DNA of 64,000 bases, taken from Lewinella sp. LCG006. GTDB taxonomy: Bacteria > Bacteroidota > Bacteroidia > Chitinophagales > Saprospiraceae. Positions 1 through 64,000 of the stretch are shown one piece after another. The stretch's first letter is position 1. The number at the start of each line of letters is the position of its first letter. A program made the position numbers and the translations under genes. Where the stretch lies: NCBI RefSeq assembly GCF_040784935.1, contig NZ_CP160680.1, forward strand, positions 5,747,802-5,811,801, read 5' to 3'. The notes beneath the pieces were generated by a model that saw only the letters and a list, made by a program, of their open reading frames with translations, was not told where the DNA came from and made no database searches.

Positions 1-96
1 GATATCCGCTACGGTTCTGGTAGCTTCTTCGACAACCTCGGAGACAATACTATCTACGATGAGTTTGACCTGAGCGTTCGCTTGGTCTTGAACTAA
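1..96 (+). CDS. C-terminal end of an outer-membrane beta-barrel-like protein (partial)
   Basis: Frame 1 is open from the first base to a TAA at 94-96 and gives 31 residues ending in FDLSVRLVLN. Alternating hydrophobic residues closing the chain are what a last transmembrane beta-strand of an outer-membrane protein looks like. The rest of the gene lies outside the window, so the family cannot be named. A strong hairpin follows 44 bases downstream. Confidence 0.55.
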   Translation, partial: DIRYGSGSFFDNLGDNTIYDEFDLSVRLVLN

Positions 97-139
97 GGAG
101 GTATTAAGTACGAGGTACTTGGTATTTTGTATAAAAAAA

Positions 140-175
140 CAATCCCCCGTTTGGTATGTACCAAGCGGGGGATTG
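140..175. terminator. Bidirectional intrinsic terminator
   Basis: A 17-bp stem (one G-T pair) with a two-base nominal loop, centred on GTATGTAC and carrying CCCCCG/CGGGGG. Seven A residues at 133-139 become a U-tract for minus-strand transcripts; the plus-strand exit TTGTATATA is a weaker tract. It lies between the end of the plus-strand barrel gene and the end of the minus-strand oligopeptidase and could serve both. Confidence 0.75.
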
Positions 176-294
176 TTGTATATAAAACAGCCTTTAGGCA
201 GCGTCTAAAAGGCAAGTGATAGACTTTGGTAGATCAAATCCCTGTACCCCTGTCCGCTTGGCCAGGCGGGCTCTACCAAATACCAAGTACAGGA

Positions 295-343
295 AGGTTT
301 GCTATGACAGTCAACCGTTGAGTTGTTTTACTAAAGCAAACCT
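295..343 (-). terminator. Hairpin directly after the oligopeptidase stop codon
   Basis: AGGTTTGCT at 295-303 is exactly complementary to AGCAAACCT at 335-343 with a 31-base loop, starting two bases beyond the stop codon of the minus-strand oligopeptidase. There is no U-tract, so it is more likely a 3'-end protecting stem than a full terminator. The loop-side flank carries a copy of the GTACTTGGTAT motif at 280-290. Confidence 0.4.
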
Positions 344-345
344 GA

Positions 346-2505
346 CTAACCTTTCACCTCATTCTTCCCCGCCAAGTCCAGGAAGAAGGCATACTGTAGC
401 GCCACTTCTTTCAGTCGCGCAAAGCGCCCGGAAGCTCCACCATGACCAGCATCCATATTGGTGTGCAAGAGGAGTGGGTTTTTATCGGTTTTCATCTCCC
501 GCAGCTTAGCCACCCATTTGGCGGGTTCCCAGTACTGCACCTGCGAATCATGTAAGCCCGTGGTCACTAAGGTAGCAGGATAGTCTTTTGCTTCTACTTG
601 ATCATAGGGAGAATAGGAGAGGATGTAATCGTAAGCTTCCTTCTCATTGGGGTTGCCCCATTCGTCGTATTCACCCGTCGTCAGCGGTATGCTTTCGTCC
701 AACATGGTCGTAATGACATCTACAAAAGGCACGGCAGCAACCACGCCTTTCCACATATCGGGGCGCATATTCATCACAGCACCCATCAACAAGCCTCCGG
801 CACTACCGCCTTGGGCGTAGAGTTGGTCTTTGGCCGCGTATTTTTCGGCCACCAAGTACTCACCACAATCGATAAAGTCGTTGAAGGTATTCTTCTTATT
901 CATCAGTTTACCATCTTCGTACCAATGGCGACCCATTTCTTCACCGCCGCGAATGTGCGCAATCGCAAATGCAAATCCACGATCTAACAGACTCAATCGA
1001 GCAGAACTAAAGTAAGGGTCCATACTGGCACCGTAAGAGCCGTAGCCGTAGAGCAGCAATGGTTGGGTACCATCTTTTTTGAAATCTTTGTGGTAAACAA
1101 TGCTGATTGGAACGCTAACCCCATCGCGTGCTTTGGCGTAGATACGCTCAGAAACGTAGTCATCTGAATTGAAACCACCCAACACTTCCTGCTGCTTAAG
1201 TAGCTCCATTGCTTTGGTTTTCATGTTGTAGTCGTAGGTAGTCGGTGGTGTCGTCATCGACTGGTAGCCAATTCGCAGCACCTCCGTATCAAACTCAGGA
1301 TTGGTATCCGTGTAGGCCAGGTAGGCATCCTCACCAAAGTCGATGTAGTGCTCTTTGCCTTCCCAGGGGCGAACCCGCAGTTGGGTAATACCATTCTTAC
1401 GTTCACTCAACACGAGATAGTTCTGGAAAATCTCCATGCCCTCCAGCAGCACATCTTTGCGGTGAGGGATCACTTCCGTCCAGTTGTCCTTAGTCGTTGC
1501 GTTTTCGGGGGTAGACATCAGGCGGAAATTTTGGGCATCCAGGTTGGTACGGATGTAGAACTTATCGCCAAAATGAGCAATACCATATTCCAGGCCACGT
1601 TCACGAGGCTGGATCATCCGAAATTCCCCGGTAGGGTTGTTGGCGTCAAGCACCTGGTATTCCTGACTCAGCGTCTGGTAAGCACCAATAATGATGTACT
1701 TTCTGGATTTTGATTTGTAGACAAAAGCGGAAAAGGTATCGTCTTTTTCTTCATACACCAATACATCTTTCGTACTAGAAGTCCCAAGTCGGTGGCGGAA
1801 AATTTTCACGGGCCGCAACGTTTCGTCCTTAACCGCGTAGAAGACATGCTGGTTGTCATTGGCCCAAACCGCTCCCCCCGTTGTGTTGGGGATTTGATCT
1901 TCTATCATCTCACCCGTCTTGAGGTTTTTGAAGCGGATGGTGTAGATCCGGCGACTGAGCGTATCCTCTCCATAAGCCAGCAGCTCATTGTTGGGGCTCA
2001 CCGAACGGCTGCCGACATTAAAGTAGCTAAAATCTTTGGCCAGCACATTCACGTCGAGCATGACCTCTTCTTCCGCTTCCAAAGTACCTTTCTTCCGGGA
2101 ATAGATAGGATATTCCTGGCCTTCTTTGTAGCTGGTGAGATAGAAGTAACCATTGTCTTTATAAGGCACTGATTGGTCGTCTTCCTTGATACGGCCTTTC
2201 ATTTCTTCGAAGAGCTTGTCCTGGAAGTCCTTCGTGTGGGACATCATCTCGTCCGTATAAGTGTTTTCAGCATTCAAATAGGAGATGACCTCGGGGTTCT
2301 CGCGTTCATTGAGCCAGTAGTAGTTATCCGTCCGGGTATCCCCATGAATAGTCAGTTCTTTCGGGATTTTGGTAGCTACAGGTGCTACGATATCCGTCTT
2401 TTGATACATGACCGATTCTTTTTGTTCCGTCATTTTCGTCTCTGGTTGGCAAGCGGTTAAAAAAAGCATTAAACCGCTAAGTAAGCAAATCATTCTCATT
2501 AACAT
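346..2505 (-). CDS. Prolyl oligopeptidase family (S9A) lipoprotein, oligopeptidase B-like
   Basis: A 719-residue serine peptidase of the size of oligopeptidase B. Residues 1-19 form a lipoprotein signal (LTAC, lipid-accepting Cys19), so the enzyme should sit on a membrane facing the periplasm or exterior. A seven-bladed propeller domain fills the N-terminal half and an alpha/beta hydrolase the C-terminal half. The catalytic triad reads as Ser568 (GGSAGG), Asp653 (GLHDSQV) and His688 (AGHGG); YGYGSYG marks the oxyanion region. The family cleaves short peptides after basic or proline residues; which applies here is not decided by sequence. Divergent from the MATE gene. Start taken at the first Met; M3 and M5 are equally possible and do not alter the lipobox. 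Confidence 0.9.
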   Translation of the reverse strand: MLMRMICLLSGLMLFLTACQPETKMTEQKESVMYQKTDIVAPVATKIPKELTIHGDTRTDNYYWLNERENPEVISYLNAENTYTDEMMSHTKDFQDKLFEEMKGRIKEDDQSVPYKDNGYFYLTSYKEGQEYPIYSRKKGTLEAEEEVMLDVNVLAKDFSYFNVGSRSVSPNNELLAYGEDTLSRRIYTIRFKNLKTGEMIEDQIPNTTGGAVWANDNQHVFYAVKDETLRPVKIFRHRLGTSSTKDVLVYEEKDDTFSAFVYKSKSRKYIIIGAYQTLSQEYQVLDANNPTGEFRMIQPRERGLEYGIAHFGDKFYIRTNLDAQNFRLMSTPENATTKDNWTEVIPHRKDVLLEGMEIFQNYLVLSERKNGITQLRVRPWEGKEHYIDFGEDAYLAYTDTNPEFDTEVLRIGYQSMTTPPTTYDYNMKTKAMELLKQQEVLGGFNSDDYVSERIYAKARDGVSVPISIVYHKDFKKDGTQPLLLYGYGSYGASMDPYFSSARLSLLDRGFAFAIAHIRGGEEMGRHWYEDGKLMNKKNTFNDFIDCGEYLVAEKYAAKDQLYAQGGSAGGLLMGAVMNMRPDMWKGVVAAVPFVDVITTMLDESIPLTTGEYDEWGNPNEKEAYDYILSYSPYDQVEAKDYPATLVTTGLHDSQVQYWEPAKWVAKLREMKTDKNPLLLHTNMDAGHGGASGRFARLKEVALQYAFFLDLAGKNEVKG

Positions 2506-2673
2506 AGTTTTTTGAAGGTAAGTTGAACAAGGAGGTATTCACAATAAAGTTAAGGTCTTTTTTATCAATATGGTTTTCCCAAATTGGAAAGCTGCAAATA
2601 TGCTTCCTTTTGCAGTACTTTGTAGCGTTCAAAAATAATAGACCTCAAGGCACTCACTTTGAATTCCTAAACT

Positions 2674-2681
2674 TACCTTTG
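2674..2681 (+). promoter_or_regulatory. Bacteroidota -7 box (TACCTTTG) for the MATE gene
   Basis: TACCTTTG matches the Bacteroidota TAnnTTTG -7 consensus. Only five bases separate it from the ATG at 2687, so a transcript from here would have almost no leader. No clear -33 TTTG at the usual spacing is visible. Confidence 0.5.
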
Positions 2682-2686
2682 CGGCG

Positions 2687-4021
2687 ATGCGCCTCCGGAC
2701 GTCATATCGACAAATATTAACCATCTCTGCTCCCATCATGATTGGGAGTGCTGCTCAGAATATCATTACGCTGACAGACCGCATTTTTCTTTTCTACCTG
2801 GGGGTGGATGATTTTGCGAGTATTGGTTTTGTAAGCGTGTTTTACCTCATCGTAGCCGCCATTGGTTTTGGCTTTAGCCGAGGGGGACAAATCCTCATCG
2901 CACGTAGTGCTGGCGCTCGTAAGGAGGTAGAGGTAGGCCGCACTTTCCACTCGGTCTTCATGTTCGAGTTGTTTTTATCGGTATTGCTTTTTCTCTTCAT
3001 GACCTACGGCTGCTATTACCTTTTTAGCTTACTGGTAGACTCTGAAGTGGTTTTTGCCAAGAGCCTGGAGTATGTGGATACCCGCAAGTGGGGTGTTTTC
3101 TTTTCCTATACTGGGGTAGCGCTTATTTCCCTTTACACGGGGATCGCACGACCAAAGTTCTTGATTTTTGATACTGTTTTGCTGGCTGTCGTCAATATTG
3201 TGCTAGATTATGTATTGATATTTGGCCACTGGGGTTTTCCTGAAATGGGGATTGCTGGGGCTGGACTGGCCTCCACTTTAGCTGAAGTAGCCGCTTTTGT
3301 GGCCTTCATTTTATACATGATCTACGACAAGCAAAACCGCCGCTACCGCATCTTTCGCTGGCCTCAAATCGACTGGACGCTGATCAAGGAACAATATAAA
3401 ATATCCATCCCCTTGGTGGCACAACCACTCATCGGCCTGGGGAGTTGGTTTTTGTTTATGGCCATCATCGAAAACCTGGGTGAAGAAGCTTTGGCAATTA
3501 CCATTCTGGCACAGATGGTCTACTTGGTATTGTCTATCCCCACCTGGGGTTTTTCGGCAGGTGTTGGCACCTTGGTGGGTGGGTTCATTGGGCACCAAAA
3601 ACGTCAGGCAGTGATCCCGATTATTTGGAAGACAGGCTTCTTTTCATTGTTCGTGACCATGGCCATCACCATTCCTTTTCTCTTGTTCCCTTATGCTTCA
3701 CTGACGCCCTTTCTTGGTGCAGAAGGAATTCCACTTATTAAAAAAGCCATGCCAGTCTTTTACGTTTTAGCGGGTACCTTATCCGTCTTCTCTTTGGGGA
3801 GCGTAGTGTTTAGTGGTGTTTCTGGCGTAGGAGCCTCTGCCTACGCACTCAAGATTCAGTCTTACGGCATCGTCTTCTACCTGGCCTACATCTATATTCT
3901 CGTCGAATATTTCCAAACCAGCTTACCCTGGGCTTGGGCGGTAGAAATCTTCTATTGGCTCATCGTCGGACTTTGGTCCTTGTGGTACTTGTATTCCCGG
4001 CGTTGGTATGGGAAGCTGTAG
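2687..4021 (+). CDS. MATE-family multidrug/toxin exporter
   Basis: A 444-residue protein with about twelve hydrophobic segments in two similar halves, the MatE pattern. The N-terminus RQILTISAPIMIGSAAQN and the following NIITLTDRIFLFYLG are typical of the first MATE helix pair. Members export cationic compounds in exchange for H+ or Na+ at the inner membrane; the substrate cannot be read from sequence. Start at 2687 is chosen because it gives the usual short cytoplasmic tail before helix 1, although it lies only five bases after a -7 box. The gene faces purL and shares a palindromic terminator with it. Confidence 0.9.
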   Translation: MRLRTSYRQILTISAPIMIGSAAQNIITLTDRIFLFYLGVDDFASIGFVSVFYLIVAAIGFGFSRGGQILIARSAGARKEVEVGRTFHSVFMFELFLSVLLFLFMTYGCYYLFSLLVDSEVVFAKSLEYVDTRKWGVFFSYTGVALISLYTGIARPKFLIFDTVLLAVVNIVLDYVLIFGHWGFPEMGIAGAGLASTLAEVAAFVAFILYMIYDKQNRRYRIFRWPQIDWTLIKEQYKISIPLVAQPLIGLGSWFLFMAIIENLGEEALAITILAQMVYLVLSIPTWGFSAGVGTLVGGFIGHQKRQAVIPIIWKTGFFSLFVTMAITIPFLLFPYASLTPFLGAEGIPLIKKAMPVFYVLAGTLSVFSLGSVVFSGVSGVGASAYALKIQSYGIVFYLAYIYILVEYFQTSLPWAWAVEIFYWLIVGLWSLWYLYSRRWYGKL

Positions 4022-4076
4022 CTGTTCTATTGTTTCCTTTGGGGCCTTGCCGGAAAATCCTATGTATTATTGCCAA

Positions 4077-4112
4077 TAACCTTGTTTACCCAGGCCTGGG
4101 TAAACAAGGTTA
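4077..4112. terminator. Perfect 36-bp palindromic bidirectional terminator
   Basis: A perfect palindrome with arms TAACCTTGTTTACCCAGG and its complement sits between the convergent MATE and purL genes. It is followed by AT-rich sequence on both sides (ATATTCTATTATTT on plus, TTGGCAATAATACA on minus). Confidence 0.75.
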
Positions 4113-4130
4113 ATATTCTATTATTTATAC

Positions 4131-7100
4131 TTACTGCTCAAGCAACCAATTTCTGGCATTGACAAAAGCTTGTATCCAAGGCGATACCTCGTCCTGGCGC
4201 TCGCTTGGGTAGTGAGCCCAGTTCCAGGGAAACATCGAACGTTCGATATGTGGCATGGTAGCCAGGTGGCGACCATCGGCACTTACCAGCATAGCAGTAT
4301 GGAAGTCACTGCCGTTAGGGTTGGATGGATAGCCATCGTAAGCATACTTTGCTACAATGTGATAATCAGATTCCGAACCAGGTAAGGCGAACTTACCTTC
4401 ACCATGCGAAATCCAGACTCCCAGTGTGCTTCCTGCCAGGTTCGATAACATCACTGAATTATTCGCTTCCACCTTCACACTGGTGAAGCCACTTTCGTGC
4501 TTATGCGAATCGTTGAAATCCATCAGAGGATGTGGCTGCTGCTCAGGGTAGATCAAGCCTAGTTCCATGAACAACTGACAACCGTTACAGATACCTATCG
4601 AGAGTACATCTTCACGTGCAAAGAAGTTTTCCAGGGCTTTCTTTGCGTTTTCGTTGTACTTGAACGTACCGGCCCAGCCTTTAGCGGAGCCCAGTACGTC
4701 GGAATTAGAGAAGCCACCAACGGCACCTAAAAACTGGATGTCTTCCAGTGTTTCTTTACCCGTCATCAAATCAGTCATGTGCACGTCCCGTACTTCAAAA
4801 CCTGCAAGATACAGGGCGTGAGCTAGCTCACGTTCAGAGTTGCTCCCTTTTTCGCGCAGGATGGCTGCTTTTGGCTTTGCAGTGTCCAGTTTTGGTAGTG
4901 TTCCACTGAATTCCGAAGGAAAGTTATACCGTAAAGGCTGGTGCTTGAAGTTGGCGTAACGCTCGTCAGCTAATCCATTAGCGGTTTGCTTTTGATCAAG
5001 GAGCCATGAGGTTTCGTACCATGCATCCCGTAGTTTTGGAATATCAAATTCGTGCTGATCTTCACCATTCCGAAGGTGGAGCGTGTTACCACTTGTAACA
5101 GATCCGATAAGGTGGCATTCGATGGGGAAATTACTTAACGCTGCTGCGCTAGCTTCCTCTTTCAACTGAATTACCACACCTGCATTCTCGGCGAAGAGTA
5201 CCTTCACGCTGTCCTTTTCTCCCAGGGTACTTAAATCCAGTTCAGCAGCTAAATCAGTATCAGCAAAACACATCTCCAGCAGGGTGGTAATCAATCCACC
5301 TGCAGCTACATCGTGTCCCGCAACCACAGCTCCTTGCTTAATCAAGTCTTGTAAGGCGTTGAAAGTCGCTGCCAGTTTTTTAGCATCCTTGACATCCGGT
5401 GCCTGCGTACCGATTTTATTGCGCACCTGGGCGAATGAGCTACCACCCAAGAGGAAGGCGTCTTGTGATAGATTGAGATAGTAGACTGGCCCAGCGCCCT
5501 TCTGGAATACTGGTTCTACAATCCTATTGATATTATCACAGACACCAACACTAGAAATTACTACCGTTCCTGGAGACAAAACATCACCATCCGGATATTT
5601 TTGCTTCATGGAAAGGGAATCTTTTCCGGTAGGAACATTAATGCCCAGCGCAATGCAAAAATCCGAAACTGCCTCGACAGCTTGATACAATCGGGCATCC
5701 TCACCTTCATTGCGACAAGGCCACATCCAGTTGGCCGAAAGCGAAACGGATTTTAGTCCTTCTTCCAATGGTGCCCAAACGATGTTGGTCAGGGCCTCCG
5801 TTACGGCATTGCGTGATCCCGCCTCAGGATCAATTAGTGCATTTATCGGAGCATGACCAATGGAGGTAGCCACACCGTATTTAGTGTCAAAACCCAGGGC
5901 CATGACACCGCAATTGTTTAGGGGTAACTGTAGTGGTCCGACACATTGTTGCTTTGCTACCAAGCCACCCACACAGCGGTCAACTTTATTGGTCAGCCAG
6001 TCTTTGCAGGCTACAGCTTCGAGTCGGAGTACCTGCTCAAGGTAGTCCTGAAGCTTAGCCGGCTCATAGTCGACTGCCTCATATTGACGATCAACAGAAA
6101 CATCGCTCATGATCGTTTTGGGAGAGCTGCCAAAGAGATCCGCAAGGTCCAAGTCGAGGGGGTGTTGAGCCGTGGAGGGAGAACCAGCAGAGAAACGCAT
6201 GTCGCCAGTCACTTCACCAACGACGTACATAGGGGCACGCTCACGATCGGCAATGCGGCGGAGCAGCGCAATGTCTTCTTCCGCCACAATGAGGCCCATC
6301 CGTTCCTGTGATTCATTGCCCAGTATTTCTTTTGCGGATAAGGTAGGGTCACCGATGGGTAGTTCATCCAGATGGATACGTCCGCCTGTTTCCTCTACCA
6401 GCTCGGAGAAGCAGTTGAGGTGCCCACCCGCTCCGTGGTCATGGATGGCCACGATAGGGTTGTGCGCGCTTTCTACCAAATTACGGATGGTATTAGCTAC
6501 TCGTTTTTGCATTTCCGGGTTGGAGCGTTGTATGGCGTTTAGCGTAATGCCCATATCAAAGGCACCGGTATCTGCTGAGGAGACCGCTGCACCACCCATT
6601 CCAATACGATAATTATCTCCACCCAGTAGAACAATTTTATCCCCTTTCTTGGGTGTATTTTTCAAGGCTTGGTCGGTGATGCCAGCCCCAACGCCGCCAG
6701 CTTGCATGATTACCTTGTCAAAACCCAACTTACGTGCATGTTCTGCGTGTTCAAAGGTGAGCAAAGAGCCTGCAATGAGTGGTTGACCAAATTTGTTTCC
6801 GAAGTCAGACGCGCCGTTAGAAGCTTTGATGAGTATGTCCATCGGTGTTTGGTACAGCCACTTACGCTCGGGCATTGCCTGCTCCCAGGGGCGGTTTTCC
6901 TGGAGACGAGAGTAAGAGGTCATATAGACCGCCGTGCCCGCTAGCGGAAGAGAACCAATTCCCCCCGCCATACGATCACGGATTTCACCTCCACTACCCG
7001 TTGCCGCACCATTGAAAGGCTCAACGGTGGTAGGGAAATTGTGGGTCTCTGCTTTTAAGGAAACCACCGTATCTACTTCTTTCTTGCTGTAGTTGGAGGG

Positions 7101-7784
7101 GCGATCCGGCTGTTCAGGCGCAAATTGGTTGAGCAGTGGGCCTTTCAGAAAGGCTACATTATCCTTGTAGGCTGAGACAATACTGTTTGGGTTGGCCTTT
7201 GATGTTTGCTTAATCAAGGAGAACAGGGAGTGCGGTTTTTCCTCTCCGTCGATGACAAAGCTGCCGTTAAAGATTTTATGCCGACAGTGTTCACTGTTGA
7301 TTTGGGAGAAGCCGAAAACTTCCGAGTCTGTGAGTTGGCGGCCAAGGCGTTGCGATACATCATTAAGGTAAGCTATTTCTTCAGGGCTGAGCGCCAAGCC
7401 TTCGGTCGTGTTATACGCTTCGATGTCGTCGATCAAGCGCACGGGATCTGGTTGGACGTTGATGGTGAACAGCCCCTGTTCCAGTACCTCAAAACGCTGA
7501 TTCAGCATGGGGTCAAAGTTGACATTTTCTGAGTACGGGATATAACGTTCTATTCGCTTTATACCTTTGATACCCATGTTTTGGGTAATCTCTACCGCGT
7601 TGGTACTCCAGGGAGAGACCATCGCCGCCCGAGGACCGATGAACTTACCTCTAATTTCTTCACCCTTCAGTAGGGGCTGGTTGCCGAACAGCCAATTCAG
7701 CTTAGGAATATCATTTTCTGAAATAAATTCCGATGCCTCTACGGCAAAAACAATGTGTTGAAGGTTCCCAAAGAATTGAATCAT
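4131..7784 (-). CDS. purL: Phosphoribosylformylglycinamidine synthase, single-chain PurL
   Basis: A 1217-residue FGAM synthase, catalysing step four of de novo purine synthesis (FGAR + Gln + ATP to FGAM). It is the large fused form with PurS-like, synthetase and glutaminase parts in one chain, slightly shorter than the 1295-residue E. coli protein. The synthetase signature SQINSEHCRHKIF is near residue 165. The C-terminal class I glutaminase starts near residue 980 (KAAILREKGSNSERE); its nucleophile is Cys1066 in GICNGCQ and the His-Glu pair is His1179/Glu1181 in MPHIER. All key residues are present. It stands alone with no other pur gene beside it and ends at a shared palindromic terminator. 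Confidence 0.97.
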   Translation of the reverse strand: MIQFFGNLQHIVFAVEASEFISENDIPKLNWLFGNQPLLKGEEIRGKFIGPRAAMVSPWSTNAVEITQNMGIKGIKRIERYIPYSENVNFDPMLNQRFEVLEQGLFTINVQPDPVRLIDDIEAYNTTEGLALSPEEIAYLNDVSQRLGRQLTDSEVFGFSQINSEHCRHKIFNGSFVIDGEEKPHSLFSLIKQTSKANPNSIVSAYKDNVAFLKGPLLNQFAPEQPDRPSNYSKKEVDTVVSLKAETHNFPTTVEPFNGAATGSGGEIRDRMAGGIGSLPLAGTAVYMTSYSRLQENRPWEQAMPERKWLYQTPMDILIKASNGASDFGNKFGQPLIAGSLLTFEHAEHARKLGFDKVIMQAGGVGAGITDQALKNTPKKGDKIVLLGGDNYRIGMGGAAVSSADTGAFDMGITLNAIQRSNPEMQKRVANTIRNLVESAHNPIVAIHDHGAGGHLNCFSELVEETGGRIHLDELPIGDPTLSAKEILGNESQERMGLIVAEEDIALLRRIADRERAPMYVVGEVTGDMRFSAGSPSTAQHPLDLDLADLFGSSPKTIMSDVSVDRQYEAVDYEPAKLQDYLEQVLRLEAVACKDWLTNKVDRCVGGLVAKQQCVGPLQLPLNNCGVMALGFDTKYGVATSIGHAPINALIDPEAGSRNAVTEALTNIVWAPLEEGLKSVSLSANWMWPCRNEGEDARLYQAVEAVSDFCIALGINVPTGKDSLSMKQKYPDGDVLSPGTVVISSVGVCDNINRIVEPVFQKGAGPVYYLNLSQDAFLLGGSSFAQVRNKIGTQAPDVKDAKKLAATFNALQDLIKQGAVVAGHDVAAGGLITTLLEMCFADTDLAAELDLSTLGEKDSVKVLFAENAGVVIQLKEEASAAALSNFPIECHLIGSVTSGNTLHLRNGEDQHEFDIPKLRDAWYETSWLLDQKQTANGLADERYANFKHQPLRYNFPSEFSGTLPKLDTAKPKAAILREKGSNSERELAHALYLAGFEVRDVHMTDLMTGKETLEDIQFLGAVGGFSNSDVLGSAKGWAGTFKYNENAKKALENFFAREDVLSIGICNGCQLFMELGLIYPEQQPHPLMDFNDSHKHESGFTSVKVEANNSVMLSNLAGSTLGVWISHGEGKFALPGSESDYHIVAKYAYDGYPSNPNGSDFHTAMLVSADGRHLATMPHIERSMFPWNWAHYPSERQDEVSPWIQAFVNARNWLLEQ

Positions 7785-7944
7785 CAGCCGATCTGTTTAA
7801 ATATTTTCGCAAAGGTCGCTTCTTCCGCTAGAATTGCCAAAGCAGAATGAAAAAACACGCAGGAATTTGTGAAATTCAGGAAAGGGAGCTACAACAGATC
7901 AACAAATGCCCCAGCTATTCCGTTTATAAGGCTTTATAATCATC

Positions 7945-8517
7945 ATGCCCATGTCAAAAATACTTAAGCACCTTCCTATCGCTCCATTTTATCTAGGGCT
8001 ACTTTTGACGATGCTCCTTTCAGCCTGCCAGGTTTACCCAAGTCTAGCGCAGCGATTAGCGATGAGTACTTCTGTAATAGAGAAAACAAATATTACTCCT
8101 ACAATCGCAGATACGAATAAAGTGATTTTTTCAGGCTTAGTGACGGTGCTAGGAACAGATGAACCTGTGCTCTTTGGCAGCGTCGCAATTTACCAGAACG
8201 AACACCTGGTAGCAGGCACAGAAACCGATTTTGATGGTCGGTTCCATTTTCAGCTGGCACAAATCAACGACACCCTTACTTACAGGCTGCAATTTTCCTA
8301 CCTCGGTATGTACCCGATTGAATCAGAGGATATTAAGTTGGCTAAACGCGATAGTAGCCATCTCGTCGTCAAGCTGGGACAAGATGAAGAAATGGAGAAA
8401 TATTCAGGCCCATTTTGCCCATCCTGGCAAGTACCGCTTATTGAACAAGACAATACCACCTCTGGCCAGATTTTTACCAGTGACCAAATTCGTCGCAGTC
8501 CCACAAGAGGTAGGTAA
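7945..8517 (+). CDS. Short carboxypeptidase-regulatory-like lipoprotein ending at a plug-like motif
   Basis: A 190-residue protein with a lipoprotein signal (LLSAC, Cys about residue 29). Residues 65-140 resemble a CarboxypepD_reg-like beta-sandwich (FSGLVTVLG, then GTETDFDGRFHF). The protein ends with GQIFTSDQIRRSPTRGR, which resembles the segment opening the plug domain of SusC/TonB-dependent receptors (FTSxxI...PTR), but no plug or barrel follows. It could be the 5' remnant of a receptor gene or a genuine short lipoprotein. A low-complexity repeat island starts about 34 bases after the stop. Confidence 0.6.
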   Translation: MPMSKILKHLPIAPFYLGLLLTMLLSACQVYPSLAQRLAMSTSVIEKTNITPTIADTNKVIFSGLVTVLGTDEPVLFGSVAIYQNEHLVAGTETDFDGRFHFQLAQINDTLTYRLQFSYLGMYPIESEDIKLAKRDSSHLVVKLGQDEEMEKYSGPFCPSWQVPLIEQDNTTSGQIFTSDQIRRSPTRGR

Positions 8518-8550
8518 TTTAGGGAAGCTAAATGCTCAACCGATTGAGGT

Positions 8551-8639
8551 CGGAAGTTGAAGGGTGTAAAAGTTGGAAAGGTGTAAAAGTGTAAGCGTTT
8601 ACGATCGACCAACAACCATCAACCATCAACCATCAACCC
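8551..8639. repeat. Modular low-complexity intergenic island
   Basis: Contains in order GTCGGAAGTTGAAGG, three GTGTAA-type words (GTGTAAAAGTTGGAAA, GTGTAAAAG, GTGTAAGCGTTT) and then four CAACCAT repeats, ending at the last base before the rlpA stop codon. The same three word types recur at 34.8, 37.5, 42.3 and 43.9 kb. Confidence 0.7.
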
Positions 8640-9644
8640 CTACTTCATCGTCACCACCAATCCTTCCATCTGGTGATATTGGCGGAGTTCGGCGAGGTAG
8701 TTGTGGGCGTCAGTGGCAGAGTTAAAGGGAGCAACAATTACGCGGTTGATGATACCACCATCGGGACGTTGTTGCTGCATCACAAAAATGCTATTGAATC
8801 CTTTGGCTTGAAGGGCCATCACGTGGCGCTCCGCATTGGTAAACTCACCGTAAGAAGCCAATTGCACGGCGTAGGGGCTGATGGCGGTGGTAAGGATTTC
8901 TACCTGACCATTGCTGACCACGGGGCTTGTGCCTGATTTGGTAACCAGCGCTGGCCGATTATCGTGTTGATTGGTAGGATTTATGGGGTTGCCCATTCCA
9001 TCATAACCAGAAGGTGTCGCTTGTACAGGAATGGTCCTGATGATTTGGTCGTGACCAAAGGTATTGGTTTGACGGTAAGTCCTGGTATAGGTACTTTCTA
9101 CTCCTTTGGCCGTCTGGAAATCTTGGGGCTTTTCAACCGGTGGGGAATAATAGTATTCCGTTGCTGGCGTTCTGGCTGCAAGCTGGTTGGCGGCCGCCGG
9201 AGCTTGGTAGTTGGCAGGGGTAGGAGGGTTGTTGTTGCTAAAGCCCATTACCGTCAGGTTGACTTTGGTGCGCCCAACCCTGATCATGTCAATTTGCTGG
9301 GCAGCAGCACGGCTCAGGTCTATGATACAATCATCACAGTAAGCTCCACGATCATTGATCCTTACCGTGGTCGACAAGCCATTGTCCAGGCGGGTAACTT
9401 TGACGATGGTACCCAAGGGGAGTTTGGGATGGCCCGCCGTCATCAGGTTGTGGCGATAGATTTCACCTAGTGCCGTAGCGTTGCCTTCGAGGTAATCAGC
9501 GTAAAACAAGGCGTAACCTGTTTCGTCGATCAGCGGATCGTTGTTAGCAGGAGCCTGCTCTTCCTGAGGCGTGTTCCACCGAAAGGTTTGTGCTGAAATG
9601 GTGAGTCCTGTCAGGACTAGGGTTAAGAGGAGAATTGTGCGCAT
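8640..9644 (-). CDS. rlpA: RlpA-family septal-ring lytic transglycosylase-like protein with SPOR domain
   Basis: 334 residues with a signal peptide (cut after TISA), a double-psi beta-barrel at about residues 40-135 and a C-terminal SPOR domain at about 255-334. The barrel carries the RlpA hallmarks GEIYRHNLMTAGHPKLPLGT and RINDRGAYCDDCIIDLS, including the conserved Asp of NDRG. RlpA proteins act on denuded peptidoglycan at the division septum, and SPOR domains bind such glycan. The linker (about 150-250) is rich in Pro, Ala, Asn and Gln. Same direction as the CotH gene ending upstream, 34 bases away. Confidence 0.92.
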   Translation of the reverse strand: MRTILLLTLVLTGLTISAQTFRWNTPQEEQAPANNDPLIDETGYALFYADYLEGNATALGEIYRHNLMTAGHPKLPLGTIVKVTRLDNGLSTTVRINDRGAYCDDCIIDLSRAAAQQIDMIRVGRTKVNLTVMGFSNNNPPTPANYQAPAAANQLAARTPATEYYYSPPVEKPQDFQTAKGVESTYTRTYRQTNTFGHDQIIRTIPVQATPSGYDGMGNPINPTNQHDNRPALVTKSGTSPVVSNGQVEILTTAISPYAVQLASYGEFTNAERHVMALQAKGFNSIFVMQQQRPDGGIINRVIVAPFNSATDAHNYLAELRQYHQMEGLVVTMK

Positions 9645-9677
9645 GGAATTAAATGTTTTGGTTCAGTAGCTTTTTCA

Positions 9678-12677
9678 TTACTCTGTATAAAGCTTTTCGT
9701 CGATCTGCAAACGACTACCTGGTCCTATTTGGTATAGCCGTGTTACGTTTTCAACTTTCAGTTGCTCCGCAAGCAAATACGCAGGGCCAAATTCCGGTTT
9801 CTTCTGAAAAACAACCAATCCTTGCAAACAGTTGCGTAACTGACTGTTGCGGAGATAAAGCGTCGACTGGTCCTTACTTGCCAGACCAATATTGCAATCA
9901 GCAATCAGGGCATTGATGACGGTAATGTCACTGGCTTCCCCGGCGCTGAGCCCTTTATCACCACATTCCTGCATTTCGACATCCTCTAAGGTAATAATAC
10001 TCCCCGAAAAATCCACACCATCATTGGTGGTTTGTCGGAAAACACTTTCCTTGATCGTGCCTTTGCAGAAGTCCGTGTCGAGGCCATCGGAACTGGTGTT
10101 TTGAATAAGGCAATGGGTCATTTCAAAGCTTGATCTTACAATATTAAGGGCATCTTCACTTTGGTTGTCCAGAAACTTGCACCCTACTATTTCGACGGCT
10201 GATTCGTAAAAAGTAACAGCTCCTGTCAACTGCCAGTTGCCTTTTCTAAGGTTACGTAAATTGCGAAAGACAACTCCCCGCAACATAGAACCCACGGGAG
10301 ACTGCAAGACCTGCAGTCCCTGCCCTGTACCATCTTCTGATTGGATAAAAATGGGCGTTTCCTCTTCGCCAAGGGCACGTACGGGGCCATAGCTGATGAT
10401 CGCTGCCGCATTTTCCAGATAAATATTGGCCCCAGCTGTTATTTGCAGCGTGTACCCTTTAGGGACAATGAGGTCTTTTCGCAGGCGATGCTCACCCGCT
10501 GGGATAGTGATGGCTTGTTCCGCTTTCCCCCAGCGGAAGCGTGGGAAGTCTTGAGGCTTGCTTCCCTGGCGATAAGCTTGGGCGGAAATTTGTATCGTTT
10601 GTGGGGGTTCAAGTCGGTTAATAGGTGCAGCAATAAGACTGTCCCAGCCCGGCAATTGAAGGAAAATGTAATTGGCTTGTGCAGGTATTTTTACGGGCGT
10701 CATCGTAGGCGTCTCCTGAAAAGCGAGGGCTTGTTTGTCCCAAAAATCAAGGCTACGGAAGGCCAGTGGTTTACCCGTCGTTTGTAGTTTGCTAAACATA
10801 TTACGTACTGGGCCAGCGGGTAGCCAAATAGGTGAGTTAAAGCTACCTGTTTGGTAATCGGGGCCAAGGCCATAACCCTTCAGCACCACCGGCAAGGTAT
10901 GGGTATTCTCGACAAGAATTTCTCCCTGCGTAGTTTGGTAGCTGCGCAGCACGTTTTCCCGAAAGGGAAGCAAATGTGAACGCACAAAAGCAACTTCTTC
11001 CGCAAAGGTTTTTACTTCGGGTTGGTAGTTTGGGAATTCCATTTGTAGCCACTGCAAGCGCGCCGTCCAGGCTGCTTCGTGTTTTTGGAAAAAATCCTCC
11101 CATTGCTCCGGGCGCGAAAGTTTTTCCAAGACAGACAAATAGTTGGTGATAAAGGCCGAATCCTGGAGTAAAAAGGCGGGCAAGCTAGTGCTTTCGGGGG
11201 CTTCCCGGTGGAGTGTCCCCTCGGCCAGGAAGTGGTAGCGCCGGGAGGGAGCATCAGCAAAGCCATCGAAGCCAATAGGCTCTAACCTGCCGGTGATGGG
11301 GTTGTAATAAAACCGTTGGTTGTGCCAAACGATACCGTGATAGGCATTGAACAGATCGCAACCCGCATAATAACGCGCCAGCAAAGGGAGGTCAAAGAGA
11401 TCCTCAGCGCTTTTATCGCCTTGGCGGTATTGTTCGAGCAAGGAGAGGGCTTCCCGCAGAAGGCGGGCCTGGGTAGTATCGGCCAGTAATTCTTCTTGGT
11501 TAAACGCTACGAGTGGGACATTGGCTGGATTTTCTGCACTGTAGCTACTACTGGATCGCACGAAACCGTGGTGCTCAAATTGCCGGGCAACGCCTGCCCA
11601 GAAGCCATCTTCCTGAAACTTGACGATAGGCCCTTCACGACGTCGCTGTGATTCTACCAACTGTTTTTCAAAGTGCTCTTCGTAGGCGTAAATGCCACGG
11701 GACTCCCCGTTGATGATGACTTCTATCAAATCGTATCTCGGAGTGAGAACGCCCAGATCTTGCCAGTATTGGTGCAACAACCACTCGTGCAGGTAATAAC
11801 GCGCAGCGGGTGTATGGAGGCTAAAGGTGCGTAAACCTCGCCAGGCTTGTTGCCCTTTAAGTTTGATGCGAAAGGACCATTTATCTCCGCGCAAATGATC
11901 CAGCCAGTCGCCTTTGAGCCGGATTTTGATGTCGCGGGTGGTGTCACTTTCGGTCATCGTAGCACTCACCCAATCGTCTTCGCTGGTTTGCAATAGACCC
12001 TTGCGTAATGCTTCGTTTCTTTTTTCACGGAGTTGCTCCAAGGCCTTTTTATCCAGCTGTATATGGAGTTGGGTGGGTTGAAAGGCCTGCGCGTCCCATT
12101 GGGTGATTTTTTCAATACGCAAATCATCGAAATAGACTTGCTCGGTACCATTGGTATAAACGTAAATATTTATCGACGAGGGGGCTTGTTGAAAAGGAAT
12201 ATGGAAGCGGAGCAGGTGCTGTTGCCAACCTTTTTGATCGCTGGTTTTGACTTCGGCAGTTTCCTGGTAAAAACCTGCGGGTTCTTGCCCCTGGATGGCC
12301 AGTTTTCCGCTTTTCTGCAGATTGCCATAGCTCCAGACGCTTACTTCGTAAACTTCACCCGGTGAAACGGTTGGCAAGTTGATGGTAAATCCATAGTGTG
12401 TTTGGCCATCGGCGGGCAGGGCGATGCTGTGCCGACCCGTACGTACTTGCTGGCGACTACGGTATTCGACGCCCGAGAATTTGTAACTTTCGTAGATAAA
12501 GTGATCTCCTTGCTGTTTTTCGGCACCACAAATAAGGAGGGGCACTGTGTTTGTTGAAGAGGACGCAGGTTTCCATAGGAAAACGCACAAAAAGCCACCC
12601 AGGAGCAGTAAGCCTAGCGCCAATATGCCCCGCTCACGTGCCAGGGGCGAAGGTCCTTTTGCCGGGGTAAGCCGCAT
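9678..12677 (-). CDS. CotH-kinase-like protein with C-terminal parallel beta-helix
   Basis: A 999-residue membrane-anchored protein. One hydrophobic helix lies near residues 17-37, then a carbohydrate-binding-like beta-sandwich (about 45-190), a CotH kinase-like domain (about 200-530: DIKIRLKGDW, FSLHTP, NGESRGIYAYEEHFEKQL, GRLEPIGFDGFAD) and right-handed beta-helix repeats (about 740-960: SSDGLDTDFCKGTIKESVF, NDGVDFSG, DKGLSAGEASDITVINA). CotH proteins are atypical kinases; substrate here unknown. Its ATG overlaps the stop of the DUF4956 gene by one base (TGATG), so the two are translationally coupled. A VTC polyphosphate polymerase gene, often found with this pair, is absent. Confidence 0.8.
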   Translation of the reverse strand: MRLTPAKGPSPLARERGILALGLLLLGGFLCVFLWKPASSSTNTVPLLICGAEKQQGDHFIYESYKFSGVEYRSRQQVRTGRHSIALPADGQTHYGFTINLPTVSPGEVYEVSVWSYGNLQKSGKLAIQGQEPAGFYQETAEVKTSDQKGWQQHLLRFHIPFQQAPSSINIYVYTNGTEQVYFDDLRIEKITQWDAQAFQPTQLHIQLDKKALEQLREKRNEALRKGLLQTSEDDWVSATMTESDTTRDIKIRLKGDWLDHLRGDKWSFRIKLKGQQAWRGLRTFSLHTPAARYYLHEWLLHQYWQDLGVLTPRYDLIEVIINGESRGIYAYEEHFEKQLVESQRRREGPIVKFQEDGFWAGVARQFEHHGFVRSSSSYSAENPANVPLVAFNQEELLADTTQARLLREALSLLEQYRQGDKSAEDLFDLPLLARYYAGCDLFNAYHGIVWHNQRFYYNPITGRLEPIGFDGFADAPSRRYHFLAEGTLHREAPESTSLPAFLLQDSAFITNYLSVLEKLSRPEQWEDFFQKHEAAWTARLQWLQMEFPNYQPEVKTFAEEVAFVRSHLLPFRENVLRSYQTTQGEILVENTHTLPVVLKGYGLGPDYQTGSFNSPIWLPAGPVRNMFSKLQTTGKPLAFRSLDFWDKQALAFQETPTMTPVKIPAQANYIFLQLPGWDSLIAAPINRLEPPQTIQISAQAYRQGSKPQDFPRFRWGKAEQAITIPAGEHRLRKDLIVPKGYTLQITAGANIYLENAAAIISYGPVRALGEEETPIFIQSEDGTGQGLQVLQSPVGSMLRGVVFRNLRNLRKGNWQLTGAVTFYESAVEIVGCKFLDNQSEDALNIVRSSFEMTHCLIQNTSSDGLDTDFCKGTIKESVFRQTTNDGVDFSGSIITLEDVEMQECGDKGLSAGEASDITVINALIADCNIGLASKDQSTLYLRNSQLRNCLQGLVVFQKKPEFGPAYLLAEQLKVENVTRLYQIGPGSRLQIDEKLYTE

Positions 12678-13363
12678 CAGACGATGAGTTCTGGTTGTTC
12701 AAGCAGCGAAAGGCGGGTATGCTCTGATAAACTGCGGATTTCCTTTTGCAATGCGTTGAGTTGTTCTGGAGTATCTGCCCGGGCGATGTAGGACAAATCC
12801 AAGCCCTTTTCCAGGGTGTCAAGGCGCTTAAGTTCTACGTAAGGAAGATGTGCGAGTAAGACCGCAGATACTTTTTCGAGATCATCAAGGTCTGTACTGA
12901 TATTGATGAACAATCGCCCGGTATTTCCAACTGCTTCGCCGTTGATACGCTTGCTTATCCAAAGGACTGCCAGAATGACGACGATTGAAATACCCGCTAA
13001 TATGGGCTGGTTGGCACCACAAGCGAGTCCAATACCAATGGTCATAAAAAGATAAACAAGCTCTTCGGGGTCCTTTATAGCTGCTCGAAACCGGACAATG
13101 GAAAGCGCCCCCACCAATCCCAAAGAAAGGGCAATGGAAGATTTTACGATCATAATGATCAGCAGTGTACCCAATGCCAAGGGAAGGAAGTTGTTGGCAA
13201 AACGCCTCCTGTTGGAAATAGCATTCCCAAAATGAATGTAAAACAGCCGCAATATTCCCGCCAGAATACTGGCAACCAGGATATTGAGAAGGAATTCACT
13301 GAGAGGAACATTGTTACTGAATTCCTGGATGTAACGTTCCTGAAGCTCTTGTAAAAATTGCAT
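12677..13363 (-). CDS. DUF4956 family membrane protein
   Basis: 228 residues with four hydrophobic segments in the first two thirds and a soluble C-terminal alpha/beta tail of about 80 residues. The core LGLVGALSIVRFRAAIKDPE is the strongly conserved DUF4956 signature. The reading frame is open up to a TTG at 13390, but a -7 box (TACTTTTG) overlaps that extension, so the ATG at 13363 is the likely start. Function is unknown; the family is commonly linked to CotH and VTC polyphosphate polymerases, and here it is coupled to the CotH gene by a TGATG overlap. Confidence 0.85.
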   Translation of the reverse strand: MQFLQELQERYIQEFSNNVPLSEFLLNILVASILAGILRLFYIHFGNAISNRRRFANNFLPLALGTLLIIMIVKSSIALSLGLVGALSIVRFRAAIKDPEELVYLFMTIGIGLACGANQPILAGISIVVILAVLWISKRINGEAVGNTGRLFINISTDLDDLEKVSAVLLAHLPYVELKRLDTLEKGLDLSYIARADTPEQLNALQKEIRSLSEHTRLSLLEQPELIV

Positions 13364-13379
13364 GTGGAAATCTTTGCTG

Positions 13380-13387
13380 CAAAAGTA
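13380..13387 (-). promoter_or_regulatory. -7 box (TACTTTTG) of the DUF4956-CotH operon
   Basis: TACTTTTG on the minus strand fits TAnnTTTG and lies 16 bases before the ATG at 13363. It excludes the longer TTG-initiated reading of the DUF4956 protein. Confidence 0.5.
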
Positions 13388-13465
13388 CAACCTTCCCTGA
13401 CAATTTTATGGTCATGCTAAAGTGAAATTGGTAAGCCATGGGTTTATCAGGTGATGAAAAATCAC

Positions 13466-13473
13466 TAGCTTTG
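13466..13473 (+). promoter_or_regulatory. -7 box (TAGCTTTG) four bases before an ATG
   Basis: TAGCTTTG fits TAnnTTTG and is followed by AATC and then the ATG at 13478. A transcript from here would begin at or beside the start codon. Confidence 0.45.
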
Positions 13474-13477
13474 AATC

Positions 13478-14155
13478 ATGCGAAGTATAGATGTTATCCG
13501 ACTGGCTTTAATTGGAGGAGTCGTTTTGTTGTCGCTCCTCTTTCTGATCCGGGTATTACCCGTCATACGTTTTCTTTTAATCATCGTCTTAGTGCTGCTA
13601 CTGGCGATGGTTTTAGTATATTTCTTTACCAATACCTGGCAAGAAAAAAAAGAAAGAAAAGCCTACGAACGTACCACTGCTGGACAAATCAATGGAAAAA
13701 TTGCCGACTGTGAACGGCAGATGTCGCGCCTGGAAGAAGAGGCTGCCAAGATTGAAAAAAGCCTTCGTGAACTAAAGCAACAACTAAAAAATGCTGCCAA
13801 CGTAAATGCCGGGATGAAATCCCAAACGGAAGCCTTGATCCACGGCTTTGAGCAGGAACTACAATTGCGTAAGACCAAGATTTCTTTCTTTCAGCAATGC
13901 TTGAAAAAACTCCAAGCGCTCTTACAGCAACATGAACTACTGGCCGCTCTGGCAGTGAAAAAAACAGAATTGGACCAATACCGGGAAAAGCACTATGACG
14001 AGCTGGCAGAAATGGAAAACCTGCGCTGGGAAGTAGAACGCGAAGCCGTGTCTTTAGCAACCATTCAGGACCTTTCCACCCGCATGCAGCGCAGCGAACA
14101 GCTGGACGATGTGCTCCATTTACAAAAGGAACTGGAAAAAATGCTGTCATCTTGA
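13478..14155 (+). CDS. Two-helix membrane protein with long coiled coil
   Basis: 225 residues, not recognised as a named family. Residues 8-52 form one long or two short transmembrane helices; residues 55-225 are a charged, Leu-heptad coiled coil (RQMSRLEEEAAKIEKSLRE and onward) facing the cytoplasm if the basic EKKERK stretch is inside. Its TGA stop overlaps the TTG start of the metallophosphoesterase gene (TTGA), so the two are probably co-translated. It might be a scaffold for that protein, but nothing in the sequence proves a link. Confidence 0.65.
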   Translation: MRSIDVIRLALIGGVVLLSLLFLIRVLPVIRFLLIIVLVLLLAMVLVYFFTNTWQEKKERKAYERTTAGQINGKIADCERQMSRLEEEAAKIEKSLRELKQQLKNAANVNAGMKSQTEALIHGFEQELQLRKTKISFFQQCLKKLQALLQQHELLAALAVKKTELDQYREKHYDELAEMENLRWEVEREAVSLATIQDLSTRMQRSEQLDDVLHLQKELEKMLSS

Positions 14156-15147
14156 AAAATGCTCCATTGTTTATTGGTGGATTTTTTGTTTTGCTGCTAC
14201 TAGTGAATACGAGTTGCCAAGCTCCTTCTCCTGCTCCGGACCAGACGTCTCAACAATTTATTTTCCTAGGGCATCCCTACGATTGGCTGGTGGAAGATCG
14301 GATAGATCCGCGACTAGAATTGCTTGATTTTGATCAATACCAAGGCGTTTGGTTAGGGGGAGATGTTTGTGCGCGAACCAGCAAATCTCTAGCGACGTTG
14401 GCTTACCTTGACCGTCTTTTTGATCTCAAAAGCCCACACACCCAATGGGCTTGGGGTAACCACGATTTGCTGGAAGGTGACGCCAATTTGCTACTAGCTG
14501 CCACGGGGCGACCTTCTTATTACACGCACTGGCAGCATGGTCTGCAAACCATTGTTTTGAATACCAATCTTTTTTGGCATCACCCTTGGGGCCCAGCTCA
14601 GGAGGACTGTGAGGCTAAAGCAGCGCAATTCGATTGGCTCAAGTCTGTGCTGGATACGGTAGCGGCCGCCTCTCATTTGGTGCTCCTGCATCACCATGGT
14701 TTGTTTAATGAGCTTAAAGTCAATAAGGCTGGTGATACTTTGCTACTAGACAATGTCAGAGGAATGCCCGTACGACCAGATTGCCGGGCAGAAGGTAATT
14801 TTACTGCCGAAATTTACCCGCTACTCCAAGCGATTCGTGCGCGTGGAGTGGAGGTGGTTTCCATTAGTGGCGATGTCGGTATGGTTAGCAAGGGATACGC
14901 TATGACAACACCAGACGGCATCCATTTACTGGGTTCGGGTATCAATAATAGCTTAGACAAACAGTATCCACCTGACTACGTCAAAAATTTTCAACCCGAT
15001 TCCGTTTTGGTAATAAAATATGAAGCTCAAAAACCTGCATTGAGTTGGTCGTTTGTCCATTTGTCCACTTTGGTGAAATCAAGCTTGACGGATGTAGAAC
15101 TCAAAAAGCTTTCTCCCCGAATTCGTCAATTGCTGACGGATGACTGA
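14152..15147 (+). CDS. Metallophosphoesterase-like lipoprotein
   Basis: 331 residues. The start is a TTG overlapping the upstream TGA; no ATG lies close by, and this start gives a proper lipoprotein signal (VNTSC, Cys22). Calcineurin-type motifs appear in order: GGDVC (about 69), GNHD (about 102), LLHHHG (about 179) and SGDVGM (about 243). The usual first DxH motif is replaced by FLGHPYDW, where GHP holds a possible metal-binding His. Expected on the periplasmic side of a membrane. Substrate unknown. Forms a two-gene operon with the coiled-coil protein. Confidence 0.75.
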   Translation: MKNAPLFIGGFFVLLLLVNTSCQAPSPAPDQTSQQFIFLGHPYDWLVEDRIDPRLELLDFDQYQGVWLGGDVCARTSKSLATLAYLDRLFDLKSPHTQWAWGNHDLLEGDANLLLAATGRPSYYTHWQHGLQTIVLNTNLFWHHPWGPAQEDCEAKAAQFDWLKSVLDTVAAASHLVLLHHHGLFNELKVNKAGDTLLLDNVRGMPVRPDCRAEGNFTAEIYPLLQAIRARGVEVVSISGDVGMVSKGYAMTTPDGIHLLGSGINNSLDKQYPPDYVKNFQPDSVLVIKYEAQKPALSWSFVHLSTLVKSSLTDVELKKLSPRIRQLLTDD

Positions 15148-15262
15148 CAAAGATCAGTGTCTCTTCTGACTGACGTCATCACACTTCCTCTTGAATAGGT
15201 GGATATTACTGTAAATATTTACTTCTCGTTATTCACATAGCAGAGGTTCAAAATTTTACGCT

Positions 15263-15628
15263 ATGCTTATTCAATCTACCCGAACGGTTGGCGAATTACA
15301 GCAGGAATTTCATGCCGTTTTTCCCGGCCTCAAACTAGGCTTCTACCAAAAGGAGCACCAGGATCATCAAGGTTCACCCCGAAAAATGGAATACGCATCG
15401 GAGGTGCTACTGGCCAAAATTCAACCCAATTTAACGGTCGGAGAAATGCCATTGAATGCGGAACAATCAGTCGCAGACTTTGAGCAGCAAATGGAATCCC
15501 GCTTCGGCTTGCACGTACAAGTATTTCGGAAGTCCAATAATTTATGGCTACAGACGACCTCTACGGATGATTGGACTTTAGGCGTACAAAACCGTAAAGG
15601 TCTTCATTCTACGCAGGTCATTCAATAG
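15263..15628 (+). CDS. Conserved Bacteroidota protein of unknown function (121 aa)
   Basis: A small soluble protein with no signal peptide. The pattern TVGELQQEFHAVFPGLKLGFY, then TVGEMPLNA, VADFEQQMESRFGLHVQVFRKSNNLWLQTT and DDWTL is one I recognise as a conserved but uncharacterised Bacteroidota protein. Two similar halves (TVGELQQEFHAVFPGLKLGFYQK and SVADFEQQMESRFGLHVQVFRK) suggest a duplicated ubiquitin-like or ferredoxin-like unit. It lies 38 bases before a Usp gene, so a shared transcript with the stress genes is likely. Confidence 0.7.
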   Translation: MLIQSTRTVGELQQEFHAVFPGLKLGFYQKEHQDHQGSPRKMEYASEVLLAKIQPNLTVGEMPLNAEQSVADFEQQMESRFGLHVQVFRKSNNLWLQTTSTDDWTLGVQNRKGLHSTQVIQ

Positions 15629-15666
15629 GATATCAAGTGTAAACTTTTACTAAAAAAATCAAGATC

Positions 15667-16611
15667 ATGGAAGCAATAAAAGAAAAACTGGGTGGCTGGG
15701 AAACAGCAACTATTCCTGCTATGGAAGTAAAGCAAGTATTAATGGGTTTGGAGATGGGAGGTGCTGATGAAGCACTGCTTCAATACCTCGATTTTTTGTC
15801 GGGAATTATTCCTGTGAAAGCAGGCTTTTTCCTTCATGTTGTCCCTGGCTTTGATCTTCTGACGCCGCTGTTTCGCAAAGATGTAATGCCCCTGAGTGGG
15901 GTGAACATCCTCAAAGAAACCCTGGTAAACAGGATGGGAGGTGAAATCAGTAGACTACTAACCAATGGAAGGATCGGACAGGTGAAATACAAAGTAGATG
16001 AAGGAAGCCCGCTGGAAGAATTGCTCCATGAGGCCGAGGCCTTGAACCCCGATTTGGTTGTTATTGGCCAAAAACGTTTTGCGAATAGCCACGGTATCCT
16101 GGCCAAAAACCTTGCTCGTAAGGTGACTTCCAATGCCTTGGTCGTGCCTGAGCAATCACGTCGGAGCCTTAAGACAATACTGGTGCCGATTGACTTTTCT
16201 CCCTATTCGGCAAGAGCTTTACAGACCGCCGTTTCGATGAATAAACGGCTCGAAGTACCCGCACGGATTTTGGCACTTAATGTTTACGAAATGCCAAACA
16301 TTTCCGCCTACATGATGAGTAAAACGGAGACAGAATTCCGGGAAATGGTAGAAGAAGACCGTATGGCTGCTTTCGAAGCATTCATCGCTACTCACTTGTC
16401 GGAAGGTGACGAAAACATCGAGCAGCATCTGCTTGAAAAAGACCGTCCTGGCATCGCCCATTACCTGATGGATTACGCCAAGGAAAAAGAGGTTGATTTC
16501 ATTATCATGGGAGCACGTGGTCATTCCAATGTAGAATTACTCTTATTGGGTAGCGTTACGGAAAATGTGCTCGCTAGCAATAAACACATCCCGACTTTGG
16601 TGGTGAAGTAA
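15667..16611 (+). CDS. Universal stress protein, tandem UspA domains
   Basis: 314 residues made of two UspA domains (about 1-160 and 165-314). The second ends with the classical nucleotide-binding signature GARGHSNVELLLLGSVT (G-x2-G-x9-GS) and probably binds ATP; in the first the equivalent VIGQKRFANSHGILA is degenerate. Cytoplasmic. It follows the 121-aa conserved protein and precedes a CBS-domain gene, with a second Usp protein on the opposite strand 1.5 kb away. Confidence 0.92.
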   Translation: MEAIKEKLGGWETATIPAMEVKQVLMGLEMGGADEALLQYLDFLSGIIPVKAGFFLHVVPGFDLLTPLFRKDVMPLSGVNILKETLVNRMGGEISRLLTNGRIGQVKYKVDEGSPLEELLHEAEALNPDLVVIGQKRFANSHGILAKNLARKVTSNALVVPEQSRRSLKTILVPIDFSPYSARALQTAVSMNKRLEVPARILALNVYEMPNISAYMMSKTETEFREMVEEDRMAAFEAFIATHLSEGDENIEQHLLEKDRPGIAHYLMDYAKEKEVDFIIMGARGHSNVELLLLGSVTENVLASNKHIPTLVVK

Positions 16612-16670
16612 AATATCGACCACGAAAAGGTTTCACTTCGCAATCGATGACACAGAAATATGCTGGTTAT

Positions 16671-16710
16671 TGGGCGACGGTTCAGGTGGCAACACCAGGA
16701 TTGTCGCCCA
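16671..16710. other. Nested hairpin between the Usp and CBS genes
   Basis: TGGGCGAC at 16671-16678 pairs with GTCGCCCA at 16703-16710. Inside it GGTG/CACC pair around a GCAA tetraloop. No U-tract follows, so it is not a standard terminator; it may stabilise a 3' end or act as a structured leader of the CBS mRNA. Confidence 0.4.
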
Positions 16711-16801
16711 TCTGTGCGTAAAATCACCATTTACTATTGATTAATATTAGACCAGAGGGGTTTTTCAACGACTATTTTTATAGCAAACAAATATAAAGAT
16801 C

Positions 16802-17245
16802 ATGGATACTAACCGTCGTTTAGGAGATATTATGACCACCAAAGTCATTACCGTTCATCTGACTACTGCGATGGACGTAGTGAGTGATATCTTCGAAAAA
16901 CATAACATTCACCACATCCCTGTTGTCGAAAAAGATGGCAAGGTGGTAGGGATGATAAGTAAATCAGATTATTATCAGTTGCAGGACTCGTTTACCTTGT
17001 TCAAGCGAGCGGCAGCGGATAGAATCAACCGGGCGGTCTTTCGTTCTTTGCTCGCAGGTGAAGTGATGAGCAAACAAATAGCAGTGCTAAATCCCGATGA
17101 TACGGTACTAATGGCCGCAGGCTACTTTCGGGAAAACCTATTTCATGCACTACCAATCGTAGATGAGGATCGCCATATTGTAGGAATCGTTACGACTTAT
17201 GATCTGCTCAATTATGCTTTCCAGGACGCAGCAATTGCTCATTAA
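16802..17245 (+). CDS. CBS-domain pair protein
   Basis: 147 residues that are essentially two CBS domains (about 8-65 and 83-143): MTTKVITVHLTTAMDVVSD with HHIPVVEKDGKVVGMIS, and MSKQIAVLNPDDTVLMAAG with HALPIVDEDRHIVGIVT. Stand-alone CBS pairs bind adenine nucleotides and regulate a partner; the partner is unknown. The gene lies in the Usp cluster and ends at a strong terminator shared with a convergent gene. Confidence 0.92.
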   Translation: MDTNRRLGDIMTTKVITVHLTTAMDVVSDIFEKHNIHHIPVVEKDGKVVGMISKSDYYQLQDSFTLFKRAAADRINRAVFRSLLAGEVMSKQIAVLNPDDTVLMAAGYFRENLFHALPIVDEDRHIVGIVTTYDLLNYAFQDAAIAH

Positions 17246-17267
17246 TTTATGCAAGTTAGACAAGAGA

Positions 17268-17303
17268 AAAGCGCATTGTGGCATCTTAACCACAATGCGC
17301 TTT
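17268..17303. terminator. Bidirectional intrinsic terminator
   Basis: A perfect 14-bp stem, AAAGCGCATTGTGG and CCACAATGCGCTTT, around an eight-base loop. It lies between the CBS gene and the convergent gene at 17322. The arms end in AAA/TTT, giving a short U-tract in both directions. Confidence 0.8.
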
Positions 17304-17321
17304 AAGGTACAGCTCGTGTTA

Positions 17322-18059
17322 TCAAAGCTGCATTGCTGTAGCTGGAAGGTAACATCTTAGAACATCGTTCAAGCTATATTTCAGTTGATCGCAAGGCCAG
17401 ATCAGGCGTTCCTGGTAGCCGCTGGCCAGAGCTGTTTGATAATCATTGATACACTGATAAACCTGGTTCATCGCAGCTTTGTGGGCATCTTCATCTACTT
17501 CGGGCGCATATTGGGTAAGGTACGTTTCTGCACGGTTTTCGTAATCGACGAGGTGGCAAACCATCTCATCAAAAAGACACTCCAATTCTTGCCACTCAAG
17601 TAGTCCAAGCTGAGGGTCATCGGTAGCAGCATGTACTTCCTGAAAAATAGCTTGCACCTCCCACCAAAGATCCAGCGGGTAAAAGTTTTGTCGGTGAAAT
17701 TCACGAATGGTCTGGAATTCCCATAAGAAACGATCCGTCAGCACCATCAATTCGACATATTCTTCCCTGCTTTGGGCTTTACTCATTTCTTTGACCATCT
17801 GGTCCAGGGTGCCCACTAAAAGATAAGGGTTGTAGGCCGTCATCGGAAAATCAAGCACTTCCGTTCGGCTTCGTTTCCATTCTTGACTTAACTGGTTTAG
17901 GGCAATATTCGTAGCTGCTGCAGACCTTTCATCGGCTGCGAGCCAAAGCTGCGCTGCTGCCTGATCGAGTTCAGGGAAAATGAAAGGTGGAATTTCAGCG
18001 GTGTTTTTCTGGTTGAGGAAAAACAAGCTCAGCAACAGAATGATATAGAACCGGTACAT
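17322..18059 (-). CDS. Secreted or anchored helical protein of unknown function
   Basis: 245 residues from the ATG at 18059, which puts a signal sequence (MYRFYIILLLSLFFLN) at the very N-terminus; the frame is open to a GTG at 18092 but that adds an unconvincing tail. The mature part is rich in helices, acidic residues and Trp, with no motif I recognise. The pattern of long helices could be a four-helix bundle of the cytochrome-b562-like kind, but that is a guess. Lies 35 bases downstream of the Usp gene on the same strand, so probably co-transcribed with it. Confidence 0.65.
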   Translation of the reverse strand: MYRFYIILLLSLFFLNQKNTAEIPPFIFPELDQAAAQLWLAADERSAAATNIALNQLSQEWKRSRTEVLDFPMTAYNPYLLVGTLDQMVKEMSKAQSREEYVELMVLTDRFLWEFQTIREFHRQNFYPLDLWWEVQAIFQEVHAATDDPQLGLLEWQELECLFDEMVCHLVDYENRAETYLTQYAPEVDEDAHKAAMNQVYQCINDYQTALASGYQERLIWPCDQLKYSLNDVLRCYLPATAMQL

Positions 18060-18094
18060 TTGGGACAAGTTGAAATGAAGAAATAATGGCACTT

Positions 18095-18901
18095 TTAGGT
18101 AGCATCCATAGGTAAGATCAGCAATGGCGTTTTGATCTCGAAGAGCCCCTCTTTGGTAATACTAGTCTGGAAAAGACGTTGGTACCATTGTCTTTTGCGG
18201 TGAATCATCACCAAAATGTCAGCGTCTTGCTCGAGGCTGAATTTGCTTAGTGCTTGCGGTACGGAGTTGCGTTGGGGAATGACAAAGCCTTTGCTGCTAA
18301 TACCCTCAATCGCCAGGGTAAAAGATTCAATCTCTTCAGGAGTGCTGACTTCTTCACTGGTATTCACAAAGATCAACTCGGCTTTCACTTTGCGCGCCAA
18401 ATCAATAATTGATTGGAAAGCAGCTACCTCCGTAACATTGGAATCTACTCCCAGGATGATCTTCTCAACGGGACTGAATTCCGTCTCTTCTGGAATGGTG
18501 AGAAGCGGCACCGGACTACGATCCATCAAATAGGCCGTAACACTGCCAACGGTCATGTCTTTCAGTGCAGTAAGCCCTTTGGTGCCGTTGACGATGAGGT
18601 CAAAAGAATAATGACCCGCATAGTCTGGAATAAAGGTCTTCGGATCGCGAATGATGATTTTCGCGGACACTTCAACGCTAGGAGCCAAGGCCCGAATCTT
18701 GGGAAGAAGCTCTTTAAAATCCGCTTCCGCCTGTTCTTTAAAGACATCATCCATTTTAATAAACATAGCAGAACGACTCACCACATTTACACAATGCAAA
18801 AGCTCTAGGGTACCTCCACCCATTTGTTCAAGAAAACGGGCCGCCCAGCCACAGGCCTTGACGGAGGTGGTGGAAAAATCAACGGGAGAAAGGATCTTCA
18901 T
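18095..18901 (-). CDS. Universal stress protein, tandem domains
   Basis: 268 residues in two UspA domains. The first (1-143) starts MKILSPVDFSTTSVKA and holds a good ATP-binding loop, NGTKGLTALKDMTVGSVT. The second (about 146-268) starts KIILGVDSN but its loop (HRKRQWYQRLFQTSIT) has lost the glycines. So the degenerate domain is C-terminal here, whereas in the other Usp protein of the cluster it is N-terminal. Cytoplasmic. First gene of a short minus-strand unit with the secreted helical protein. Confidence 0.9.
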   Translation of the reverse strand: MKILSPVDFSTTSVKACGWAARFLEQMGGGTLELLHCVNVVSRSAMFIKMDDVFKEQAEADFKELLPKIRALAPSVEVSAKIIIRDPKTFIPDYAGHYSFDLIVNGTKGLTALKDMTVGSVTAYLMDRSPVPLLTIPEETEFSPVEKIILGVDSNVTEVAAFQSIIDLARKVKAELIFVNTSEEVSTPEEIESFTLAIEGISSKGFVIPQRNSVPQALSKFSLEQDADILVMIHRKRQWYQRLFQTSITKEGLFEIKTPLLILPMDAT

Positions 18902-19104
18902 ATACTTTGGTTTTAACCTCTCTTGAGGTGTCCAACCAAATTTAAGCTTAGCCTTGTCGGGGTGATATGACCGGTGTTAGTAGTGGGGAATGATTAATGT
19001 CAACCTTTAAGGAAAGGTTCTATTCATGCGCTCTACCATCCTGCGGGCAATCACCTCGTGTTTCTTGCCCAGATTACTTTTGGTTAAGGTCCACAAGGGA
19101 AGAT

Positions 19105-21072
19105 TTACTCATAAGGCGTCGGCAAGGTGTCCGTTCTAAAGGGCGTTACTGGCAAGCCTTGGGTATTGACCAAATTAAGGGAACCCGGATTATCCGCCCA
19201 GGCATAGCGCACGTATTTTGGTTGAGGCACACTGGGTGAAGATACGCTGACGGTTTGTGCATTTACCAACTGTGCGTTGGCAGCCACGAACTGCCCATTG
19301 CTCCCTGCAATGGCGAACCCCCGCAGATTGTTGGGTTGCAGACTGGTGAGGCTGGAGCCGTAGTTGCGGAAAATTATACTGATGGAAGCCCCGGAGGGAA
19401 TGCTCAAAAAGTAGGTAGGGCTGTTGACGATGTTGTTGCTGTTATAAGCCATCCGGAGGGCATTGTTGGCCAGACGGTTGGCCGTCAATGGCTTGTTGTT
19501 GGGGTGGATGTTGGTGATGTCGCCGGTATCGATCATTGTCACCACGGCCGTATTGTCGCGTTTTAGCGCGTAGGTTTGGCTTTCGCGTAAGGTGGCCCAG
19601 CTGCTGGCGCCGGGTTGCGTGGCCTCCGTACGGAAGTAGGGGAGTTGGGTAACCAGAAAAGGAAAATCACCAATGTCCCAGGCCGCGCGCCAATCATCAA
19701 TAAGTTTTATTTGCTTGTCGCGATAATGGTAAGGGTCATCAGTGTCGCTTTCCCCCTGGTACCAGACTACGCCCGCCATGGCCATTCTACGGAAAGGGTT
19801 GACCATGCCATTGTAAATGAGGCTGGGGTAGTCATTGGGGCTCAGGTCAAGGGGGCGTTCTCCCAAGCTTGGAGTGCCAATTTGATAGTGCCAGTAACCG
19901 GCTAGGGAAATCTGCCACATACCCTGGTAAGCTCTCATATTGCTGGCTCCTCCTAGCATTCCACCCACAAAGCCGTAATCTCTTACGCGCACAGTGACGA
20001 TGTTTTCACCCACCTGCAAGAGGTTAGCTGGTACGGTGTAATTTCTGATTTGGCCAGGATCACGATCCGTACTGCCCACCAGCTGGCCATTGATCCAGGT
20101 TTGGTCGCTATCGTCGATTTTTCCTAATTCTAGTGCTATGTTTTGACTGGCTTGGCTGGCAGTCAAAGTGAAGCTTTTTTTAAACCATACACTGCCGTCA
20201 CGCATCGGTAGTGCGTCGCTTTCCCAGGGTTTGGGCAGGAGCATGGTAGGCCAGCTTTGCCAATTCACAGTGTTGTTTTGCCAGTTTTGCTGCAAACCAA
20301 TGTCTTCGCTGTCTACCGCGATATCCCAATTGTTTTGGGCAGCGATAATGCTGTTTTCTACGTCTTCTAGGTCAAGGTTGGGTAGCAGGGCCAGCTCTTC
20401 CGCTAGTTCGGGATAGCCTGATAGGCCTTCCGGACTGATCCAGCTATCAATTTTAGTACCTCCCCAGCTGATGTTGACCAAGCCGATAGGGACATTCAAA
20501 GTTTGGTGCAGTTGCCTGCCGAAATAGAAGGTGATGGCCGAAAAATCTTTACTGCTGGTAGGCGTGCAAATCGTCCAGTTCCCTGAAGGAAGATGCCTGC
20601 TAGCGGCATTATCCAAGTTTTCGGGTGCTTCAAATAGTCGAATTTGAGGAAAATTAGCACTGGCACTTTCTGCGGCACCCTCGGGCGTGTTTTTCAATCG
20701 CCATTGCATGTTCGACTGACCCGCAAAAAACCAAACCTCCCCTAGGAGAATATTTTGGTAAGTAATACTTTCCTGGTCGGTGTAAATATTAAGTTCGTAA
20801 GGCCCTCCTGCAGGAAGTGCCCCAAGAATGGCTTCCCAATTACCCTGATCATCAGCAAAAGCCAGACTCAGTTGGGTATGCAAACTTAAATGCACCGCAG
20901 TACCGGGAGGAGCAGTACCCCAAATACGAATCAGTTGATTGCGCTGGAGCACCATATTGTTGCCAAAAACGGCAGAGGTAGCCAGTTGGGAAAATAAAGG
21001 AGAAGTAATCGTAAGAAAAACAGCGATCAGGAGCGCGAGAGAAAATAACGCACGTTTTTGGGATGTTTTCAT
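19105..21072 (-). CDS. Sialate O-acetylesterase-like SGNH hydrolase
   Basis: 655 residues with a signal peptide (cut near SPLFSQ). Family marks include NNMVLQRNQLIRIWGTAPPGT at the N-terminus, the nucleophile Ser in FFAGQSNMQW, GGTKIDSWIS, and VWYQGESD, the block III part of the SASA fold. A galactose-binding-like beta-sandwich is inserted around residues 280-385 (SVWFKKSFTL to VTVRVRDYGF). Such enzymes remove O-acetyl groups from sialic acid or from other glycans; in Bacteroidota they often act on acetylated plant or algal polysaccharide, which fits the amylase and other secreted enzymes here. No glycan-utilisation cluster surrounds it. Confidence 0.88.
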   Translation of the reverse strand: MKTSQKRALFSLALLIAVFLTITSPLFSQLATSAVFGNNMVLQRNQLIRIWGTAPPGTAVHLSLHTQLSLAFADDQGNWEAILGALPAGGPYELNIYTDQESITYQNILLGEVWFFAGQSNMQWRLKNTPEGAAESASANFPQIRLFEAPENLDNAASRHLPSGNWTICTPTSSKDFSAITFYFGRQLHQTLNVPIGLVNISWGGTKIDSWISPEGLSGYPELAEELALLPNLDLEDVENSIIAAQNNWDIAVDSEDIGLQQNWQNNTVNWQSWPTMLLPKPWESDALPMRDGSVWFKKSFTLTASQASQNIALELGKIDDSDQTWINGQLVGSTDRDPGQIRNYTVPANLLQVGENIVTVRVRDYGFVGGMLGGASNMRAYQGMWQISLAGYWHYQIGTPSLGERPLDLSPNDYPSLIYNGMVNPFRRMAMAGVVWYQGESDTDDPYHYRDKQIKLIDDWRAAWDIGDFPFLVTQLPYFRTEATQPGASSWATLRESQTYALKRDNTAVVTMIDTGDITNIHPNNKPLTANRLANNALRMAYNSNNIVNSPTYFLSIPSGASISIIFRNYGSSLTSLQPNNLRGFAIAGSNGQFVAANAQLVNAQTVSVSSPSVPQPKYVRYAWADNPGSLNLVNTQGLPVTPFRTDTLPTPYE

Positions 21073-21212
21073 GGTTTTTCAGGTCATTTCACAGTGTTTC
21101 AATTTCGCAGAATAAAGATAATTGTTTAAGATTAGATTATCGTTTTTTCTCATGTATGTTCTAGGACATTTTTTGCAGAAACTTGGAGGGGGAAAAAGTT
21201 TAGTTTGTTTCT

Positions 21213-21351
21213 TAAGTGACGGAACAAAAATAACTTATTCCATTTTTGATTCGCTAAAATTTTCTAAGCAAGCAACTAAAAGGAGCTTGCGTGAAAATAT
21301 TCGTGAATCGTTGGAAAAAATGGAATAAGTTATTTCCGTCAAATTACTAAG
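21213..21351. repeat. MITE-like imperfect inverted repeat
   Basis: Within the 416-base gap 21073-21488. The left arm CTTAAGTGACGGAACAAAAA (then TAACTTATTCCATTTTT) is matched on the complement by the right arm, whose outer end reads CTTAGTAATTTGACGGAA and then ATAACTTATTCCATTTTTT. No gene is present. The 28 bases of the right end (21324-21351) recur at 38413-38441. Confidence 0.6.
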
Positions 21352-21462
21352 TATTATCTTGGCGCATGGTCTTTGACCCACCCTGATTATTTCTTTTATT
21401 ATCGGAATTTGAGATTAGAGAAAAGATAGCTTGACGCTGACAAAATCTAATCCTAATACCCA

Positions 21463-21481
21463 GTACCCCGTACTTAGTACC
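21463..21481. repeat. GTACTTAGTAC dispersed motif, copy 1
   Basis: GTACCCCGTACTTAGTACC; the core GTACTTAGTAC is a near-palindrome. It differs by one base from the copy at 26990-27008 and lies seven bases upstream of the threonine aldolase ATG, so it will be in that mRNA leader or promoter. Confidence 0.5.
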
Positions 21482-21488
21482 AAAAAAA

Positions 21489-22502
21489 ATGATTAACCTC
21501 ATCAGTGATACGGTCACCAAACCCTCTCCGGCTATGCTGTCTGCGATGTTGGCCGCCGAAGTAGGAGACGATGTATTTGGACAAGACCCCACCATCAACG
21601 AACTGGAAAGCTACGCTGCGGCACTTTTCGGCAAAGAAAAAGCACTTTTTTGTCCGTCCGGAACGATGACCAATCAGATCGCCATCAAAACCCACACTCA
21701 GCCCTTAGATGAGGTGATTTGCGATTATACCAGCCATGTTTACCAGTACGAAACCGCTGGCTACGCCTTTCACTCAGGGGTGAGCATGAACCTCCTCCAG
21801 GGCATCAACGGTAAAATTACTGCCGAGCAGATCGAAGCCGCCATCAAACCTGACTACGATTGGTTGCCTGTCTCGCGCCTGGTGGTCATAGAAAACACCT
21901 GTAACAAGGGAGGAGGGAGTATTTACCGCTTGCCGGAAATTGAGCCGATTCGGGCGCTGTGTACGGCCAAAGGCCTGGCTTTGCACCTCGATGGTGCCCG
22001 CCTGTTCAACGCACTCGTAGAAACAGGAGAATCACCTGCCGATTGGGGGGCTACTTTCGATAGTATCTCTATTTGCCTCAGCAAGGGGTTAGGTGCGCCA
22101 GTGGGCTCCCTGCTGCTGGGGGAGGCGGGTTTTATCAAGAAAGCTCGTCGCTTGCGCAAGGTCATGGGTGGAGGTATGCGCCAGGCAGGTTACCTCGCCG
22201 CTGCCGGACTCTACGCACTGAAAAACAATGTAGATCGACTGGCCATTGATAACGAACGCGCCCGAAAAATGGGTGCCATACTGTCCGCCCAACCCTACGT
22301 GGAAAGCGTCAGGCCAGTACAGTCCAATATCGTCATCTTCGACCTGGCTGGGAAGACCACCGCTGCTGATTTTCTTCAGCAATTAGAAACAAAAGGCATC
22401 CTGGCCACTGCCTTCGGGCCTCAAACCATTCGTCTGACCTTTCACTTGGATATATCGGAGGAGATGATGAATAGGGTAGAGGAGGTGCTCAGCTGTATGT
22501 AA
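21489..22502 (+). CDS. ltaE: Low-specificity L-threonine aldolase
   Basis: 337 residues, the usual length. A PLP enzyme that splits threonine or allo-threonine into glycine and acetaldehyde. It starts with the conserved INLISDTVTKPSPAML, has the substrate-loop DDVFGQDPT, the Asp of LALHLDGARLFNA (about 173) and the PLP lysine in SICLSKGLGAPVGSLL (about 199). All family marks are intact. Cytoplasmic. Directly preceded by a GTACTTAGTAC motif; the flanking DNA on the right becomes markedly AT-rich. Confidence 0.95.
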   Translation: MINLISDTVTKPSPAMLSAMLAAEVGDDVFGQDPTINELESYAAALFGKEKALFCPSGTMTNQIAIKTHTQPLDEVICDYTSHVYQYETAGYAFHSGVSMNLLQGINGKITAEQIEAAIKPDYDWLPVSRLVVIENTCNKGGGSIYRLPEIEPIRALCTAKGLALHLDGARLFNALVETGESPADWGATFDSISICLSKGLGAPVGSLLLGEAGFIKKARRLRKVMGGGMRQAGYLAAAGLYALKNNVDRLAIDNERARKMGAILSAQPYVESVRPVQSNIVIFDLAGKTTAADFLQQLETKGILATAFGPQTIRLTFHLDISEEMMNRVEEVLSCM

Positions 22503-22766
22503 AAAATCGTATCAAGGACTGTACAATTCTAATAAAATCTGCCTAGAAAGATTTGTTAACAAAGGGAATTGGTTGGTACTTGATGTCTTATTTTAGTCTT
22601 TTTTTTTCATCTTTACCCTACGACTTGGCGTAATTAATGTACTAAATGTATAATAATATTATGGAGAGCTGATCTTTAGTATTCAGATCCATTTTTTTTC
22701 TTAATCAATAAGTTGCCTAGTTTTTACTGATGGCAATCAATGAATATAAAATCTTAAATAAGTAAC

Positions 22767-23693
22767 ATGAGATATCTCGTTAGTCTTTTTTTGGGCTTAT
22801 TATCACCTAGTTTGTTCTTGTCGGCACAAACGCCAAGTGATGCATTAATGATGGAGTCTAAGCAAGCCTGTGTATTATTAGAGTACAATTATGGTAGCTT
22901 TGATCAATATTGGGAAGGTGGATTGTTGCGGGAAAATCAGACCATCGCAACGGTGAAGCGTAATACTGTCATGCCTATGATTGCTGTCGGTATTTGGGAT
23001 AAACTCAACTTTTACTTGGGGGTACCCTACATTAAAACAGAATCTTCTGATCCTAATGGAGGAAAATTTGCGGGTGCAAGTGGTTTGCAGGATTTATCGG
23101 CTGCCATAAAATATCAAGTTTTAAATATTGAAGGAGGTAAAGGCACATTCTCCGCATTTGCAACGATTGGTTTTTCGACTCCTGTTTCCAATTATCTTCC
23201 GGACTATATGCCCTATAGTTTGGGGCTTGGTGCGCCTGAACTTTCTTATCGGGCAATTACCCAATATCAGTGGAACAATGATCTTTATATTCGAGGGGGG
23301 CTTGCATATTTATGGAGAGGATACGCTGAAGCAGAACGAGAATACTACTACAATAATGGGAGTTATTATACCCCATGGATGGATGTTCCCAATGCTTTGA
23401 CGATAGATGCTACTCTAGGGTTTTGGATGTTATCAAACTCATTGCAAATGGAGCTTAGCTATTTTGGGTCTAAATCCACCAGCGGTGACGATATCAGGTC
23501 CTATAATGCTCCACAACCAACGAATAATATTGACATGGATAGATTGGGAATATTTGCTCACTATTATTTCCCAAATTTGGAAGGTCTCGGTATTGTTGCT
23601 TATCACAATCGAGTCGTAAATGGCAGAAATGCGGCAAAAATAAGTACTACAGGGATCGGTGTGACTTATCAGTTTAATTACCTCAAAAAATAA
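22767..23693 (+). CDS. Outer-membrane beta-barrel protein paired with a haloperoxidase-like gene
   Basis: 308 residues with a signal peptide (LFLSAQ) and a chain of amphipathic beta-strands ending GIGVTYQFNYLKK. It resembles the transporter-type barrels annotated as MetA-pathway or phenol-degradation outer-membrane proteins (LNFYLGVPYIKTE, SAFATIGFSTPVSNYLPDY, APELSYRAITQYQW). Seven bases separate it from the haloperoxidase-like gene, so they form an operon; the barrel may carry a substrate or product of that enzyme. The gene is AT-rich compared with the threonine aldolase gene beside it. Confidence 0.75.
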   Translation: MRYLVSLFLGLLSPSLFLSAQTPSDALMMESKQACVLLEYNYGSFDQYWEGGLLRENQTIATVKRNTVMPMIAVGIWDKLNFYLGVPYIKTESSDPNGGKFAGASGLQDLSAAIKYQVLNIEGGKGTFSAFATIGFSTPVSNYLPDYMPYSLGLGAPELSYRAITQYQWNNDLYIRGGLAYLWRGYAEAEREYYYNNGSYYTPWMDVPNALTIDATLGFWMLSNSLQMELSYFGSKSTSGDDIRSYNAPQPTNNIDMDRLGIFAHYYFPNLEGLGIVAYHNRVVNGRNAAKISTTGIGVTYQFNYLKK

Positions 23694-23700
23694 TCCTATC

Positions 23701-25239
23701 ATGAAAACTTTAAAATATCCGGTGCTGGCTTTGACGGCGCTGTTCGTGCTTGTTGCGTGTGAAAAGGAATTGCCAACGCTCCTAACCTATGATAGCTATA
23801 TTTTTTCTTCTGCTGATGAAGATGGGGGAACATGGACGCCTATCTTGTTAGCTTCAGGAGATGAAATAGTTATACCTGCTCCTACAGAGGCATCATCAGC
23901 AGAGTATCAGCAAGAATTGTCCATTTTAAAAGAGGAAATGGCACAAATGAACAGCGCTGATCAGCAAGCTGTGAAATACTGGTCGGATAATTCCACCATC
24001 CGCTGGAACGAGATTGCTTTGGAACTTATCGCCAAATATAACATCATACCAGGTCCTAATGAAGATGGTACTTATACTTTACCAAACCCTAACGACCCTT
24101 CTGGACCTCCTGCATTTCCGTTTGCTCACCCACCGTATGCCGTCCGGGCGCTTGCCTATTTGTCGGTTGCTCAGTTTGACGGATTGATCTCGGCCTGGCA
24201 TTATAAGTATAAATATAACAGAGCTGCACCTTTTCAGGAGGATAGTGATATAAATTATGCTTACCTGGATAATGCTATTCCTTCGTATCCATCTGACGGA
24301 GCAGTCATAGCAGCTACTTCTAGAAAAATACTTACAGCAATGTTCCCTCTGGAAGCCGAGTACCTTGCAGCACAAGAAACTGAGCATCTACGATGTCTCT
24401 TATTATCTGGGGGGTATGTGCAAAGTGATATTGATGCAGGTATACAAATCGGTGAAGAGATTGCCACCATTGCTTTGGCAAGAGCAGCTACCGACGGCAT
24501 GAAAAATGCACAAGCCCCTAAAGCAGTTTCTGATTCTATAGCGGCAGAAGCCCTTAATAGATTTGGGTGGCAGTGGATCAATCAGGAGCTGCCTCAACGT
24601 CCGGTAGGGCTTACGCCATTATTTGGAAAGGTGACACTTTGGAATGTCCCGAACGTTGAAGCTACTCGTCCAATACCGCCTCCTAATCTTGATTCTCCCG
24701 AATATTTGGCTGATGTGGAAATACTTAAGGATTATGCCAATAACATTACAACTGAAAGAAGAAGGATTGCTAATTTTTGGCAAGATGGGTTAGGTACCTA
24801 CACTCCTCCGGGGCATTGGAATGAGTTTGCAAAAGAGTTTATTATAAAATATAACTTAAACCCGCTTAGATCTGCAAGAACATTTGCCTATTTGAATATG
24901 GCAATGATGGATGGAGGAATAAGTTGTTGGGATGCCAAGTATTATTATCACTACCCTCGTCCAATACAAACGATTGATGGATTCAAAACCATTGCGGGTA
25001 CACCTAATTTTCCATCTTACACATCAGGGCATAGCGTGTTTTCTGCGGCTGGTGCCGAAGTACTTGCTTATATTTTTCCAAATGAGGCAAACTTGGTAAG
25101 AGGCTGGGCGGAAGAAGCCGCCATCTCCAGAGTCTATGGTGGTATTCATTGGACTTTTGATGCTTATATAGGAACAGACCAGGGCATCGATGTTGCTCAA
25201 TATACGATTGAAGTCGCTAGGCAGGATGGTGCGGATTAA
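23701..25239 (+). CDS. Vanadium-dependent haloperoxidase/PAP2-type lipoprotein with a duplicated fold
   Basis: 512 residues, lipoprotein signal (LVAC, Cys20). The C-terminal half has the full vanadate/phosphate pocket: Lys413-x6-Arg420-Pro421, PSYTSGH with His444, and Ser476-Arg477-x5-His483 with Asp487. The N-terminal half repeats the layout (KYKYNRAAP at 169-177, PSYPSDGA at 194-201, then FPLEAEYLAAQ) but lacks both histidines, so it is a degenerate copy. Members are haloperoxidases or acid phosphatases; the halide preference or phosphatase activity cannot be told from sequence. Operon with the barrel gene upstream. Confidence 0.85.
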   Translation: MKTLKYPVLALTALFVLVACEKELPTLLTYDSYIFSSADEDGGTWTPILLASGDEIVIPAPTEASSAEYQQELSILKEEMAQMNSADQQAVKYWSDNSTIRWNEIALELIAKYNIIPGPNEDGTYTLPNPNDPSGPPAFPFAHPPYAVRALAYLSVAQFDGLISAWHYKYKYNRAAPFQEDSDINYAYLDNAIPSYPSDGAVIAATSRKILTAMFPLEAEYLAAQETEHLRCLLLSGGYVQSDIDAGIQIGEEIATIALARAATDGMKNAQAPKAVSDSIAAEALNRFGWQWINQELPQRPVGLTPLFGKVTLWNVPNVEATRPIPPPNLDSPEYLADVEILKDYANNITTERRRIANFWQDGLGTYTPPGHWNEFAKEFIIKYNLNPLRSARTFAYLNMAMMDGGISCWDAKYYYHYPRPIQTIDGFKTIAGTPNFPSYTSGHSVFSAAGAEVLAYIFPNEANLVRGWAEEAAISRVYGGIHWTFDAYIGTDQGIDVAQYTIEVARQDGAD

Positions 25240-25341
25240 GCATCTTAACAATCCTGTTTTTTTGAGCAATGACACAATGGGCAGCAAGTGAACTGAGCCT
25301 ACCATTCAGATAAGACGAAACAAAACGCAACAAAAGAATCA

Positions 25342-26103
25342 ATGGACTACCAGGAAAAGAAGCATCTCGAAGAAAAATATTACTCCCAAGTATTGAATGG
25401 GATGTCTTTTTCAGCGCTGGAAGCCGCTCTAGAAGCGGAGTTGAAGTACAGTAAACAAGTCAATGAGGTACTGCGCTCCATTAAACAGTCTTTAAGGGAG
25501 AATCACTTAGAGAGATATATGACCGCATTGGAGGAAGGGATACCGATCTCTTCAGAGATGCAGCGTTTAGATGAAAGTGTTGTTGATTACCTGGAGGAAA
25601 TAGCAAAGGAGAAAATAACCCAAAGAAATATCGCCAGGCTTAAAAAACTTGTTGCAATGGGGATTTCAAAAGAGGAAATCATTGCACAATTGTATCACCC
25701 AACATTTTTCACCAAGGAAGAAATCAATGCAGAACTTGAAGCTCAAAGCCAGAAAGAAAGAGCCGAAGTAGCTGGAGATTGGTTTGGTTTCAGAGGAAAA
25801 ATGGATAGGATGATGTTTGGTAAACGCCTGCTGATGGCAGTAGCGTTTGGGCTGGTGATTTTTCGAATAGCTACTTTATCAAGAGATAGAACAGTGCTGA
25901 TCGGTGCTTTAGTGATTGCGGGGATTCCTTTGCTTGTTTTTCTTTTAAGTCAAATGGTTAGAAGACTCAGAGACATGGGTGTTCCAAGCTGGAGCTTATT
26001 GATTGTGATCGTACTGACGATTGCAAAACCGATCGTTGGTTTATTGGCATTGGTTGCTATGTTGGTTGTTAAAACGATCAATTTGAGACCGAAAAACCAA
26101 TAG
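25342..26103 (+). CDS. Membrane protein with helical N-terminal region and DUF805-like C-terminus
   Basis: 253 residues. Residues 1-145 are charged helices with no recognised domain; residues 148-253 resemble DUF805: FGFRGKMDRMMFGKRLLM, then three or four hydrophobic segments with RRLRDMGVPSWSLL, close to the family's RRLHDxGxSGWW motif. Function of DUF805 proteins is unknown. Follows the haloperoxidase gene by 102 bases in the same AT-rich block. Confidence 0.6.
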   Translation: MDYQEKKHLEEKYYSQVLNGMSFSALEAALEAELKYSKQVNEVLRSIKQSLRENHLERYMTALEEGIPISSEMQRLDESVVDYLEEIAKEKITQRNIARLKKLVAMGISKEEIIAQLYHPTFFTKEEINAELEAQSQKERAEVAGDWFGFRGKMDRMMFGKRLLMAVAFGLVIFRIATLSRDRTVLIGALVIAGIPLLVFLLSQMVRRLRDMGVPSWSLLIVIVLTIAKPIVGLLALVAMLVVKTINLRPKNQ

Positions 26104-26242
26104 AAGCTGAAGATAATAAATCCTTTTTCTGGCTTAGAAGGGAGATGGTTTTTTAAGCGCTATGAAGACAGTGTTTCGCGCACATCTTCGCCTTGATTTG
26201 GATGCGGGCTGCTTCGCGCCCTTGAAGTATAGCGTAGAAGGA

Positions 26243-26695
26243 TTATTCCTTCTCCATGTCTTTCATCAGGCTTTCGGTTTCGCGCAGCAAATCCTGGACT
26301 TCTTTCTTTACGCGTTCCTCGTCTTGGGCACTATAGGTCTCTTGCGTTTCGCCAGCCAGCTCATTTTCCAATTCTTTTTGCTTGGCTTGCAGTTCTCCTA
26401 GTCGATCCAGAGCGCCGGAATCGTTAAGGTCTTTGGCGGTGCGGCTAAGCCTGCCCAATAGGTCGCCCAGGCTTTCCACTGTGTTGCCAACTTTGTCGAC
26501 GGCACCATCGTATTTCCCTTCCCGGTATTTTTCTTTCTCGGTTTTCAGCAAGGCCCAGGCATCCTTACCTACGTCTTTTACTTTGCCGAAGATTCTTTCT
26601 GACTGCTCTTTCTCCACTTCGGTACCGAAGAAATAATTGTAACCCAAAACACAGATAAGTAACAGAAGACCCAGTTTCAATAAACTCCTAATCAT
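26243..26695 (-). CDS. Single-pass membrane protein with coiled coil
   Basis: 150 residues. One transmembrane helix (about 5-26, LLKLGLLLLICVLGYNYFFG) is followed by a highly charged helical region; 95-150 is a strong coiled-coil candidate (LGELQAKQKELENEL). No family recognised. It is likely a membrane-tethered protein facing the periplasm. The neighbours are an intergenic repeat region and the convergent DUF805 gene. Confidence 0.6.
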   Translation of the reverse strand: MIRSLLKLGLLLLICVLGYNYFFGTEVEKEQSERIFGKVKDVGKDAWALLKTEKEKYREGKYDGAVDKVGNTVESLGDLLGRLSRTAKDLNDSGALDRLGELQAKQKELENELAGETQETYSAQDEERVKKEVQDLLRETESLMKDMEKE

Positions 26696-27072
26696 TTTAT
26701 TGGGATTTTGGTTGATTGGGCAAAGATAAGGATATGTTTTTTAAAGCCCATTTTTCTTTAGCACAGACCTCTGATGCAAAACAAGTTTATAGTGCTTGGC
26801 GCAAAAAAAAAGAGGCAGCCCTGTAAATGGGACTACCTCGTAAATCTACGTTTTGGAATATTCTTAATGTGTGAGGTTTATTGGTGAACGAATTATTATC
26901 CGTAGACGGAACCGCATCAACCTCACTGTATAGGGTGCCAGGTAAGTGGTACTTGGTATAGCGTCAAATTTAGGTCGGACAAAGTCCGAGTACCCTGTAC
27001 TTAGTACCTTGAGGCTTGCCAGGGGTAAACATCACTATTAGGATTTACACCAAGGCAAGCCTCAAGCACTAC
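26696..27072. other. 377-bp gap with dispersed motifs and a 3' hairpin
   Basis: No gene is seen. It holds GGTACTTGGTAT at 26948-26959 (identical 12-mer at 114-125), GTACCCTGTACTTAGTACC at 26990-27008, and a 13-bp perfect inverted repeat, CTTGAGGCTTGCC at 27008-27020 with GGCAAGCCTCAAG at 27054-27066, seven bases beyond the end of the giant minus-strand gene. That stem probably ends or protects its mRNA. A similar hairpin plus motif arrangement follows the oligopeptidase gene at 280-343. Confidence 0.5.
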
Positions 27073-30000
27073 TTAATCCAGTTTCACCAACTTCTCCGTG
27101 AAGATATGGCCGTGCAAGTGTACCTGAACCATGTATACACCCGCGGGGAGGAAGCGTACATCCAGGTGCATACCTGGCTCCTTCACTGTTCGCAGGAGCT
27201 GACCAGCAGCATTGAAAAGGTCGATCCGGTTAGGAGCCATGTTGTACTGGTTTTGGAAATTCACCCAATCCGTCGTCGGATTAGGGAAGATGCCAAAGGA
27301 GTTGATCAAGGTTTCACGGTCAATGCCGCCTTCGTTGGTTTTAGTCACCATAGCGGTGCTGGTACCAGGGCGCAAGACCAATGGTTGCTCTGAGTGGTTG
27401 ATGCCTTGCAGGTTTTTCACGACGACCTCCGTAGGCACTTCCACGCCGGCAATGTCATCAATGATGATCCTCAGGTACATGATGGGGCCAAAACCGGATA
27501 CATTGTTATGATCTGTCCGCGTCAGGGCTACTTCCACCCGTCCGTCGGGATAAATCTCGTGAATCGTCGCAGTATTGATACCCGGTTCTCCAAACCAGGA
27601 GGTTGGGTAAACGATCTCAAGGGTGCCCATGCTGAAGATTTCAGGGTCCAGCTCCAAAGTGAAGGCCAGTCCGTAGATGTCCTGAATAGCTTGATCAGCA
27701 CTACCTGCCACCACCGGGATTTCTACGGCCGCACCTGCAGGAAGTTGGTCGTTTTCGTCCAGGTCGACAAAGATGGGCGGATCAAGATCGGTATAAGGCA
27801 GTGGTTCAAAATCCGTTACAGGGCCATGCTCCAACCCATAATTTTGTTCCAGTACTTGAATGTCCGCCAAGTTGACGACCCCGTCACCATTGGCATCGGC
27901 GTGCTTGTAGTTGGTGCCGTCAGCGAAGTTGTCACCCCAGTTCTGACTGATCAATCCTGTCCACTCACTGGTCATGTTATTACGGGTAGGCCCTGTATTG
28001 CCATAGGCCAATCCAATGCTCAACAAGTCGATATGGTCAGCAACATTGTCAGCGTTGGTGTCTCCGGGCCAAACGTTATCATCCATGCTCAGACACACAT
28101 TGTCAAAGCCAGCATTCTCATTGGTAAAGACAACAATCGTCTCGATATTGTCACCACTAAAGGTAAACATACCGGTGTTGGAGGTATTCGAATTGGCACT
28201 TACCTGCAACTCCACTCCCGGAGCGATATTGGTAGGAAGGTCATTGAGGTTGTTTACGATGACCGGTGTTTGTCCGTTTACACTGATTCCTATTCCTCCA
28301 CCATTGTAGAAGTAATCGATATTGACGGTATTGAAGGTCGTGATTACCTGGCTGAAGTTGAGCCCAAAACCAACGTTTTGCGTAGCCACAATTTGGCCAT
28401 CGCCAAAGTTGACACCAGGGATGCCATCGGTTACGAAGAGGTTACAAGCACAGTTGCTACTTGGGTTGCGTTCGTAAGTGAAGATCACTTCGTTTTCTAC
28501 CGTAATCACATCTCCCGAATCGTAGCCAAAGGCTGGAGCAAAGACTCCTTCGAGGCCTTCAAATTCCACACAGGCATCATTGTCGCAGAAGATGGCTTCA
28601 ATGGTCGTGGTTGCAGCACAATCATTTTCCTGGTCGTTGAGTACGACGATGTAAGAGGTGGCACCATCGCCCACAAGTGGCCCAATCGCTACGGGTAGGC
28701 TGCTGTAAGCCACCACCTCGGTTGCGATAATGCTACTGCCTGCTGGTGCGTAGTTGATAACCAGGGAGTCACTGAGGTTGCCGCCGTTGAAGTTGCCTAC
28801 CGTAAAGTAGTATTGACCGTTTTCTTCACAATCGGCTACTTCCAATTCGTTGATAATATTACCCAAAGAGCAACAAGGAACTTCAAAATCAATGGTTTCT
28901 CCGCAGAGCTCATTCATAAAGTCTTCCACCCGGATGGTGGAGCCAATGGTAGTGTAGGGGAGATTGATCGTAATGGGTAAGTTAGCATAGGCGAAAGACT
29001 CAATGGTTTCTCCGCCTATTTGCAGGCGGAAGCCATCACTTTCCGGATTTTCGTAGATGAAGTTGATGGTCAGCGCATACGTCTCATTGGCGCAATCTAC
29101 TTCGTAAACCAGATCGCGAATATCACAAGGCAAGCAGTTTACCGGCTCCACTTCTGTGAAGTTGGTACAGCCAAGATTTTGCAAATCAATGACGCCAAAT
29201 TCGTAGCTCGTAGTAGCATCCCCCACAAATGGGCCAAGCGTGATCGGTAGGTCCGCATAGTTGAAGACGCCGTAGCTATTGCCATTTCCTACCACGGCAA
29301 AAGTTTCTCCCAGGTTATTACCGATCACATTGAGTTCCACGTTAAATAGTTCGCCATCGCAGGCCGTAGGGGTGGCAATGACTTGTTGGATGTTACACTC
29401 CTCGGTACAACTATAGTTGAATTGGTAAGTACCAAAACAGGCAGGGTTGGCAATGTCCAGAATCAGAATATCATGCTCCGCTTCTGCACCGCTTAGCGGC
29501 CCGACGGTGTAGAAGGTTTGCCCGTAGGCAAAAGGTCCAAAGATCATGCCGTCGCCGAAAATGTAAAAGCCTAAGGGGCCACCATTGGGATTGTTAAAGA
29601 CCACATCCACCAGGAATTGGTCGCCGTCACAGGCGTAAGCTTCAGCAAAGAGATCATTGAAGCCACATTCCCCATTAGGCTCGCATTCCTGAACATAGAT
29701 ATCTTCGATGGTACAGCCATTGGTAGCTTGGAGATAGACAATGATTAGCGAAGTTTGAATTTGGTTGATATTGTAGGGGCCAAATTGTACAGGAAGTTGA
29801 TCCAAGGTCACGACTTGGCTTTCACCAGTAACCTCGTTGAAAACCACGAAAGGACCATCAACATTGGCATTAAAGTCTACATCCAGATAGTACAGTCCAT
29901 TGGCGTCGCAAGCTGTACCTTCAATGACTAAATCGGAGGTTTGACATTCTACGGGGTTACAGTTTTGTTCAACGACGATTACTTCAATACAATCACCACC

Positions 30001-33000
30001 TGTGATTTCTGTGACAATAATATCTACGGTGCCACCAGGGAAAGGTCCGAAAGTAGCAGTAATTGTGCCTTCCTGGAAAGTCCCACTGTATCCACCTGCT
30101 TCTACGAGGAAGATACCAGTACCCCAACTTGTACCAGCCAGCAAGTTTAGACTGATGAAGAACTCCCCATCATCATTGCAGTCTGTAGTTGTAGTCGAAA
30201 TGGCTTCAATAAAGCAGAAACATGGATTTTCGACGACAAGCTCCCGAACACATCCTGCTTGCTGGTCGCGGTAGCGAAGCTCATAAGTGAATGCATTGGC
30301 ATTACCATCGATAATCAGTTCGTAGCTGTCTTGACCATATACGAAGGGGTATTCCTGACCTCCTGCCCGGACAAAGAAGGGGAGGCCGGTTGGTCCATTA
30401 GCGGTGAAGACAAATACGGGGTTACCCTCCGAGCAAAGTACTTCAATGACCTCGAAGAGCCCTTCGCAGTTGTCATTGCAACCAGTTGGAGCATTGAAGA
30501 CTACTTCGGTGGTACAGCCGTTGCCGAGTTCCGTGATTAGCAGGACACCCTGATCAGCCGTTGGCCAGGGGATCACAAAGGGGTTCGTCGTCAATTGGAT
30601 AGGGTAGAAGGTACCCGTGTTGGCGTTCTGGATCAGGACTTCCTGGCCGTTGGCTTCGATCCCGGTTAAGAGGATGGATAAGCTCGCATAAGGAACATCT
30701 TCGTAACATTCGATAAATTGAATGTCGGCTCCGAAGTTACTACAGGCACTGCCACAATCTGCCGGCACTTCTATGCCATCAATCGCTGTTTCGCAATCAA
30801 TACCCTGGGCTTGGATAAAGAGAGCAAAAGCATTGACATTGGTAAGCGGCATCACGATTTCTGTGGGGTTAGAGGCAAAGAGCAGTTCCTGGACAAAGCC
30901 TGGATGAGCATTGCTGGTAATCCGCAGCGGTTCGCCTTCTTCTACTCCAAAAACATTTAGTAATACCAGTATAGAATTGTCCTCGAAGCATTCTACATTG
31001 ATGAGCTGGGCCTGGAAATCTTCGCAAGTAACACAGTTATGGACCAATTCAGTGCTATAATAGCAGAGGTCATTCTCACTAGCGATTTCGACGGTCACTA
31101 AGGCATTGAGGCTGCCGACTAAGGTACCGACCGTTACCGGGAATTCCTCCGGCAAAAATGGACCAAATTCCTGGTTACCGTTGATAATGACGAAAAATGG
31201 TTCCCCGGGATTTGTACTCTGCAAATCGACAAAAATGCTGTAGACGTTGTTGGGATTACAATCTGTGGGAGCAACGATGACATCGTAAAGCTCACAAGCT
31301 TGGCACTGGTTGGGGTCAAAGTCAAAAGGAGGAAGCACTGTGCTACATCCCGTCAAGCTATCTTCAAGAATATAACCTTCAGGGTCAAGTTCGCCGGAAA
31401 TTTGAAAGAAGGCATAATTTGGACCATCCTGTGGGCCACCATAAATTATGCTATTGCTGAGGCCTTCGATGGTAATATGTTGGCCCACAATTGGACTACT
31501 CGTTTCTACAAGTACCTGAACCGTAGTATTGCTAAGGCATTCAATACTGACCAAGGAAGCCGCAAAATCAGCACAAGCAAATTCACAGCCGTGAGCTTCA
31601 ATGGTAAGATCCTCCGCACAAGCTTCCGTGTTGACGTCTCGAACCAAAAAGTGAAGGGCAGTACCTGGCTCGACCTCTATTTCAAGTTCGCTAAGAGGGA
31701 GGTCGCCGTAGGCAAAGCGGCCATAAAACTGGCCATTTAATCGCAAGTTGAAAGAGTCAAGAGGAAAGCGATTGTGCTCAAACGTAAGGAAGAAGCGGTA
31801 GGGTTGAATATCCTCCTGGCAGTTGTATTGAACAACCTGCAGGTTGCTGAAGTCGCATACCGGCATGTAGCTGCAAACATCGTCTACGAGCAGTTCGATG
31901 CCGCCAATGGTAATGTTTTCAATGAACCCCGTCACGCAAACATTTACCAAACCGCTAGTATTTGACCCAATGGGCGTAACGGTAACGGTATGACTGGGGA
32001 ATGCCGTAAGTAAAGCAGGATCCAGGAAGTTGCTAAAAGTATTGACACTGCCGTTTATTCCGAAATTGATCGGTAGGTTCTCTACAGAAGCATTGAAGCA
32101 AACGGAGTTGACGGGGTTTCCGTAAGAGAAGGTTGCGGTAGCAAAACTGACAAAAAGCGCGGGAGCATCCAAGCTTGCTAGCCAGGGTTCTACAATACGG
32201 ATCTGTCCAAATTCCACACCACCATTTGGAGTTTCGAAGGTGCCCATGCTTACATTAACATCAGGAAATTCCAGGATTACATCGCCGGGTTCTACGCCCG
32301 CATTGGCGTTGAAGACGGTTCCAATTTCCAGTCCGGAAAAGGTAATACAGCTTTCGTTGTTGCAGTTCGGTAGTTCAAGGGTTTGCGTGTAGCAACAATC
32401 GGGATGGTCGTTGATGCAGACCGTCACAACAAGAGTGCTTTGCTGTTGCTGGGTAGGGATATTTTCCAAGACAATAGGGAAGGCATCAATGGGGTAAAAA
32501 CCATAAAGTTCATCACCAAGGAAAACATCTACAAAATCATTGTTGCCAACCACGGAGCCAAAATCAATACTCAAGCGAAGACCACCATTGTTTTGGCAGG
32601 ATGCTTGCAGGTTGGGCTCGTTGAAAGCACAGACCGGTGGGTTGGCGTCGGTACAGACATTATCAATTAATAATTCAATACCTCCAATGGTAAAGGTCTC
32701 AATAGGGCCCAAAATACATACGGTGACCAAGCCTCCGGGAGTAGGTCCAGTCGCGGTGACGATAATTTCGTAATCGGGCCATTCTTCCTGAATATTAGGA
32801 TCAAGAAGACTTTCGAATACACCTACTTGCCCATTAATGCCGAAATTGATTTCGTGACCACTGAGGAAACCAATGAAACAAAGAGCGTTTACAGGACTGG
32901 TATACTCAAAATTTGCAGTAGCGTAATTGACGTATAAGGAAGGAGCTTCAAGATTGTTGATAAAAGGTTCGACAACCGCAAGTTGATCAAACCAGGTAGC

Positions 33001-33207
33001 GCCATTTTGATCGGTAAATTCTCCGATACTCAGATTTACACCCTCGTATTGATAAACGACTTCGCCAGGGATTGCTCCGTTTTCTTGGCTGAAGACGGTA
33101 CCTATTTCTGGTTCACTAAAGTCAATGCAATTAACGGGCTGAGCCATCACTGCAACAGTGAAAAGCAAACAGCAGAGTAAGAAGAGATTACGTAGGATAT
33201 TGTTCAT
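27073..33207 (-). CDS. Giant Cys-rich modular T9SS cargo with dockerin-like and cohesin-like regions
   Basis: 2044 residues. Signal peptide 1-22. Two paralogous ~160-aa domains (about 27-186 and 287-446) share EIGTVF, PG(E/D)V and INFGING motifs; a diverged relative occurs near 1570-1705 (CVEFEGLEGVF). Between and after them lie about thirteen ~85-95-aa beta-rich modules, each with Cys near both ends and a recurring GxFxYxDLPITLGPF-type strand. Then come two EF-hand-like dockerin repeats (DTNADNVADHIDLL at 1716, DANGDGVVNLADIQ at 1771), a cohesin-like beta-sandwich (about 1825-1930) and a type A T9SS sorting domain from FPNPTTDW (about 1974) to LVKLD. Probably a cell-surface or secreted adhesin or scaffold; ligand unknown. 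Confidence 0.85.
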   Translation of the reverse strand: MNNILRNLFLLCCLLFTVAVMAQPVNCIDFSEPEIGTVFSQENGAIPGEVVYQYEGVNLSIGEFTDQNGATWFDQLAVVEPFINNLEAPSLYVNYATANFEYTSPVNALCFIGFLSGHEINFGINGQVGVFESLLDPNIQEEWPDYEIIVTATGPTPGGLVTVCILGPIETFTIGGIELLIDNVCTDANPPVCAFNEPNLQASCQNNGGLRLSIDFGSVVGNNDFVDVFLGDELYGFYPIDAFPIVLENIPTQQQQSTLVVTVCINDHPDCCYTQTLELPNCNNESCITFSGLEIGTVFNANAGVEPGDVILEFPDVNVSMGTFETPNGGVEFGQIRIVEPWLASLDAPALFVSFATATFSYGNPVNSVCFNASVENLPINFGINGSVNTFSNFLDPALLTAFPSHTVTVTPIGSNTSGLVNVCVTGFIENITIGGIELLVDDVCSYMPVCDFSNLQVVQYNCQEDIQPYRFFLTFEHNRFPLDSFNLRLNGQFYGRFAYGDLPLSELEIEVEPGTALHFLVRDVNTEACAEDLTIEAHGCEFACADFAASLVSIECLSNTTVQVLVETSSPIVGQHITIEGLSNSIIYGGPQDGPNYAFFQISGELDPEGYILEDSLTGCSTVLPPFDFDPNQCQACELYDVIVAPTDCNPNNVYSIFVDLQSTNPGEPFFVIINGNQEFGPFLPEEFPVTVGTLVGSLNALVTVEIASENDLCYYSTELVHNCVTCEDFQAQLINVECFEDNSILVLLNVFGVEEGEPLRITSNAHPGFVQELLFASNPTEIVMPLTNVNAFALFIQAQGIDCETAIDGIEVPADCGSACSNFGADIQFIECYEDVPYASLSILLTGIEANGQEVLIQNANTGTFYPIQLTTNPFVIPWPTADQGVLLITELGNGCTTEVVFNAPTGCNDNCEGLFEVIEVLCSEGNPVFVFTANGPTGLPFFVRAGGQEYPFVYGQDSYELIIDGNANAFTYELRYRDQQAGCVRELVVENPCFCFIEAISTTTTDCNDDGEFFISLNLLAGTSWGTGIFLVEAGGYSGTFQEGTITATFGPFPGGTVDIIVTEITGGDCIEVIVVEQNCNPVECQTSDLVIEGTACDANGLYYLDVDFNANVDGPFVVFNEVTGESQVVTLDQLPVQFGPYNINQIQTSLIIVYLQATNGCTIEDIYVQECEPNGECGFNDLFAEAYACDGDQFLVDVVFNNPNGGPLGFYIFGDGMIFGPFAYGQTFYTVGPLSGAEAEHDILILDIANPACFGTYQFNYSCTEECNIQQVIATPTACDGELFNVELNVIGNNLGETFAVVGNGNSYGVFNYADLPITLGPFVGDATTSYEFGVIDLQNLGCTNFTEVEPVNCLPCDIRDLVYEVDCANETYALTINFIYENPESDGFRLQIGGETIESFAYANLPITINLPYTTIGSTIRVEDFMNELCGETIDFEVPCCSLGNIINELEVADCEENGQYYFTVGNFNGGNLSDSLVINYAPAGSSIIATEVVAYSSLPVAIGPLVGDGATSYIVVLNDQENDCAATTTIEAIFCDNDACVEFEGLEGVFAPAFGYDSGDVITVENEVIFTYERNPSSNCACNLFVTDGIPGVNFGDGQIVATQNVGFGLNFSQVITTFNTVNIDYFYNGGGIGISVNGQTPVIVNNLNDLPTNIAPGVELQVSANSNTSNTGMFTFSGDNIETIVVFTNENAGFDNVCLSMDDNVWPGDTNADNVADHIDLLSIGLAYGNTGPTRNNMTSEWTGLISQNWGDNFADGTNYKHADANGDGVVNLADIQVLEQNYGLEHGPVTDFEPLPYTDLDPPIFVDLDENDQLPAGAAVEIPVVAGSADQAIQDIYGLAFTLELDPEIFSMGTLEIVYPTSWFGEPGINTATIHEIYPDGRVEVALTRTDHNNVSGFGPIMYLRIIIDDIAGVEVPTEVVVKNLQGINHSEQPLVLRPGTSTAMVTKTNEGGIDRETLINSFGIFPNPTTDWVNFQNQYNMAPNRIDLFNAAGQLLRTVKEPGMHLDVRFLPAGVYMVQVHLHGHIFTEKLVKLD

Positions 33208-33363
33208 GTTGGCATCATTTTAGACTGGTGACGATACAAAAGTGCTGTTTGAATGAGATTTTTTTTAGTATTTTGTAATCTTATTTTTGAGAAAAAATCG
33301 CTTGTTTTGTTTTTTAAAATACTGATTATTAGGTGTTAATGTTAGTTTTTTATTGAGAAAAAT

Positions 33364-34827
33364 ATGCAAAATCATCACTTGCTGGACCTGTTAAATTCCT
33401 TTTCTCGTAAAGAGATGACCCGATTTGTGGAATTTTCACGTTCACCATACCATCATAAGCACGAAATGACCCAGGTATTGATCAACTATCTGGATAAGTG
33501 CTACCCTGATTTTTCGGAGCGGTTGTGCGACCGGAAAGTAATCTGGAAGCGGCTTTTTCCCAAGCAGGCTTTTGACTCCTCTAAGTTAGCACTCTTGTTC
33601 ACCTACGCTTGGCGATTATGTGAAAACTTTCTGATTGAAGAACAGCTTGCTCAACATCCGCAAAGAGAACAATGGCTACTCACGGCCTTACGGGAACGAA
33701 GGCAATGGACCATCTATGAGCGACAGCTCAAAAAGAGCAAAAAAGCCCTTACCCAGACCATTCTGCGAGATACGGATTACTACCGACAGGTCATGGCTCT
33801 GGCAGAAGAAGCCAATGAGTTTTATACGGTTTGGGAGCCACAGGCACAAGATCAGAGTTTAGTAGAGAAAGAACATGCACTGGATCAGTATTATGTTTTG
33901 GAAAAACTACGGGATGCGGTACAGTTACAGATGCGCCGTCAGATTTTGCGTGACGATTACTCTGCTCGTCTTTTAGAAGGCGTGTTGGAAGAACTACGCC
34001 TCAACGAAGAAGCTTACCGGGAGGCTCCCGCCGTGCAGGTATATTATCAGCTTTACCGCATGATGGATGAGCCATCGTTGGCAGCTTACCAGGCAGCGTT
34101 GGCCATTTTTCAAGAGAACGAACATTGCTTCCGCCTGCAAGAGTTGACCGCGATCTACAACTATTTGCAAAATTTTTGTATTGCTCAAATCAATCGCAAT
34201 GAGCTACCCTTTCTGCGCGAATTGTTTGGTTTGTACAATGCCCAGCTGGCCAGGCAGCTCCTCCATGAAGGCGGCTATTTGATTGAGTGGCATTACAAAA
34301 ACATCGTCACCGCCGCCCTCCGACTTGGTGAACTAGCGTGGGTAGATCATTTCATTGAAACCCAAAAAGATGCGCTGGCGCCTGCTGCCGCAGAAAATGC
34401 TTATCGCTTCAACAAAGCCGCTTATTGCCACGCAGTAGGGGAGTTTGGCAAAGTTTTGGAATTGCTCACCCAGGTAGAATACAGCGACCTGCGTTATAAC
34501 CTTGGTGCCAAAGCCCTCTTGCTGCGTACCTACTACGAACTGGATGAGTTTGAAGCATTGCACGCGTTGGTAGAATCGTTCCGCCAGTACCTCCAACGCA
34601 ATCGCTTATTAGCCGATTCCCGCCGTAGTGGTTACTATCACCTTTTTCGCCTGACACGCCGCTTGGCCAAACTCCGTGCTAATTATCCTTACCTGGATGC
34701 CAGTCAAGCCACCCAACGCCTGGCTAAAATCAAAACCGATATGGAACAAACAGGCGCTATCTTCAACCGTGCCTGGCTGGAACGCAAGCTGGAAGCTTTG
34801 GAGAAAAGTCGGAAGGCGGAAGTGTGA
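33364..34827 (+). CDS. Large all-helical cytoplasmic protein of unknown function
   Basis: 487 residues with no signal peptide or membrane segment. The sequence is helix after helix, rich in Leu, Arg, Gln, Tyr and Glu, and looks like a TPR-like alpha-solenoid (for example AYCHAVGEFGKVLELLTQV followed by ALLLRTYYELDEFEALHAL). The N-terminus (LLDLLNSFSRKEMTRFVEF) resembles other uncharacterised Saprospiria-type proteins. The last codons run into the low-complexity repeat island (SRKAEV), so the C-terminus may have been altered by the repeat. The IS1634-like element sits 14 bases after the stop. Confidence 0.7.
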   Translation: MQNHHLLDLLNSFSRKEMTRFVEFSRSPYHHKHEMTQVLINYLDKCYPDFSERLCDRKVIWKRLFPKQAFDSSKLALLFTYAWRLCENFLIEEQLAQHPQREQWLLTALRERRQWTIYERQLKKSKKALTQTILRDTDYYRQVMALAEEANEFYTVWEPQAQDQSLVEKEHALDQYYVLEKLRDAVQLQMRRQILRDDYSARLLEGVLEELRLNEEAYREAPAVQVYYQLYRMMDEPSLAAYQAALAIFQENEHCFRLQELTAIYNYLQNFCIAQINRNELPFLRELFGLYNAQLARQLLHEGGYLIEWHYKNIVTAALRLGELAWVDHFIETQKDALAPAAAENAYRFNKAAYCHAVGEFGKVLELLTQVEYSDLRYNLGAKALLLRTYYELDEFEALHALVESFRQYLQRNRLLADSRRSGYYHLFRLTRRLAKLRANYPYLDASQATQRLAKIKTDMEQTGAIFNRAWLERKLEALEKSRKAEV

Positions 34828-34841
34828 AGTCGGAAGTGGGA
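34804..34841. repeat. GTCGGAAGT-type repeat island interrupted by the IS element
   Basis: AAGTCGGAAGGCGGAAGTGTGAAGTCGGAAGTGGGA-type words overlap the end of the helical gene; the island continues after the IS as TGGGAAGTCGGAATTC at 36601. Joining the two sides over the TGGGA duplication restores an uninterrupted run of GTCGGAAGT words. Confidence 0.65.
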
Positions 34842-36600
34842 CGGTCTTTTCGCGTAAGACGAAAGTGAGTTCGCAAAGCGTTTTATAAGAAAACTGTATG
34901 CTGATCAAAGCAGAGCCTGTAGGCGATCTACCGGCGATTAGTCGCCTACTCCAATCGACCGGTTTGTCCCAGCGCGTGGACAAGCACTATCCTACTCATC
35001 ATTTGTGGCAGGGAACCAGTATTGGCAAGACATTGGAGGCTTTTCTGGTCTATATTCTGAGCGAGAACGATCATCGACTGTACAACGTAGAAGACTGGGC
35101 TTTGGGCTTGGAGCGCACGTTGAGTTGGCTTTTGGATGAAGCTGATTTTCAGGCTGCTTATCTCAGTGATGACCGTTTGGGTAGTCTGCTGGACTACCTG
35201 TCTAAGGACGATGAGCGCTGGATGTCCTTTCAGCGCGATCATAACCAATCGCTAATTCGGTTTTACGATCTGGACAACGGTACTGATCAAGGTCCCCTTG
35301 ATACGGTGCGTATCGACAGTACCACGGCTCAAAGTCATCGAGAAACAGAAGGCATTTTTCAGTTGGGGCATAATGCCACGGGTTTGGCCCTACCTCAGGT
35401 AAAATTGATGCTACTGGCTATAGACAAAGCCAACCTGCCACTGGCTCTGAACGTGGTAGCAGGGCAAAACAGTGACGACAAGCTTTACGTGCCAGCCTTG
35501 GAACAGGCCTGGGAACAAGGTCTCAAGTCCAAAGGAGTACTGGTAGTGGGAGACCGCAAGCTGTGTAATCAGTACAATATGTGTTTCATTGCTGACAGCG
35601 GCAACTACTACTTGGGCCCATTGGCTCAACGGCAATACTCACGAGAGGAATTAATGCAAGCCCGTGAGTGGATTGAGCAACAGCAAGAGCCCGCCGAACG
35701 CGTAATGCGTCAGGCGGCGGGAAGTAAGGATTCACAAGCCATCGCGCTGGTTAAAGAGCTGCCCGCACGTGAAATCATCTCCGCTGACGGCACGATTCAC
35801 ACCCAAAGGCTATTCGGGGTATGTAGCTTGAATCTACGCAAGCGCCAAGTTGCCCAACTAGAGCAACGCTGCCAGACCGCTTGCCAGGAGGTCAGACTGC
35901 GCTTCACGCGCAACCGAGGTCGTAAAACGATCAAGTCGGTAGAGGAAGCTGAACGAACCATCAACAAGATACTGGACAAGCACAAAGTCGCTCACCTATA
36001 CAGCTGGAAGATCACACTATCTCAGGACCCGGCCGAACCTTGCAGTGTGGAACTTACACTGGACGAGCAGCAAAACAACATCGAACAGCAACTGGCCGGA
36101 TGGCGCGTGATGGCCACTAACGCTCCTTCGGATAGACTCTCGGCTTGCGAGGTGGTACTTTGTTACTGGGAGGAGTATCGTATCGAGCAGCATTTTCATT
36201 TGCTGTTGACCAAATGCACCTCGCTTACGCCAATCTTCCTGAAAAAAGAAAATCGCATCCAAGCCATGTTGCGCATACTAATGCTGGCTCTACAGTACTA
36301 TAATCTGTGGCAATACACCATCCGCCAAACACTGAAAAGCGAACAAAACAGCTATCTTACCAATCTGGTGCCCGGCAATCCCGGCCGCAAAGTTGAGCGA
36401 CCTACCACATCGCTGGTCTTAAGCGCGTTCCGAAGCGTCCAGATGATCTACATAATGACTGATGATCACAAAGCCAGCGTACACTTGCAGGGCATCGAAG
36501 AACATCACCTGAGGTTGCTTAAGATGATGCGATTGCCAACAGATATTTATCGTCATCCATGGGAGGCGTGAACTCACTTTCGTCTTACGCGAAAAGACCG
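34842..36600 (+). mobile_element. Intact IS1634-like insertion sequence (1759 bp)
   Basis: Perfect 31-bp terminal inverted repeats (34842-34872 and 36570-36600), outermost bases CGGTCTTTTCGCGTAAGACG. A 5-bp target duplication, TGGGA, lies at 34837-34841 and 36601-36605. One transposase gene fills the element. Size, long inverted repeats and 5-bp duplication fit the IS1634 family. Perfect ends and an intact gene point to a recent insertion. Confidence 0.93.
34898..36571 (+). CDS. IS1634-family DDE transposase
   Basis: 557 residues, complete. DDE residues are likely the Asp in RIDSTTAQSHRETEG (about 147), the Asp in VLVVGDRKLC (about 220) and the Glu in EEYRIEQHFHLL (about 427). Around them are family blocks GHNATGLALPQVKLML, LPLALNVVAGQNSDD and YYLGPLAQRQYS. 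The Rossmann-like RNase H fold is split by an insertion between the second Asp and Glu. The stop lies within the right inverted repeat's inner edge. Confidence 0.93.
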   Translation: MLIKAEPVGDLPAISRLLQSTGLSQRVDKHYPTHHLWQGTSIGKTLEAFLVYILSENDHRLYNVEDWALGLERTLSWLLDEADFQAAYLSDDRLGSLLDYLSKDDERWMSFQRDHNQSLIRFYDLDNGTDQGPLDTVRIDSTTAQSHRETEGIFQLGHNATGLALPQVKLMLLAIDKANLPLALNVVAGQNSDDKLYVPALEQAWEQGLKSKGVLVVGDRKLCNQYNMCFIADSGNYYLGPLAQRQYSREELMQAREWIEQQQEPAERVMRQAAGSKDSQAIALVKELPAREIISADGTIHTQRLFGVCSLNLRKRQVAQLEQRCQTACQEVRLRFTRNRGRKTIKSVEEAERTINKILDKHKVAHLYSWKITLSQDPAEPCSVELTLDEQQNNIEQQLAGWRVMATNAPSDRLSACEVVLCYWEEYRIEQHFHLLLTKCTSLTPIFLKKENRIQAMLRILMLALQYYNLWQYTIRQTLKSEQNSYLTNLVPGNPGRKVERPTTSLVLSAFRSVQMIYIMTDDHKASVHLQGIEEHHLRLLKMMRLPTDIYRHPWEA

Positions 36601-36617
36601 TGGGAAGTCGGAATTCT

Positions 36618-37457
36618 TCAGGGTTTACTGAAGTCTCTTACTTCAATTAGATTAATAACAATCCGACTACTGTCGATATTTAGATACTCGAATTGAACAA
36701 AACCGTATTCTTCATTAAAATAAGAGGTTAGTCTGGTTTCACCAATACGGCTAACTCCCTTGGCTTCAACAACATAACAAGAAATTTTATCCGCAAAATC
36801 GGTAGCGATTTCTTTCTTGCCTACAATCTCATAGTGGTGATTGAATGCTAGATTCCCTTCCCACGTAGCCCATGCTGGATTTCCCCACTGACTTCCAACC
36901 TCTAAATTCCAGCCCCAAGAATTACCAATTTCATAGGGCTTTTTTATGAAGGGGTACGGGTTTATCTGTAGATAGTTGAAATACCTGGTTCTTCGCCAAG
37001 GGTGCATCCAGACGTTTTTCTCATTTTCGATAAGGCCAGACCATTCCCTTGGCCAGGAAACACTGTCATTGTAAAGATAATAATCATAATGCATTACGGT
37101 CTGATCATAATCCGACTCGCCATCTAGTATCGTATTATCTCTAGCTGCCCGAAGGGAGAGTTTCGTAACCGTCGTAGTAGTCAATTTTTCGACAGATAAT
37201 ATGTCGTATCCTTCTCTAGAAAATCTACATTCCTGACCCTCTTTTGTGAAGTACCGATAGTCGAATATATATTCTTTTTCAGGCAAATAGATAGCATTGT
37301 CCGCATTGTAAGGATTTGACTTTCCATCACCGACCGAATCGATGATTTCAACAAATACGCCATCCTGATCCTTATATGCTTGCTTTTCAATAGGCTTATC
37401 CTGGCAGCCAAATAGTAAGGAAAGGAAACACAAAGAAATAGCAAAGCGATACTTCAC
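36618..37457 (-). CDS. Lipoprotein of unknown function
   Basis: 279 residues with a lipoprotein signal (LLFGC, Cys18). The mature part is rich in Tyr, Trp and Asn and looks beta-stranded; no family recognised. Codon use is more AT-rich than in the flanking genes, and the gene lies 17 bases from the IS element, so recent acquisition is possible. Confidence 0.6.
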   Translation of the reverse strand: MKYRFAISLCFLSLLFGCQDKPIEKQAYKDQDGVFVEIIDSVGDGKSNPYNADNAIYLPEKEYIFDYRYFTKEGQECRFSREGYDILSVEKLTTTTVTKLSLRAARDNTILDGESDYDQTVMHYDYYLYNDSVSWPREWSGLIENEKNVWMHPWRRTRYFNYLQINPYPFIKKPYEIGNSWGWNLEVGSQWGNPAWATWEGNLAFNHHYEIVGKKEIATDFADKISCYVVEAKGVSRIGETRLTSYFNEEYGFVQFEYLNIDSSRIVINLIEVRDFSKP

Positions 37458-37525
37458 GGCCTTATCAATTTAGAGAGCTTACTAATATTATGAACCAGAT
37501 AGGTTTGAAAATTGATTATTGAAGG

Positions 37526-37570
37526 TCAACCATCAACCATCAACAACCAACCATCAACAACCAACCATCA
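37526..37570. repeat. CAACCAT low-complexity island
   Basis: Consists of seven-base CAACCAT and CAACAAC words in an irregular tandem, running into the stop codon of the barrel gene. Same word family as the second half of the island at 8551-8639. Confidence 0.65.
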
Positions 37571-38284
37571 AAAACGCTCCACCTCTCGATCAAACCGTAC
37601 AGTGGCCCTGATGCCAAACTGGTAGAGATTGCGGTTGAGTAATGCGTCGCGGTAGATGCCGGCAAGCCACAGCCGGAAGGTGGGAGCTATGCTAAAAAGC
37701 ATGTTTTCAGAGAGCTTATGTTCCCAACCCATGGAGGTTTGGAAGCAATAGTTGACTTTGCGGAAATCTTCATTTTCGATATTGTTGACTTCCCGGGCGC
37801 TGGTTTCTCCGTTAAAACGGGTGACTATATTTTGGTTACTGAGGTTATAACTCAGACCACTACCCAACGAAAAGTAAAAGTCATCCTTTTCGGAGAGGGT
37901 TTGATAAAATAGTACCGAGAAAGGAATCTCAATATTTTGGGCCCGGAAACTGTATTGTTCCTCATCAAAATTAGCTCGATTAGGGTCGTTGAAAGCGATG
38001 GGCGTACGCTTGCCGCGGTAACCGGTCTGACTATAATTCAAGCCGACTTGCACGCCTGCTTTTTCTCCTCGGTAGCTCAAGACGAGTCCTGTTGCGTAAG
38101 AAGGGCGAGCAAATTCATTGTTTTCCAGAGAATCTGCCTGGTTCAGCATATTGAGATCCAGGTTGACAATCCGGCGATGAGAATACTGTGGAAAAAGATT
38201 GATCCCGATGCCCGAATAGCGTTGTGCCATCAGGGTGGTACATCCAAGTATTAGTGTAAACAAGAGTAGGGTTAAGCGCGTCAT
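37568..38284 (-). CDS. PorT-like outer-membrane beta-barrel protein
   Basis: 238 residues with a signal peptide (TTLMAQ) and amphipathic strands ending YQFGIRATVRFDREVERF. The pattern (ATGLVLSYRGEKAGVQVGLNYSQTGYRG, IEIPFSVLFYQ, FYFSLGSGLSYNL) is that of the OMP_b-brl_2 family of Bacteroidota, small barrels of mostly unknown role. Its stop codon overlaps the CAACCAT island. Confidence 0.75.
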   Translation of the reverse strand: MTRLTLLLFTLILGCTTLMAQRYSGIGINLFPQYSHRRIVNLDLNMLNQADSLENNEFARPSYATGLVLSYRGEKAGVQVGLNYSQTGYRGKRTPIAFNDPNRANFDEEQYSFRAQNIEIPFSVLFYQTLSEKDDFYFSLGSGLSYNLSNQNIVTRFNGETSAREVNNIENEDFRKVNYCFQTSMGWEHKLSENMLFSIAPTFRLWLAGIYRDALLNRNLYQFGIRATVRFDREVERF

Positions 38285-38412
38285 GTTTTGGGGATGTTTG
38301 TGTTAATAATGCACTATCTATATCTTAATAACAGATCCAAACAAAGAAATTGCTGCACCTCAGCATCAAGTTTCTTGTCTTCTATTTGACCGAAAGGGGC
38401 GGAGAAAAAGAA

Positions 38413-38441
38413 AATAGGTTTATTTCCGTCAAACTACTAAG
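38413..38441. repeat. Second copy of the MITE-like element end
   Basis: AATAGGTTTATTTCCGTCAAACTACTAAG matches the right end of the inverted repeat at 21324-21351 with three or so differences. The other arm is not visible here, so this is a solo or decayed copy. It lies nine bases beyond the DUF5683 gene's 3' end. Confidence 0.5.
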
Positions 38442-38450
38442 GTGTTAGGT

Positions 38451-39047
38451 TCAGAAAGAATATTGAAATTGGAGGACGATGTTGGGACTTTGTCCAATAC
38501 CACCAGGTATTACTTGGGGGCTTATTTGCCATTGACTCAAATCTTCATCCATATCAAAATTTCGCAAGTGGGTATCCACATAAGCTTCAACGCCTTGTAA
38601 AAGATAAACGGCAAAAAGCATAAAGTAATTGGTCTGCCGGGATTTGTTAAATTGGTCCCGAAAAACCAATAACCTGCTGGCATCATATCCTCTGCTGCTA
38701 AATTCATGTTCCTCACCCGCCAGCTCTGCTTGATAAGCGTTTCGGAAACGGATATAATTGCTCTGATTGAAGTCCAATACGGCAAACACGCCCGAAAAGG
38801 CACTAAACACCAGGGGCACTTTCCACCAACGACGGTTATAAATTTGTCCGCCACCGGGTACTATCGACCACATCAGAGCCGTACGTGGTACATAGGTTCG
38901 CGGTTCATTGAAAGTCAAGCCCAAATCAACCTCTTCGAGGAGTGCTGGATTTGCCGGAGGAAGACTATCTACTTCTTGGGCAAAACTGAGAAAAGGCTGC
39001 GCTAGCAGACACCATAACACCCAACCGTATTTCTTCCAATGTGGCAT
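38451..39047 (-). CDS. DUF5683 domain protein of the par operon
   Basis: 198 residues with a signal peptide (FLSFAQ). The core ALMWSIVPGGGQIYNRRWWKVPLVF followed by a second hydrophobic stretch is typical of DUF5683, a family that in Bacteroidota lies after parB. It is membrane-associated with three or four hydrophobic segments. Five bases separate it from parB, so it is co-transcribed. Role unknown. Confidence 0.85.
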   Translation of the reverse strand: MPHWKKYGWVLWCLLAQPFLSFAQEVDSLPPANPALLEEVDLGLTFNEPRTYVPRTALMWSIVPGGGQIYNRRWWKVPLVFSAFSGVFAVLDFNQSNYIRFRNAYQAELAGEEHEFSSRGYDASRLLVFRDQFNKSRQTNYFMLFAVYLLQGVEAYVDTHLRNFDMDEDLSQWQISPQVIPGGIGQSPNIVLQFQYSF

Positions 39048-39051
39048 ATTT

Positions 39052-40005
39052 CTACTGCTCTACACACTTGAACAAATCCGTCAATTGGTCGTGGTCATCA
39101 AAAGGAATCACGACTTGCCCTTTACCTGTTGTTTTGTCTTCCACTTGAATTTTGACTTTTCCACTCCCAAAGAAAGCTTTAAAGTCTTGCAAAATTTTGT
39201 CGTATTCTGCCTGATGCTTATTGACAACTTTTACTTCTGGTTGTTTAACGACTTTTTTAGGCTTCTGGTACGCCTTAACTTGTGCTTCTGTTTGACGAAC
39301 CGACCATTTTTTGCTGTTCAGCTCCTTGAGAAAATCAGCTTGTAAAAGGATGTCCAATCCGGCGATGGCTTTGGCGTGTCCCATCGAAATCTGTTCCTTG
39401 CGCAGCGCATCCTGGATGCTGATGTGCAAATTGAGCAGTCGCAGGTAATTGGTGATGGTCGTTCTTTTCTTGCCCACCCGCTCGGCGAGCAGCTCGTCGG
39501 TCAGTTCACATTCCTGCTTGAGTCGATTATAAGAATTGGCAATTTCCAGTGGGTTGAGGTCTTCGCGCTGGATGTTTTCGATGATGGCCATTTCCAGCAA
39601 TGTCTGGTCATTGGCTACGCGAATATATGCAGGAACTTCCTCCAGTCCAGCCTGCTTTGATGCTCTCCACCGACGTTCACCAGAGATGATTTGGTAACGC
39701 TTGGGTTCCAGATAGCGCACCGTCAACGGCTGGATGATCCCGTGAATTTTAATGCTATCAGCCAATTCGCCCAGCGCTTCTTCGTCGAATTCATAACGAG
39801 GTTGATCCGGGTTGCGTTCAATGTGCGCTAGTGGGATCAAAGCAAATTTTTTGGCCAATTCCCGAACGACTTCTGCCGGATTTTCTGCAATGGCTTTATC
39901 TACCTCCGCCTTTCTAGCGAGGCTTGTGCCACCGCCTCCGAAAAGGGCATCAATTCCTGATCCTAATTGTTGTTTTGAAGCTTTTGTTCCTAATTTCTTT
40001 GCCAT
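39052..40005 (-). CDS. parB: Chromosome-partitioning protein ParB
   Basis: 317 residues. The N-terminal CTPase domain has IERNPDQPRYEFDEEALGEL and the nucleotide-binding GERRWRASKQAG (about residues 60-130); a helix-turn-helix (ELLAERVGKKRTTITNYLRLL, about 175-200) should bind parS; the C-terminal dimerisation region starts near 270. Binds parS and spreads as a clamp; works with ParA in origin segregation. Follows parA by 54 bases. No canonical parS palindrome was noticed in the window. Confidence 0.96.
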   Translation of the reverse strand: MAKKLGTKASKQQLGSGIDALFGGGGTSLARKAEVDKAIAENPAEVVRELAKKFALIPLAHIERNPDQPRYEFDEEALGELADSIKIHGIIQPLTVRYLEPKRYQIISGERRWRASKQAGLEEVPAYIRVANDQTLLEMAIIENIQREDLNPLEIANSYNRLKQECELTDELLAERVGKKRTTITNYLRLLNLHISIQDALRKEQISMGHAKAIAGLDILLQADFLKELNSKKWSVRQTEAQVKAYQKPKKVVKQPEVKVVNKHQAEYDKILQDFKAFFGSGKVKIQVEDKTTGKGQVVIPFDDHDQLTDLFKCVEQ

Positions 40006-40059
40006 ACTGTAGGGCTTACCGGTTTATTCAGAATTAATCAAAGGGATTTGGGCCAGGTT

Positions 40060-40836
40060 TTATACCAACACGTCATTGTTCTTACGTAAAAATTCCTGGG
40101 CCAAATTCAAAAAGTTGACCGCGCCACGGCTGCTGGCATTGATCAAAACGATCGGCATGTGCATATTGGGGGCTTCGCCCAAACGCGCATTGCGATGAAT
40201 GATCGTATCGTACACCTGATCGCCGAAAATTTCTTTCACTTTATCAACGACCAGATTGGCCAATCTCAGTCGACTGTCGTACATGCTCATCAAAATACCT
40301 TCCAACTGCAAGTCGGGGTTGAAGTTGGCTTTTACCAGATTTATACTGTTCTGTAGCTTAGATAAACCCTCAAGGGCAAAGAACTCACATTGTACAGGTA
40401 CCAAAACGGAATCCGCTGCTGTAAGTGCATTGATGGTAACAATCCCCAGGGATGGCAAACAATCAATAAAGACGTAGTCATAATCGTCTTTGACTTTGTC
40501 GACCACTCCCTTAAGCACAAAAGAACGATCCTCGTAGCCAGCTAGCTCCAGTTCTGCTGCCACCAAGTTGATATGGGAGGGCATCAGGTGTAAGTTGGGG
40601 GTATCCGTTTCGTAGATGGCGTCATGAGGCTCCAGGTTGTTGATGAGACAATCGTAGAGCGAGGTGTCAACATCTTCCTCCAAGGCACCTACCCCAGATG
40701 AAGCATTGGCCTGCGGGTCGGCATCAATAAGGAGTACCTTTTTTTCTAATATTGCCAAACTAGCGGCAAGATTGATGGCGGTCGTCGTTTTACCGACTCC
40801 TCCCTTCTGATTGGCAATAGCAATTACTTTTCCCAT
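40060..40836 (-). CDS. parA: Chromosome-partitioning ATPase ParA (Soj)
   Basis: 258 residues, complete. Deviant Walker [19 protein letters not shown] (Lys10 and Lys16-type), Walker A' [11 protein letters not shown], and Walker [13 protein letters not shown]. It forms ATP-dependent dimers on DNA and is driven by ParB-parS. First gene of parA-parB-DUF5683, the usual Bacteroidota chromosomal order. Confidence 0.97.
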
Positions 40837-40916
40837 AAAGCGAAATGGAGATTAAAAAGCTGTAAATATTTAAAAAAGGTATCCTGTAAGCTGTTTTGAA
40901 ACTGGAAAGAGCCAGC

Positions 40917-41597
40917 TTAGATAGTAATGCTCTCGCCAATCGACAGCAAAATTAACTCTTTTCCGCTATCTGCAAAAGCCTTTTTTGCCGCAGCCGTATC
41001 GATTTCGATATATCCGAAGGTATCGTAATGGATTCCGATGACTTTATCGACCTGTGCAAACTCGGCGGCAAGCACTGCGTCTTCGTAGCCCATCGTGAAG
41101 TTATCACCAATGGGCAACAAGGCAAAATCCAGCTTTGGACAAGTCATTGGGATCAACTTCATGTCCATGGTCAGAGCCGTGTCACCTGCATTGTAGAAAC
41201 AGCCTTCTTCGTTCCAAACAACAAAACCGCCGGGTTGTCCACCATAAGAACCATCCTGAAAACTGCTGGTATGTACGGCATTGACGTACTTGGCAGTTCC
41301 AAATTCAAAATTGGCCTTGCCTCCGTGATTCATTGGATGATGAGCAATACCCTTTGCGCCATAATGATTGGTAATCTCGTAATTGCTAATCACAGTGCTA
41401 TTGCAGCGGGCCGCAATGGCACGGGTATCAGCTACGTGATCAATATGTGCGTGGGTGAGCAGAATAAAATCAGCATGAATGTCATCTACCTTAATATTTG
41501 CCGCCTTTGGATTGGGGGAAATAAAGGGGTCGAATAATATGGTTTTTCCTTTGGTTTCGACCGCTACACAAGCGTGGCCGTAATACGTTATTTTCAT
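40917..41597 (-). CDS. UPF0173 metal-dependent hydrolase (metallo-beta-lactamase fold)
   Basis: 226 residues from the ATG at 41597, which gives the family's usual start MKITYYGHACVAVE and length; the frame is open further upstream but that part does not resemble the family. Metal ligands: HAHIDH (about 56-61), His of NHGG, Asp of NAGDTAL and the late His of IGIHYDTF. Cytoplasmic. Substrate unknown in the family. Confidence 0.92.
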   Translation of the reverse strand: MKITYYGHACVAVETKGKTILFDPFISPNPKAANIKVDDIHADFILLTHAHIDHVADTRAIAARCNSTVISNYEITNHYGAKGIAHHPMNHGGKANFEFGTAKYVNAVHTSSFQDGSYGGQPGGFVVWNEEGCFYNAGDTALTMDMKLIPMTCPKLDFALLPIGDNFTMGYEDAVLAAEFAQVDKVIGIHYDTFGYIEIDTAAAKKAFADSGKELILLSIGESITI

Positions 41598-41696
41598 TAG
41601 TAGGAGTCGTTTGTTTTTTTGTGCAATGCTGGGATAAAAATGCAACCTTTTTAGCTCACTCATGTTAAGCATCTAACAAATTTAAGCCAAAAGTTA

Positions 41697-42254
41697 ATGA
41701 TCACGGTTATTTCCGGAACCAATCGCAAAGGTAGTAGGTGTAGAGCCTTTGCCCATAAATATTACGAATTTTTATCTGAATTGTTAGGAAAAGAACAAGT
41801 TCGTTTCCTGGCTTTGGAAGATATTCCACAAACATGGCTTTCTTCTGCCATGTACGAAGATGGTGGGCAACACCCTGATCTGGCGAAAATTCAAGACGAA
41901 TATATTCTGCCTGCCGACGGGTTTGTTTTTATCAGTCCGGAATACAATGGCAGCTTCCCCGGTATCCTAAAGCTATTTATCGACGCCTGCTCTGTTCGAA
42001 ATTATGCCCGCAATTTTAAAGGCAAAAAAGCGGCTTTGGTCGGGGTCGCCACCGGTCGTGCTGGCAACCTACGTGGTATGAGCCACCTGGCGGGTGTCCT
42101 CCATTATTTGGGGGCAACTACTTTGCCCAACCAGCTCCCCATCTCCAGTATCGCACAATTGTTAGATACTAATGGTCAAATCAACCATCCAGAGACCCTG
42201 GCCGTAATGAAAATGCACACCCAGGAATTTGCCCAATTTGTTGGAGCGGATTGA
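41697..42254 (+). CDS. NAD(P)H-dependent FMN reductase
   Basis: 185 residues with the flavodoxin-like fold: VISGTNRKGSRCRAFA forms the phosphate-binding loop, SPEYNGSFPGILKLFIDAC is the FMN-binding signature, and VGVATGRAGNLRGMSHL the second flavin loop. Reduces FMN or quinone/azo substrates with NAD(P)H. Divergent from the UPF0173 gene. Followed by a repeat island and then the IS3 element. Confidence 0.92.
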   Translation: MITVISGTNRKGSRCRAFAHKYYEFLSELLGKEQVRFLALEDIPQTWLSSAMYEDGGQHPDLAKIQDEYILPADGFVFISPEYNGSFPGILKLFIDACSVRNYARNFKGKKAALVGVATGRAGNLRGMSHLAGVLHYLGATTLPNQLPISSIAQLLDTNGQINHPETLAVMKMHTQEFAQFVGAD

Positions 42255-42257
42255 TTA

Positions 42258-42335
42258 TGTGTAAAAGCTGGATGTTTGTTTGTGTAAAAGTTGGAAAAGT
42301 GTAAGGGTGTAAGCGTTTTTTCCACTTCCGACTTC
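42258..42335. repeat. Modular low-complexity island between FMN reductase and IS3
   Basis: GTGTAAAAGCTGG, GTGTAAAAGTTGG, AAAAGTGTAAGGGTGTAAGCG and then the inverted word CCACTTCCGACTTCC. Shares GTGTAAAAGTTGGAAA and GTGTAAGCGTTT with the island at 8.55 kb. Confidence 0.7.
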
Positions 42336-42429
42336 CTATTGTGTAATCGAAAGTAAAAATTCGCCATCATCCGTCACCCAAAACTTTTTGACTATCCCTG
42401 AAATACGTTGACAACAAATTTAGTTAAAA

Positions 42430-42837
42430 ATGAAGTCAACGAATAAGGTTAATCGGCCCAAAAGGCGTCGTAATTACAGTGAAACCTTTAAAAAAGCGCG
42501 AGTTAAGGACTACGAAGAAGGTACCTTTAGCGTGGCCCAGATGGGTCGTTTATACAGTATCCATGTAAATATTCTGTACCGCTGGATAAGTAAGTACAGC
42601 GCGTACGATCAACAAAAAGCGATAATAGTGGAAGTACCAAATTCCCAGACGGAGAAGGTTAAATTGCTGGAAAAGCGGGTGGCTGAACTAGAACGTTCTC
42701 TAGGTCAAAAACAAATTAAATTGGACTACTATGAGAGCTTTATAGAGGAGCTTCGTGAAGCAGGAATAGATGTTGAAAAAAAAAGTGGTTTTACGACTCC
42801 CTTGTCCGGCTCTTGTCGAAATACAGATCAGAAATGA
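42430..42837 (+). CDS. IS3-family OrfA (helix-turn-helix protein)
   Basis: 135 residues. N-terminal helix-turn-helix (RRRNYSETFKKARVKDYEEG, then FSVAQMGRLYSIHVNILYRW) followed by a leucine-zipper-like coiled coil (KLLEKRVAELERSLGQKQ). Near its end, nine A residues then G (42776-42785) provide an A-AAA-AAG slippery site, from which -1 slippage enters orfB. Confidence 0.9.
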   Translation: MKSTNKVNRPKRRRNYSETFKKARVKDYEEGTFSVAQMGRLYSIHVNILYRWISKYSAYDQQKAIIVEVPNSQTEKVKLLEKRVAELERSLGQKQIKLDYYESFIEELREAGIDVEKKSGFTTPLSGSCRNTDQK

Positions 42838-43835
42838 AGAGTCCAAGTAATGAACAAGTATATGCTGCACTAGGTACTTCGCGTCAATCGCTGTCGCAAT
42901 ATTTACGTCGGCGAGCGGATTATCAGGACGGGGTGTATTCAGCGGAAGCAATGCTGTTGACACACCGTGCAGATCACGGAGGTTTGGGTCTTGAAAAGGC
43001 CTACTATATGATCCAGCCAGAAGGACTAGGTCGCGATGCATTTATTCGAGAGATGACTCTATTGGGTCATTCGCTGGAACGAAAAAGGAGCTATGTTAGA
43101 ACTACGAAGAGTGGTGGTTTACGGTATCCTAATTTAGTTAAGTTGCTTACTATCATAGGTTTAAACCGAGTTTGGCAATCGGATACGACTTACTATCGCC
43201 TAGAGGACAAGTATTACTATCTGACGTTTATCATAGATGTGTATTCCCGGCTTATAGTGGGCTATAGCGTAAGTGATAACCTCCGAGCTAGAGCAAACAT
43301 AGAGGCACTGAAAATGGCCTTGCGGTTGCGTCGTGGTATGGATTTGAGTGAACTGATCTTCCACAGTGACGGGGGCTCCCAGTATCGCAGCAATGACTTT
43401 ATAGAAGTATTGAGGTCACGAGGAATCAGCTCTAGCATGTGCATTACAGCATTGGACAATGCGTACGCAGAGAAGCTCAATGATGTGATCAAGAATGAAT
43501 ACCTTGAGCACTGGCCAATCAGAGATTATAGAGCACTGAGAAGGTACGTGAAGAGGGCTGTAGAGAACTACAACAAAGTGCGTCACCATAGTCAGTTACC
43601 GCTGCGAATTGCACCTTTGGGATTTGAATGTTATCTTGAGGAGAGTAAGGGGCAAAGACCACCATCGTTGTTGATACGAGACGGCGAAGCAAAAGAGTTG
43701 GAATACCAGCCAATGGCGGCTCAGAATCTGACTTATCCCAGTAGCGGAGCTTTTGATGGGACAAGTCAGATTCTGCCCGCATTTGTTAAGCTTGGTTTGC
43801 CAAAAGAAGATGGACAACTAGCACTTAGCTTTTAA
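42813..43835 (+). CDS. IS3-family OrfB transposase (DDE integrase core)
   Basis: 340 residues as read from a TTG, but the open frame extends upstream through the slippery site (KKKWFYDSLVRLLSKYRSEM), so the active product is probably the OrfAB fusion. DDE residues: Asp of WQSDTTYYRL, Asp of IFHSDGGSQYRS and Glu of DNAYAEKLNDVIKNEYL. The rve core is complete. Confidence 0.92.
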   Translation: MSKYRSEMKSPSNEQVYAALGTSRQSLSQYLRRRADYQDGVYSAEAMLLTHRADHGGLGLEKAYYMIQPEGLGRDAFIREMTLLGHSLERKRSYVRTTKSGGLRYPNLVKLLTIIGLNRVWQSDTTYYRLEDKYYYLTFIIDVYSRLIVGYSVSDNLRARANIEALKMALRLRRGMDLSELIFHSDGGSQYRSNDFIEVLRSRGISSSMCITALDNAYAEKLNDVIKNEYLEHWPIRDYRALRRYVKRAVENYNKVRHHSQLPLRIAPLGFECYLEESKGQRPPSLLIRDGEAKELEYQPMAAQNLTYPSSGAFDGTSQILPAFVKLGLPKEDGQLALSF

Positions 43836-43879
43836 GTAGAATGATTGATAAACCTGTCAACGTTATTTAGGGAAGGTCA

Positions 43880-43918
43880 TTTACACCCTTACACGTTTAC
43901 ACCCTTACACCTTTCTAC
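43880..43918. repeat. TTACACCC low-complexity island
   Basis: TTTACACCCTTACACGTTTACACCCTTACACC is the complement of the GTGTAA words, so the island around the IS3 element is in two orientations. It runs into the 3' end of the next minus-strand gene. Confidence 0.65.
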
Positions 43919-44847
43919 CCCTTCCCCCCATTCCCAATCAAGTCCTTGCCTTTGCGGCCATTGAGGACAGGGCTAGGACGAGGAGCTTCATCCAGGATCT
44001 GATGGAAGACTTTTTCTACGTGTTCCCACTTGCCATTGTTTAGGCGATAAGCCTCGTAGGTGCCATCAGGTATTTGCACCGGTCCTTCTCCGTATTCCCC
44101 TCCCACCATGGTCAGGTGATCAAACATCAGCAAATCCAGGGCGGGGTCATAATTGAGGCGCACACTTGCCGCAGCGGAATATTCCAATAGCAGTCGACTC
44201 TTTTCTGTAAAGCTGCCATCGTTTTCTTGTTTCACAAATACGGGCGCACCAAACACCGGTTTGCCCTCTACAAATCGTAGGACATCCACTACTTTGCGCT
44301 TGCGGAAAAACTCGTAGCCATCAAAGCCAAAAAGCAGATGGTACGTTTGTCCGCTGTAATTTACGGTATGCAGGTTGTAGTAGACCGTCCCATACCAACG
44401 ATCAGCACTCAAGGCGATATTCTCCAGGTCTGCTTCCAGCTCAAATGAGCGATCTACCAGCGGAAAGAGCTGCAGTTCTTCACTGTTCATCTGAATGGCA
44501 CCATAATAGCGGTAGTTGTCTTTATCAACATAAAGTTGCCAGGTGAAAATCCGGAAAGTACTGTCGGCAGGATACTGGATTGAAACGCTGTTGAGCTGCT
44601 CGAAAGGGTAGGAGAAGCTACCTGGCTTTTTCAAGGCACCTACCAGCTTGGGGATGAAAGCACGCACGGCCAAAAAGCGATTTTCTTCCAGGGAGTCGTT
44701 CACAAATGCATAAGAGAGCAGCCCCAGAGTGTCTTCCACGGCTTTTATCTCTTCAAGGTCTGCAGCACTTATTCGGTTCTGGCTATACAGTTGGTTGGTA
44801 AGGCTGCCCACGTTGAGCAGTACAAGCGTAAATAGTAGGTATTTCAC
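43915..44847 (-). CDS. Secreted protein of unknown function
   Basis: 310 residues from a GTG at 44847, which gives a signal peptide right at the N-terminus (VKYLLFTLVLLNVGSLTNQLYSQ-like, cut near YSQ). A longer frame reaches an ATG at 44925 but would bury the signal. The mature protein is beta-rich with DKDNYRYYGAIQMN and YHLLFGFDGYEFFRKRKV; I recall similar uncharacterised Bacteroidota proteins of about 300 residues. No catalytic motif seen. Confidence 0.65.
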   Translation of the reverse strand: MKYLLFTLVLLNVGSLTNQLYSQNRISAADLEEIKAVEDTLGLLSYAFVNDSLEENRFLAVRAFIPKLVGALKKPGSFSYPFEQLNSVSIQYPADSTFRIFTWQLYVDKDNYRYYGAIQMNSEELQLFPLVDRSFELEADLENIALSADRWYGTVYYNLHTVNYSGQTYHLLFGFDGYEFFRKRKVVDVLRFVEGKPVFGAPVFVKQENDGSFTEKSRLLLEYSAAASVRLNYDPALDLLMFDHLTMVGGEYGEGPVQIPDGTYEAYRLNNGKWEHVEKVFHQILDEAPRPSPVLNGRKGKDLIGNGGKG

Positions 44848-45055
44848 GGACGTTATATTGCGCAAAAAACAAGTTGAACCTTCTCTAAGGTTTTTCAAAT
44901 AGTGGGCACGCTTCAAATGAACCACTTAGCCCTCTTTTTGAAAAACGAATGCTCAACTTGTTTTTGTGCTGTTCTTACAGATTTTTCCAGTTGGGTTATT
45001 TAGCAACCCTCTCCACTAACGGAAAAACAGGGGGAAGATTGTGTTCAGATTGTTC

Positions 45056-46147
45056 CTACTTCTTCTTGTTGTTTTTATAATCGCGGAAGATAAATTCTCC
45101 CAATCCTTGCAGGCTACTGAAGAAAGCTTTACCGTTGTTGGCTTTCGTAAACTGTTCTACAAACTCCACCAAATAAGGATCACGTGCAATCATAAAGGTC
45201 GTCACCGGAACATTCACCTTGCGCAAGCGAGCAGCCAGGTTCAGGGTGCGGTTCACAATCTTGCGATCTAGCCCAAAGCTATTTTGGTAGTACTTCTTTC
45301 CGCGTTTCAGACAGGTAGGTTTACCGTCCGTAATCATGAATATCTGCTTGTTGGGGTTGCGTCTGCGGCGTAGTATGTCCATCGCCAGTTCCAGTCCGGC
45401 TACCGTATTGGTGTGGTAGGGGCCCACTTGCAGGTAGGGCAGGTCTTTGATCTCTATCGGCCAGGCGTCGTTGCCAAAGACAATGATATCGAGGGTGTCT
45501 TTCGGAAAGCGGGTAGTAATGTATTCGCTCAAGGCCATAGCTACCTTCTTGGCTGGGGTGATTCGGTCCTCGCCGTACAAAATCATCGAGTGCGAAATAT
45601 CAATCATCAGCACCGTACTAGTCTGACTCTGGTAGTAGGTTTCGCGCACCTCCAGGTCATCATTGGTCAGTTTGAAATCATCAATACCGTGGTTGATGTG
45701 TGCGTTGCGTAAGCTCTCGCTAATGGCAATATTATCGAGCTGGTCGCCAAACTCGTAGGGCCGCAAGTCCGAGGTAGGTTCGTCGCCGCCACCGCCGTAG
45801 CGCGTGTTGTGATTGCCGCGTTTGGTCTTTTTTATATCCCCAAAAATATCGGTCAGTGCCTTTTTGCGCAGCTCCAGTTCCATTTTCGCCGAAGGCACAA
45901 AATTCGGATTCTGCCCATCTTGCGGCTGGATGTAGCCCTTGTCAATCAGCTCCTGAATAAAATCGGCCATGCCGTACTCCTCATTGGTGAGCTTGTGCTC
46001 CTTGTCCAGTTGGGTCAGCCACGATAATGACTCGGCCACATCGCCCGAGGTGTACATCAATAGCTCCTGAAACAGCTTTAGCAGCTGGTCAAAAAGACTT
46101 CCTTCCTCCTCACCGGGCACAAAATGCCTAAATCTCCATCCAATCAT
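45056..46147 (-). CDS. VWA-domain protein
   Basis: 363 residues. N-terminal helical region of about 150 residues, then a von Willebrand A domain (about 175-340) with MIDAS residues DISHSM, the Thr of HTNTVAGLE and ITDGKPTC. No signal peptide, so cytoplasmic. Such proteins usually work with a MoxR-type AAA+ ATPase, none of which is encoded nearby. ATG at 46147 preferred over the GTG one codon upstream. The region upstream carries repeats. Confidence 0.85.
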   Translation of the reverse strand: MIGWRFRHFVPGEEEGSLFDQLLKLFQELLMYTSGDVAESLSWLTQLDKEHKLTNEEYGMADFIQELIDKGYIQPQDGQNPNFVPSAKMELELRKKALTDIFGDIKKTKRGNHNTRYGGGGDEPTSDLRPYEFGDQLDNIAISESLRNAHINHGIDDFKLTNDDLEVRETYYQSQTSTVLMIDISHSMILYGEDRITPAKKVAMALSEYITTRFPKDTLDIIVFGNDAWPIEIKDLPYLQVGPYHTNTVAGLELAMDILRRRRNPNKQIFMITDGKPTCLKRGKKYYQNSFGLDRKIVNRTLNLAARLRKVNVPVTTFMIARDPYLVEFVEQFTKANNGKAFFSSLQGLGEFIFRDYKNNKKK

Positions 46148-46150
46148 CAC

Positions 46151-46521
46151 TACCGTTATTTCGCGGGTTATATTTATTTGGGCGCATCCCGCCAGTGGGC
46201 GGGTCGCTCCCTTCCAGGGTCACTATCGTTTCGTACCGCCCTTGTAGGGCGGCACCTCGCCTTCCAGGCAGCTTGCGCGAGCATCACCTTTCATGCATCC
46301 GATCATTACAACAAAAGCATCCCCCACTTGGTTGCTCCTCCTGTCACAAAATAAGGTTCTCCTTCCATAATCTCTGTTCGGCGTTGGCTTCGCCTACGTC
46401 GTATTGTACCCACGTTCGGCGTTGGCTGTGCCTACGTCGTGGTGCATGCAAAATTCTGTTTTGCGTATTGTGTGTAGCCAAATTGGTGAATTTGCCCTAC
46501 GGTCGGTGTATCTTCGCCGTT
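46151..46521. repeat. 371-bp gap with hairpins and a 27-bp direct repeat
   Basis: No credible gene. Two GC-rich hairpins: CCCGCC/GGCGGG at 46188-46203 and CCGCCC/GGGCGG at 46236-46252. Then two 27-bp copies of GTTCGGCGTTGGCTNNGCCT plus ACGTCGT at 46376-46402 and 46414-46440, two mismatches apart, period 38. The plus-strand glycosyltransferase promoter is at the right end. Confidence 0.6.
46509..46516 (+). promoter_or_regulatory. -7-like box (TATCTTCG) before the glycosyltransferase
   Basis: TATCTTCG matches TAnnTTTG in all but one base and is followed five bases later by the ATG at 46522. A TTTG lies about 16 bases upstream. It supports the internal ATG against the longer frame that starts at 46195. 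Confidence 0.4.
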
Positions 46522-47619
46522 ATGACTTCTATTATCTGCACCGTCACCAACGATCTCAGCCAAGATCAGCGTATGATCCGCATCTGTAGTAGCCTACAGG
46601 CAGCGGGCTATCAGGTGACGCTGGTGGGGCGGCAGTTGCCGCATTCTTTACCCTTGGTCGATCACGCCTTTCGGCAGCATCGTCTCCGTTGCTGGTTTCA
46701 TGCGGGTAAGCTGTTCTATTTAGAGTATAACCTGCGACTGTTATACTATCTCTACCGTCATCGGGCACAGATTATCAATGCCGTAGATCTCGACACCTTG
46801 TTGCCTGCTTACCTGATCAGCCGTCTGCAGCGGTCGGTTTGTGTCTACGACGCCCACGAGTACTTCACGGAAGTCCCCGAAGTCATCCGTCGTCCCAGGG
46901 TACAGCGGCTTTGGTCGGCGCTGGCGGATTGGATCATCCCTTCCCTCCAGCATGCTTATACGGTAGCGCCCGCCCTTGCGGAGCTCCTGACTCAGCGCTA
47001 CGGAACGCCTTTTTCCGTGGTTCGTAACCTTCCTTTACGCCAAGAAGTGACGGAATCACCGTCGGCGCCTAAAGAAAAAATCATCTTTTATCAGGGTATG
47101 CTCAATGAGGGTAGGGGACTCGAAGCGGCCATCCTGGCAATGGTGCAACTTCCGCCAACCATTCTCCTACATATCGCAGGTACGGGCGACTTGGAGGCCG
47201 AGCTCCACCAGTTGGTCAACGATCATCAATTACAGGATAGAGTTCGTTTTCTGGGCTTTGTCCCTCCGGCATCGCTGCCAGCACTCACCAAAAAAGCTTG
47301 GCTGGGACTGAATCTACTCGAAAACACAGGATTGAGTTACTACTATTCCCTGGCCAACAAAACCTTTGACTATTTACAAGCAGGGGTGCCGGCTTTGCAC
47401 ATGGATTTTCCAGAATATCGTGCCTTGCACGATGCATATGACACCTTTATCTTGTTACCCAATTTGGAGGTAGACGGTCTTGTTTCGGCTATCCTGGCGC
47501 TGGTACATCAGCCTGAGCGCTACAAGCAGCTTCAGGAGCATAATTTGCAAGCCTCCAAACACCTGACGTGGGAAGAAGAGGAACAGCAGCTACTGAAAAT
47601 TTATCGAAAAATTAGCTGA
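46522..47619 (+). CDS. GT4-like glycosyltransferase
   Basis: 365 residues from the ATG at 46522, the first start that gives a normal GT-B N-terminus (SIICTVTNDLSQDQRMIRIC). The longer open frame runs through repeat DNA and is rejected. Acceptor-side RQLPHSLPLVD and donor-side KIIFYQGMLNEGRGLEAAI, FLGFVPPASLPALTKKAWLG and LANKTFDYLQAGVP are typical of the GT-B fold. Transfers a sugar from a nucleotide donor; sugar unknown. With the sugar transferase and oxidoreductase downstream it suggests surface polysaccharide synthesis. Confidence 0.88.
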   Translation: MTSIICTVTNDLSQDQRMIRICSSLQAAGYQVTLVGRQLPHSLPLVDHAFRQHRLRCWFHAGKLFYLEYNLRLLYYLYRHRAQIINAVDLDTLLPAYLISRLQRSVCVYDAHEYFTEVPEVIRRPRVQRLWSALADWIIPSLQHAYTVAPALAELLTQRYGTPFSVVRNLPLRQEVTESPSAPKEKIIFYQGMLNEGRGLEAAILAMVQLPPTILLHIAGTGDLEAELHQLVNDHQLQDRVRFLGFVPPASLPALTKKAWLGLNLLENTGLSYYYSLANKTFDYLQAGVPALHMDFPEYRALHDAYDTFILLPNLEVDGLVSAILALVHQPERYKQLQEHNLQASKHLTWEEEEQQLLKIYRKIS

Positions 47620-47692
47620 TAGCATATTATGCTACCCCTTGCAGTAGACCTCCCCGAAAACATGCACTCCTCCCCCCCGCATGATCTCCTAT

Positions 47693-47710
47693 CCTCCGCT
47701 TGGGCGGAGG
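47693..47710. terminator. GC-rich hairpin in the convergent gap
   Basis: CCTCCGC/GCGGAGG, seven perfect pairs with a TTGG loop, between the convergent glycosyltransferase and sugar transferase genes. Further CGGAGGTG words follow to 47757. No U-tract, so termination is only possible. Confidence 0.4.
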
Positions 47711-47846
47711 TGGCCCGAAGGGTCGGAGGTGGGTAACTGTGCTTGGTCGGAGGTGACCCAAGTCTCTGACTTGCTTCTAGTTGCCTCTTTAAATGCAAGT
47801 GCCCAAGACCGATATGGATCTTGGCATCAGGCCCCAACTAGCGTTT

Positions 47847-49274
47847 TTATTTCCCCTTTCCTTGAAGAAGCACAAGCAGCGTGTAGAACATGATCTTAAA
47901 ATCGAGTGCCAAAGACATGTTCTCGATGTAAAGGATATCAAACTTCAGCCGTTGTACCATCTGGTCGACATTGCTGGCGTAGCCGTATTTCACTTGTCCC
48001 CATGAGGTAATGCCTGGCCTTACTTTGAGCAAATGCTTGTAGTGTGGCGCTTTGGCGACGATGAGATCGATATAGTACTGGCGTTCTGGTCGCGGTCCTA
48101 CCAGGGACATATCTCCTTTGAGAACATTCCAAAATTGCGGCAATTCATCCAGTCGCCATTTACGCATGACGGCTCCCCAGGGGGTGCAGCGGTTGTCTCC
48201 ATCAAAACTCAACTGCGGCCCTTGGTACTCGGCATCCGTTAGCATGGAGCGGAATTTGTAAATCATAAAGGGCTGCTTGTTTAGACCAATGCGCTCTTGT
48301 TGATAGATGATGGGGCCGCTGGAAGACAGCCTGACCCGCAGGGCTACGTAAGCGTAGACAGGTGCCAGGAGCACCAGCATAATGGCGGAGGCACTGATGT
48401 CAATGCCGCGCTTGATGAGCCTTTGCCAACGGGGCATCAGCTCGCGGCTGATTTCGATGAGTACGGCGCCGTAGACATGGTTCATTTTGACGGTACCCAA
48501 CAAAATATCGTACATATCGGGGATGATCTTGACCAGGATGTTGCGATCCAGGTCAAAAAGGATATTCATGATCTCCCGCAGTCGATTGTGCTCCGAGGTT
48601 TCAATAGCAATGATAACTTCTTCGATATTGTACTGGGCAATCACATCGGCAAGGTCTTCGATTTTACCCAAGGACTCAAGGTTGTCCGCTAATTCGTTGG
48701 TGCTGTTGCCGTTGGCATCGATGAAGCCTACGAAGTGGTAGCCAAGGCTTTTTTCCTGATTGGTGATTTCCTGGTAAAGGTCGACCGCATTCTGATTCCC
48801 GCCAATGATGAGAGTGTTGAATTTTACCATCCCACCCTTAAGCCTCCAACTGGCCCGGGTAAGTAAGACCATTCTGATCACCGCAGTAAATGTAAAATGC
48901 AGGAAGAACAAAGTGAGGAAAGAGGAATAGTAGGTCTTGTAATTGGTGACAAAATCGTCAAGAATCAAGGTGAAGAAAAGGAAAAGAACACCAAAAAAAC
49001 TGAGGAAAAGCGTCCGGGCCAAGGTAGCAAGCCGAGAAAGTCGATAGACATCCTGATACTGATCGAAGATGGCATAAAAGGAAATCCAGCCCAGCGGAAT
49101 GAGCAGGCAGCCCAGGATGAAATTTTGATCATTGAGAATTTCCCAACCCAAATGGACGCCTTCCAGTTGTTTTCGATACAAAAAAAAGCAAGCCCAAGCT
49201 AGCAGCGCGGTCAGGTAGTCTGCTATGCGGTAGATAAAAGTGTCTATGGTCCGCTGTCTATTCATATCATGCAC
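47847..49274 (-). CDS. Undecaprenyl-phosphate sugar-1-phosphate transferase (WcaJ/WbaP-like)
   Basis: 475 residues. Four N-terminal membrane helices (about 12-130), a CoA-binding-like Rossmann segment (FNTLIIGGNQNAVDLYQEI), a fifth hydrophobic segment (about 285-310) and the C-terminal bacterial sugar transferase domain: KRGIDISASAIML, GPIIYQQERIGLNKQPFMIYKFRSM, RKWRLDELPQFWNVL, GDMSLVGPRPERQYY and RPGITSWGQV. It puts the first sugar phosphate on the lipid carrier for exopolysaccharide or O-antigen. M1 or M4 may be the start. Confidence 0.93.
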   Translation of the reverse strand: MHDMNRQRTIDTFIYRIADYLTALLAWACFFLYRKQLEGVHLGWEILNDQNFILGCLLIPLGWISFYAIFDQYQDVYRLSRLATLARTLFLSFFGVLFLFFTLILDDFVTNYKTYYSSFLTLFFLHFTFTAVIRMVLLTRASWRLKGGMVKFNTLIIGGNQNAVDLYQEITNQEKSLGYHFVGFIDANGNSTNELADNLESLGKIEDLADVIAQYNIEEVIIAIETSEHNRLREIMNILFDLDRNILVKIIPDMYDILLGTVKMNHVYGAVLIEISRELMPRWQRLIKRGIDISASAIMLVLLAPVYAYVALRVRLSSSGPIIYQQERIGLNKQPFMIYKFRSMLTDAEYQGPQLSFDGDNRCTPWGAVMRKWRLDELPQFWNVLKGDMSLVGPRPERQYYIDLIVAKAPHYKHLLKVRPGITSWGQVKYGYASNVDQMVQRLKFDILYIENMSLALDFKIMFYTLLVLLQGKGK

Positions 49275-49309
49275 GGTGAAGCCGTTTCCATTAGGCTCGC
49301 GTTTGAAGG

Positions 49310-50188
49310 CTAAAAATGCACCAATTTTATATTATCTAATAGAACCGTCGCAGAGTCAGGGCTTTCCTCCGTCAGAAAAGCCTGAAAACCAATTTGGTAC
49401 TCATCAAGTTGAATATCAAATAAAAGCTGACTGAGATTGAAGTAAATCTTGTTCCACTCGTTTTTTGCAGAAAACCCAGGATCGTAGTAGCCTATCGGAC
49501 CCGCAACAGGATCGGGCTCACCAACAAAACCCCAGACCACGGGTGCATCAGACTTGTAATTGACTTCCAGGTAGACGAAAACACCACCTTCCTGTAAGCC
49601 ACTGAACAAGGCCGACGTTGCTATTTCCAAGACGGGTTGGTTTTCTCGTGTCAGGGAAAACCGACCGGAATAGTTGCCCTCAAAGACGTCGTCTTGGGTT
49701 CTTTCGATTTGAGTGCTCCCATTAATAATTTGGGTGAAAACCCGAGGGCGTGTGTCTTCAAAATCTTCAATAAAAGCGAATTTAGCTTCGCTGATATAAG
49801 TGGTCGTTGGATGGATGACCGCGTTCTCGTTGGGTTTGAGATCCAGGTTGACGGAATAGGGCGAATAGAAGGGATAGATATCAGGGAAAGAAGCGATGCC
49901 ATTGTCCCTGATGCCTGCTTCTAGGCGAATTTCGGTTGGTCCAGCCTTCAAAACCGGGACGAGGGCTGGAAGATCGTACATGCCCAAGAAGACACCATCT
50001 ACGAAGACCCAGACCTCCGTAATACGTTCGCTGGCAGAGCCCTGGCTACCTGCTACGCTCGTTAGCGAAAACTCGTTGATCTCAAGATAGGCAGGAATTG
50101 CTTCTTCCGGGTTAATCACGTCACAAGTAGACAAGCTAAACAGGATGGAGAGTATTCCAAATAGTTTACTAAAGTTATTCATAAGCAT
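49310..50188 (-). CDS. Lipoprotein with carbohydrate-binding-like C-terminal domain
   Basis: 292 residues; lipoprotein signal (SLSTC, Cys22). An N-terminal beta-domain (about 30-125) is followed by a jelly-roll-like domain (about 140-292) starting FIEDFEDTRPRVF and ending DSATVLLDNIKLVHF, a pattern common to carbohydrate-binding and family 30-like beta-sandwiches. Not assigned to a named family. It lies three bases after the oxidoreductase gene and 35 before the sugar transferase, in one minus-strand operon. Confidence 0.65.
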   Translation of the reverse strand: MLMNNFSKLFGILSILFSLSTCDVINPEEAIPAYLEINEFSLTSVAGSQGSASERITEVWVFVDGVFLGMYDLPALVPVLKAGPTEIRLEAGIRDNGIASFPDIYPFYSPYSVNLDLKPNENAVIHPTTTYISEAKFAFIEDFEDTRPRVFTQIINGSTQIERTQDDVFEGNYSGRFSLTRENQPVLEIATSALFSGLQEGGVFVYLEVNYKSDAPVVWGFVGEPDPVAGPIGYYDPGFSAKNEWNKIYFNLSQLLFDIQLDEYQIGFQAFLTEESPDSATVLLDNIKLVHF

Positions 50189-50191
50189 TAA

Positions 50192-51187
50192 TTAGTTGAG
50201 CGCACTTTTTTGTAGACTTTCTTCGATGGCTTCCGTAATTTGGTAAGCAAGGGCCAGCGCTCGGTAACCATCTTCGCCGCTGACTTTGGGACGCGTATCA
50301 TTGACGATACTTTCGGCAAAAGTTTCCAGTTCCAATTTAATAGAATTGACGGGCTCAATATCCGGCATATCCATGTGGATGGTCTTTTGGCCGCTGTTGG
50401 TTTGGAGTTCAAATTGTTGCCCGCTTTCAGGTACCTTTTCCTGATTGTCGTAAAGGCGAATCAGTTGGGCTTGTTTGTCAAGTAAGTCCAGACTGATGTA
50501 GGCGTCTTTCTGGAAAAATCTCACTTTACGCATCTGTTTGAGTGAGATCCGACTGGCGGTAAGGTTGGCAATGCAACCGTTTTCAAAGGCTATGCGAGCA
50601 TTGGCGATGTCTACTGTTTCACTCACCACGGCTACGCCACTGGCGTGTACTTCGGCCACTGGGCTGTCTACCAGGCTCAGGATAATGTCCAGATCGTGGA
50701 TCATCAAGTCCAGAACAACAGAAACATCCGTCCCACGAGGGTTGAAAACAGCCAGGCGGTGGGCTTCAATAAACATGGGTGCTACCGGGGTATCTCCTAA
50801 GGCCAACAGTGCTGGATTGAATCGCTCTACGTGACCGACCTGCACTTTTACCTTGTTTTTCTTAGCCAACTCTACCAAAGCTTTGGCCTCATCGAGTTTA
50901 TGGGTAATGGGCTTTTCAATAAACAGATGTTTACCTGCTTCAATGACCTGCTTGGCCAAAGCGTAGTGGGTGGTAGTAGGAGTGACGATATCAACAACAT
51001 CAACGGCCGCAATCAAGGAAGCAACATCAGGGAATGCCTTGGTGGCAAAAGTTGCTGCTACTTGTTTTGCTACTTCAGGGTCAGGGTCGTAAAACCCCAC
51101 AAGCTGGTAGCTCGTTGTAGCTAACCCTATGCACTTTAGATGAATTTTCCCTAAATGACCGGTACCCAAAACACCAATTTTTAACAT
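50192..51187 (-). CDS. Gfo/Idh/MocA-family oxidoreductase
   Basis: 331 residues. N-terminal Rossmann fold (MLKIGVLGTGHLGKIHLKCI, NAD-binding GxGxxG) and the family's EKPI motif (IEKPITHKLDEAKALVEL, catalytic Lys about 94), followed by VQVGHVERFNPALLAL. Substrate is probably a nucleotide sugar or free sugar derivative, given the sugar transferase downstream. Probably first gene of the minus-strand operon that runs to 47847. Confidence 0.9.
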   Translation of the reverse strand: MLKIGVLGTGHLGKIHLKCIGLATTSYQLVGFYDPDPEVAKQVAATFATKAFPDVASLIAAVDVVDIVTPTTTHYALAKQVIEAGKHLFIEKPITHKLDEAKALVELAKKNKVKVQVGHVERFNPALLALGDTPVAPMFIEAHRLAVFNPRGTDVSVVLDLMIHDLDIILSLVDSPVAEVHASGVAVVSETVDIANARIAFENGCIANLTASRISLKQMRKVRFFQKDAYISLDLLDKQAQLIRLYDNQEKVPESGQQFELQTNSGQKTIHMDMPDIEPVNSIKLELETFAESIVNDTRPKVSGEDGYRALALAYQITEAIEESLQKSALN

Positions 51188-51363
51188 GAGTTTGACTTGA
51201 AGTAATCGAGACGAGCTCGTTCCTTAGTTTAACGTTAATTCTTGCTGACAGCTGCCTGGAGTGTCGACAAATGTAATCAACATGACGATATATACACCGA
51301 TCAAGCATTCGCACACATTATACTATGCAGACAAGGAGATGCAAAAGTAGGGAAAATTAGTTG

Positions 51364-51669
51364 CTATCCACGGCCGTAGTACATGAGAATAGCACCAAAC
51401 ATAGTGATCAGTACCAAGAGAACAGTGGCCATTTTGATGGAGTACCTTAAATGATTGGCGAAAGTCTGGATTTCGTCGGTCAGGAGAGGGTATTTTGGAA
51501 GGATTTCGTCTTTCATCTTCTGATTGCTGAAAACATGACTGGCCCCAAACTCTACTCGATTTTGTACCAATACTTTATAAGATTTCATCACCTTGACCCT
51601 GAAGTAAATGTTGATGAAAAGCATGGCTACAAAAAGTCCGATAACCACGGAGATTAATACAATGTACAT
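51364..51669 (-). CDS. Small two-helix membrane protein
   Basis: 101 residues: helix 1 at about 2-24 and helix 2 at about 77-98, with a soluble loop (NRVEFGASHVFSNQKMKDEI) between. No family recognised. Its own -7 box lies ten bases upstream, directly after a strong intrinsic terminator for the repeat array, so it seems insulated from the RNA made there. Confidence 0.65.
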   Translation of the reverse strand: MYIVLISVVIGLFVAMLFINIYFRVKVMKSYKVLVQNRVEFGASHVFSNQKMKDEILPKYPLLTDEIQTFANHLRYSIKMATVLLVLITMFGAILMYYGRG

Positions 51670-51679
51670 TGTTTTTCGA

Positions 51680-51687
51680 CAAAGGTA
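51680..51687 (-). promoter_or_regulatory. -7 box (TACCTTTG) of the small membrane protein
   Basis: TACCTTTG on the minus strand fits TAnnTTTG; ten bases then the ATG at 51669. The upstream T9 tract of the terminator is only seven bases away. Confidence 0.55.
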
Positions 51688-51694
51688 ATTGAAT

Positions 51695-51724
51695 AAAAAA
51701 AAAGAGGAGCTGTTGTAGCTCCTC
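51695..51724 (-). terminator. Strong intrinsic terminator ending the 88-bp repeat array
   Basis: On the minus strand GAGGAGC-TACAACA-GCTCCTC is followed at once by nine T residues (51703-51695). A textbook terminator for RNA coming through the repeat array from the right. Confidence 0.8.
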
Positions 51725-51944
51725 CTAAAAACACCTAAAACCCATATTCATATCATGAAAACCTTCTAGCTCGTGAGATGGGTAAAAGGGAGGAGCAAAA
51801 AAATGCTCCTCCTAAAAACACCTAAAACCCATATTCAATTCTTAAATATCTTGGAAGCGTTCATGAGAGGGTGGTGAAAAGGGAGGAGATATACTCCTCC
51901 TGAAAACACCTAAAACCCATATTCATATCATGAAAACCTTCTAG
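51704..51944 (-). ncRNA. Candidate tandem small-RNA array: three ~88-bp hairpin repeats
   Basis: Three direct copies, conserved words beginning at 51719, 51806 and 51894 (period 87 and 88). Each has a GGAGGAG/CTCCTCC hairpin whose loop differs (7, 8 and 5 bases) and then, on plus, CTAAAAACACCTAAAACCCA and ATATTCA. Copies 1 and 3 continue identically to ATGAAAACCTTCTAG; copy 2 diverges after ATATTCA. Read on minus, each copy ends in the hairpin followed by T-rich sequence (T9, CTTTT, CTTTT), like three small RNAs with their own terminators. Compensated loops and constant stems suggest selection on structure. The rest of the gap, 51945-52220, shows no gene. Not matched to a known RNA family by eye. 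Confidence 0.5.
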
Positions 51945-52220
51945 TCATTGTGCATAGTGTGCATCCTTTGATGCGCTATTGTGAAACGAAAATGTTTCGC
52001 TGTTGTTCGATATGTAGACGCCTTATGTACAAAAGGTCACTACAAAGACTAAAGGTCCGCTAAATTTTAACATTTTTTAACAAAGAGCGGTCAAAAAGCT
52101 GTTAATCAGTTTCTTCTGCGGGTGAATTTTTATTTGGTAATCGAAGTTTCACGCCAATTTAAAATACACGTAATACGCTCTTTAAAAATTTTTACTTTTT
52201 TCCTAAAAAAATAAAATTTG

Positions 52221-52811
52221 ATGGAAATTTTTGATGACTTACCTGCGATTTGGGATTTTTTCTGGCAGCAATTGCAAAAAGCACCTCACCAAAAAAAGCA
52301 TCCTTGGCGCACTCCGGTGCTAGCAAGTCTAGACGGAGATCAGGTAAATCAACGCACAGTAGTTTTGCGTAGGGTAGGTCAGAAAGAACGGTACCTACGG
52401 TTTTATACAGACTTTCGGTCAGCAAAAATAAGGCAAAAAGGTGAAAAACTACATTTTAGCTGGCTTTTTTACAATTCGTCTAAACAAATCCAATTGCGCA
52501 TAAAAACAGAGGGAGCAGTAGTCATTACAGAGGAATTAGAAAAAATATGGCAGGGTTTACCGGTTTATGCTCGCTCGACTTATGCGGCTACCTTGCCGCC
52601 TGGCACAGCAATAACTTATCCGAGTGATGGTTTACCTGATGGATTTTTCAATCAGTCTACTCCCGAAACAGATATATTTCGCGAGAATTTTGCGGCAGTA
52701 GATAACTTTATCACCGAAATCGAATTCCTCCAACTCCATCGAGAGGGGCACCGGCGCGGTCGATGGAGTTGGGAAGAAAACGAATGGAAAGGAACTTGGT
52801 TAATTCCTTGA
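52221..52811 (+). CDS. Pyridoxamine 5'-phosphate oxidase-like flavoprotein
   Basis: 196 residues from the ATG at 52221 (the codon before is TTG and not needed). The split-barrel FMN-binding pattern is seen: TPVLASLDGDQVNQRTVVLRRV, then FYTDFRSAKIRQ, LHFSWLFYNSSKQIQLRI and the C-terminal HREGHRRGRWSW. This is the plant/cyanobacterial-type branch of the family rather than E. coli PdxH; it may oxidise pyridoxamine phosphate or act on another flavin substrate. Lies 276 bases right of the repeat array, on the other strand. Confidence 0.82.
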   Translation: MEIFDDLPAIWDFFWQQLQKAPHQKKHPWRTPVLASLDGDQVNQRTVVLRRVGQKERYLRFYTDFRSAKIRQKGEKLHFSWLFYNSSKQIQLRIKTEGAVVITEELEKIWQGLPVYARSTYAATLPPGTAITYPSDGLPDGFFNQSTPETDIFRENFAAVDNFITEIEFLQLHREGHRRGRWSWEENEWKGTWLIP

Positions 52812-52812
52812 T

Positions 52813-53958
52813 TTACTGTTGAGAAGCCTTTAACTTGATCGGAACCATGACCTCACGATCATCCCTTTTGACGCGAACATTGACTTGATCACCGGCTTTG
52901 TATTTTTCCAGTGCCAAGTAAAGATCGCTGTTGGTGGTAATGGGGTCGTCGTTTACGGCAATAATGATATCGCCGAGGATAATGTTACCATTGTTATCTG
53001 CCTTGGTACCCAAAAGGCCCGCAGTTTCTGCTGGACTGTCTTTGACTACATTGAGCACTACTGCTCCTGTAATATTGCGTAAGGGGCGGGTCAATTCTAC
53101 ACCAATGAGAGGGCGATTGAGTTCTCCATACTGAATGAGGTCAGGCACTACCCAGTTGACTACATCAACGGGGATAGAAAATCCAATGCCTGCTGAAGCA
53201 CCCGATGGGCTGTAAATGGCGGTATTGACACCAATCAGTTCTCCTGATGAATTCAGCAGAGGCCCCCCAGAGTTGCCCGGGTTGATGGCCGCATCCGATT
53301 GGATAACATCTCTGATGGGAATGCCCGCAACAGATTTAATTTCTCTACCCAAAGCACTGACTACGCCCGTCGTCAGGGTTTGATCCAAACCAAAAGGATT
53401 ACCAATCGCGTAGACATTTTGCCCTACACGTAAATTGATGGAACTGCCAACGGGAATAGGCGTAAGCTCGTTGGAAGGGATATTTATTTTTAATACCGCC
53501 AGGTCTTTTTCGGGTGCTTCCCCAACTTTGCTGGCTTGGTACGTTTTTCCATTACTGAGGGTTACCGTGGCTTTATCCGCATTTTGAATGACGTGGTAAT
53601 TGGTAACGATATGACCTTCCTTGTCCCAGACAAAACCAGAGCCGGAACCACTAGGGATTTCTTCAACATTACGGCTATAATAGTTGCGTCGTAGCGTAGA
53701 CGTCGTGATAAAGCAGACAGAGGGTGCTGCTTGTTCAAATAAACGAATGGTGTGCTGCTCCTGGGGAGTCATGCCCAAAGGAACCGATGATGAAGCAGGA
53801 GCAAAGGTAGCATCATCGTTGGGAGGCGTATTTTCGTTACGAACCAACAAGGCATTTTTATCTTCTACCGGGCTGGTCTCCGCCATTTGTTGCTTCATCA
53901 ATAGCATGCCACCAAAAAAGCTTACTACTGCTAATAAAATCCAGAGTAATACACGCAT
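52813..53958 (-). CDS. HtrA/DegP-type serine protease with one PDZ domain
   Basis: 381 residues from the ATG at 53958, which places an uncleaved anchor helix (MRVLLWILLAVVSFFGG) at the N-terminus. The triad is His in HIVTNYHVI, Asp in EKDLAVLKI and Ser in INPGNSGGPLLN; a single PDZ domain covers about 275-375 (RPLIGVELTRPL, KAGDQVNVRVKRDDREV). Periplasmic quality-control protease. The frame is open to 54120 but that stretch is repeat DNA and adds a low-complexity Arg/Ser/Asn-rich tail. The stop is one base beyond the PNPOx-like gene's stop: tail to tail. Confidence 0.93.
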   Translation of the reverse strand: MRVLLWILLAVVSFFGGMLLMKQQMAETSPVEDKNALLVRNENTPPNDDATFAPASSSVPLGMTPQEQHTIRLFEQAAPSVCFITTSTLRRNYYSRNVEEIPSGSGSGFVWDKEGHIVTNYHVIQNADKATVTLSNGKTYQASKVGEAPEKDLAVLKINIPSNELTPIPVGSSINLRVGQNVYAIGNPFGLDQTLTTGVVSALGREIKSVAGIPIRDVIQSDAAINPGNSGGPLLNSSGELIGVNTAIYSPSGASAGIGFSIPVDVVNWVVPDLIQYGELNRPLIGVELTRPLRNITGAVVLNVVKDSPAETAGLLGTKADNNGNIILGDIIIAVNDDPITTNSDLYLALEKYKAGDQVNVRVKRDDREVMVPIKLKASQQ

Positions 53959-54268
53959 GGTAATATTTGTTTTTGATGATATAATAGTGTTCGTCCCTAT
54001 GTCTCGGGCCTCACGGGAGTGCTTATCCCGATATTCGGGATTCGCGTTTTGTGCTCGGTTCCCTCGCGAATTTGTTCGTCCCGATGCTCGGGACTCACGT
54101 TTTGTGCTCGCTACGCTCACGGTGGTACTTTAACGTTATCCAATTAATTCATTCCTAAAGCACTAACAAAAACCGCGAGCACCTCCGAGAATCCCGAGCA
54201 TCGGGATGAACATCCCCGCGATTCCAAGCAATCGGAAGCGCACAACCGTGAGTTGTCAGCGAACACCC
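53959..54268. repeat. 310-bp gap with direct and inverted CCCGAT/TCGGG repeats
   Basis: Two 31-bp direct copies, 54027-54057 and 54080-54110 (period 53, four mismatches): CCCGATATTCGGGATTCGCG and CCCGATGCTCGGGACTCACG, each then TTTTGTGCTCG. An inverted copy of CCCGATGCTCGGG is at 54192-54204 (CCCGAGCATCGGG). Each unit is itself palindromic. No gene; the htrA promoter must lie at the left end. Confidence 0.6.
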
Positions 54269-55549
54269 CTAAGTCTTGCGCTCCTTCTTCTTCGCCGCTG
54301 GGAACAGGATATTATTCAAAATCAAACGATAGCCGGGGCTGTTGGGGTGGAGGTTGAGATCTGTTTCTGGATCATTGACGTAGTGCCGATAATCTTCGGG
54401 GTCATGTCCTCCGTAAAATGTCCAAAAGCCTTTGCCAAAGTTGTTATGGATATAACGCGTTTCCCCTGAGGCTTTGTTCTCTCCGAGGATAAGGACATCC
54501 GATTTTAAATATTGGTTGTAAAACGCCGTGGTCTGTCCCATAAAACCTTTGACCGTGCGCGTGTGATTCTGGGTGAGCATGGTAGGAACGGGGTCCCACT
54601 TGGCCGAAAAATCAAAAAGCGTAAAGTAATCCTGCTGAGGATTGACATTGCGCTTGGTACCACTGTCAATGGAAGAGAACTCATATTCGAGTGGGTCGCG
54701 GGTCAAGACGAAATTTTCGAAGGCAAAAGTTTGGCTAAAGTCCAGTTTCTGCTGCGCCGTCGGATCGGCAGGGTCGCCATCGTACATAGGAGCGCAAATG
54801 TCTAATCCGGCAGCAGCCAAGGCAATATCATAAGAGTCGGTAGCCGAGCACATGGCAAACATGAAGCCACCACCGTAGACATATTCCCTGATTCTACGAA
54901 TGACGGCTAGTTTCAATTGAGAGACCTTGGCAAAACCATTCTCCGCAGCGAGAGATTCCTGATAGCTTACCATTTCCCGATACCAGGGCTGGTTGTGGTA
55001 ACCACGGTAGAAACGTCCATATTGACCAGTGAAATCCTCATGGTGCAAATGGAGCCAATCGTATTCTGTTAGTTTGTCATCCAGAACTTGTGTGTCGTAG
55101 ATGACATCGTAAGGGATTTCAGCGTAAGTGAGCACCATCGTTACCGCATCATCCCAAGGCTGAATTTTTCCTCCGGTTCGGAAGTTGACATCAGGGGTGT
55201 AGACGGCTATCTTGGGGGCTTTTTCGAGCTTCATTGCATCCATATTGGCTTCGGGGTCGGCAATTTGGGCGAGGATGCTATTGAATTTACCATCAGGAAT
55301 GATTTCAAAACTGATGTCTCGGGTTAGGCATTCCCTTTCAAAAACCCGGGTATGGGGAAAAGCAAAAGAACCTCCCCGGTAATTGAGCAGCCACCAAGCC
55401 TCAATGTCATTGTTGAGAATGTAATAGGCCATCCCGTAGGCTTTCAGATGATTGCGTTGTTCTTCATCCATCGGGATGAGCATGTAAGCAGCTCTCATCT
55501 GGAAGGCCGCTAGAAAGAAAAGAGAAAGAAATAGTATTCTACGCATCAT
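54269..55549 (-). CDS. Secreted Bacteroidota-specific protein sometimes labelled asparagine synthetase B
   Basis: 426 residues with a signal peptide (FQMRA). MLIPMDEEQRNHLKAYGMAY and WWLLNYRGGSFAF recall a conserved Bacteroidota family that databases name asparagine synthetase B; I see neither the N-terminal Cys of class II glutaminases nor an ATP-pyrophosphatase SGGxDS loop, so that name is doubtful. EYVYGGGFMFAMCSATDSYD has a GGGFMFAMC-like turn resembling a class I glutamine amidotransferase (GATase1-like) nucleophile elbow, with HHEDFTGQYG before it. Likely an extracytoplasmic alpha/beta protein of unknown function. Confidence 0.7.
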   Translation of the reverse strand: MMRRILFLSLFFLAAFQMRAAYMLIPMDEEQRNHLKAYGMAYYILNNDIEAWWLLNYRGGSFAFPHTRVFERECLTRDISFEIIPDGKFNSILAQIADPEANMDAMKLEKAPKIAVYTPDVNFRTGGKIQPWDDAVTMVLTYAEIPYDVIYDTQVLDDKLTEYDWLHLHHEDFTGQYGRFYRGYHNQPWYREMVSYQESLAAENGFAKVSQLKLAVIRRIREYVYGGGFMFAMCSATDSYDIALAAAGLDICAPMYDGDPADPTAQQKLDFSQTFAFENFVLTRDPLEYEFSSIDSGTKRNVNPQQDYFTLFDFSAKWDPVPTMLTQNHTRTVKGFMGQTTAFYNQYLKSDVLILGENKASGETRYIHNNFGKGFWTFYGGHDPEDYRHYVNDPETDLNLHPNSPGYRLILNNILFPAAKKKERKT

Positions 55550-55714
55550 TTGCTGGTTATTTGCTGTTTAATAAACGCACTATATACAAAAATGGATATG
55601 ATTAGCACAGGTTAAAAGTGAAAAGCTATCGTTAGTTTAACAATCCATTGACAATTGTGGTGCTGATTTTTTGAATCACACGAAACACCAGCCGGTAAAT
55701 GTCGTAGAATCTGC

Positions 55715-55722
55715 TACCTTTG
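55715..55722 (+). promoter_or_regulatory. -7 box (TACCTTTG) upstream of the VWA-like membrane protein
   Basis: TACCTTTG fits TAnnTTTG; 52 bases upstream of the ATG at 55775, so this transcript would have a normal leader. Confidence 0.45.
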
Positions 55723-55774
55723 TCAGCTGTGAATTTTTGCAATCATCCGATTCGTTTTTGAGAACAATTTGAAC

Positions 55775-57874
55775 ATGGAGGGAATTAGTTTTGCTTATCC
55801 TGCTTGGTACCTTGGCCTTTGTTTATTGGCAGGCTTAATCTACGCGCTGGTCTTGTATTATCGAAACGATGGCTTTCGTGATGCTCCTTCCTGGTTGAGT
55901 ACATTATTAAGTGTGCTCCGCTTTTTAGCCGTATCGGTGTTGGCATTTTTACTCTTATCGCCCATCTTGCGTTCTACGCAAACCCAATCCCAGAAACCTG
56001 TCATCGTTTTCGCCCAGGACGGTTCAGAATCTGTAGCTGCGGCTTGGTCAGCAGAAGATAGTACGGCTTACGTGAACAATGTCAAAGCGCTTACCAGCAA
56101 ATTGGCAGAAGATTACGACGTAGTCAGCTATACCTTTGGCCAGGACGTCAGAGATACCCTCGATTTTTCTTTTACAGACAAGCGTACCAACCTGGCCAAC
56201 TTGCTGGGAGAAGTGTATGATGTTTACAGCAACCAAAACCTGGGGGCGGTGATCATCAGTTCGGATGGAATTTACAATGAAGGTGCGAACCCCGTGTACA
56301 CCGACGCCAAACTTAATGCCCCGGTATATACCTTGGGCTTAGGCGATACTACCCGACGTAAGGACGTGTTGGTCAAGCGGGTTTTCCATAATAAAATCGC
56401 TTATCTCGGAGATAAATTTTCTATCCAGGTTGATATTGGTGCGCAAAACGCAGCAGGTGCCACCACGCCTTTGAGAATTGCCCGGATGGAAAATGGCCAA
56501 CGCCGTGAACTCATCAATGAATCGGTGAACATTGACCGCAACGATTATTTTTCTACCCGCGAATTTATCCTGGATGCAGATCGAGCTGGTGTTAATCGCT
56601 ATGTCATCAGTATTGGTACCATTGCTGGCGAAGCATCAACGATCAATAATGCTCGTGATATTTATGTCGATGTGCTGGAAGCTCGCCAGAAGGTCTTGAT
56701 CCTGGCCCACGCTCCCCATCCTGACCTTTCTGCATTGAAGCAAAGTATCAGCGAAGGGCAAAACAATGAAGTAACGGTTGCTTACCGCAATACCTTCGAC
56801 GGCAATGTGCGCGATTATGATTTGGTAATCCTGCACCAGTTACCCAACCGCAATGAATCATCGAATGATTTGTTGACGCAGCTGAAGACCAATAAGATTC
56901 CTGTATGGTTTTTTGCTGGTGATCAATCAGGGCTCCAGGCTTTCAATACTGCCCAGCAACTCATCAATATTTCTGGCAGCGGCCGAAACACCAATGATGT
57001 AGAGCCCAAGCTGGCCAATAATTTCAGCTTGTTTAACATAAATGACGAAGTTCGAGGGTTCCTGCCTGCGCTTCCTCCGGTCGTGACTCCTTTTGGAGAG
57101 TTTTCTTCAGGTAGCAATGCTTCCGTGTTGTTGTACCAGGAGATTGGCAGGATCAGTACAGAGTATCCATTACTGAGCTTAGGTGAAGAGGATGGTCGTA
57201 GAATGGCTGTTTTTGCCGCAACGGGCATCTGGAAATGGCGCTTGTTTGATTACTTGGACAAGAAAAACCACGATCGCTTCAACGAGCTGGTAAGTCAAGT
57301 GATTCAGTACCTCAGCGTCAAGGATGACAAGCGTCGCTTCCGCGTAAGTTTGGCGAAAAATATCTTTGACGAAAACGAGCCCATCATTTTTGATGCTGAA
57401 CTTTACAATGATAATTACGAACTCATCAATGAACCTTCAGCACAGTTGGTGATCACCGATTCCGAAGGGCGAGACTATAGTTATACCTTCAACCCCACGG
57501 GCCGTGCCTACCGACTCAATGCAGGTATCTTGCCCGTAGGCAATTACCGCTTTAGTGCCAATGTGAATACGGGTACGGAAAGCCTCACTTACAACGGCCA
57601 GTTCAGTGTGCAAGCCGTTCAATTAGAGCGATACGAACTTACTGCCGACCACGATTTACTCCGCCTGCTCAGCGAGCGTTACGGTGGGGAATTACTGGAT
57701 ATGGCAGGCTTCAATGCTTTACCTCAAACGCTGGCAGAACGTGGAACAGTAAAATCCGTATTGTATGAAACGACCACTACCAGAAGCTTGATCAACCTCA
57801 AAGGAATCTTCTTTATTTTGCTCTTTTTGTTGAGTTTGGAGTGGTTCTTGCGTCGTTATTTCGGGAGTTATTAG
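55775..57874 (+). CDS. BatA-like membrane protein with VWA and GATase1-like regions
   Basis: 699 residues from the ATG at 55775. Two N-terminal transmembrane helices (about 9-27 and 41-63), one at the C-terminus (about 675-692). Between them a VWA-like domain (about 75-190: KPVIVFAQDGSESVAA, where the MIDAS DxSxS is DGSES; ISSDGIYNEG), Ig-like strands, a GATase1-like alpha/beta region (about 305-400: KVLILAHAPHPDLSAL, YDLVILHQLPN) and a beta-sandwich near 530-640. Resembles the large BatA-type proteins of Bacteroidota. Not near other bat genes. Its stop overlaps the convergent transporter stop by four bases. Confidence 0.8.
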   Translation: MEGISFAYPAWYLGLCLLAGLIYALVLYYRNDGFRDAPSWLSTLLSVLRFLAVSVLAFLLLSPILRSTQTQSQKPVIVFAQDGSESVAAAWSAEDSTAYVNNVKALTSKLAEDYDVVSYTFGQDVRDTLDFSFTDKRTNLANLLGEVYDVYSNQNLGAVIISSDGIYNEGANPVYTDAKLNAPVYTLGLGDTTRRKDVLVKRVFHNKIAYLGDKFSIQVDIGAQNAAGATTPLRIARMENGQRRELINESVNIDRNDYFSTREFILDADRAGVNRYVISIGTIAGEASTINNARDIYVDVLEARQKVLILAHAPHPDLSALKQSISEGQNNEVTVAYRNTFDGNVRDYDLVILHQLPNRNESSNDLLTQLKTNKIPVWFFAGDQSGLQAFNTAQQLINISGSGRNTNDVEPKLANNFSLFNINDEVRGFLPALPPVVTPFGEFSSGSNASVLLYQEIGRISTEYPLLSLGEEDGRRMAVFAATGIWKWRLFDYLDKKNHDRFNELVSQVIQYLSVKDDKRRFRVSLAKNIFDENEPIIFDAELYNDNYELINEPSAQLVITDSEGRDYSYTFNPTGRAYRLNAGILPVGNYRFSANVNTGTESLTYNGQFSVQAVQLERYELTADHDLLRLLSERYGGELLDMAGFNALPQTLAERGTVKSVLYETTTTRSLINLKGIFFILLFLLSLEWFLRRYFGSY

Positions 57875-59211
57875 GGCGTGTTAAGCTTGACTTTCCTCAT
57901 GATGAAATAGCCCATTAGGCAAAAAACGCAGGCGGCCCAGGCACTGGCAATTACCCCCGTAGGTTCACTGGCGCTTTTCCCGAGTAATAAGAAGGAAGGA
58001 AAGAGTAGCACGGCCAGGCTTATCCCGATTTTCATCATGAAATTGCGTACAGCATAAAACATCCCTGCCTGTTGTTGTCCAGTAGCTACTTCATGTTCGT
58101 GGACAAAATCAGCGATCAGTGCATTTGGTACAATACCAAACGTAGCAAGTGGATAAGCTGCTAGGATGGCCACCAAATAAAATAGTACGGTTTTGTCTAA
58201 AGGGAGGTAGGTTACCAGTGCGGTGATCGCAAAAACGGCAAGGAAAACCCAAAAAGCACTCAGCAGCATCCCTTGCTTTCCAAAGCGTTTTACCCCCATG
58301 TTTACAGGCCAATACAAGAGAAAGCTCGCCAAAAAGCTGATGGCTAGAAATGCGGAAGCTTGTTCTTTGGGCCAACCAAAAAGTGCGGTGACATAATAGC
58401 TTACCCCTTGTTGGATGAAGGTCAAAGCCAGCCAGTACAACAAATCAGAACCAATAAACAGGCGAAAGTTTTTGTTTTTAAAAACGGAACCGAGTGCTTC
58501 TTTAGGGGGCACTGCCAGTCCGCTCTGCTGCTGAGCGTAAGTTTCTTCCTTAAGAAAAAAGGCAGGAACGAGCATCAACACCAGAGAGAAAGCCGCAAAA
58601 GCGCCAACCGTCCACTGAAAAGCCTGGACACTATCGGTGAAATTTTCGAAATATCCTTGAATACCATAAGCCATTCCTCCAATCACAAAGCCCAGCGCCC
58701 AGGTAATGGAAATGAGCGTACTGATACGCATCCGGTCTGGCGGATGATGCCCCAATTCAGGAATAAGCGCATTGTAAGGCACCAGGTACAAGGTGAAAAA
58801 GAGGTAAAACAAAAAGACCACCGCAATCAGCCAACAAGCATTATAAGCACTTAAGCCTGCTACCGGCGGGAAAAACAACAAAAACGACAGCCCCGCAAAA
58901 GGAAGTGCGGCCAGACGCATCACTTTTTTTCGCTTACCTCCGGCCACTGGCCGATTGTCTGACCAGGCCGCAATCCAGGGGTCGGTGATGGCATCAAAAA
59001 TACGCCCGCCAAAGTTGATGAACCCAATCAGGGTAGCTACGCCCAGGATGGCTCCCTGATAAATAAAAGCAGGAAAAACGCTATGGCCATCGGATTCTGG
59101 GGGGAGATAAAAGTAAACCAGTAAATTAGCTGCACCAAAACTGGCCAGGGACCAGCCCAGCTGGCCGAGGGCATAAATCAGGAGCTGGGATAAGGGGGGG
59201 CGTTTTATCAT
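57871..59211 (-). CDS. GPH-family (MFS_2) cation:sugar-type symporter
   Basis: 446 residues with about twelve hydrophobic segments. MFS_2/MelB-like marks: FINFGGRIFDAITDPWIAAW with the Na+-site Asp residues, and RMRISTLISITWALG. Carries a sugar or nucleoside-like substrate with Na+ or H+; identity not decided. Its ATG (59211-59209) overlaps the plus-strand ATG at 59210, and its stop overlaps the VWA gene's stop (TTAG, 57871-57874), so this gene has no intergenic space on either side. Confidence 0.88.
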   Translation of the reverse strand: MIKRPPLSQLLIYALGQLGWSLASFGAANLLVYFYLPPESDGHSVFPAFIYQGAILGVATLIGFINFGGRIFDAITDPWIAAWSDNRPVAGGKRKKVMRLAALPFAGLSFLLFFPPVAGLSAYNACWLIAVVFLFYLFFTLYLVPYNALIPELGHHPPDRMRISTLISITWALGFVIGGMAYGIQGYFENFTDSVQAFQWTVGAFAAFSLVLMLVPAFFLKEETYAQQQSGLAVPPKEALGSVFKNKNFRLFIGSDLLYWLALTFIQQGVSYYVTALFGWPKEQASAFLAISFLASFLLYWPVNMGVKRFGKQGMLLSAFWVFLAVFAITALVTYLPLDKTVLFYLVAILAAYPLATFGIVPNALIADFVHEHEVATGQQQAGMFYAVRNFMMKIGISLAVLLFPSFLLLGKSASEPTGVIASAWAACVFCLMGYFIMRKVKLNTP

Positions 59212-59233
59212 GCTTAAAGATAGATTTAATAAA

Positions 59234-60214
59234 ATGGCAATGCAAAATAAGCTTATCTGTGAATTATCAACGATCTGGCTGCTGATATTAGCCCTTTCGT
59301 CCTGTGCTGCACCGCCCCAGGACCCCGTGTCTCAAGCGATACATCCTTCCCAGCCTTACGCGATTGTTCTGGGGATTGCCCAAGATGCTGGTTACCCGCA
59401 AACGGCTTGCCAACAAGCTTGTTGCGCACAAGTGTGGGAAGGGGTGCAATCCCCTCAAATGGTAAGCTGCCTCGGCTTGGTAGACCCCATCTCTGAAGAA
59501 CTGTGGCTGCTGGATGCTACGCCCGATTTTCGGGAGCAGTGGCAGCTCTTGACGCAGGAATTGTCCACAACAACTATTACTCAGCCCAGCGGCGTATTGA
59601 TTACCCACGCGCATTTAGGGCATTATACCGGATTGTTGCAGTTGGGACGGGAAGTGATGGGCGCGGCTTCGGTACCCGTTTTTGCTATGCCGCGTCTTGG
59701 GAAATTCCTGCGTGGCAACGGGCCCTGGTCTCAGCTGGTGGAATTAGACAACATCGTTCTCCAACCGCTGAAGTCAGGTCATACCGTTGTACTCAATGAA
59801 CGCCTGAAGGTAACTCCGATAACCGTACCCCACCGCGATGAATACTCGGAGACGGTAGGCTTTAGGGTGGAAGGACCAGGAAAAAGCCTGTTGTTTATTC
59901 CTGATATCGACAAGTGGGAACGTTGGGAGCGTTCTCTTGCCGATGAAATAGCTGCTGTTGACATCGCTTTTCTGGATGCCACTTTTTTTGCAGATGGCGA
60001 ATTGCCCAATCGGGATATGAGTAAAATTCCTCATCCTTTTGTTGCGGAAACCATGGATTTGCTCAAAGAAGCTCCCTTTACCGAAAGACAAAAGGTGCAT
60101 TTTATTCACTTCAATCACACCAATCCTCTTCTTCAAGCTGAAAGCCCCGCTCGGCAAGAAGTAGCGGAGCGAGGCTTTCATTTAGCTTTTACCGGCCAGC
60201 GGGTAGAGCTTTAG
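59234..60214 (+). CDS. PqqB-like metallo-beta-lactamase lipoprotein
   Basis: 326 residues from the ATG at 59234; it could also start at 59240 or 59210. All keep the lipobox (LALSSC). IVLGIAQDAGYPQTACQQACC followed by ITHAHLGHYTGL (the HxHxxH-type metal site) is close to PqqB, and the Asp/His residues in IPDIDKWERW and FIHFNHTNPLL complete a metal pocket. PqqB is cytoplasmic and lies in a pqq cluster; this one is a lipoprotein with no pqq genes nearby, so PQQ synthesis is unlikely. Stop overlaps the convergent gene by four bases (TTAG). Confidence 0.75.
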   Translation: MAMQNKLICELSTIWLLILALSSCAAPPQDPVSQAIHPSQPYAIVLGIAQDAGYPQTACQQACCAQVWEGVQSPQMVSCLGLVDPISEELWLLDATPDFREQWQLLTQELSTTTITQPSGVLITHAHLGHYTGLLQLGREVMGAASVPVFAMPRLGKFLRGNGPWSQLVELDNIVLQPLKSGHTVVLNERLKVTPITVPHRDEYSETVGFRVEGPGKSLLFIPDIDKWERWERSLADEIAAVDIAFLDATFFADGELPNRDMSKIPHPFVAETMDLLKEAPFTERQKVHFIHFNHTNPLLQAESPARQEVAERGFHLAFTGQRVEL

Positions 60215-61110
60215 TGAATAAACAACCTTTGGTTATCCATCACGCCCGCAGTAGAAAGTATGCGTAGGGAATACACACCATCTGCAAGCTGCGCTACATT
60301 GATCGCCGACTGGGTCCAGTTTTGACGGAGGACGATTCGGCCCGCCATATCGATGATTTCAATGGTAATGGGGCCTTCGTCGTCCGGTAATCCACTGATT
60401 TGCAGCAGCTCATCGGTTGGATTAGGGTACAGTTGAACATTGATCTTACCCTCCCAGCGCGCAGAGACGATGGAGGAATAACTGAAGCTCCCATCGTAAT
60501 CGACCTGCTTGATCCGGTAGTAATTGAGACCGGGGGCAGGGGCTACGTCCAGAAACTGGTAGTGTTGTTCCTCCTGTGTGGTGCCTGCACCTGCGATGCT
60601 GCCAAGTTTTTCCCAGTTGCGGCTATCGGTGCTCCGCTCAATGTGGAAGTAGGCGTTGTTGGTTTCGGTGGCGGTGGTGAAGGAGAGGTTAATATAAGTT
60701 TCTTCAGCCTTGACCGAAATTATTTTCAATGTTACAGGTAATGCTGTTAATGGGTAGATAAAATCAGTGAAGCCATAATTTGAACCGCTTTGGTTTTTGG
60801 TAGCTAGCTGCGAATCAGCATTATTAACTCCTGTTGGAATTGTGATATCTACATACCAATTTGCATTAGGGTTAATATCACCAGTGTCAAAAACGCCATT
60901 AATTAACCCTGAATAATTAAACCCTCCAATTCCATTGTCCCATCTAATTTCAGCAAGAGTAGTTTCTCCAGGTGCAGTGTCTGAATCTACCCATATTCTT
61001 ACTGTGTTACCACCATTAATTACCTCATAAGAAACAAAATTTCTATATGTAGCTGCTGAAATAGAGTAGGTAAATAATAAGGCGAAAATACTTAGTAATA
61101 CGTGTTTCAT
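60211..61110 (-). CDS. T9SS type A sorting-domain protein of unknown function
   Basis: 299 residues: signal peptide (TYSISA), an unknown N-terminal beta-domain (about 20-120), an Ig/fibronectin-like module (about 127-215: LPVTLKIISVKAEETYINLSF, YFHIERSTDSRNWEKLGSIAG) and a T9SS sorting domain (VQLYPNPTDELLQI to RLFIH). The N-terminal third (from about 60720 rightwards) is visibly AT-rich (16 and 21 G+C in two sample 60-base lines) and the rest is not (32 of 60), suggesting a recombined gene. Substrate or role unknown. Confidence 0.75.
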   Translation of the reverse strand: MKHVLLSIFALLFTYSISAATYRNFVSYEVINGGNTVRIWVDSDTAPGETTLAEIRWDNGIGGFNYSGLINGVFDTGDINPNANWYVDITIPTGVNNADSQLATKNQSGSNYGFTDFIYPLTALPVTLKIISVKAEETYINLSFTTATETNNAYFHIERSTDSRNWEKLGSIAGAGTTQEEQHYQFLDVAPAPGLNYYRIKQVDYDGSFSYSSIVSARWEGKINVQLYPNPTDELLQISGLPDDEGPITIEIIDMAGRIVLRQNWTQSAINVAQLADGVYSLRILSTAGVMDNQRLFIH

Positions 61111-61173
61111 AATTCGGTTTTTAAAGATTTATAAATAGTTGTTCGTGGTTTTAATAAGACACCGTGCATGATG

Positions 61174-61223
61174 CATTGATGAAAGGATTCATCAATGACG
61201 GTATAACCAATGAAGGTCATTGG
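61174..61223. other. Two adjacent perfect hairpins in a divergent gap
   Basis: CATTGATGAA-AGGA-TTCATCAATG at 61174-61197, then CCAATGA-AGG-TCATTGG at 61207-61223. Both loops contain AGG and both stems share AATGA/TCATT, as if one was derived from the other. It lies between the divergent T9SS gene and the amylase gene and might be a double operator or RNA structure. Confidence 0.4.
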
Positions 61224-61394
61224 AGGTTCGGAAAACTGAATTTTGTTGGGTTATACTAGGATAGGCAAAAAAATACGCGGTAAAAATACATTTTTTCAGA
61301 ATGTTAAGTAAATATAATGGGCTTGTTGTTATTTTTACACCATATCCTGTTAAAGTCCGGTTGAGAATTCAGTGTCATTAATCAAACAGATGTA

Positions 61395-63923
61395 ATGAGA
61401 GTATTGATAGTGCTTGTTGTTGCCCTATGTGGCTATGGCTTAAATGCCCAGGACTTTATGCTGCAAGGTTGGTATTGGGACTACCCCAGTGCTAATTGTG
61501 GAGGCCTAAATACCAAGTGGGCCGTGAATTTGCAAACGCAAGCCAGTACGCTGGGGAATGCAGGTTTCACCTACGTGTGGTTGCCACCACCAGCCAAAGG
61601 AGGTAGCGAATGTAGCGTAGGGTACGACCCCAAAGATTTGTACGACTTAGGCGATTTTGGACCTACCCGTTTCGGGAGCCGTGCGCAGTTGGATGGGCTC
61701 ATTTCAGCATTGCAGAACAATGGCATGGAGGCGGTTGCTGATGTCGTTTACAATCACCGCGACGGCGGTGACTATGAAGACAATCCCGGTGTGCGGAATT
61801 ACATCATGAACTACCCCAATGTGGGGAATACTTGCAACAATGGCGTAACCCCTTACCCCATCAACGGGAAAACCCGCTGGCGCTTGCCCCTCGGAGGGAG
61901 TTCCGGCAATAATGCCGGGGATTATTATTTTAAATTCTCTTCTGCTTCCGGAAACCCAGGGTTTCATGGGCGGGGATACAATCTTTATTTTCAGACTTCG
62001 CAGGCGGGTTGGCTAAATATGAGCGACTTGTCGGAGGTAGAACCCAACGGTGGCGGTGATTGTGGAACGCCCGATGATCAGACGACCATTACCCTGGGGC
62101 GGAACATGCTGGCCACCATCGATAATGGGGGCTGCGGCGTGGATGAATTCCTGGTGGTCTTAAATCCTGGTGATTTCAATAGTGCTGGGGACTACCTGGA
62201 GATATACGTATCCCAAAGCGGCGGGGATGGCACGGGGGTAGACATCCGCCCTTACGGGCTTTATGCGGCCCCTCGCGGCGCGGATATTATCAACGAATTG
62301 GCTCTCCAGACACGGACGGATTTTACCAACATGCCCAGTGGCCAAGGAGCCATGAACTACCTCAACTTTAAACCCAATGGCATTGATCCTACCTGCCTGG
62401 AAGGCGACTGGGATTTTCCCTACTTTTTCTTCGATGTAGATCAACGGGAAGCATCCACCCAGACGGTCTACAACGAATGGAGTGAATGGTTAATCGAAAG
62501 CGTGGGCTTTACCGGTGGCTTGAGGATGGATGCTGTCAAACACTTCGATCCCGCTATGGTGACCGATCTGCTCAATTACCTGAGCAGTCAAGGCATTGAG
62601 CCGGGAATGATCGTCGGCGAAATTTTTGACTCCAGCACCGGTGCTCTCAATGGATGGGTAAACAGCGTTAATAATGGCCTTACGGCGAATGTGGATGTGC
62701 GTGCGTTTGACTTTAGCTTGCGTTCAGCCCTCAAGGAAGCTTGCGATCGGCATTATTTCAACACTTCTTATGATGTGCGGAATGTCTTCAATGCTGGGAT
62801 GGTGGCTGCTGGCGCCAGTAGTTTCAGTGCTGTAACTTTTGTCAACAACCACGATTTTAGAGATGCCAATCAACCTGTGCAGGATGATCCATTACTGGCA
62901 TACGTTTACATCCTCACCAACAATAAGGTAGGCCTGCCTTGTGTGTTTTACCCCGATTTTTTTGGTGATCAACCGCCCCATTATCCTGCTACCAATATAC
63001 AGGCGGAAATAACCGAACTGATGAGCCTGCACCAGGACTTCATTTTTGGGGCAAGCGAACATTACTACCTCAATCGCTTTGGTACGCCTTATGCTAGTAG
63101 CTATCTTTCTGGCAACGCCAATCAATGCCTGATCTACCAAATCATTGGTGGCCCCAGCAATGAAGATGTGGTCGTAGCCATTAATTTTGGAAACACTCCT
63201 CTGCAAGTAGACCACCAGATCAATCTGGATAATGTCCCTTATGGCGCTACTTTTGAAGACATGACCGGTAATTCTGCCTTCCCTTTTGCTATTGCAAAAA
63301 ACAGCCCTGGCGGAGTGCCTAATAGTATTTACATTGATCTTCCAGCGCGTTCTTATTCTGTCTGGGTGTACAATAGTGGAATTACACCATTGCCAGCAGA
63401 GCTGTTGAGTTTTCAGGCCAAGCAAGAGGGTCTTCAAGTACACTTGGATTGGCGCACCGCTCAAGAAGAGCAGTTGAGTCATTTTCGTATCGAACGCTCT
63501 GAAGATGGCAAGTTATTTCGTCCAGTAGGCCAAGTAGCCGCAGTGGGCAATAGCCAGGAAGAGCAGTCCTACAGCTTTCTGGATCGACAGCTTTCTCGTA
63601 TCAGGGGAGAATATCTGTACTACCGTCTGGCGATGGTGGATGTTGATGGTTCCGAAGAAATTTCTCCCGTTCGGGAAATTCATCTGCCATTTAACCAAAT
63701 TCAGGTTTGGCCCAATCCTGTGGACAATGAATTGCACCTTACAACGCAGCAAGCCATTGATCAGATAATGGTCTTAAACGCTCATGGACAATTGCAGTAT
63801 CGACAATCGGCAAATGGTCGCCAATGCCAGCTGTTTACCAATGATTGGGAAAGTGGGGTCTATCAATTATTGATCATCCTGTCCAACGGTGAACAACTCC
63901 ATCATCGTTTTGTGAAACTATAG
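61395..63923 (+). CDS. GH13 alpha-amylase-family enzyme secreted by T9SS
   Basis: 842 residues with a signal peptide (GYGLNAQ). The GH13 barrel holds DVVYNH (116-121), nucleophile Asp379 in GGLRMDAVKH, acid/base Glu409 in IVGEIFD and the NNHD motif with Asp487. A long insertion (about 145-335) with CNNG and several Cys separates beta-strand 3 and the later barrel. A C-terminal beta domain follows (about 560-665), then the same Ig-like module as the previous gene (LPAELLSFQAKQEGLQVHLDW, FRIERSEDGKLF) and a T9SS sorting domain (IQVWPNPVDNELHL to HRFVKL). Hydrolyses alpha-1,4-glucan outside the cell or on its surface. Confidence 0.94.
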   Translation: MRVLIVLVVALCGYGLNAQDFMLQGWYWDYPSANCGGLNTKWAVNLQTQASTLGNAGFTYVWLPPPAKGGSECSVGYDPKDLYDLGDFGPTRFGSRAQLDGLISALQNNGMEAVADVVYNHRDGGDYEDNPGVRNYIMNYPNVGNTCNNGVTPYPINGKTRWRLPLGGSSGNNAGDYYFKFSSASGNPGFHGRGYNLYFQTSQAGWLNMSDLSEVEPNGGGDCGTPDDQTTITLGRNMLATIDNGGCGVDEFLVVLNPGDFNSAGDYLEIYVSQSGGDGTGVDIRPYGLYAAPRGADIINELALQTRTDFTNMPSGQGAMNYLNFKPNGIDPTCLEGDWDFPYFFFDVDQREASTQTVYNEWSEWLIESVGFTGGLRMDAVKHFDPAMVTDLLNYLSSQGIEPGMIVGEIFDSSTGALNGWVNSVNNGLTANVDVRAFDFSLRSALKEACDRHYFNTSYDVRNVFNAGMVAAGASSFSAVTFVNNHDFRDANQPVQDDPLLAYVYILTNNKVGLPCVFYPDFFGDQPPHYPATNIQAEITELMSLHQDFIFGASEHYYLNRFGTPYASSYLSGNANQCLIYQIIGGPSNEDVVVAINFGNTPLQVDHQINLDNVPYGATFEDMTGNSAFPFAIAKNSPGGVPNSIYIDLPARSYSVWVYNSGITPLPAELLSFQAKQEGLQVHLDWRTAQEEQLSHFRIERSEDGKLFRPVGQVAAVGNSQEEQSYSFLDRQLSRIRGEYLYYRLAMVDVDGSEEISPVREIHLPFNQIQVWPNPVDNELHLTTQQAIDQIMVLNAHGQLQYRQSANGRQCQLFTNDWESGVYQLLIILSNGEQLHHRFVKL

Positions 63924-64000
63924 AGGTCAGGGAGAAATCCATGAATTCCCTTGGTTTAGGAAAAAATGAATTCAGTGACCTGTCATTGTTTTTATAGCAT

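Follow-up and report, generated by a model that had tools for sequence, protein, structure and literature searches.

Candidate tandem small RNAs behind an ECF-like promoter motif in Lewinella and related Saprospiraceae

Introduction

The chromosome of Lewinella sp. LCG006 carries three hairpin-bearing direct repeats in tandem, which raises the question of whether such a locus encodes small RNAs and, if so, what might drive them and on which partners they might act. The repeats lie in the stretch of 64,000 nucleotides that was analysed here and is called the window. Base-pairing small RNAs (sRNAs) induced by stress are best understood in Proteobacteria that possess Hfq. In Gammaproteobacteria, the envelope-stress sigma factor drives the sigma-E sRNAs RybB, MicA and VrrA alongside genes of the degP/htrA type, while RNAs of the CsrB type bind and titrate an RNA-binding protein. 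In the open-licence library that was searched, no paper on small RNAs of the Saprospiraceae or on the family described here was found.

Results

The three direct-repeat copies are situated at 51719-51769, 51806-51856 and 51894-51944 with a spacing of 87 and 88, the period given in an initial annotation of this DNA, and the 19-mer CACCTAAAACCCATATTCA is common to all of them letter for letter, as also stated there. Read on the minus strand, every copy leads into a hairpin (-12.5, -17.9 and -15.1 kcal/mol) with a stem of the GGAGGAG/CTCCTCC type and a differing loop, and then into a T-tract, which comprises four T in units 1 and 2 and nine T in the last unit; constant stems, variable loops and a final T9 had been described correctly. 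The annotated span of 51704-51944 covers the repeats, but the promoter and the T9 tract are outside of it (Table 1). In general, three parts make up a unit: the 5' box, which reads UUUUCAUGAUAUGA or varies from it, the core AUAUGGGUUUUAGGUGUUU, which is almost invariant, and a Rho-independent terminator, the stem sequence of which drifts freely between units. Units of this kind are called class A, and in blastn searches the own genome has a single class A place. Judged from the sequence, there is a strong case that the triplicate is best read as a minus-strand small-RNA locus, and we infer its transcription start at approximately 52008-52012.

Table 1. Positions of the array and its neighbouring features in the window
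Feature	Position	Strand	Basis or remark
Putative ECF-sigma-like promoter GTGAC-N15-CGTC, serving the whole array	52017..52040	-	motif position and statistics over class A loci
Leader from promoter to unit 1, possible small hairpins by eye	51940..52010	-	not conserved in relatives
Unit 1: 5' box TTTTCATGATATGA; core ATATGGGTTTTAGGTGTTT 51904-51922; hairpin 51882-51900; T4 51877-51880	51875..51938	-	
Unit 2: divergent 5' box TTTAAGAATTGA; same core 51816-51834; hairpin 51789-51812; T4 51784-51787	51782..51850	-	
Unit 3: 5' box TTTTCATGATATGA; core 51729-51747; hairpin 51702-51726; T9 terminator 51695-51703	51695..51763	-	
HtrA/DegP-like serine protease (Trypsin_2 + PDZ), syntenic upstream gene	52813..54120	-	domain match
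Pyridox_oxase_2 gene between htrA and array, bystander	52218..52811	+	domain match
Downstream 101-aa gene	51364..51669	-	no Pfam match
-7 box TACCTTTG of the 101-aa gene, separate promoter	51680..51687	-	same box in same-genus relative L020

A blastn search with the array gave matches in 13 of 60 related genomes, the own genome included, and the recovered units, with few exceptions, have the core AATATGGGTTTTAGGTGTTT in common but not the stem after it. When the genome collection was scanned for exact copies of the 19-nt core ATATGGGTTTYAGGTGTTT, 75 stretches were returned, mostly labelled Saprospiraceae, Lewinella, Neolewinella, Phaeodactylibacter or Flavilitoribacter, the others being Chitinophagales or unplaced Bacteroidetes bins. 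Behind 97 of the 102 exact cores the sequence folds with -8 kcal/mol or better, and a crude T-run test was passed in addition by 91. The five cores lacking the fold come from a contig end (L046), from bins labelled Lokiarchaeota, Peptococcaceae and Minwuia, and from a bin of Saprospiraceae (L086); L082, which carries the label Proteobacteria, passes with -8.0 kcal/mol, yet no terminator was seen in it by inspection. Core invariance is partly built into such a scan, and a few variant units were found beside exact ones. A sequence-only model that tolerates changes (R1) matched 98 of 398 genomes of the own family at E <= 0.01, a count including weak hits and the sibling class B described below.

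The final set, distinct by sequence, holds 75 class A and 30 class B loci, which do not equal 105 species, since some genomes contribute several loci and some loci come from close relatives. Before the promoter-motif, unit, stem and neighbour counts, L060, L077, L082, L089, L114, L120, L122, L123, the contig-end L046 and L086, the Saprospiraceae bin with an exact core but without a hairpin, were removed by hand; L227-L233, L240 and L252 were also left out of the unit and stem, locus-level promoter and neighbour counts. Class A loci contain one (57 loci), two (8), three (7), four (2) or six units (1), so that the copy-number variation for which a search in relatives had been suggested is present. 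The 15-nt core GGGTTTTAGGTGTTT is intact in 135 of 138 units, many of which came from the exact scan. Its recurrence at 74 other class A loci with different self-complementary stems shows that the repeat is more than chance.

The same 138 units have 104 distinct 5' stem arms. A fold of -8 kcal/mol or better in the 42 nt that follow the core was required for a unit to be kept, hence the stem statistics describe units already selected for having a hairpin, and the hairpin z-scores were computed with single-letter shuffles. Within this selection the stems differ but pair. The idea of the initial annotation that the repeated CCUCC/GGAGG could contact ribosomes finds no support, as unrelated sequences occupy the same stem position in relatives. 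Because the stem sequences are unrelated, only their pairing is kept, as in a terminator, and the GGAGGAG/CTCCTCC stem is simply the terminator of Lewinella sp. LCG006.

A pooled model (R2) was run under strict filters on genome samples that cover part of the order and part of the class. In the order sample it matched 51 of 298 genomes, 48 belonging to the own family; in the class sample it matched 10 of 395, 3 belonging to the own family. Scoring of four of the seven outsiders in the class sample showed no hairpin (-1.4 to -4.5 kcal/mol); the other three were assessed by inspection. The one inspected among three order-level outsiders, L252, folds at -11.3 kcal/mol without a T-run, at the start of an apparent coding sequence. 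As far as sampled, the family looks confined to the taxonomic family of the window. The array has no Rfam match at gathering scores and no significant match, only weak ones such as L20_leader (RF00558; 51690-51820, minus strand), which reached 28 bits where 58.7 are needed (E 0.0015), probably due to a terminator plus a U-rich stretch.

The 5' box TTTTCATGA occurs in at least one unit of 48 of the 74 scored class A loci, namely in all 18 multi-unit loci, 16 of which have it in the last unit, and in 30 of the 56 single-unit loci that were scored; unit 2 of the window lacks it. In short-spaced arrays (<=100 nt), internal units carry T3-T5 in nine of nine cases and the last unit T6-T9, and the weak internal T-runs are read as leakiness within a putative polycistronic precursor. 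The core is partly closed in predicted folds, with a mean unpaired value of 0.57 and values above 0.7 in 20% of the units. Two further arrangements were observed: Flavilitoribacter nigricans has six class A units at intervals of approximately 147 nt and a separate ECF motif for every one of them (L047:5879-6636), and Neolewinella aurantiaca has three separate class A places (L040, L055, L056).

Upstream of class A, the motif GTKAC-N15/16-CGTC was found within 300 nt in 46 of 73 loci, as opposed to a single locus on the opposite strand and none downstream, where the full stretch was present for 70 of the 73; it is absent within 300 nt in 27 loci. In a unit-wise search that allowed spacings of 15-19, the strict GTGAC/CGTC pair spaced by 15-16 stood within 180 nt upstream of 33 of 105 class A units and once on the other strand, against a mean of 0.075 and a maximum of 2 in 200 rounds of dinucleotide shuffling. 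The distance from motif to core varies between 39 and 266 nt. The window holds a single GTGAC-N15/16-CGTC (52040, minus strand). Among class A sites the consensus extends to CGTC-NNAA; the window site reads CA in place of AA and is hence not in the list obtained with this stricter motif. GTGACN15-16CGTCNNAA has 12 sites each in the own genome and in L. cohaerens, a modest excess over 8 and 8 for reversed-pattern controls. Ten sites pair up between both genomes with the same flanking genes, and the genes behind stricter-motif sites include those for M48 and M90 peptidases, DUF1573 and LysM proteins, a HATPase_c_2 protein with YbeY, and small secreted proteins. A housekeeping TAnnTTTG promoter was rejected as general driver of class A, being present at 14 of 105 units versus a shuffle mean of 11.4. 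The GTGAC/CGTC motif has the shape of an ECF sigma promoter, and in Flavobacterium psychrophilum an ECF-type regulon is reported to have a CGT -10 box (PMC9723704). Taken from sequence, the case for ECF control of class A appears good.

The 2 kb upstream of class A hold an HtrA-type gene in the same orientation in 25 of 75 loci, and none lies on the opposite strand or downstream; 25 is a lower bound, because 2 kb of upstream sequence was present for 47 loci, and 50 loci show no htrA within this distance. The 101-aa gene adjoins the array directly only in L016, L019 and L020 among 12 relatives compared, all of the same genus, and is therefore set outside the system. Its own -7 box, as claimed earlier, was found and recurs in L020. 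Since the downstream genes differ among the 13 class A loci compared, the array is not a leader. The proposal of a tandem small-RNA array on the minus strand thus gains support from 105 sequence-distinct loci, the invariant core, the drifting terminator, 1-6 units per locus, the excess of upstream promoter motifs and the variable downstream genes, all of them features of sequence.

Weak hits of R1 exposed class B, in which TTAATAGGGTTTTAGGTGTTTATT is followed by a terminator. Its signature is AUAGGGUUUUAGGUGUUUAUU, and each of the 30 loci has one unit, among them one in the own genome (G000:C1:2981652-2981678); three same-genus genomes also carry class B, detected by the core complement. In 11 of the 30 loci an Hsp20-like gene, one of which was checked (PF00011), ends 21-367 nt upstream on the same strand. 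The ECF-like GTKAC-N15/16-CGTC motif precedes none of the 30 loci. No htrA was found within 2 kb of class B, nor an Hsp20 gene within 2 kb of class A. Upstream of class B in three genomes of the genus Lewinella (L100/L113, L253, L254), a TAnnTTTG box is directly followed by the palindrome GAACNNGTTC, a possible operator.

Complements of the core occur 33, 30, 38 and 30 times in four genomes, those of the array included, versus 49, 24, 39 and 22 for reversed patterns, i.e. without excess genome-wide. Complements of the 5' box show a slight excess (22, 25, 29 and 11 versus 16, 19, 18 and 7), which the commonness of ATGAAAA starts could explain. Many of the other inspected matches lie inside genes or away from starts. 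Selected by complementarity, the following targets are only candidates, and the shuffles do not represent an independent test of them. In L164 (G000:89733) the leader of a secreted protein pairs collinearly with box and core at -37.1 kcal/mol, the best of 200 shuffled targets reaching -27.1. The other candidates exceed the best of 200 shuffles by 0.4-1.9 kcal/mol: L179 and its L. cohaerens counterpart L178 have a site 6-22 nt before the ATG (-29.8 and -30.5; best shuffles -28.7 and -29.6), L165 gives -29.2 (-28.8), and L148 of a same-genus genome pairs over the start codon of a gene whose protein weakly resembles CotH (-28.3; -26.4). Among 120 genomes of the family, 9 were found to contain a relative of the L179 gene, the own one included, with a clear site in the own copy alone and several start codons unlocated; one relative, L193, has an imperfect look-alike site.

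Discussion

Unit anatomy, conservation, promoter motif and neighbouring genes can be read directly from the sequences, and on these grounds class A and class B appear as a sequence-conserved sRNA family, without significant Rfam match and probably of the paralogous, base-pairing kind. New are the ECF/HtrA and Hsp20 settings, the tandem build with leaky terminators and the lineage-wide core. For the window, we somewhat favour a tandem array of three trans-acting class A genes whose Hfq-independent, envelope-stress-induced sRNAs would repress mRNAs of secreted proteins by pairing in two parts. An ECF sigma factor would start transcription at the GTGAC-N15-CGTC promoter; the weak T4 terminators after units 1 and 2 would let some polymerase pass and T9 would end the transcript, so that RNAs of one, two and three units might result, possibly with processing at the hairpins. 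The U-rich 5' box of units 1 and 3 is antisense to the start-codon context AUAUCAUGAAAACC, and the 15-19 nt core GGGUUUUAGGUGUUU is antisense to AAACACCUAAAACCC in mRNA leaders. As we infer for targets and direction of effect, box and core may pair with the translation-initiation regions of mRNAs for secreted or surface proteins and block translation. Export load would thereby be lightened under envelope stress, in parallel to the neighbouring HtrA protease, and class B, often beside Hsp20 genes, could feed cytoplasmic heat stress into the same core. Several results weigh against this reading, namely the lacking genome-wide excess of core complements, the narrow margins of most candidate targets over shuffles, the partly closed core in predicted folds, and the class A loci that have no ECF motif within 300 nt (27 of 73) or no htrA within 2 kb (50 of 75).

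The tandem, G/U-rich core might instead act as a decoy that titrates an RNA-binding protein, for example an RRM protein, rather than pairing with mRNAs. Such a role would fit the tandem repetition up to six units, the lack of a genome-wide excess of core complements, and the 15-nt core that stays intact while its surroundings drift, a count favoured by the exact scan; moreover, at least one RRM protein and no Hfq match were found in each of the four genomes searched, the own one included. However, decoys need many sites, whereas 57 of 75 class A loci and all class B loci have a single unit, and the 5' box resembles the pairing seed of FopS, which makes titration unlikely, though worth keeping in mind.

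Pairing with mRNAs also has to be weighed against readings in which the locus acts at ribosomes, in cis, or not at all. The AGGUG of the core could pair over 5 nt with CACCU of the 16S rRNA 3' end, but conservation reaches well beyond AGGUG and the GGAGG of the stem is not kept in relatives; an action at 16S rRNA through either element is hardly credible. An SD/anti-SD function was rejected, as the stems differ in relatives. It is very unlikely that the array acts in cis on the 101-aa gene, be it as a transcription attenuator, a leader or a leader-peptide switch (ATG GGT TTT AGG TGT TT): the last terminator does lie approximately 26 nt upstream of the ATG of this gene and the core is readable as a short ORF, but the gene has its own -7 box, also in L020, different genes follow the array in the 13 loci compared, the unit frames share no common stop, and the third codon positions are as invariant as the rest, except for one T to C. 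A short conserved peptide was likewise discarded due to the invariant wobble positions. Tandem duplication and copy-number change would also be expected of a REP-like element, a mobile element or a chance duplication without RNA function. This is the least credible reading, given the single class A place in the own genome, the upstream gene that recurs at one third of the loci, and terminator stems that remain paired despite their sequence changes.

For the preferred base-pairing mode, FopS of Bacteroides (RF04319) is the closest comparison. It is likewise a short multicopy sRNA of Bacteroidota with an unpaired 5' part and a Rho-independent terminator, and it shares the 5' seed UUUUCAUGRUAU with the array. 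Unit 3 is covered in full by the alignment to the FopS model, with UUUUCAUGAUAU opposite the seed GUGUUUUUCAUgGUAU near the 5' end, but at 15.5 bits against a gathering score of 56 (E 7.6 and 1.4) the array does not belong to that family; the downstream half GAUUUAAGGUUAAUAAAAGAU is missing, and the class A core stands in its place. FopS is reported to be induced by bile salts, to bind start-codon regions, to repress susC translation and to be countered by RbpB, and its 14 members are reported to have canonical housekeeping promoters (PMC11697453), unlike the tandem array with its ECF-like promoter. The box common to both is antisense to AUAUCAUGAAAA, which makes it plausible that FopS and the array work in a similar manner, whether through descent or through convergence. 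As with RybB, MicA and VrrA, an envelope-stress sigma factor would drive sRNAs next to a gene of the htrA type, but the array shows no sequence relation to them (no Rfam match); it also differs in its promoter motif and tandem units, and the Hfq dependence of the RybB/MicA type has no counterpart in four genomes without an Hfq match. The Rfp sRNAs of F. psychrophilum, from another lineage of Bacteroidota and likened here by description and not by sequence, are reported as longer (median 176 bp), and at least one of them, Rfp11, has a promoter with an ECF-type CGT box (PMC9723704). Sibling sRNAs, i.e. several related sRNAs in one genome, have been described in tandem (PMC4211561). Compared with these in general, the weak internal terminators of the array suggest one polycistronic precursor, and the second class located elsewhere shares only the core.

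If the proposal is true, the same regulatory logic would have been built from different parts in environmental Bacteroidota in which Hfq was not found, and the type strains of Lewinella and Neolewinella would offer a culturable system in which to ask how sRNAs reach their targets without Hfq and why the 15-nt core does not change by a single letter. A wider, tentative and in our view rather doubtful picture is a proteostasis RNA system of the Saprospiraceae with two branches. Class A, built in tandem and with a start-codon seed like that of FopS fused to a new core, would form the ECF/HtrA envelope branch, and class B the Hsp20-linked heat branch; through the same invariant 15-nt seed, and independently of Hfq, both would shut down export-bound mRNAs, and the ECF regulon would drive two larger CCCA-repeat RNAs, one possibly sponging the core. 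One such stretch (L137:1480-1800, G000:C1:2857414; L144 in L. cohaerens) shows an ECF-type promoter and then approximately 230 nt of conserved non-coding sequence with repeated ATCCCA motifs and a strong terminator-like hairpin. It is likely a second ECF-driven RNA. Complementarity between its 5' AAACACC and the GGUGUUU in the array core, which may be fortuitous, would allow the two to pair. The other (L147:1240-1560, minus strand, G000:C1:4210668; L128 in L. cohaerens) likewise has an ECF-type promoter, followed by a conserved non-coding stretch of approximately 210 nt with CCCA motifs and a hairpin GAAGGGAGCTG..CAGCTCCCTTC.
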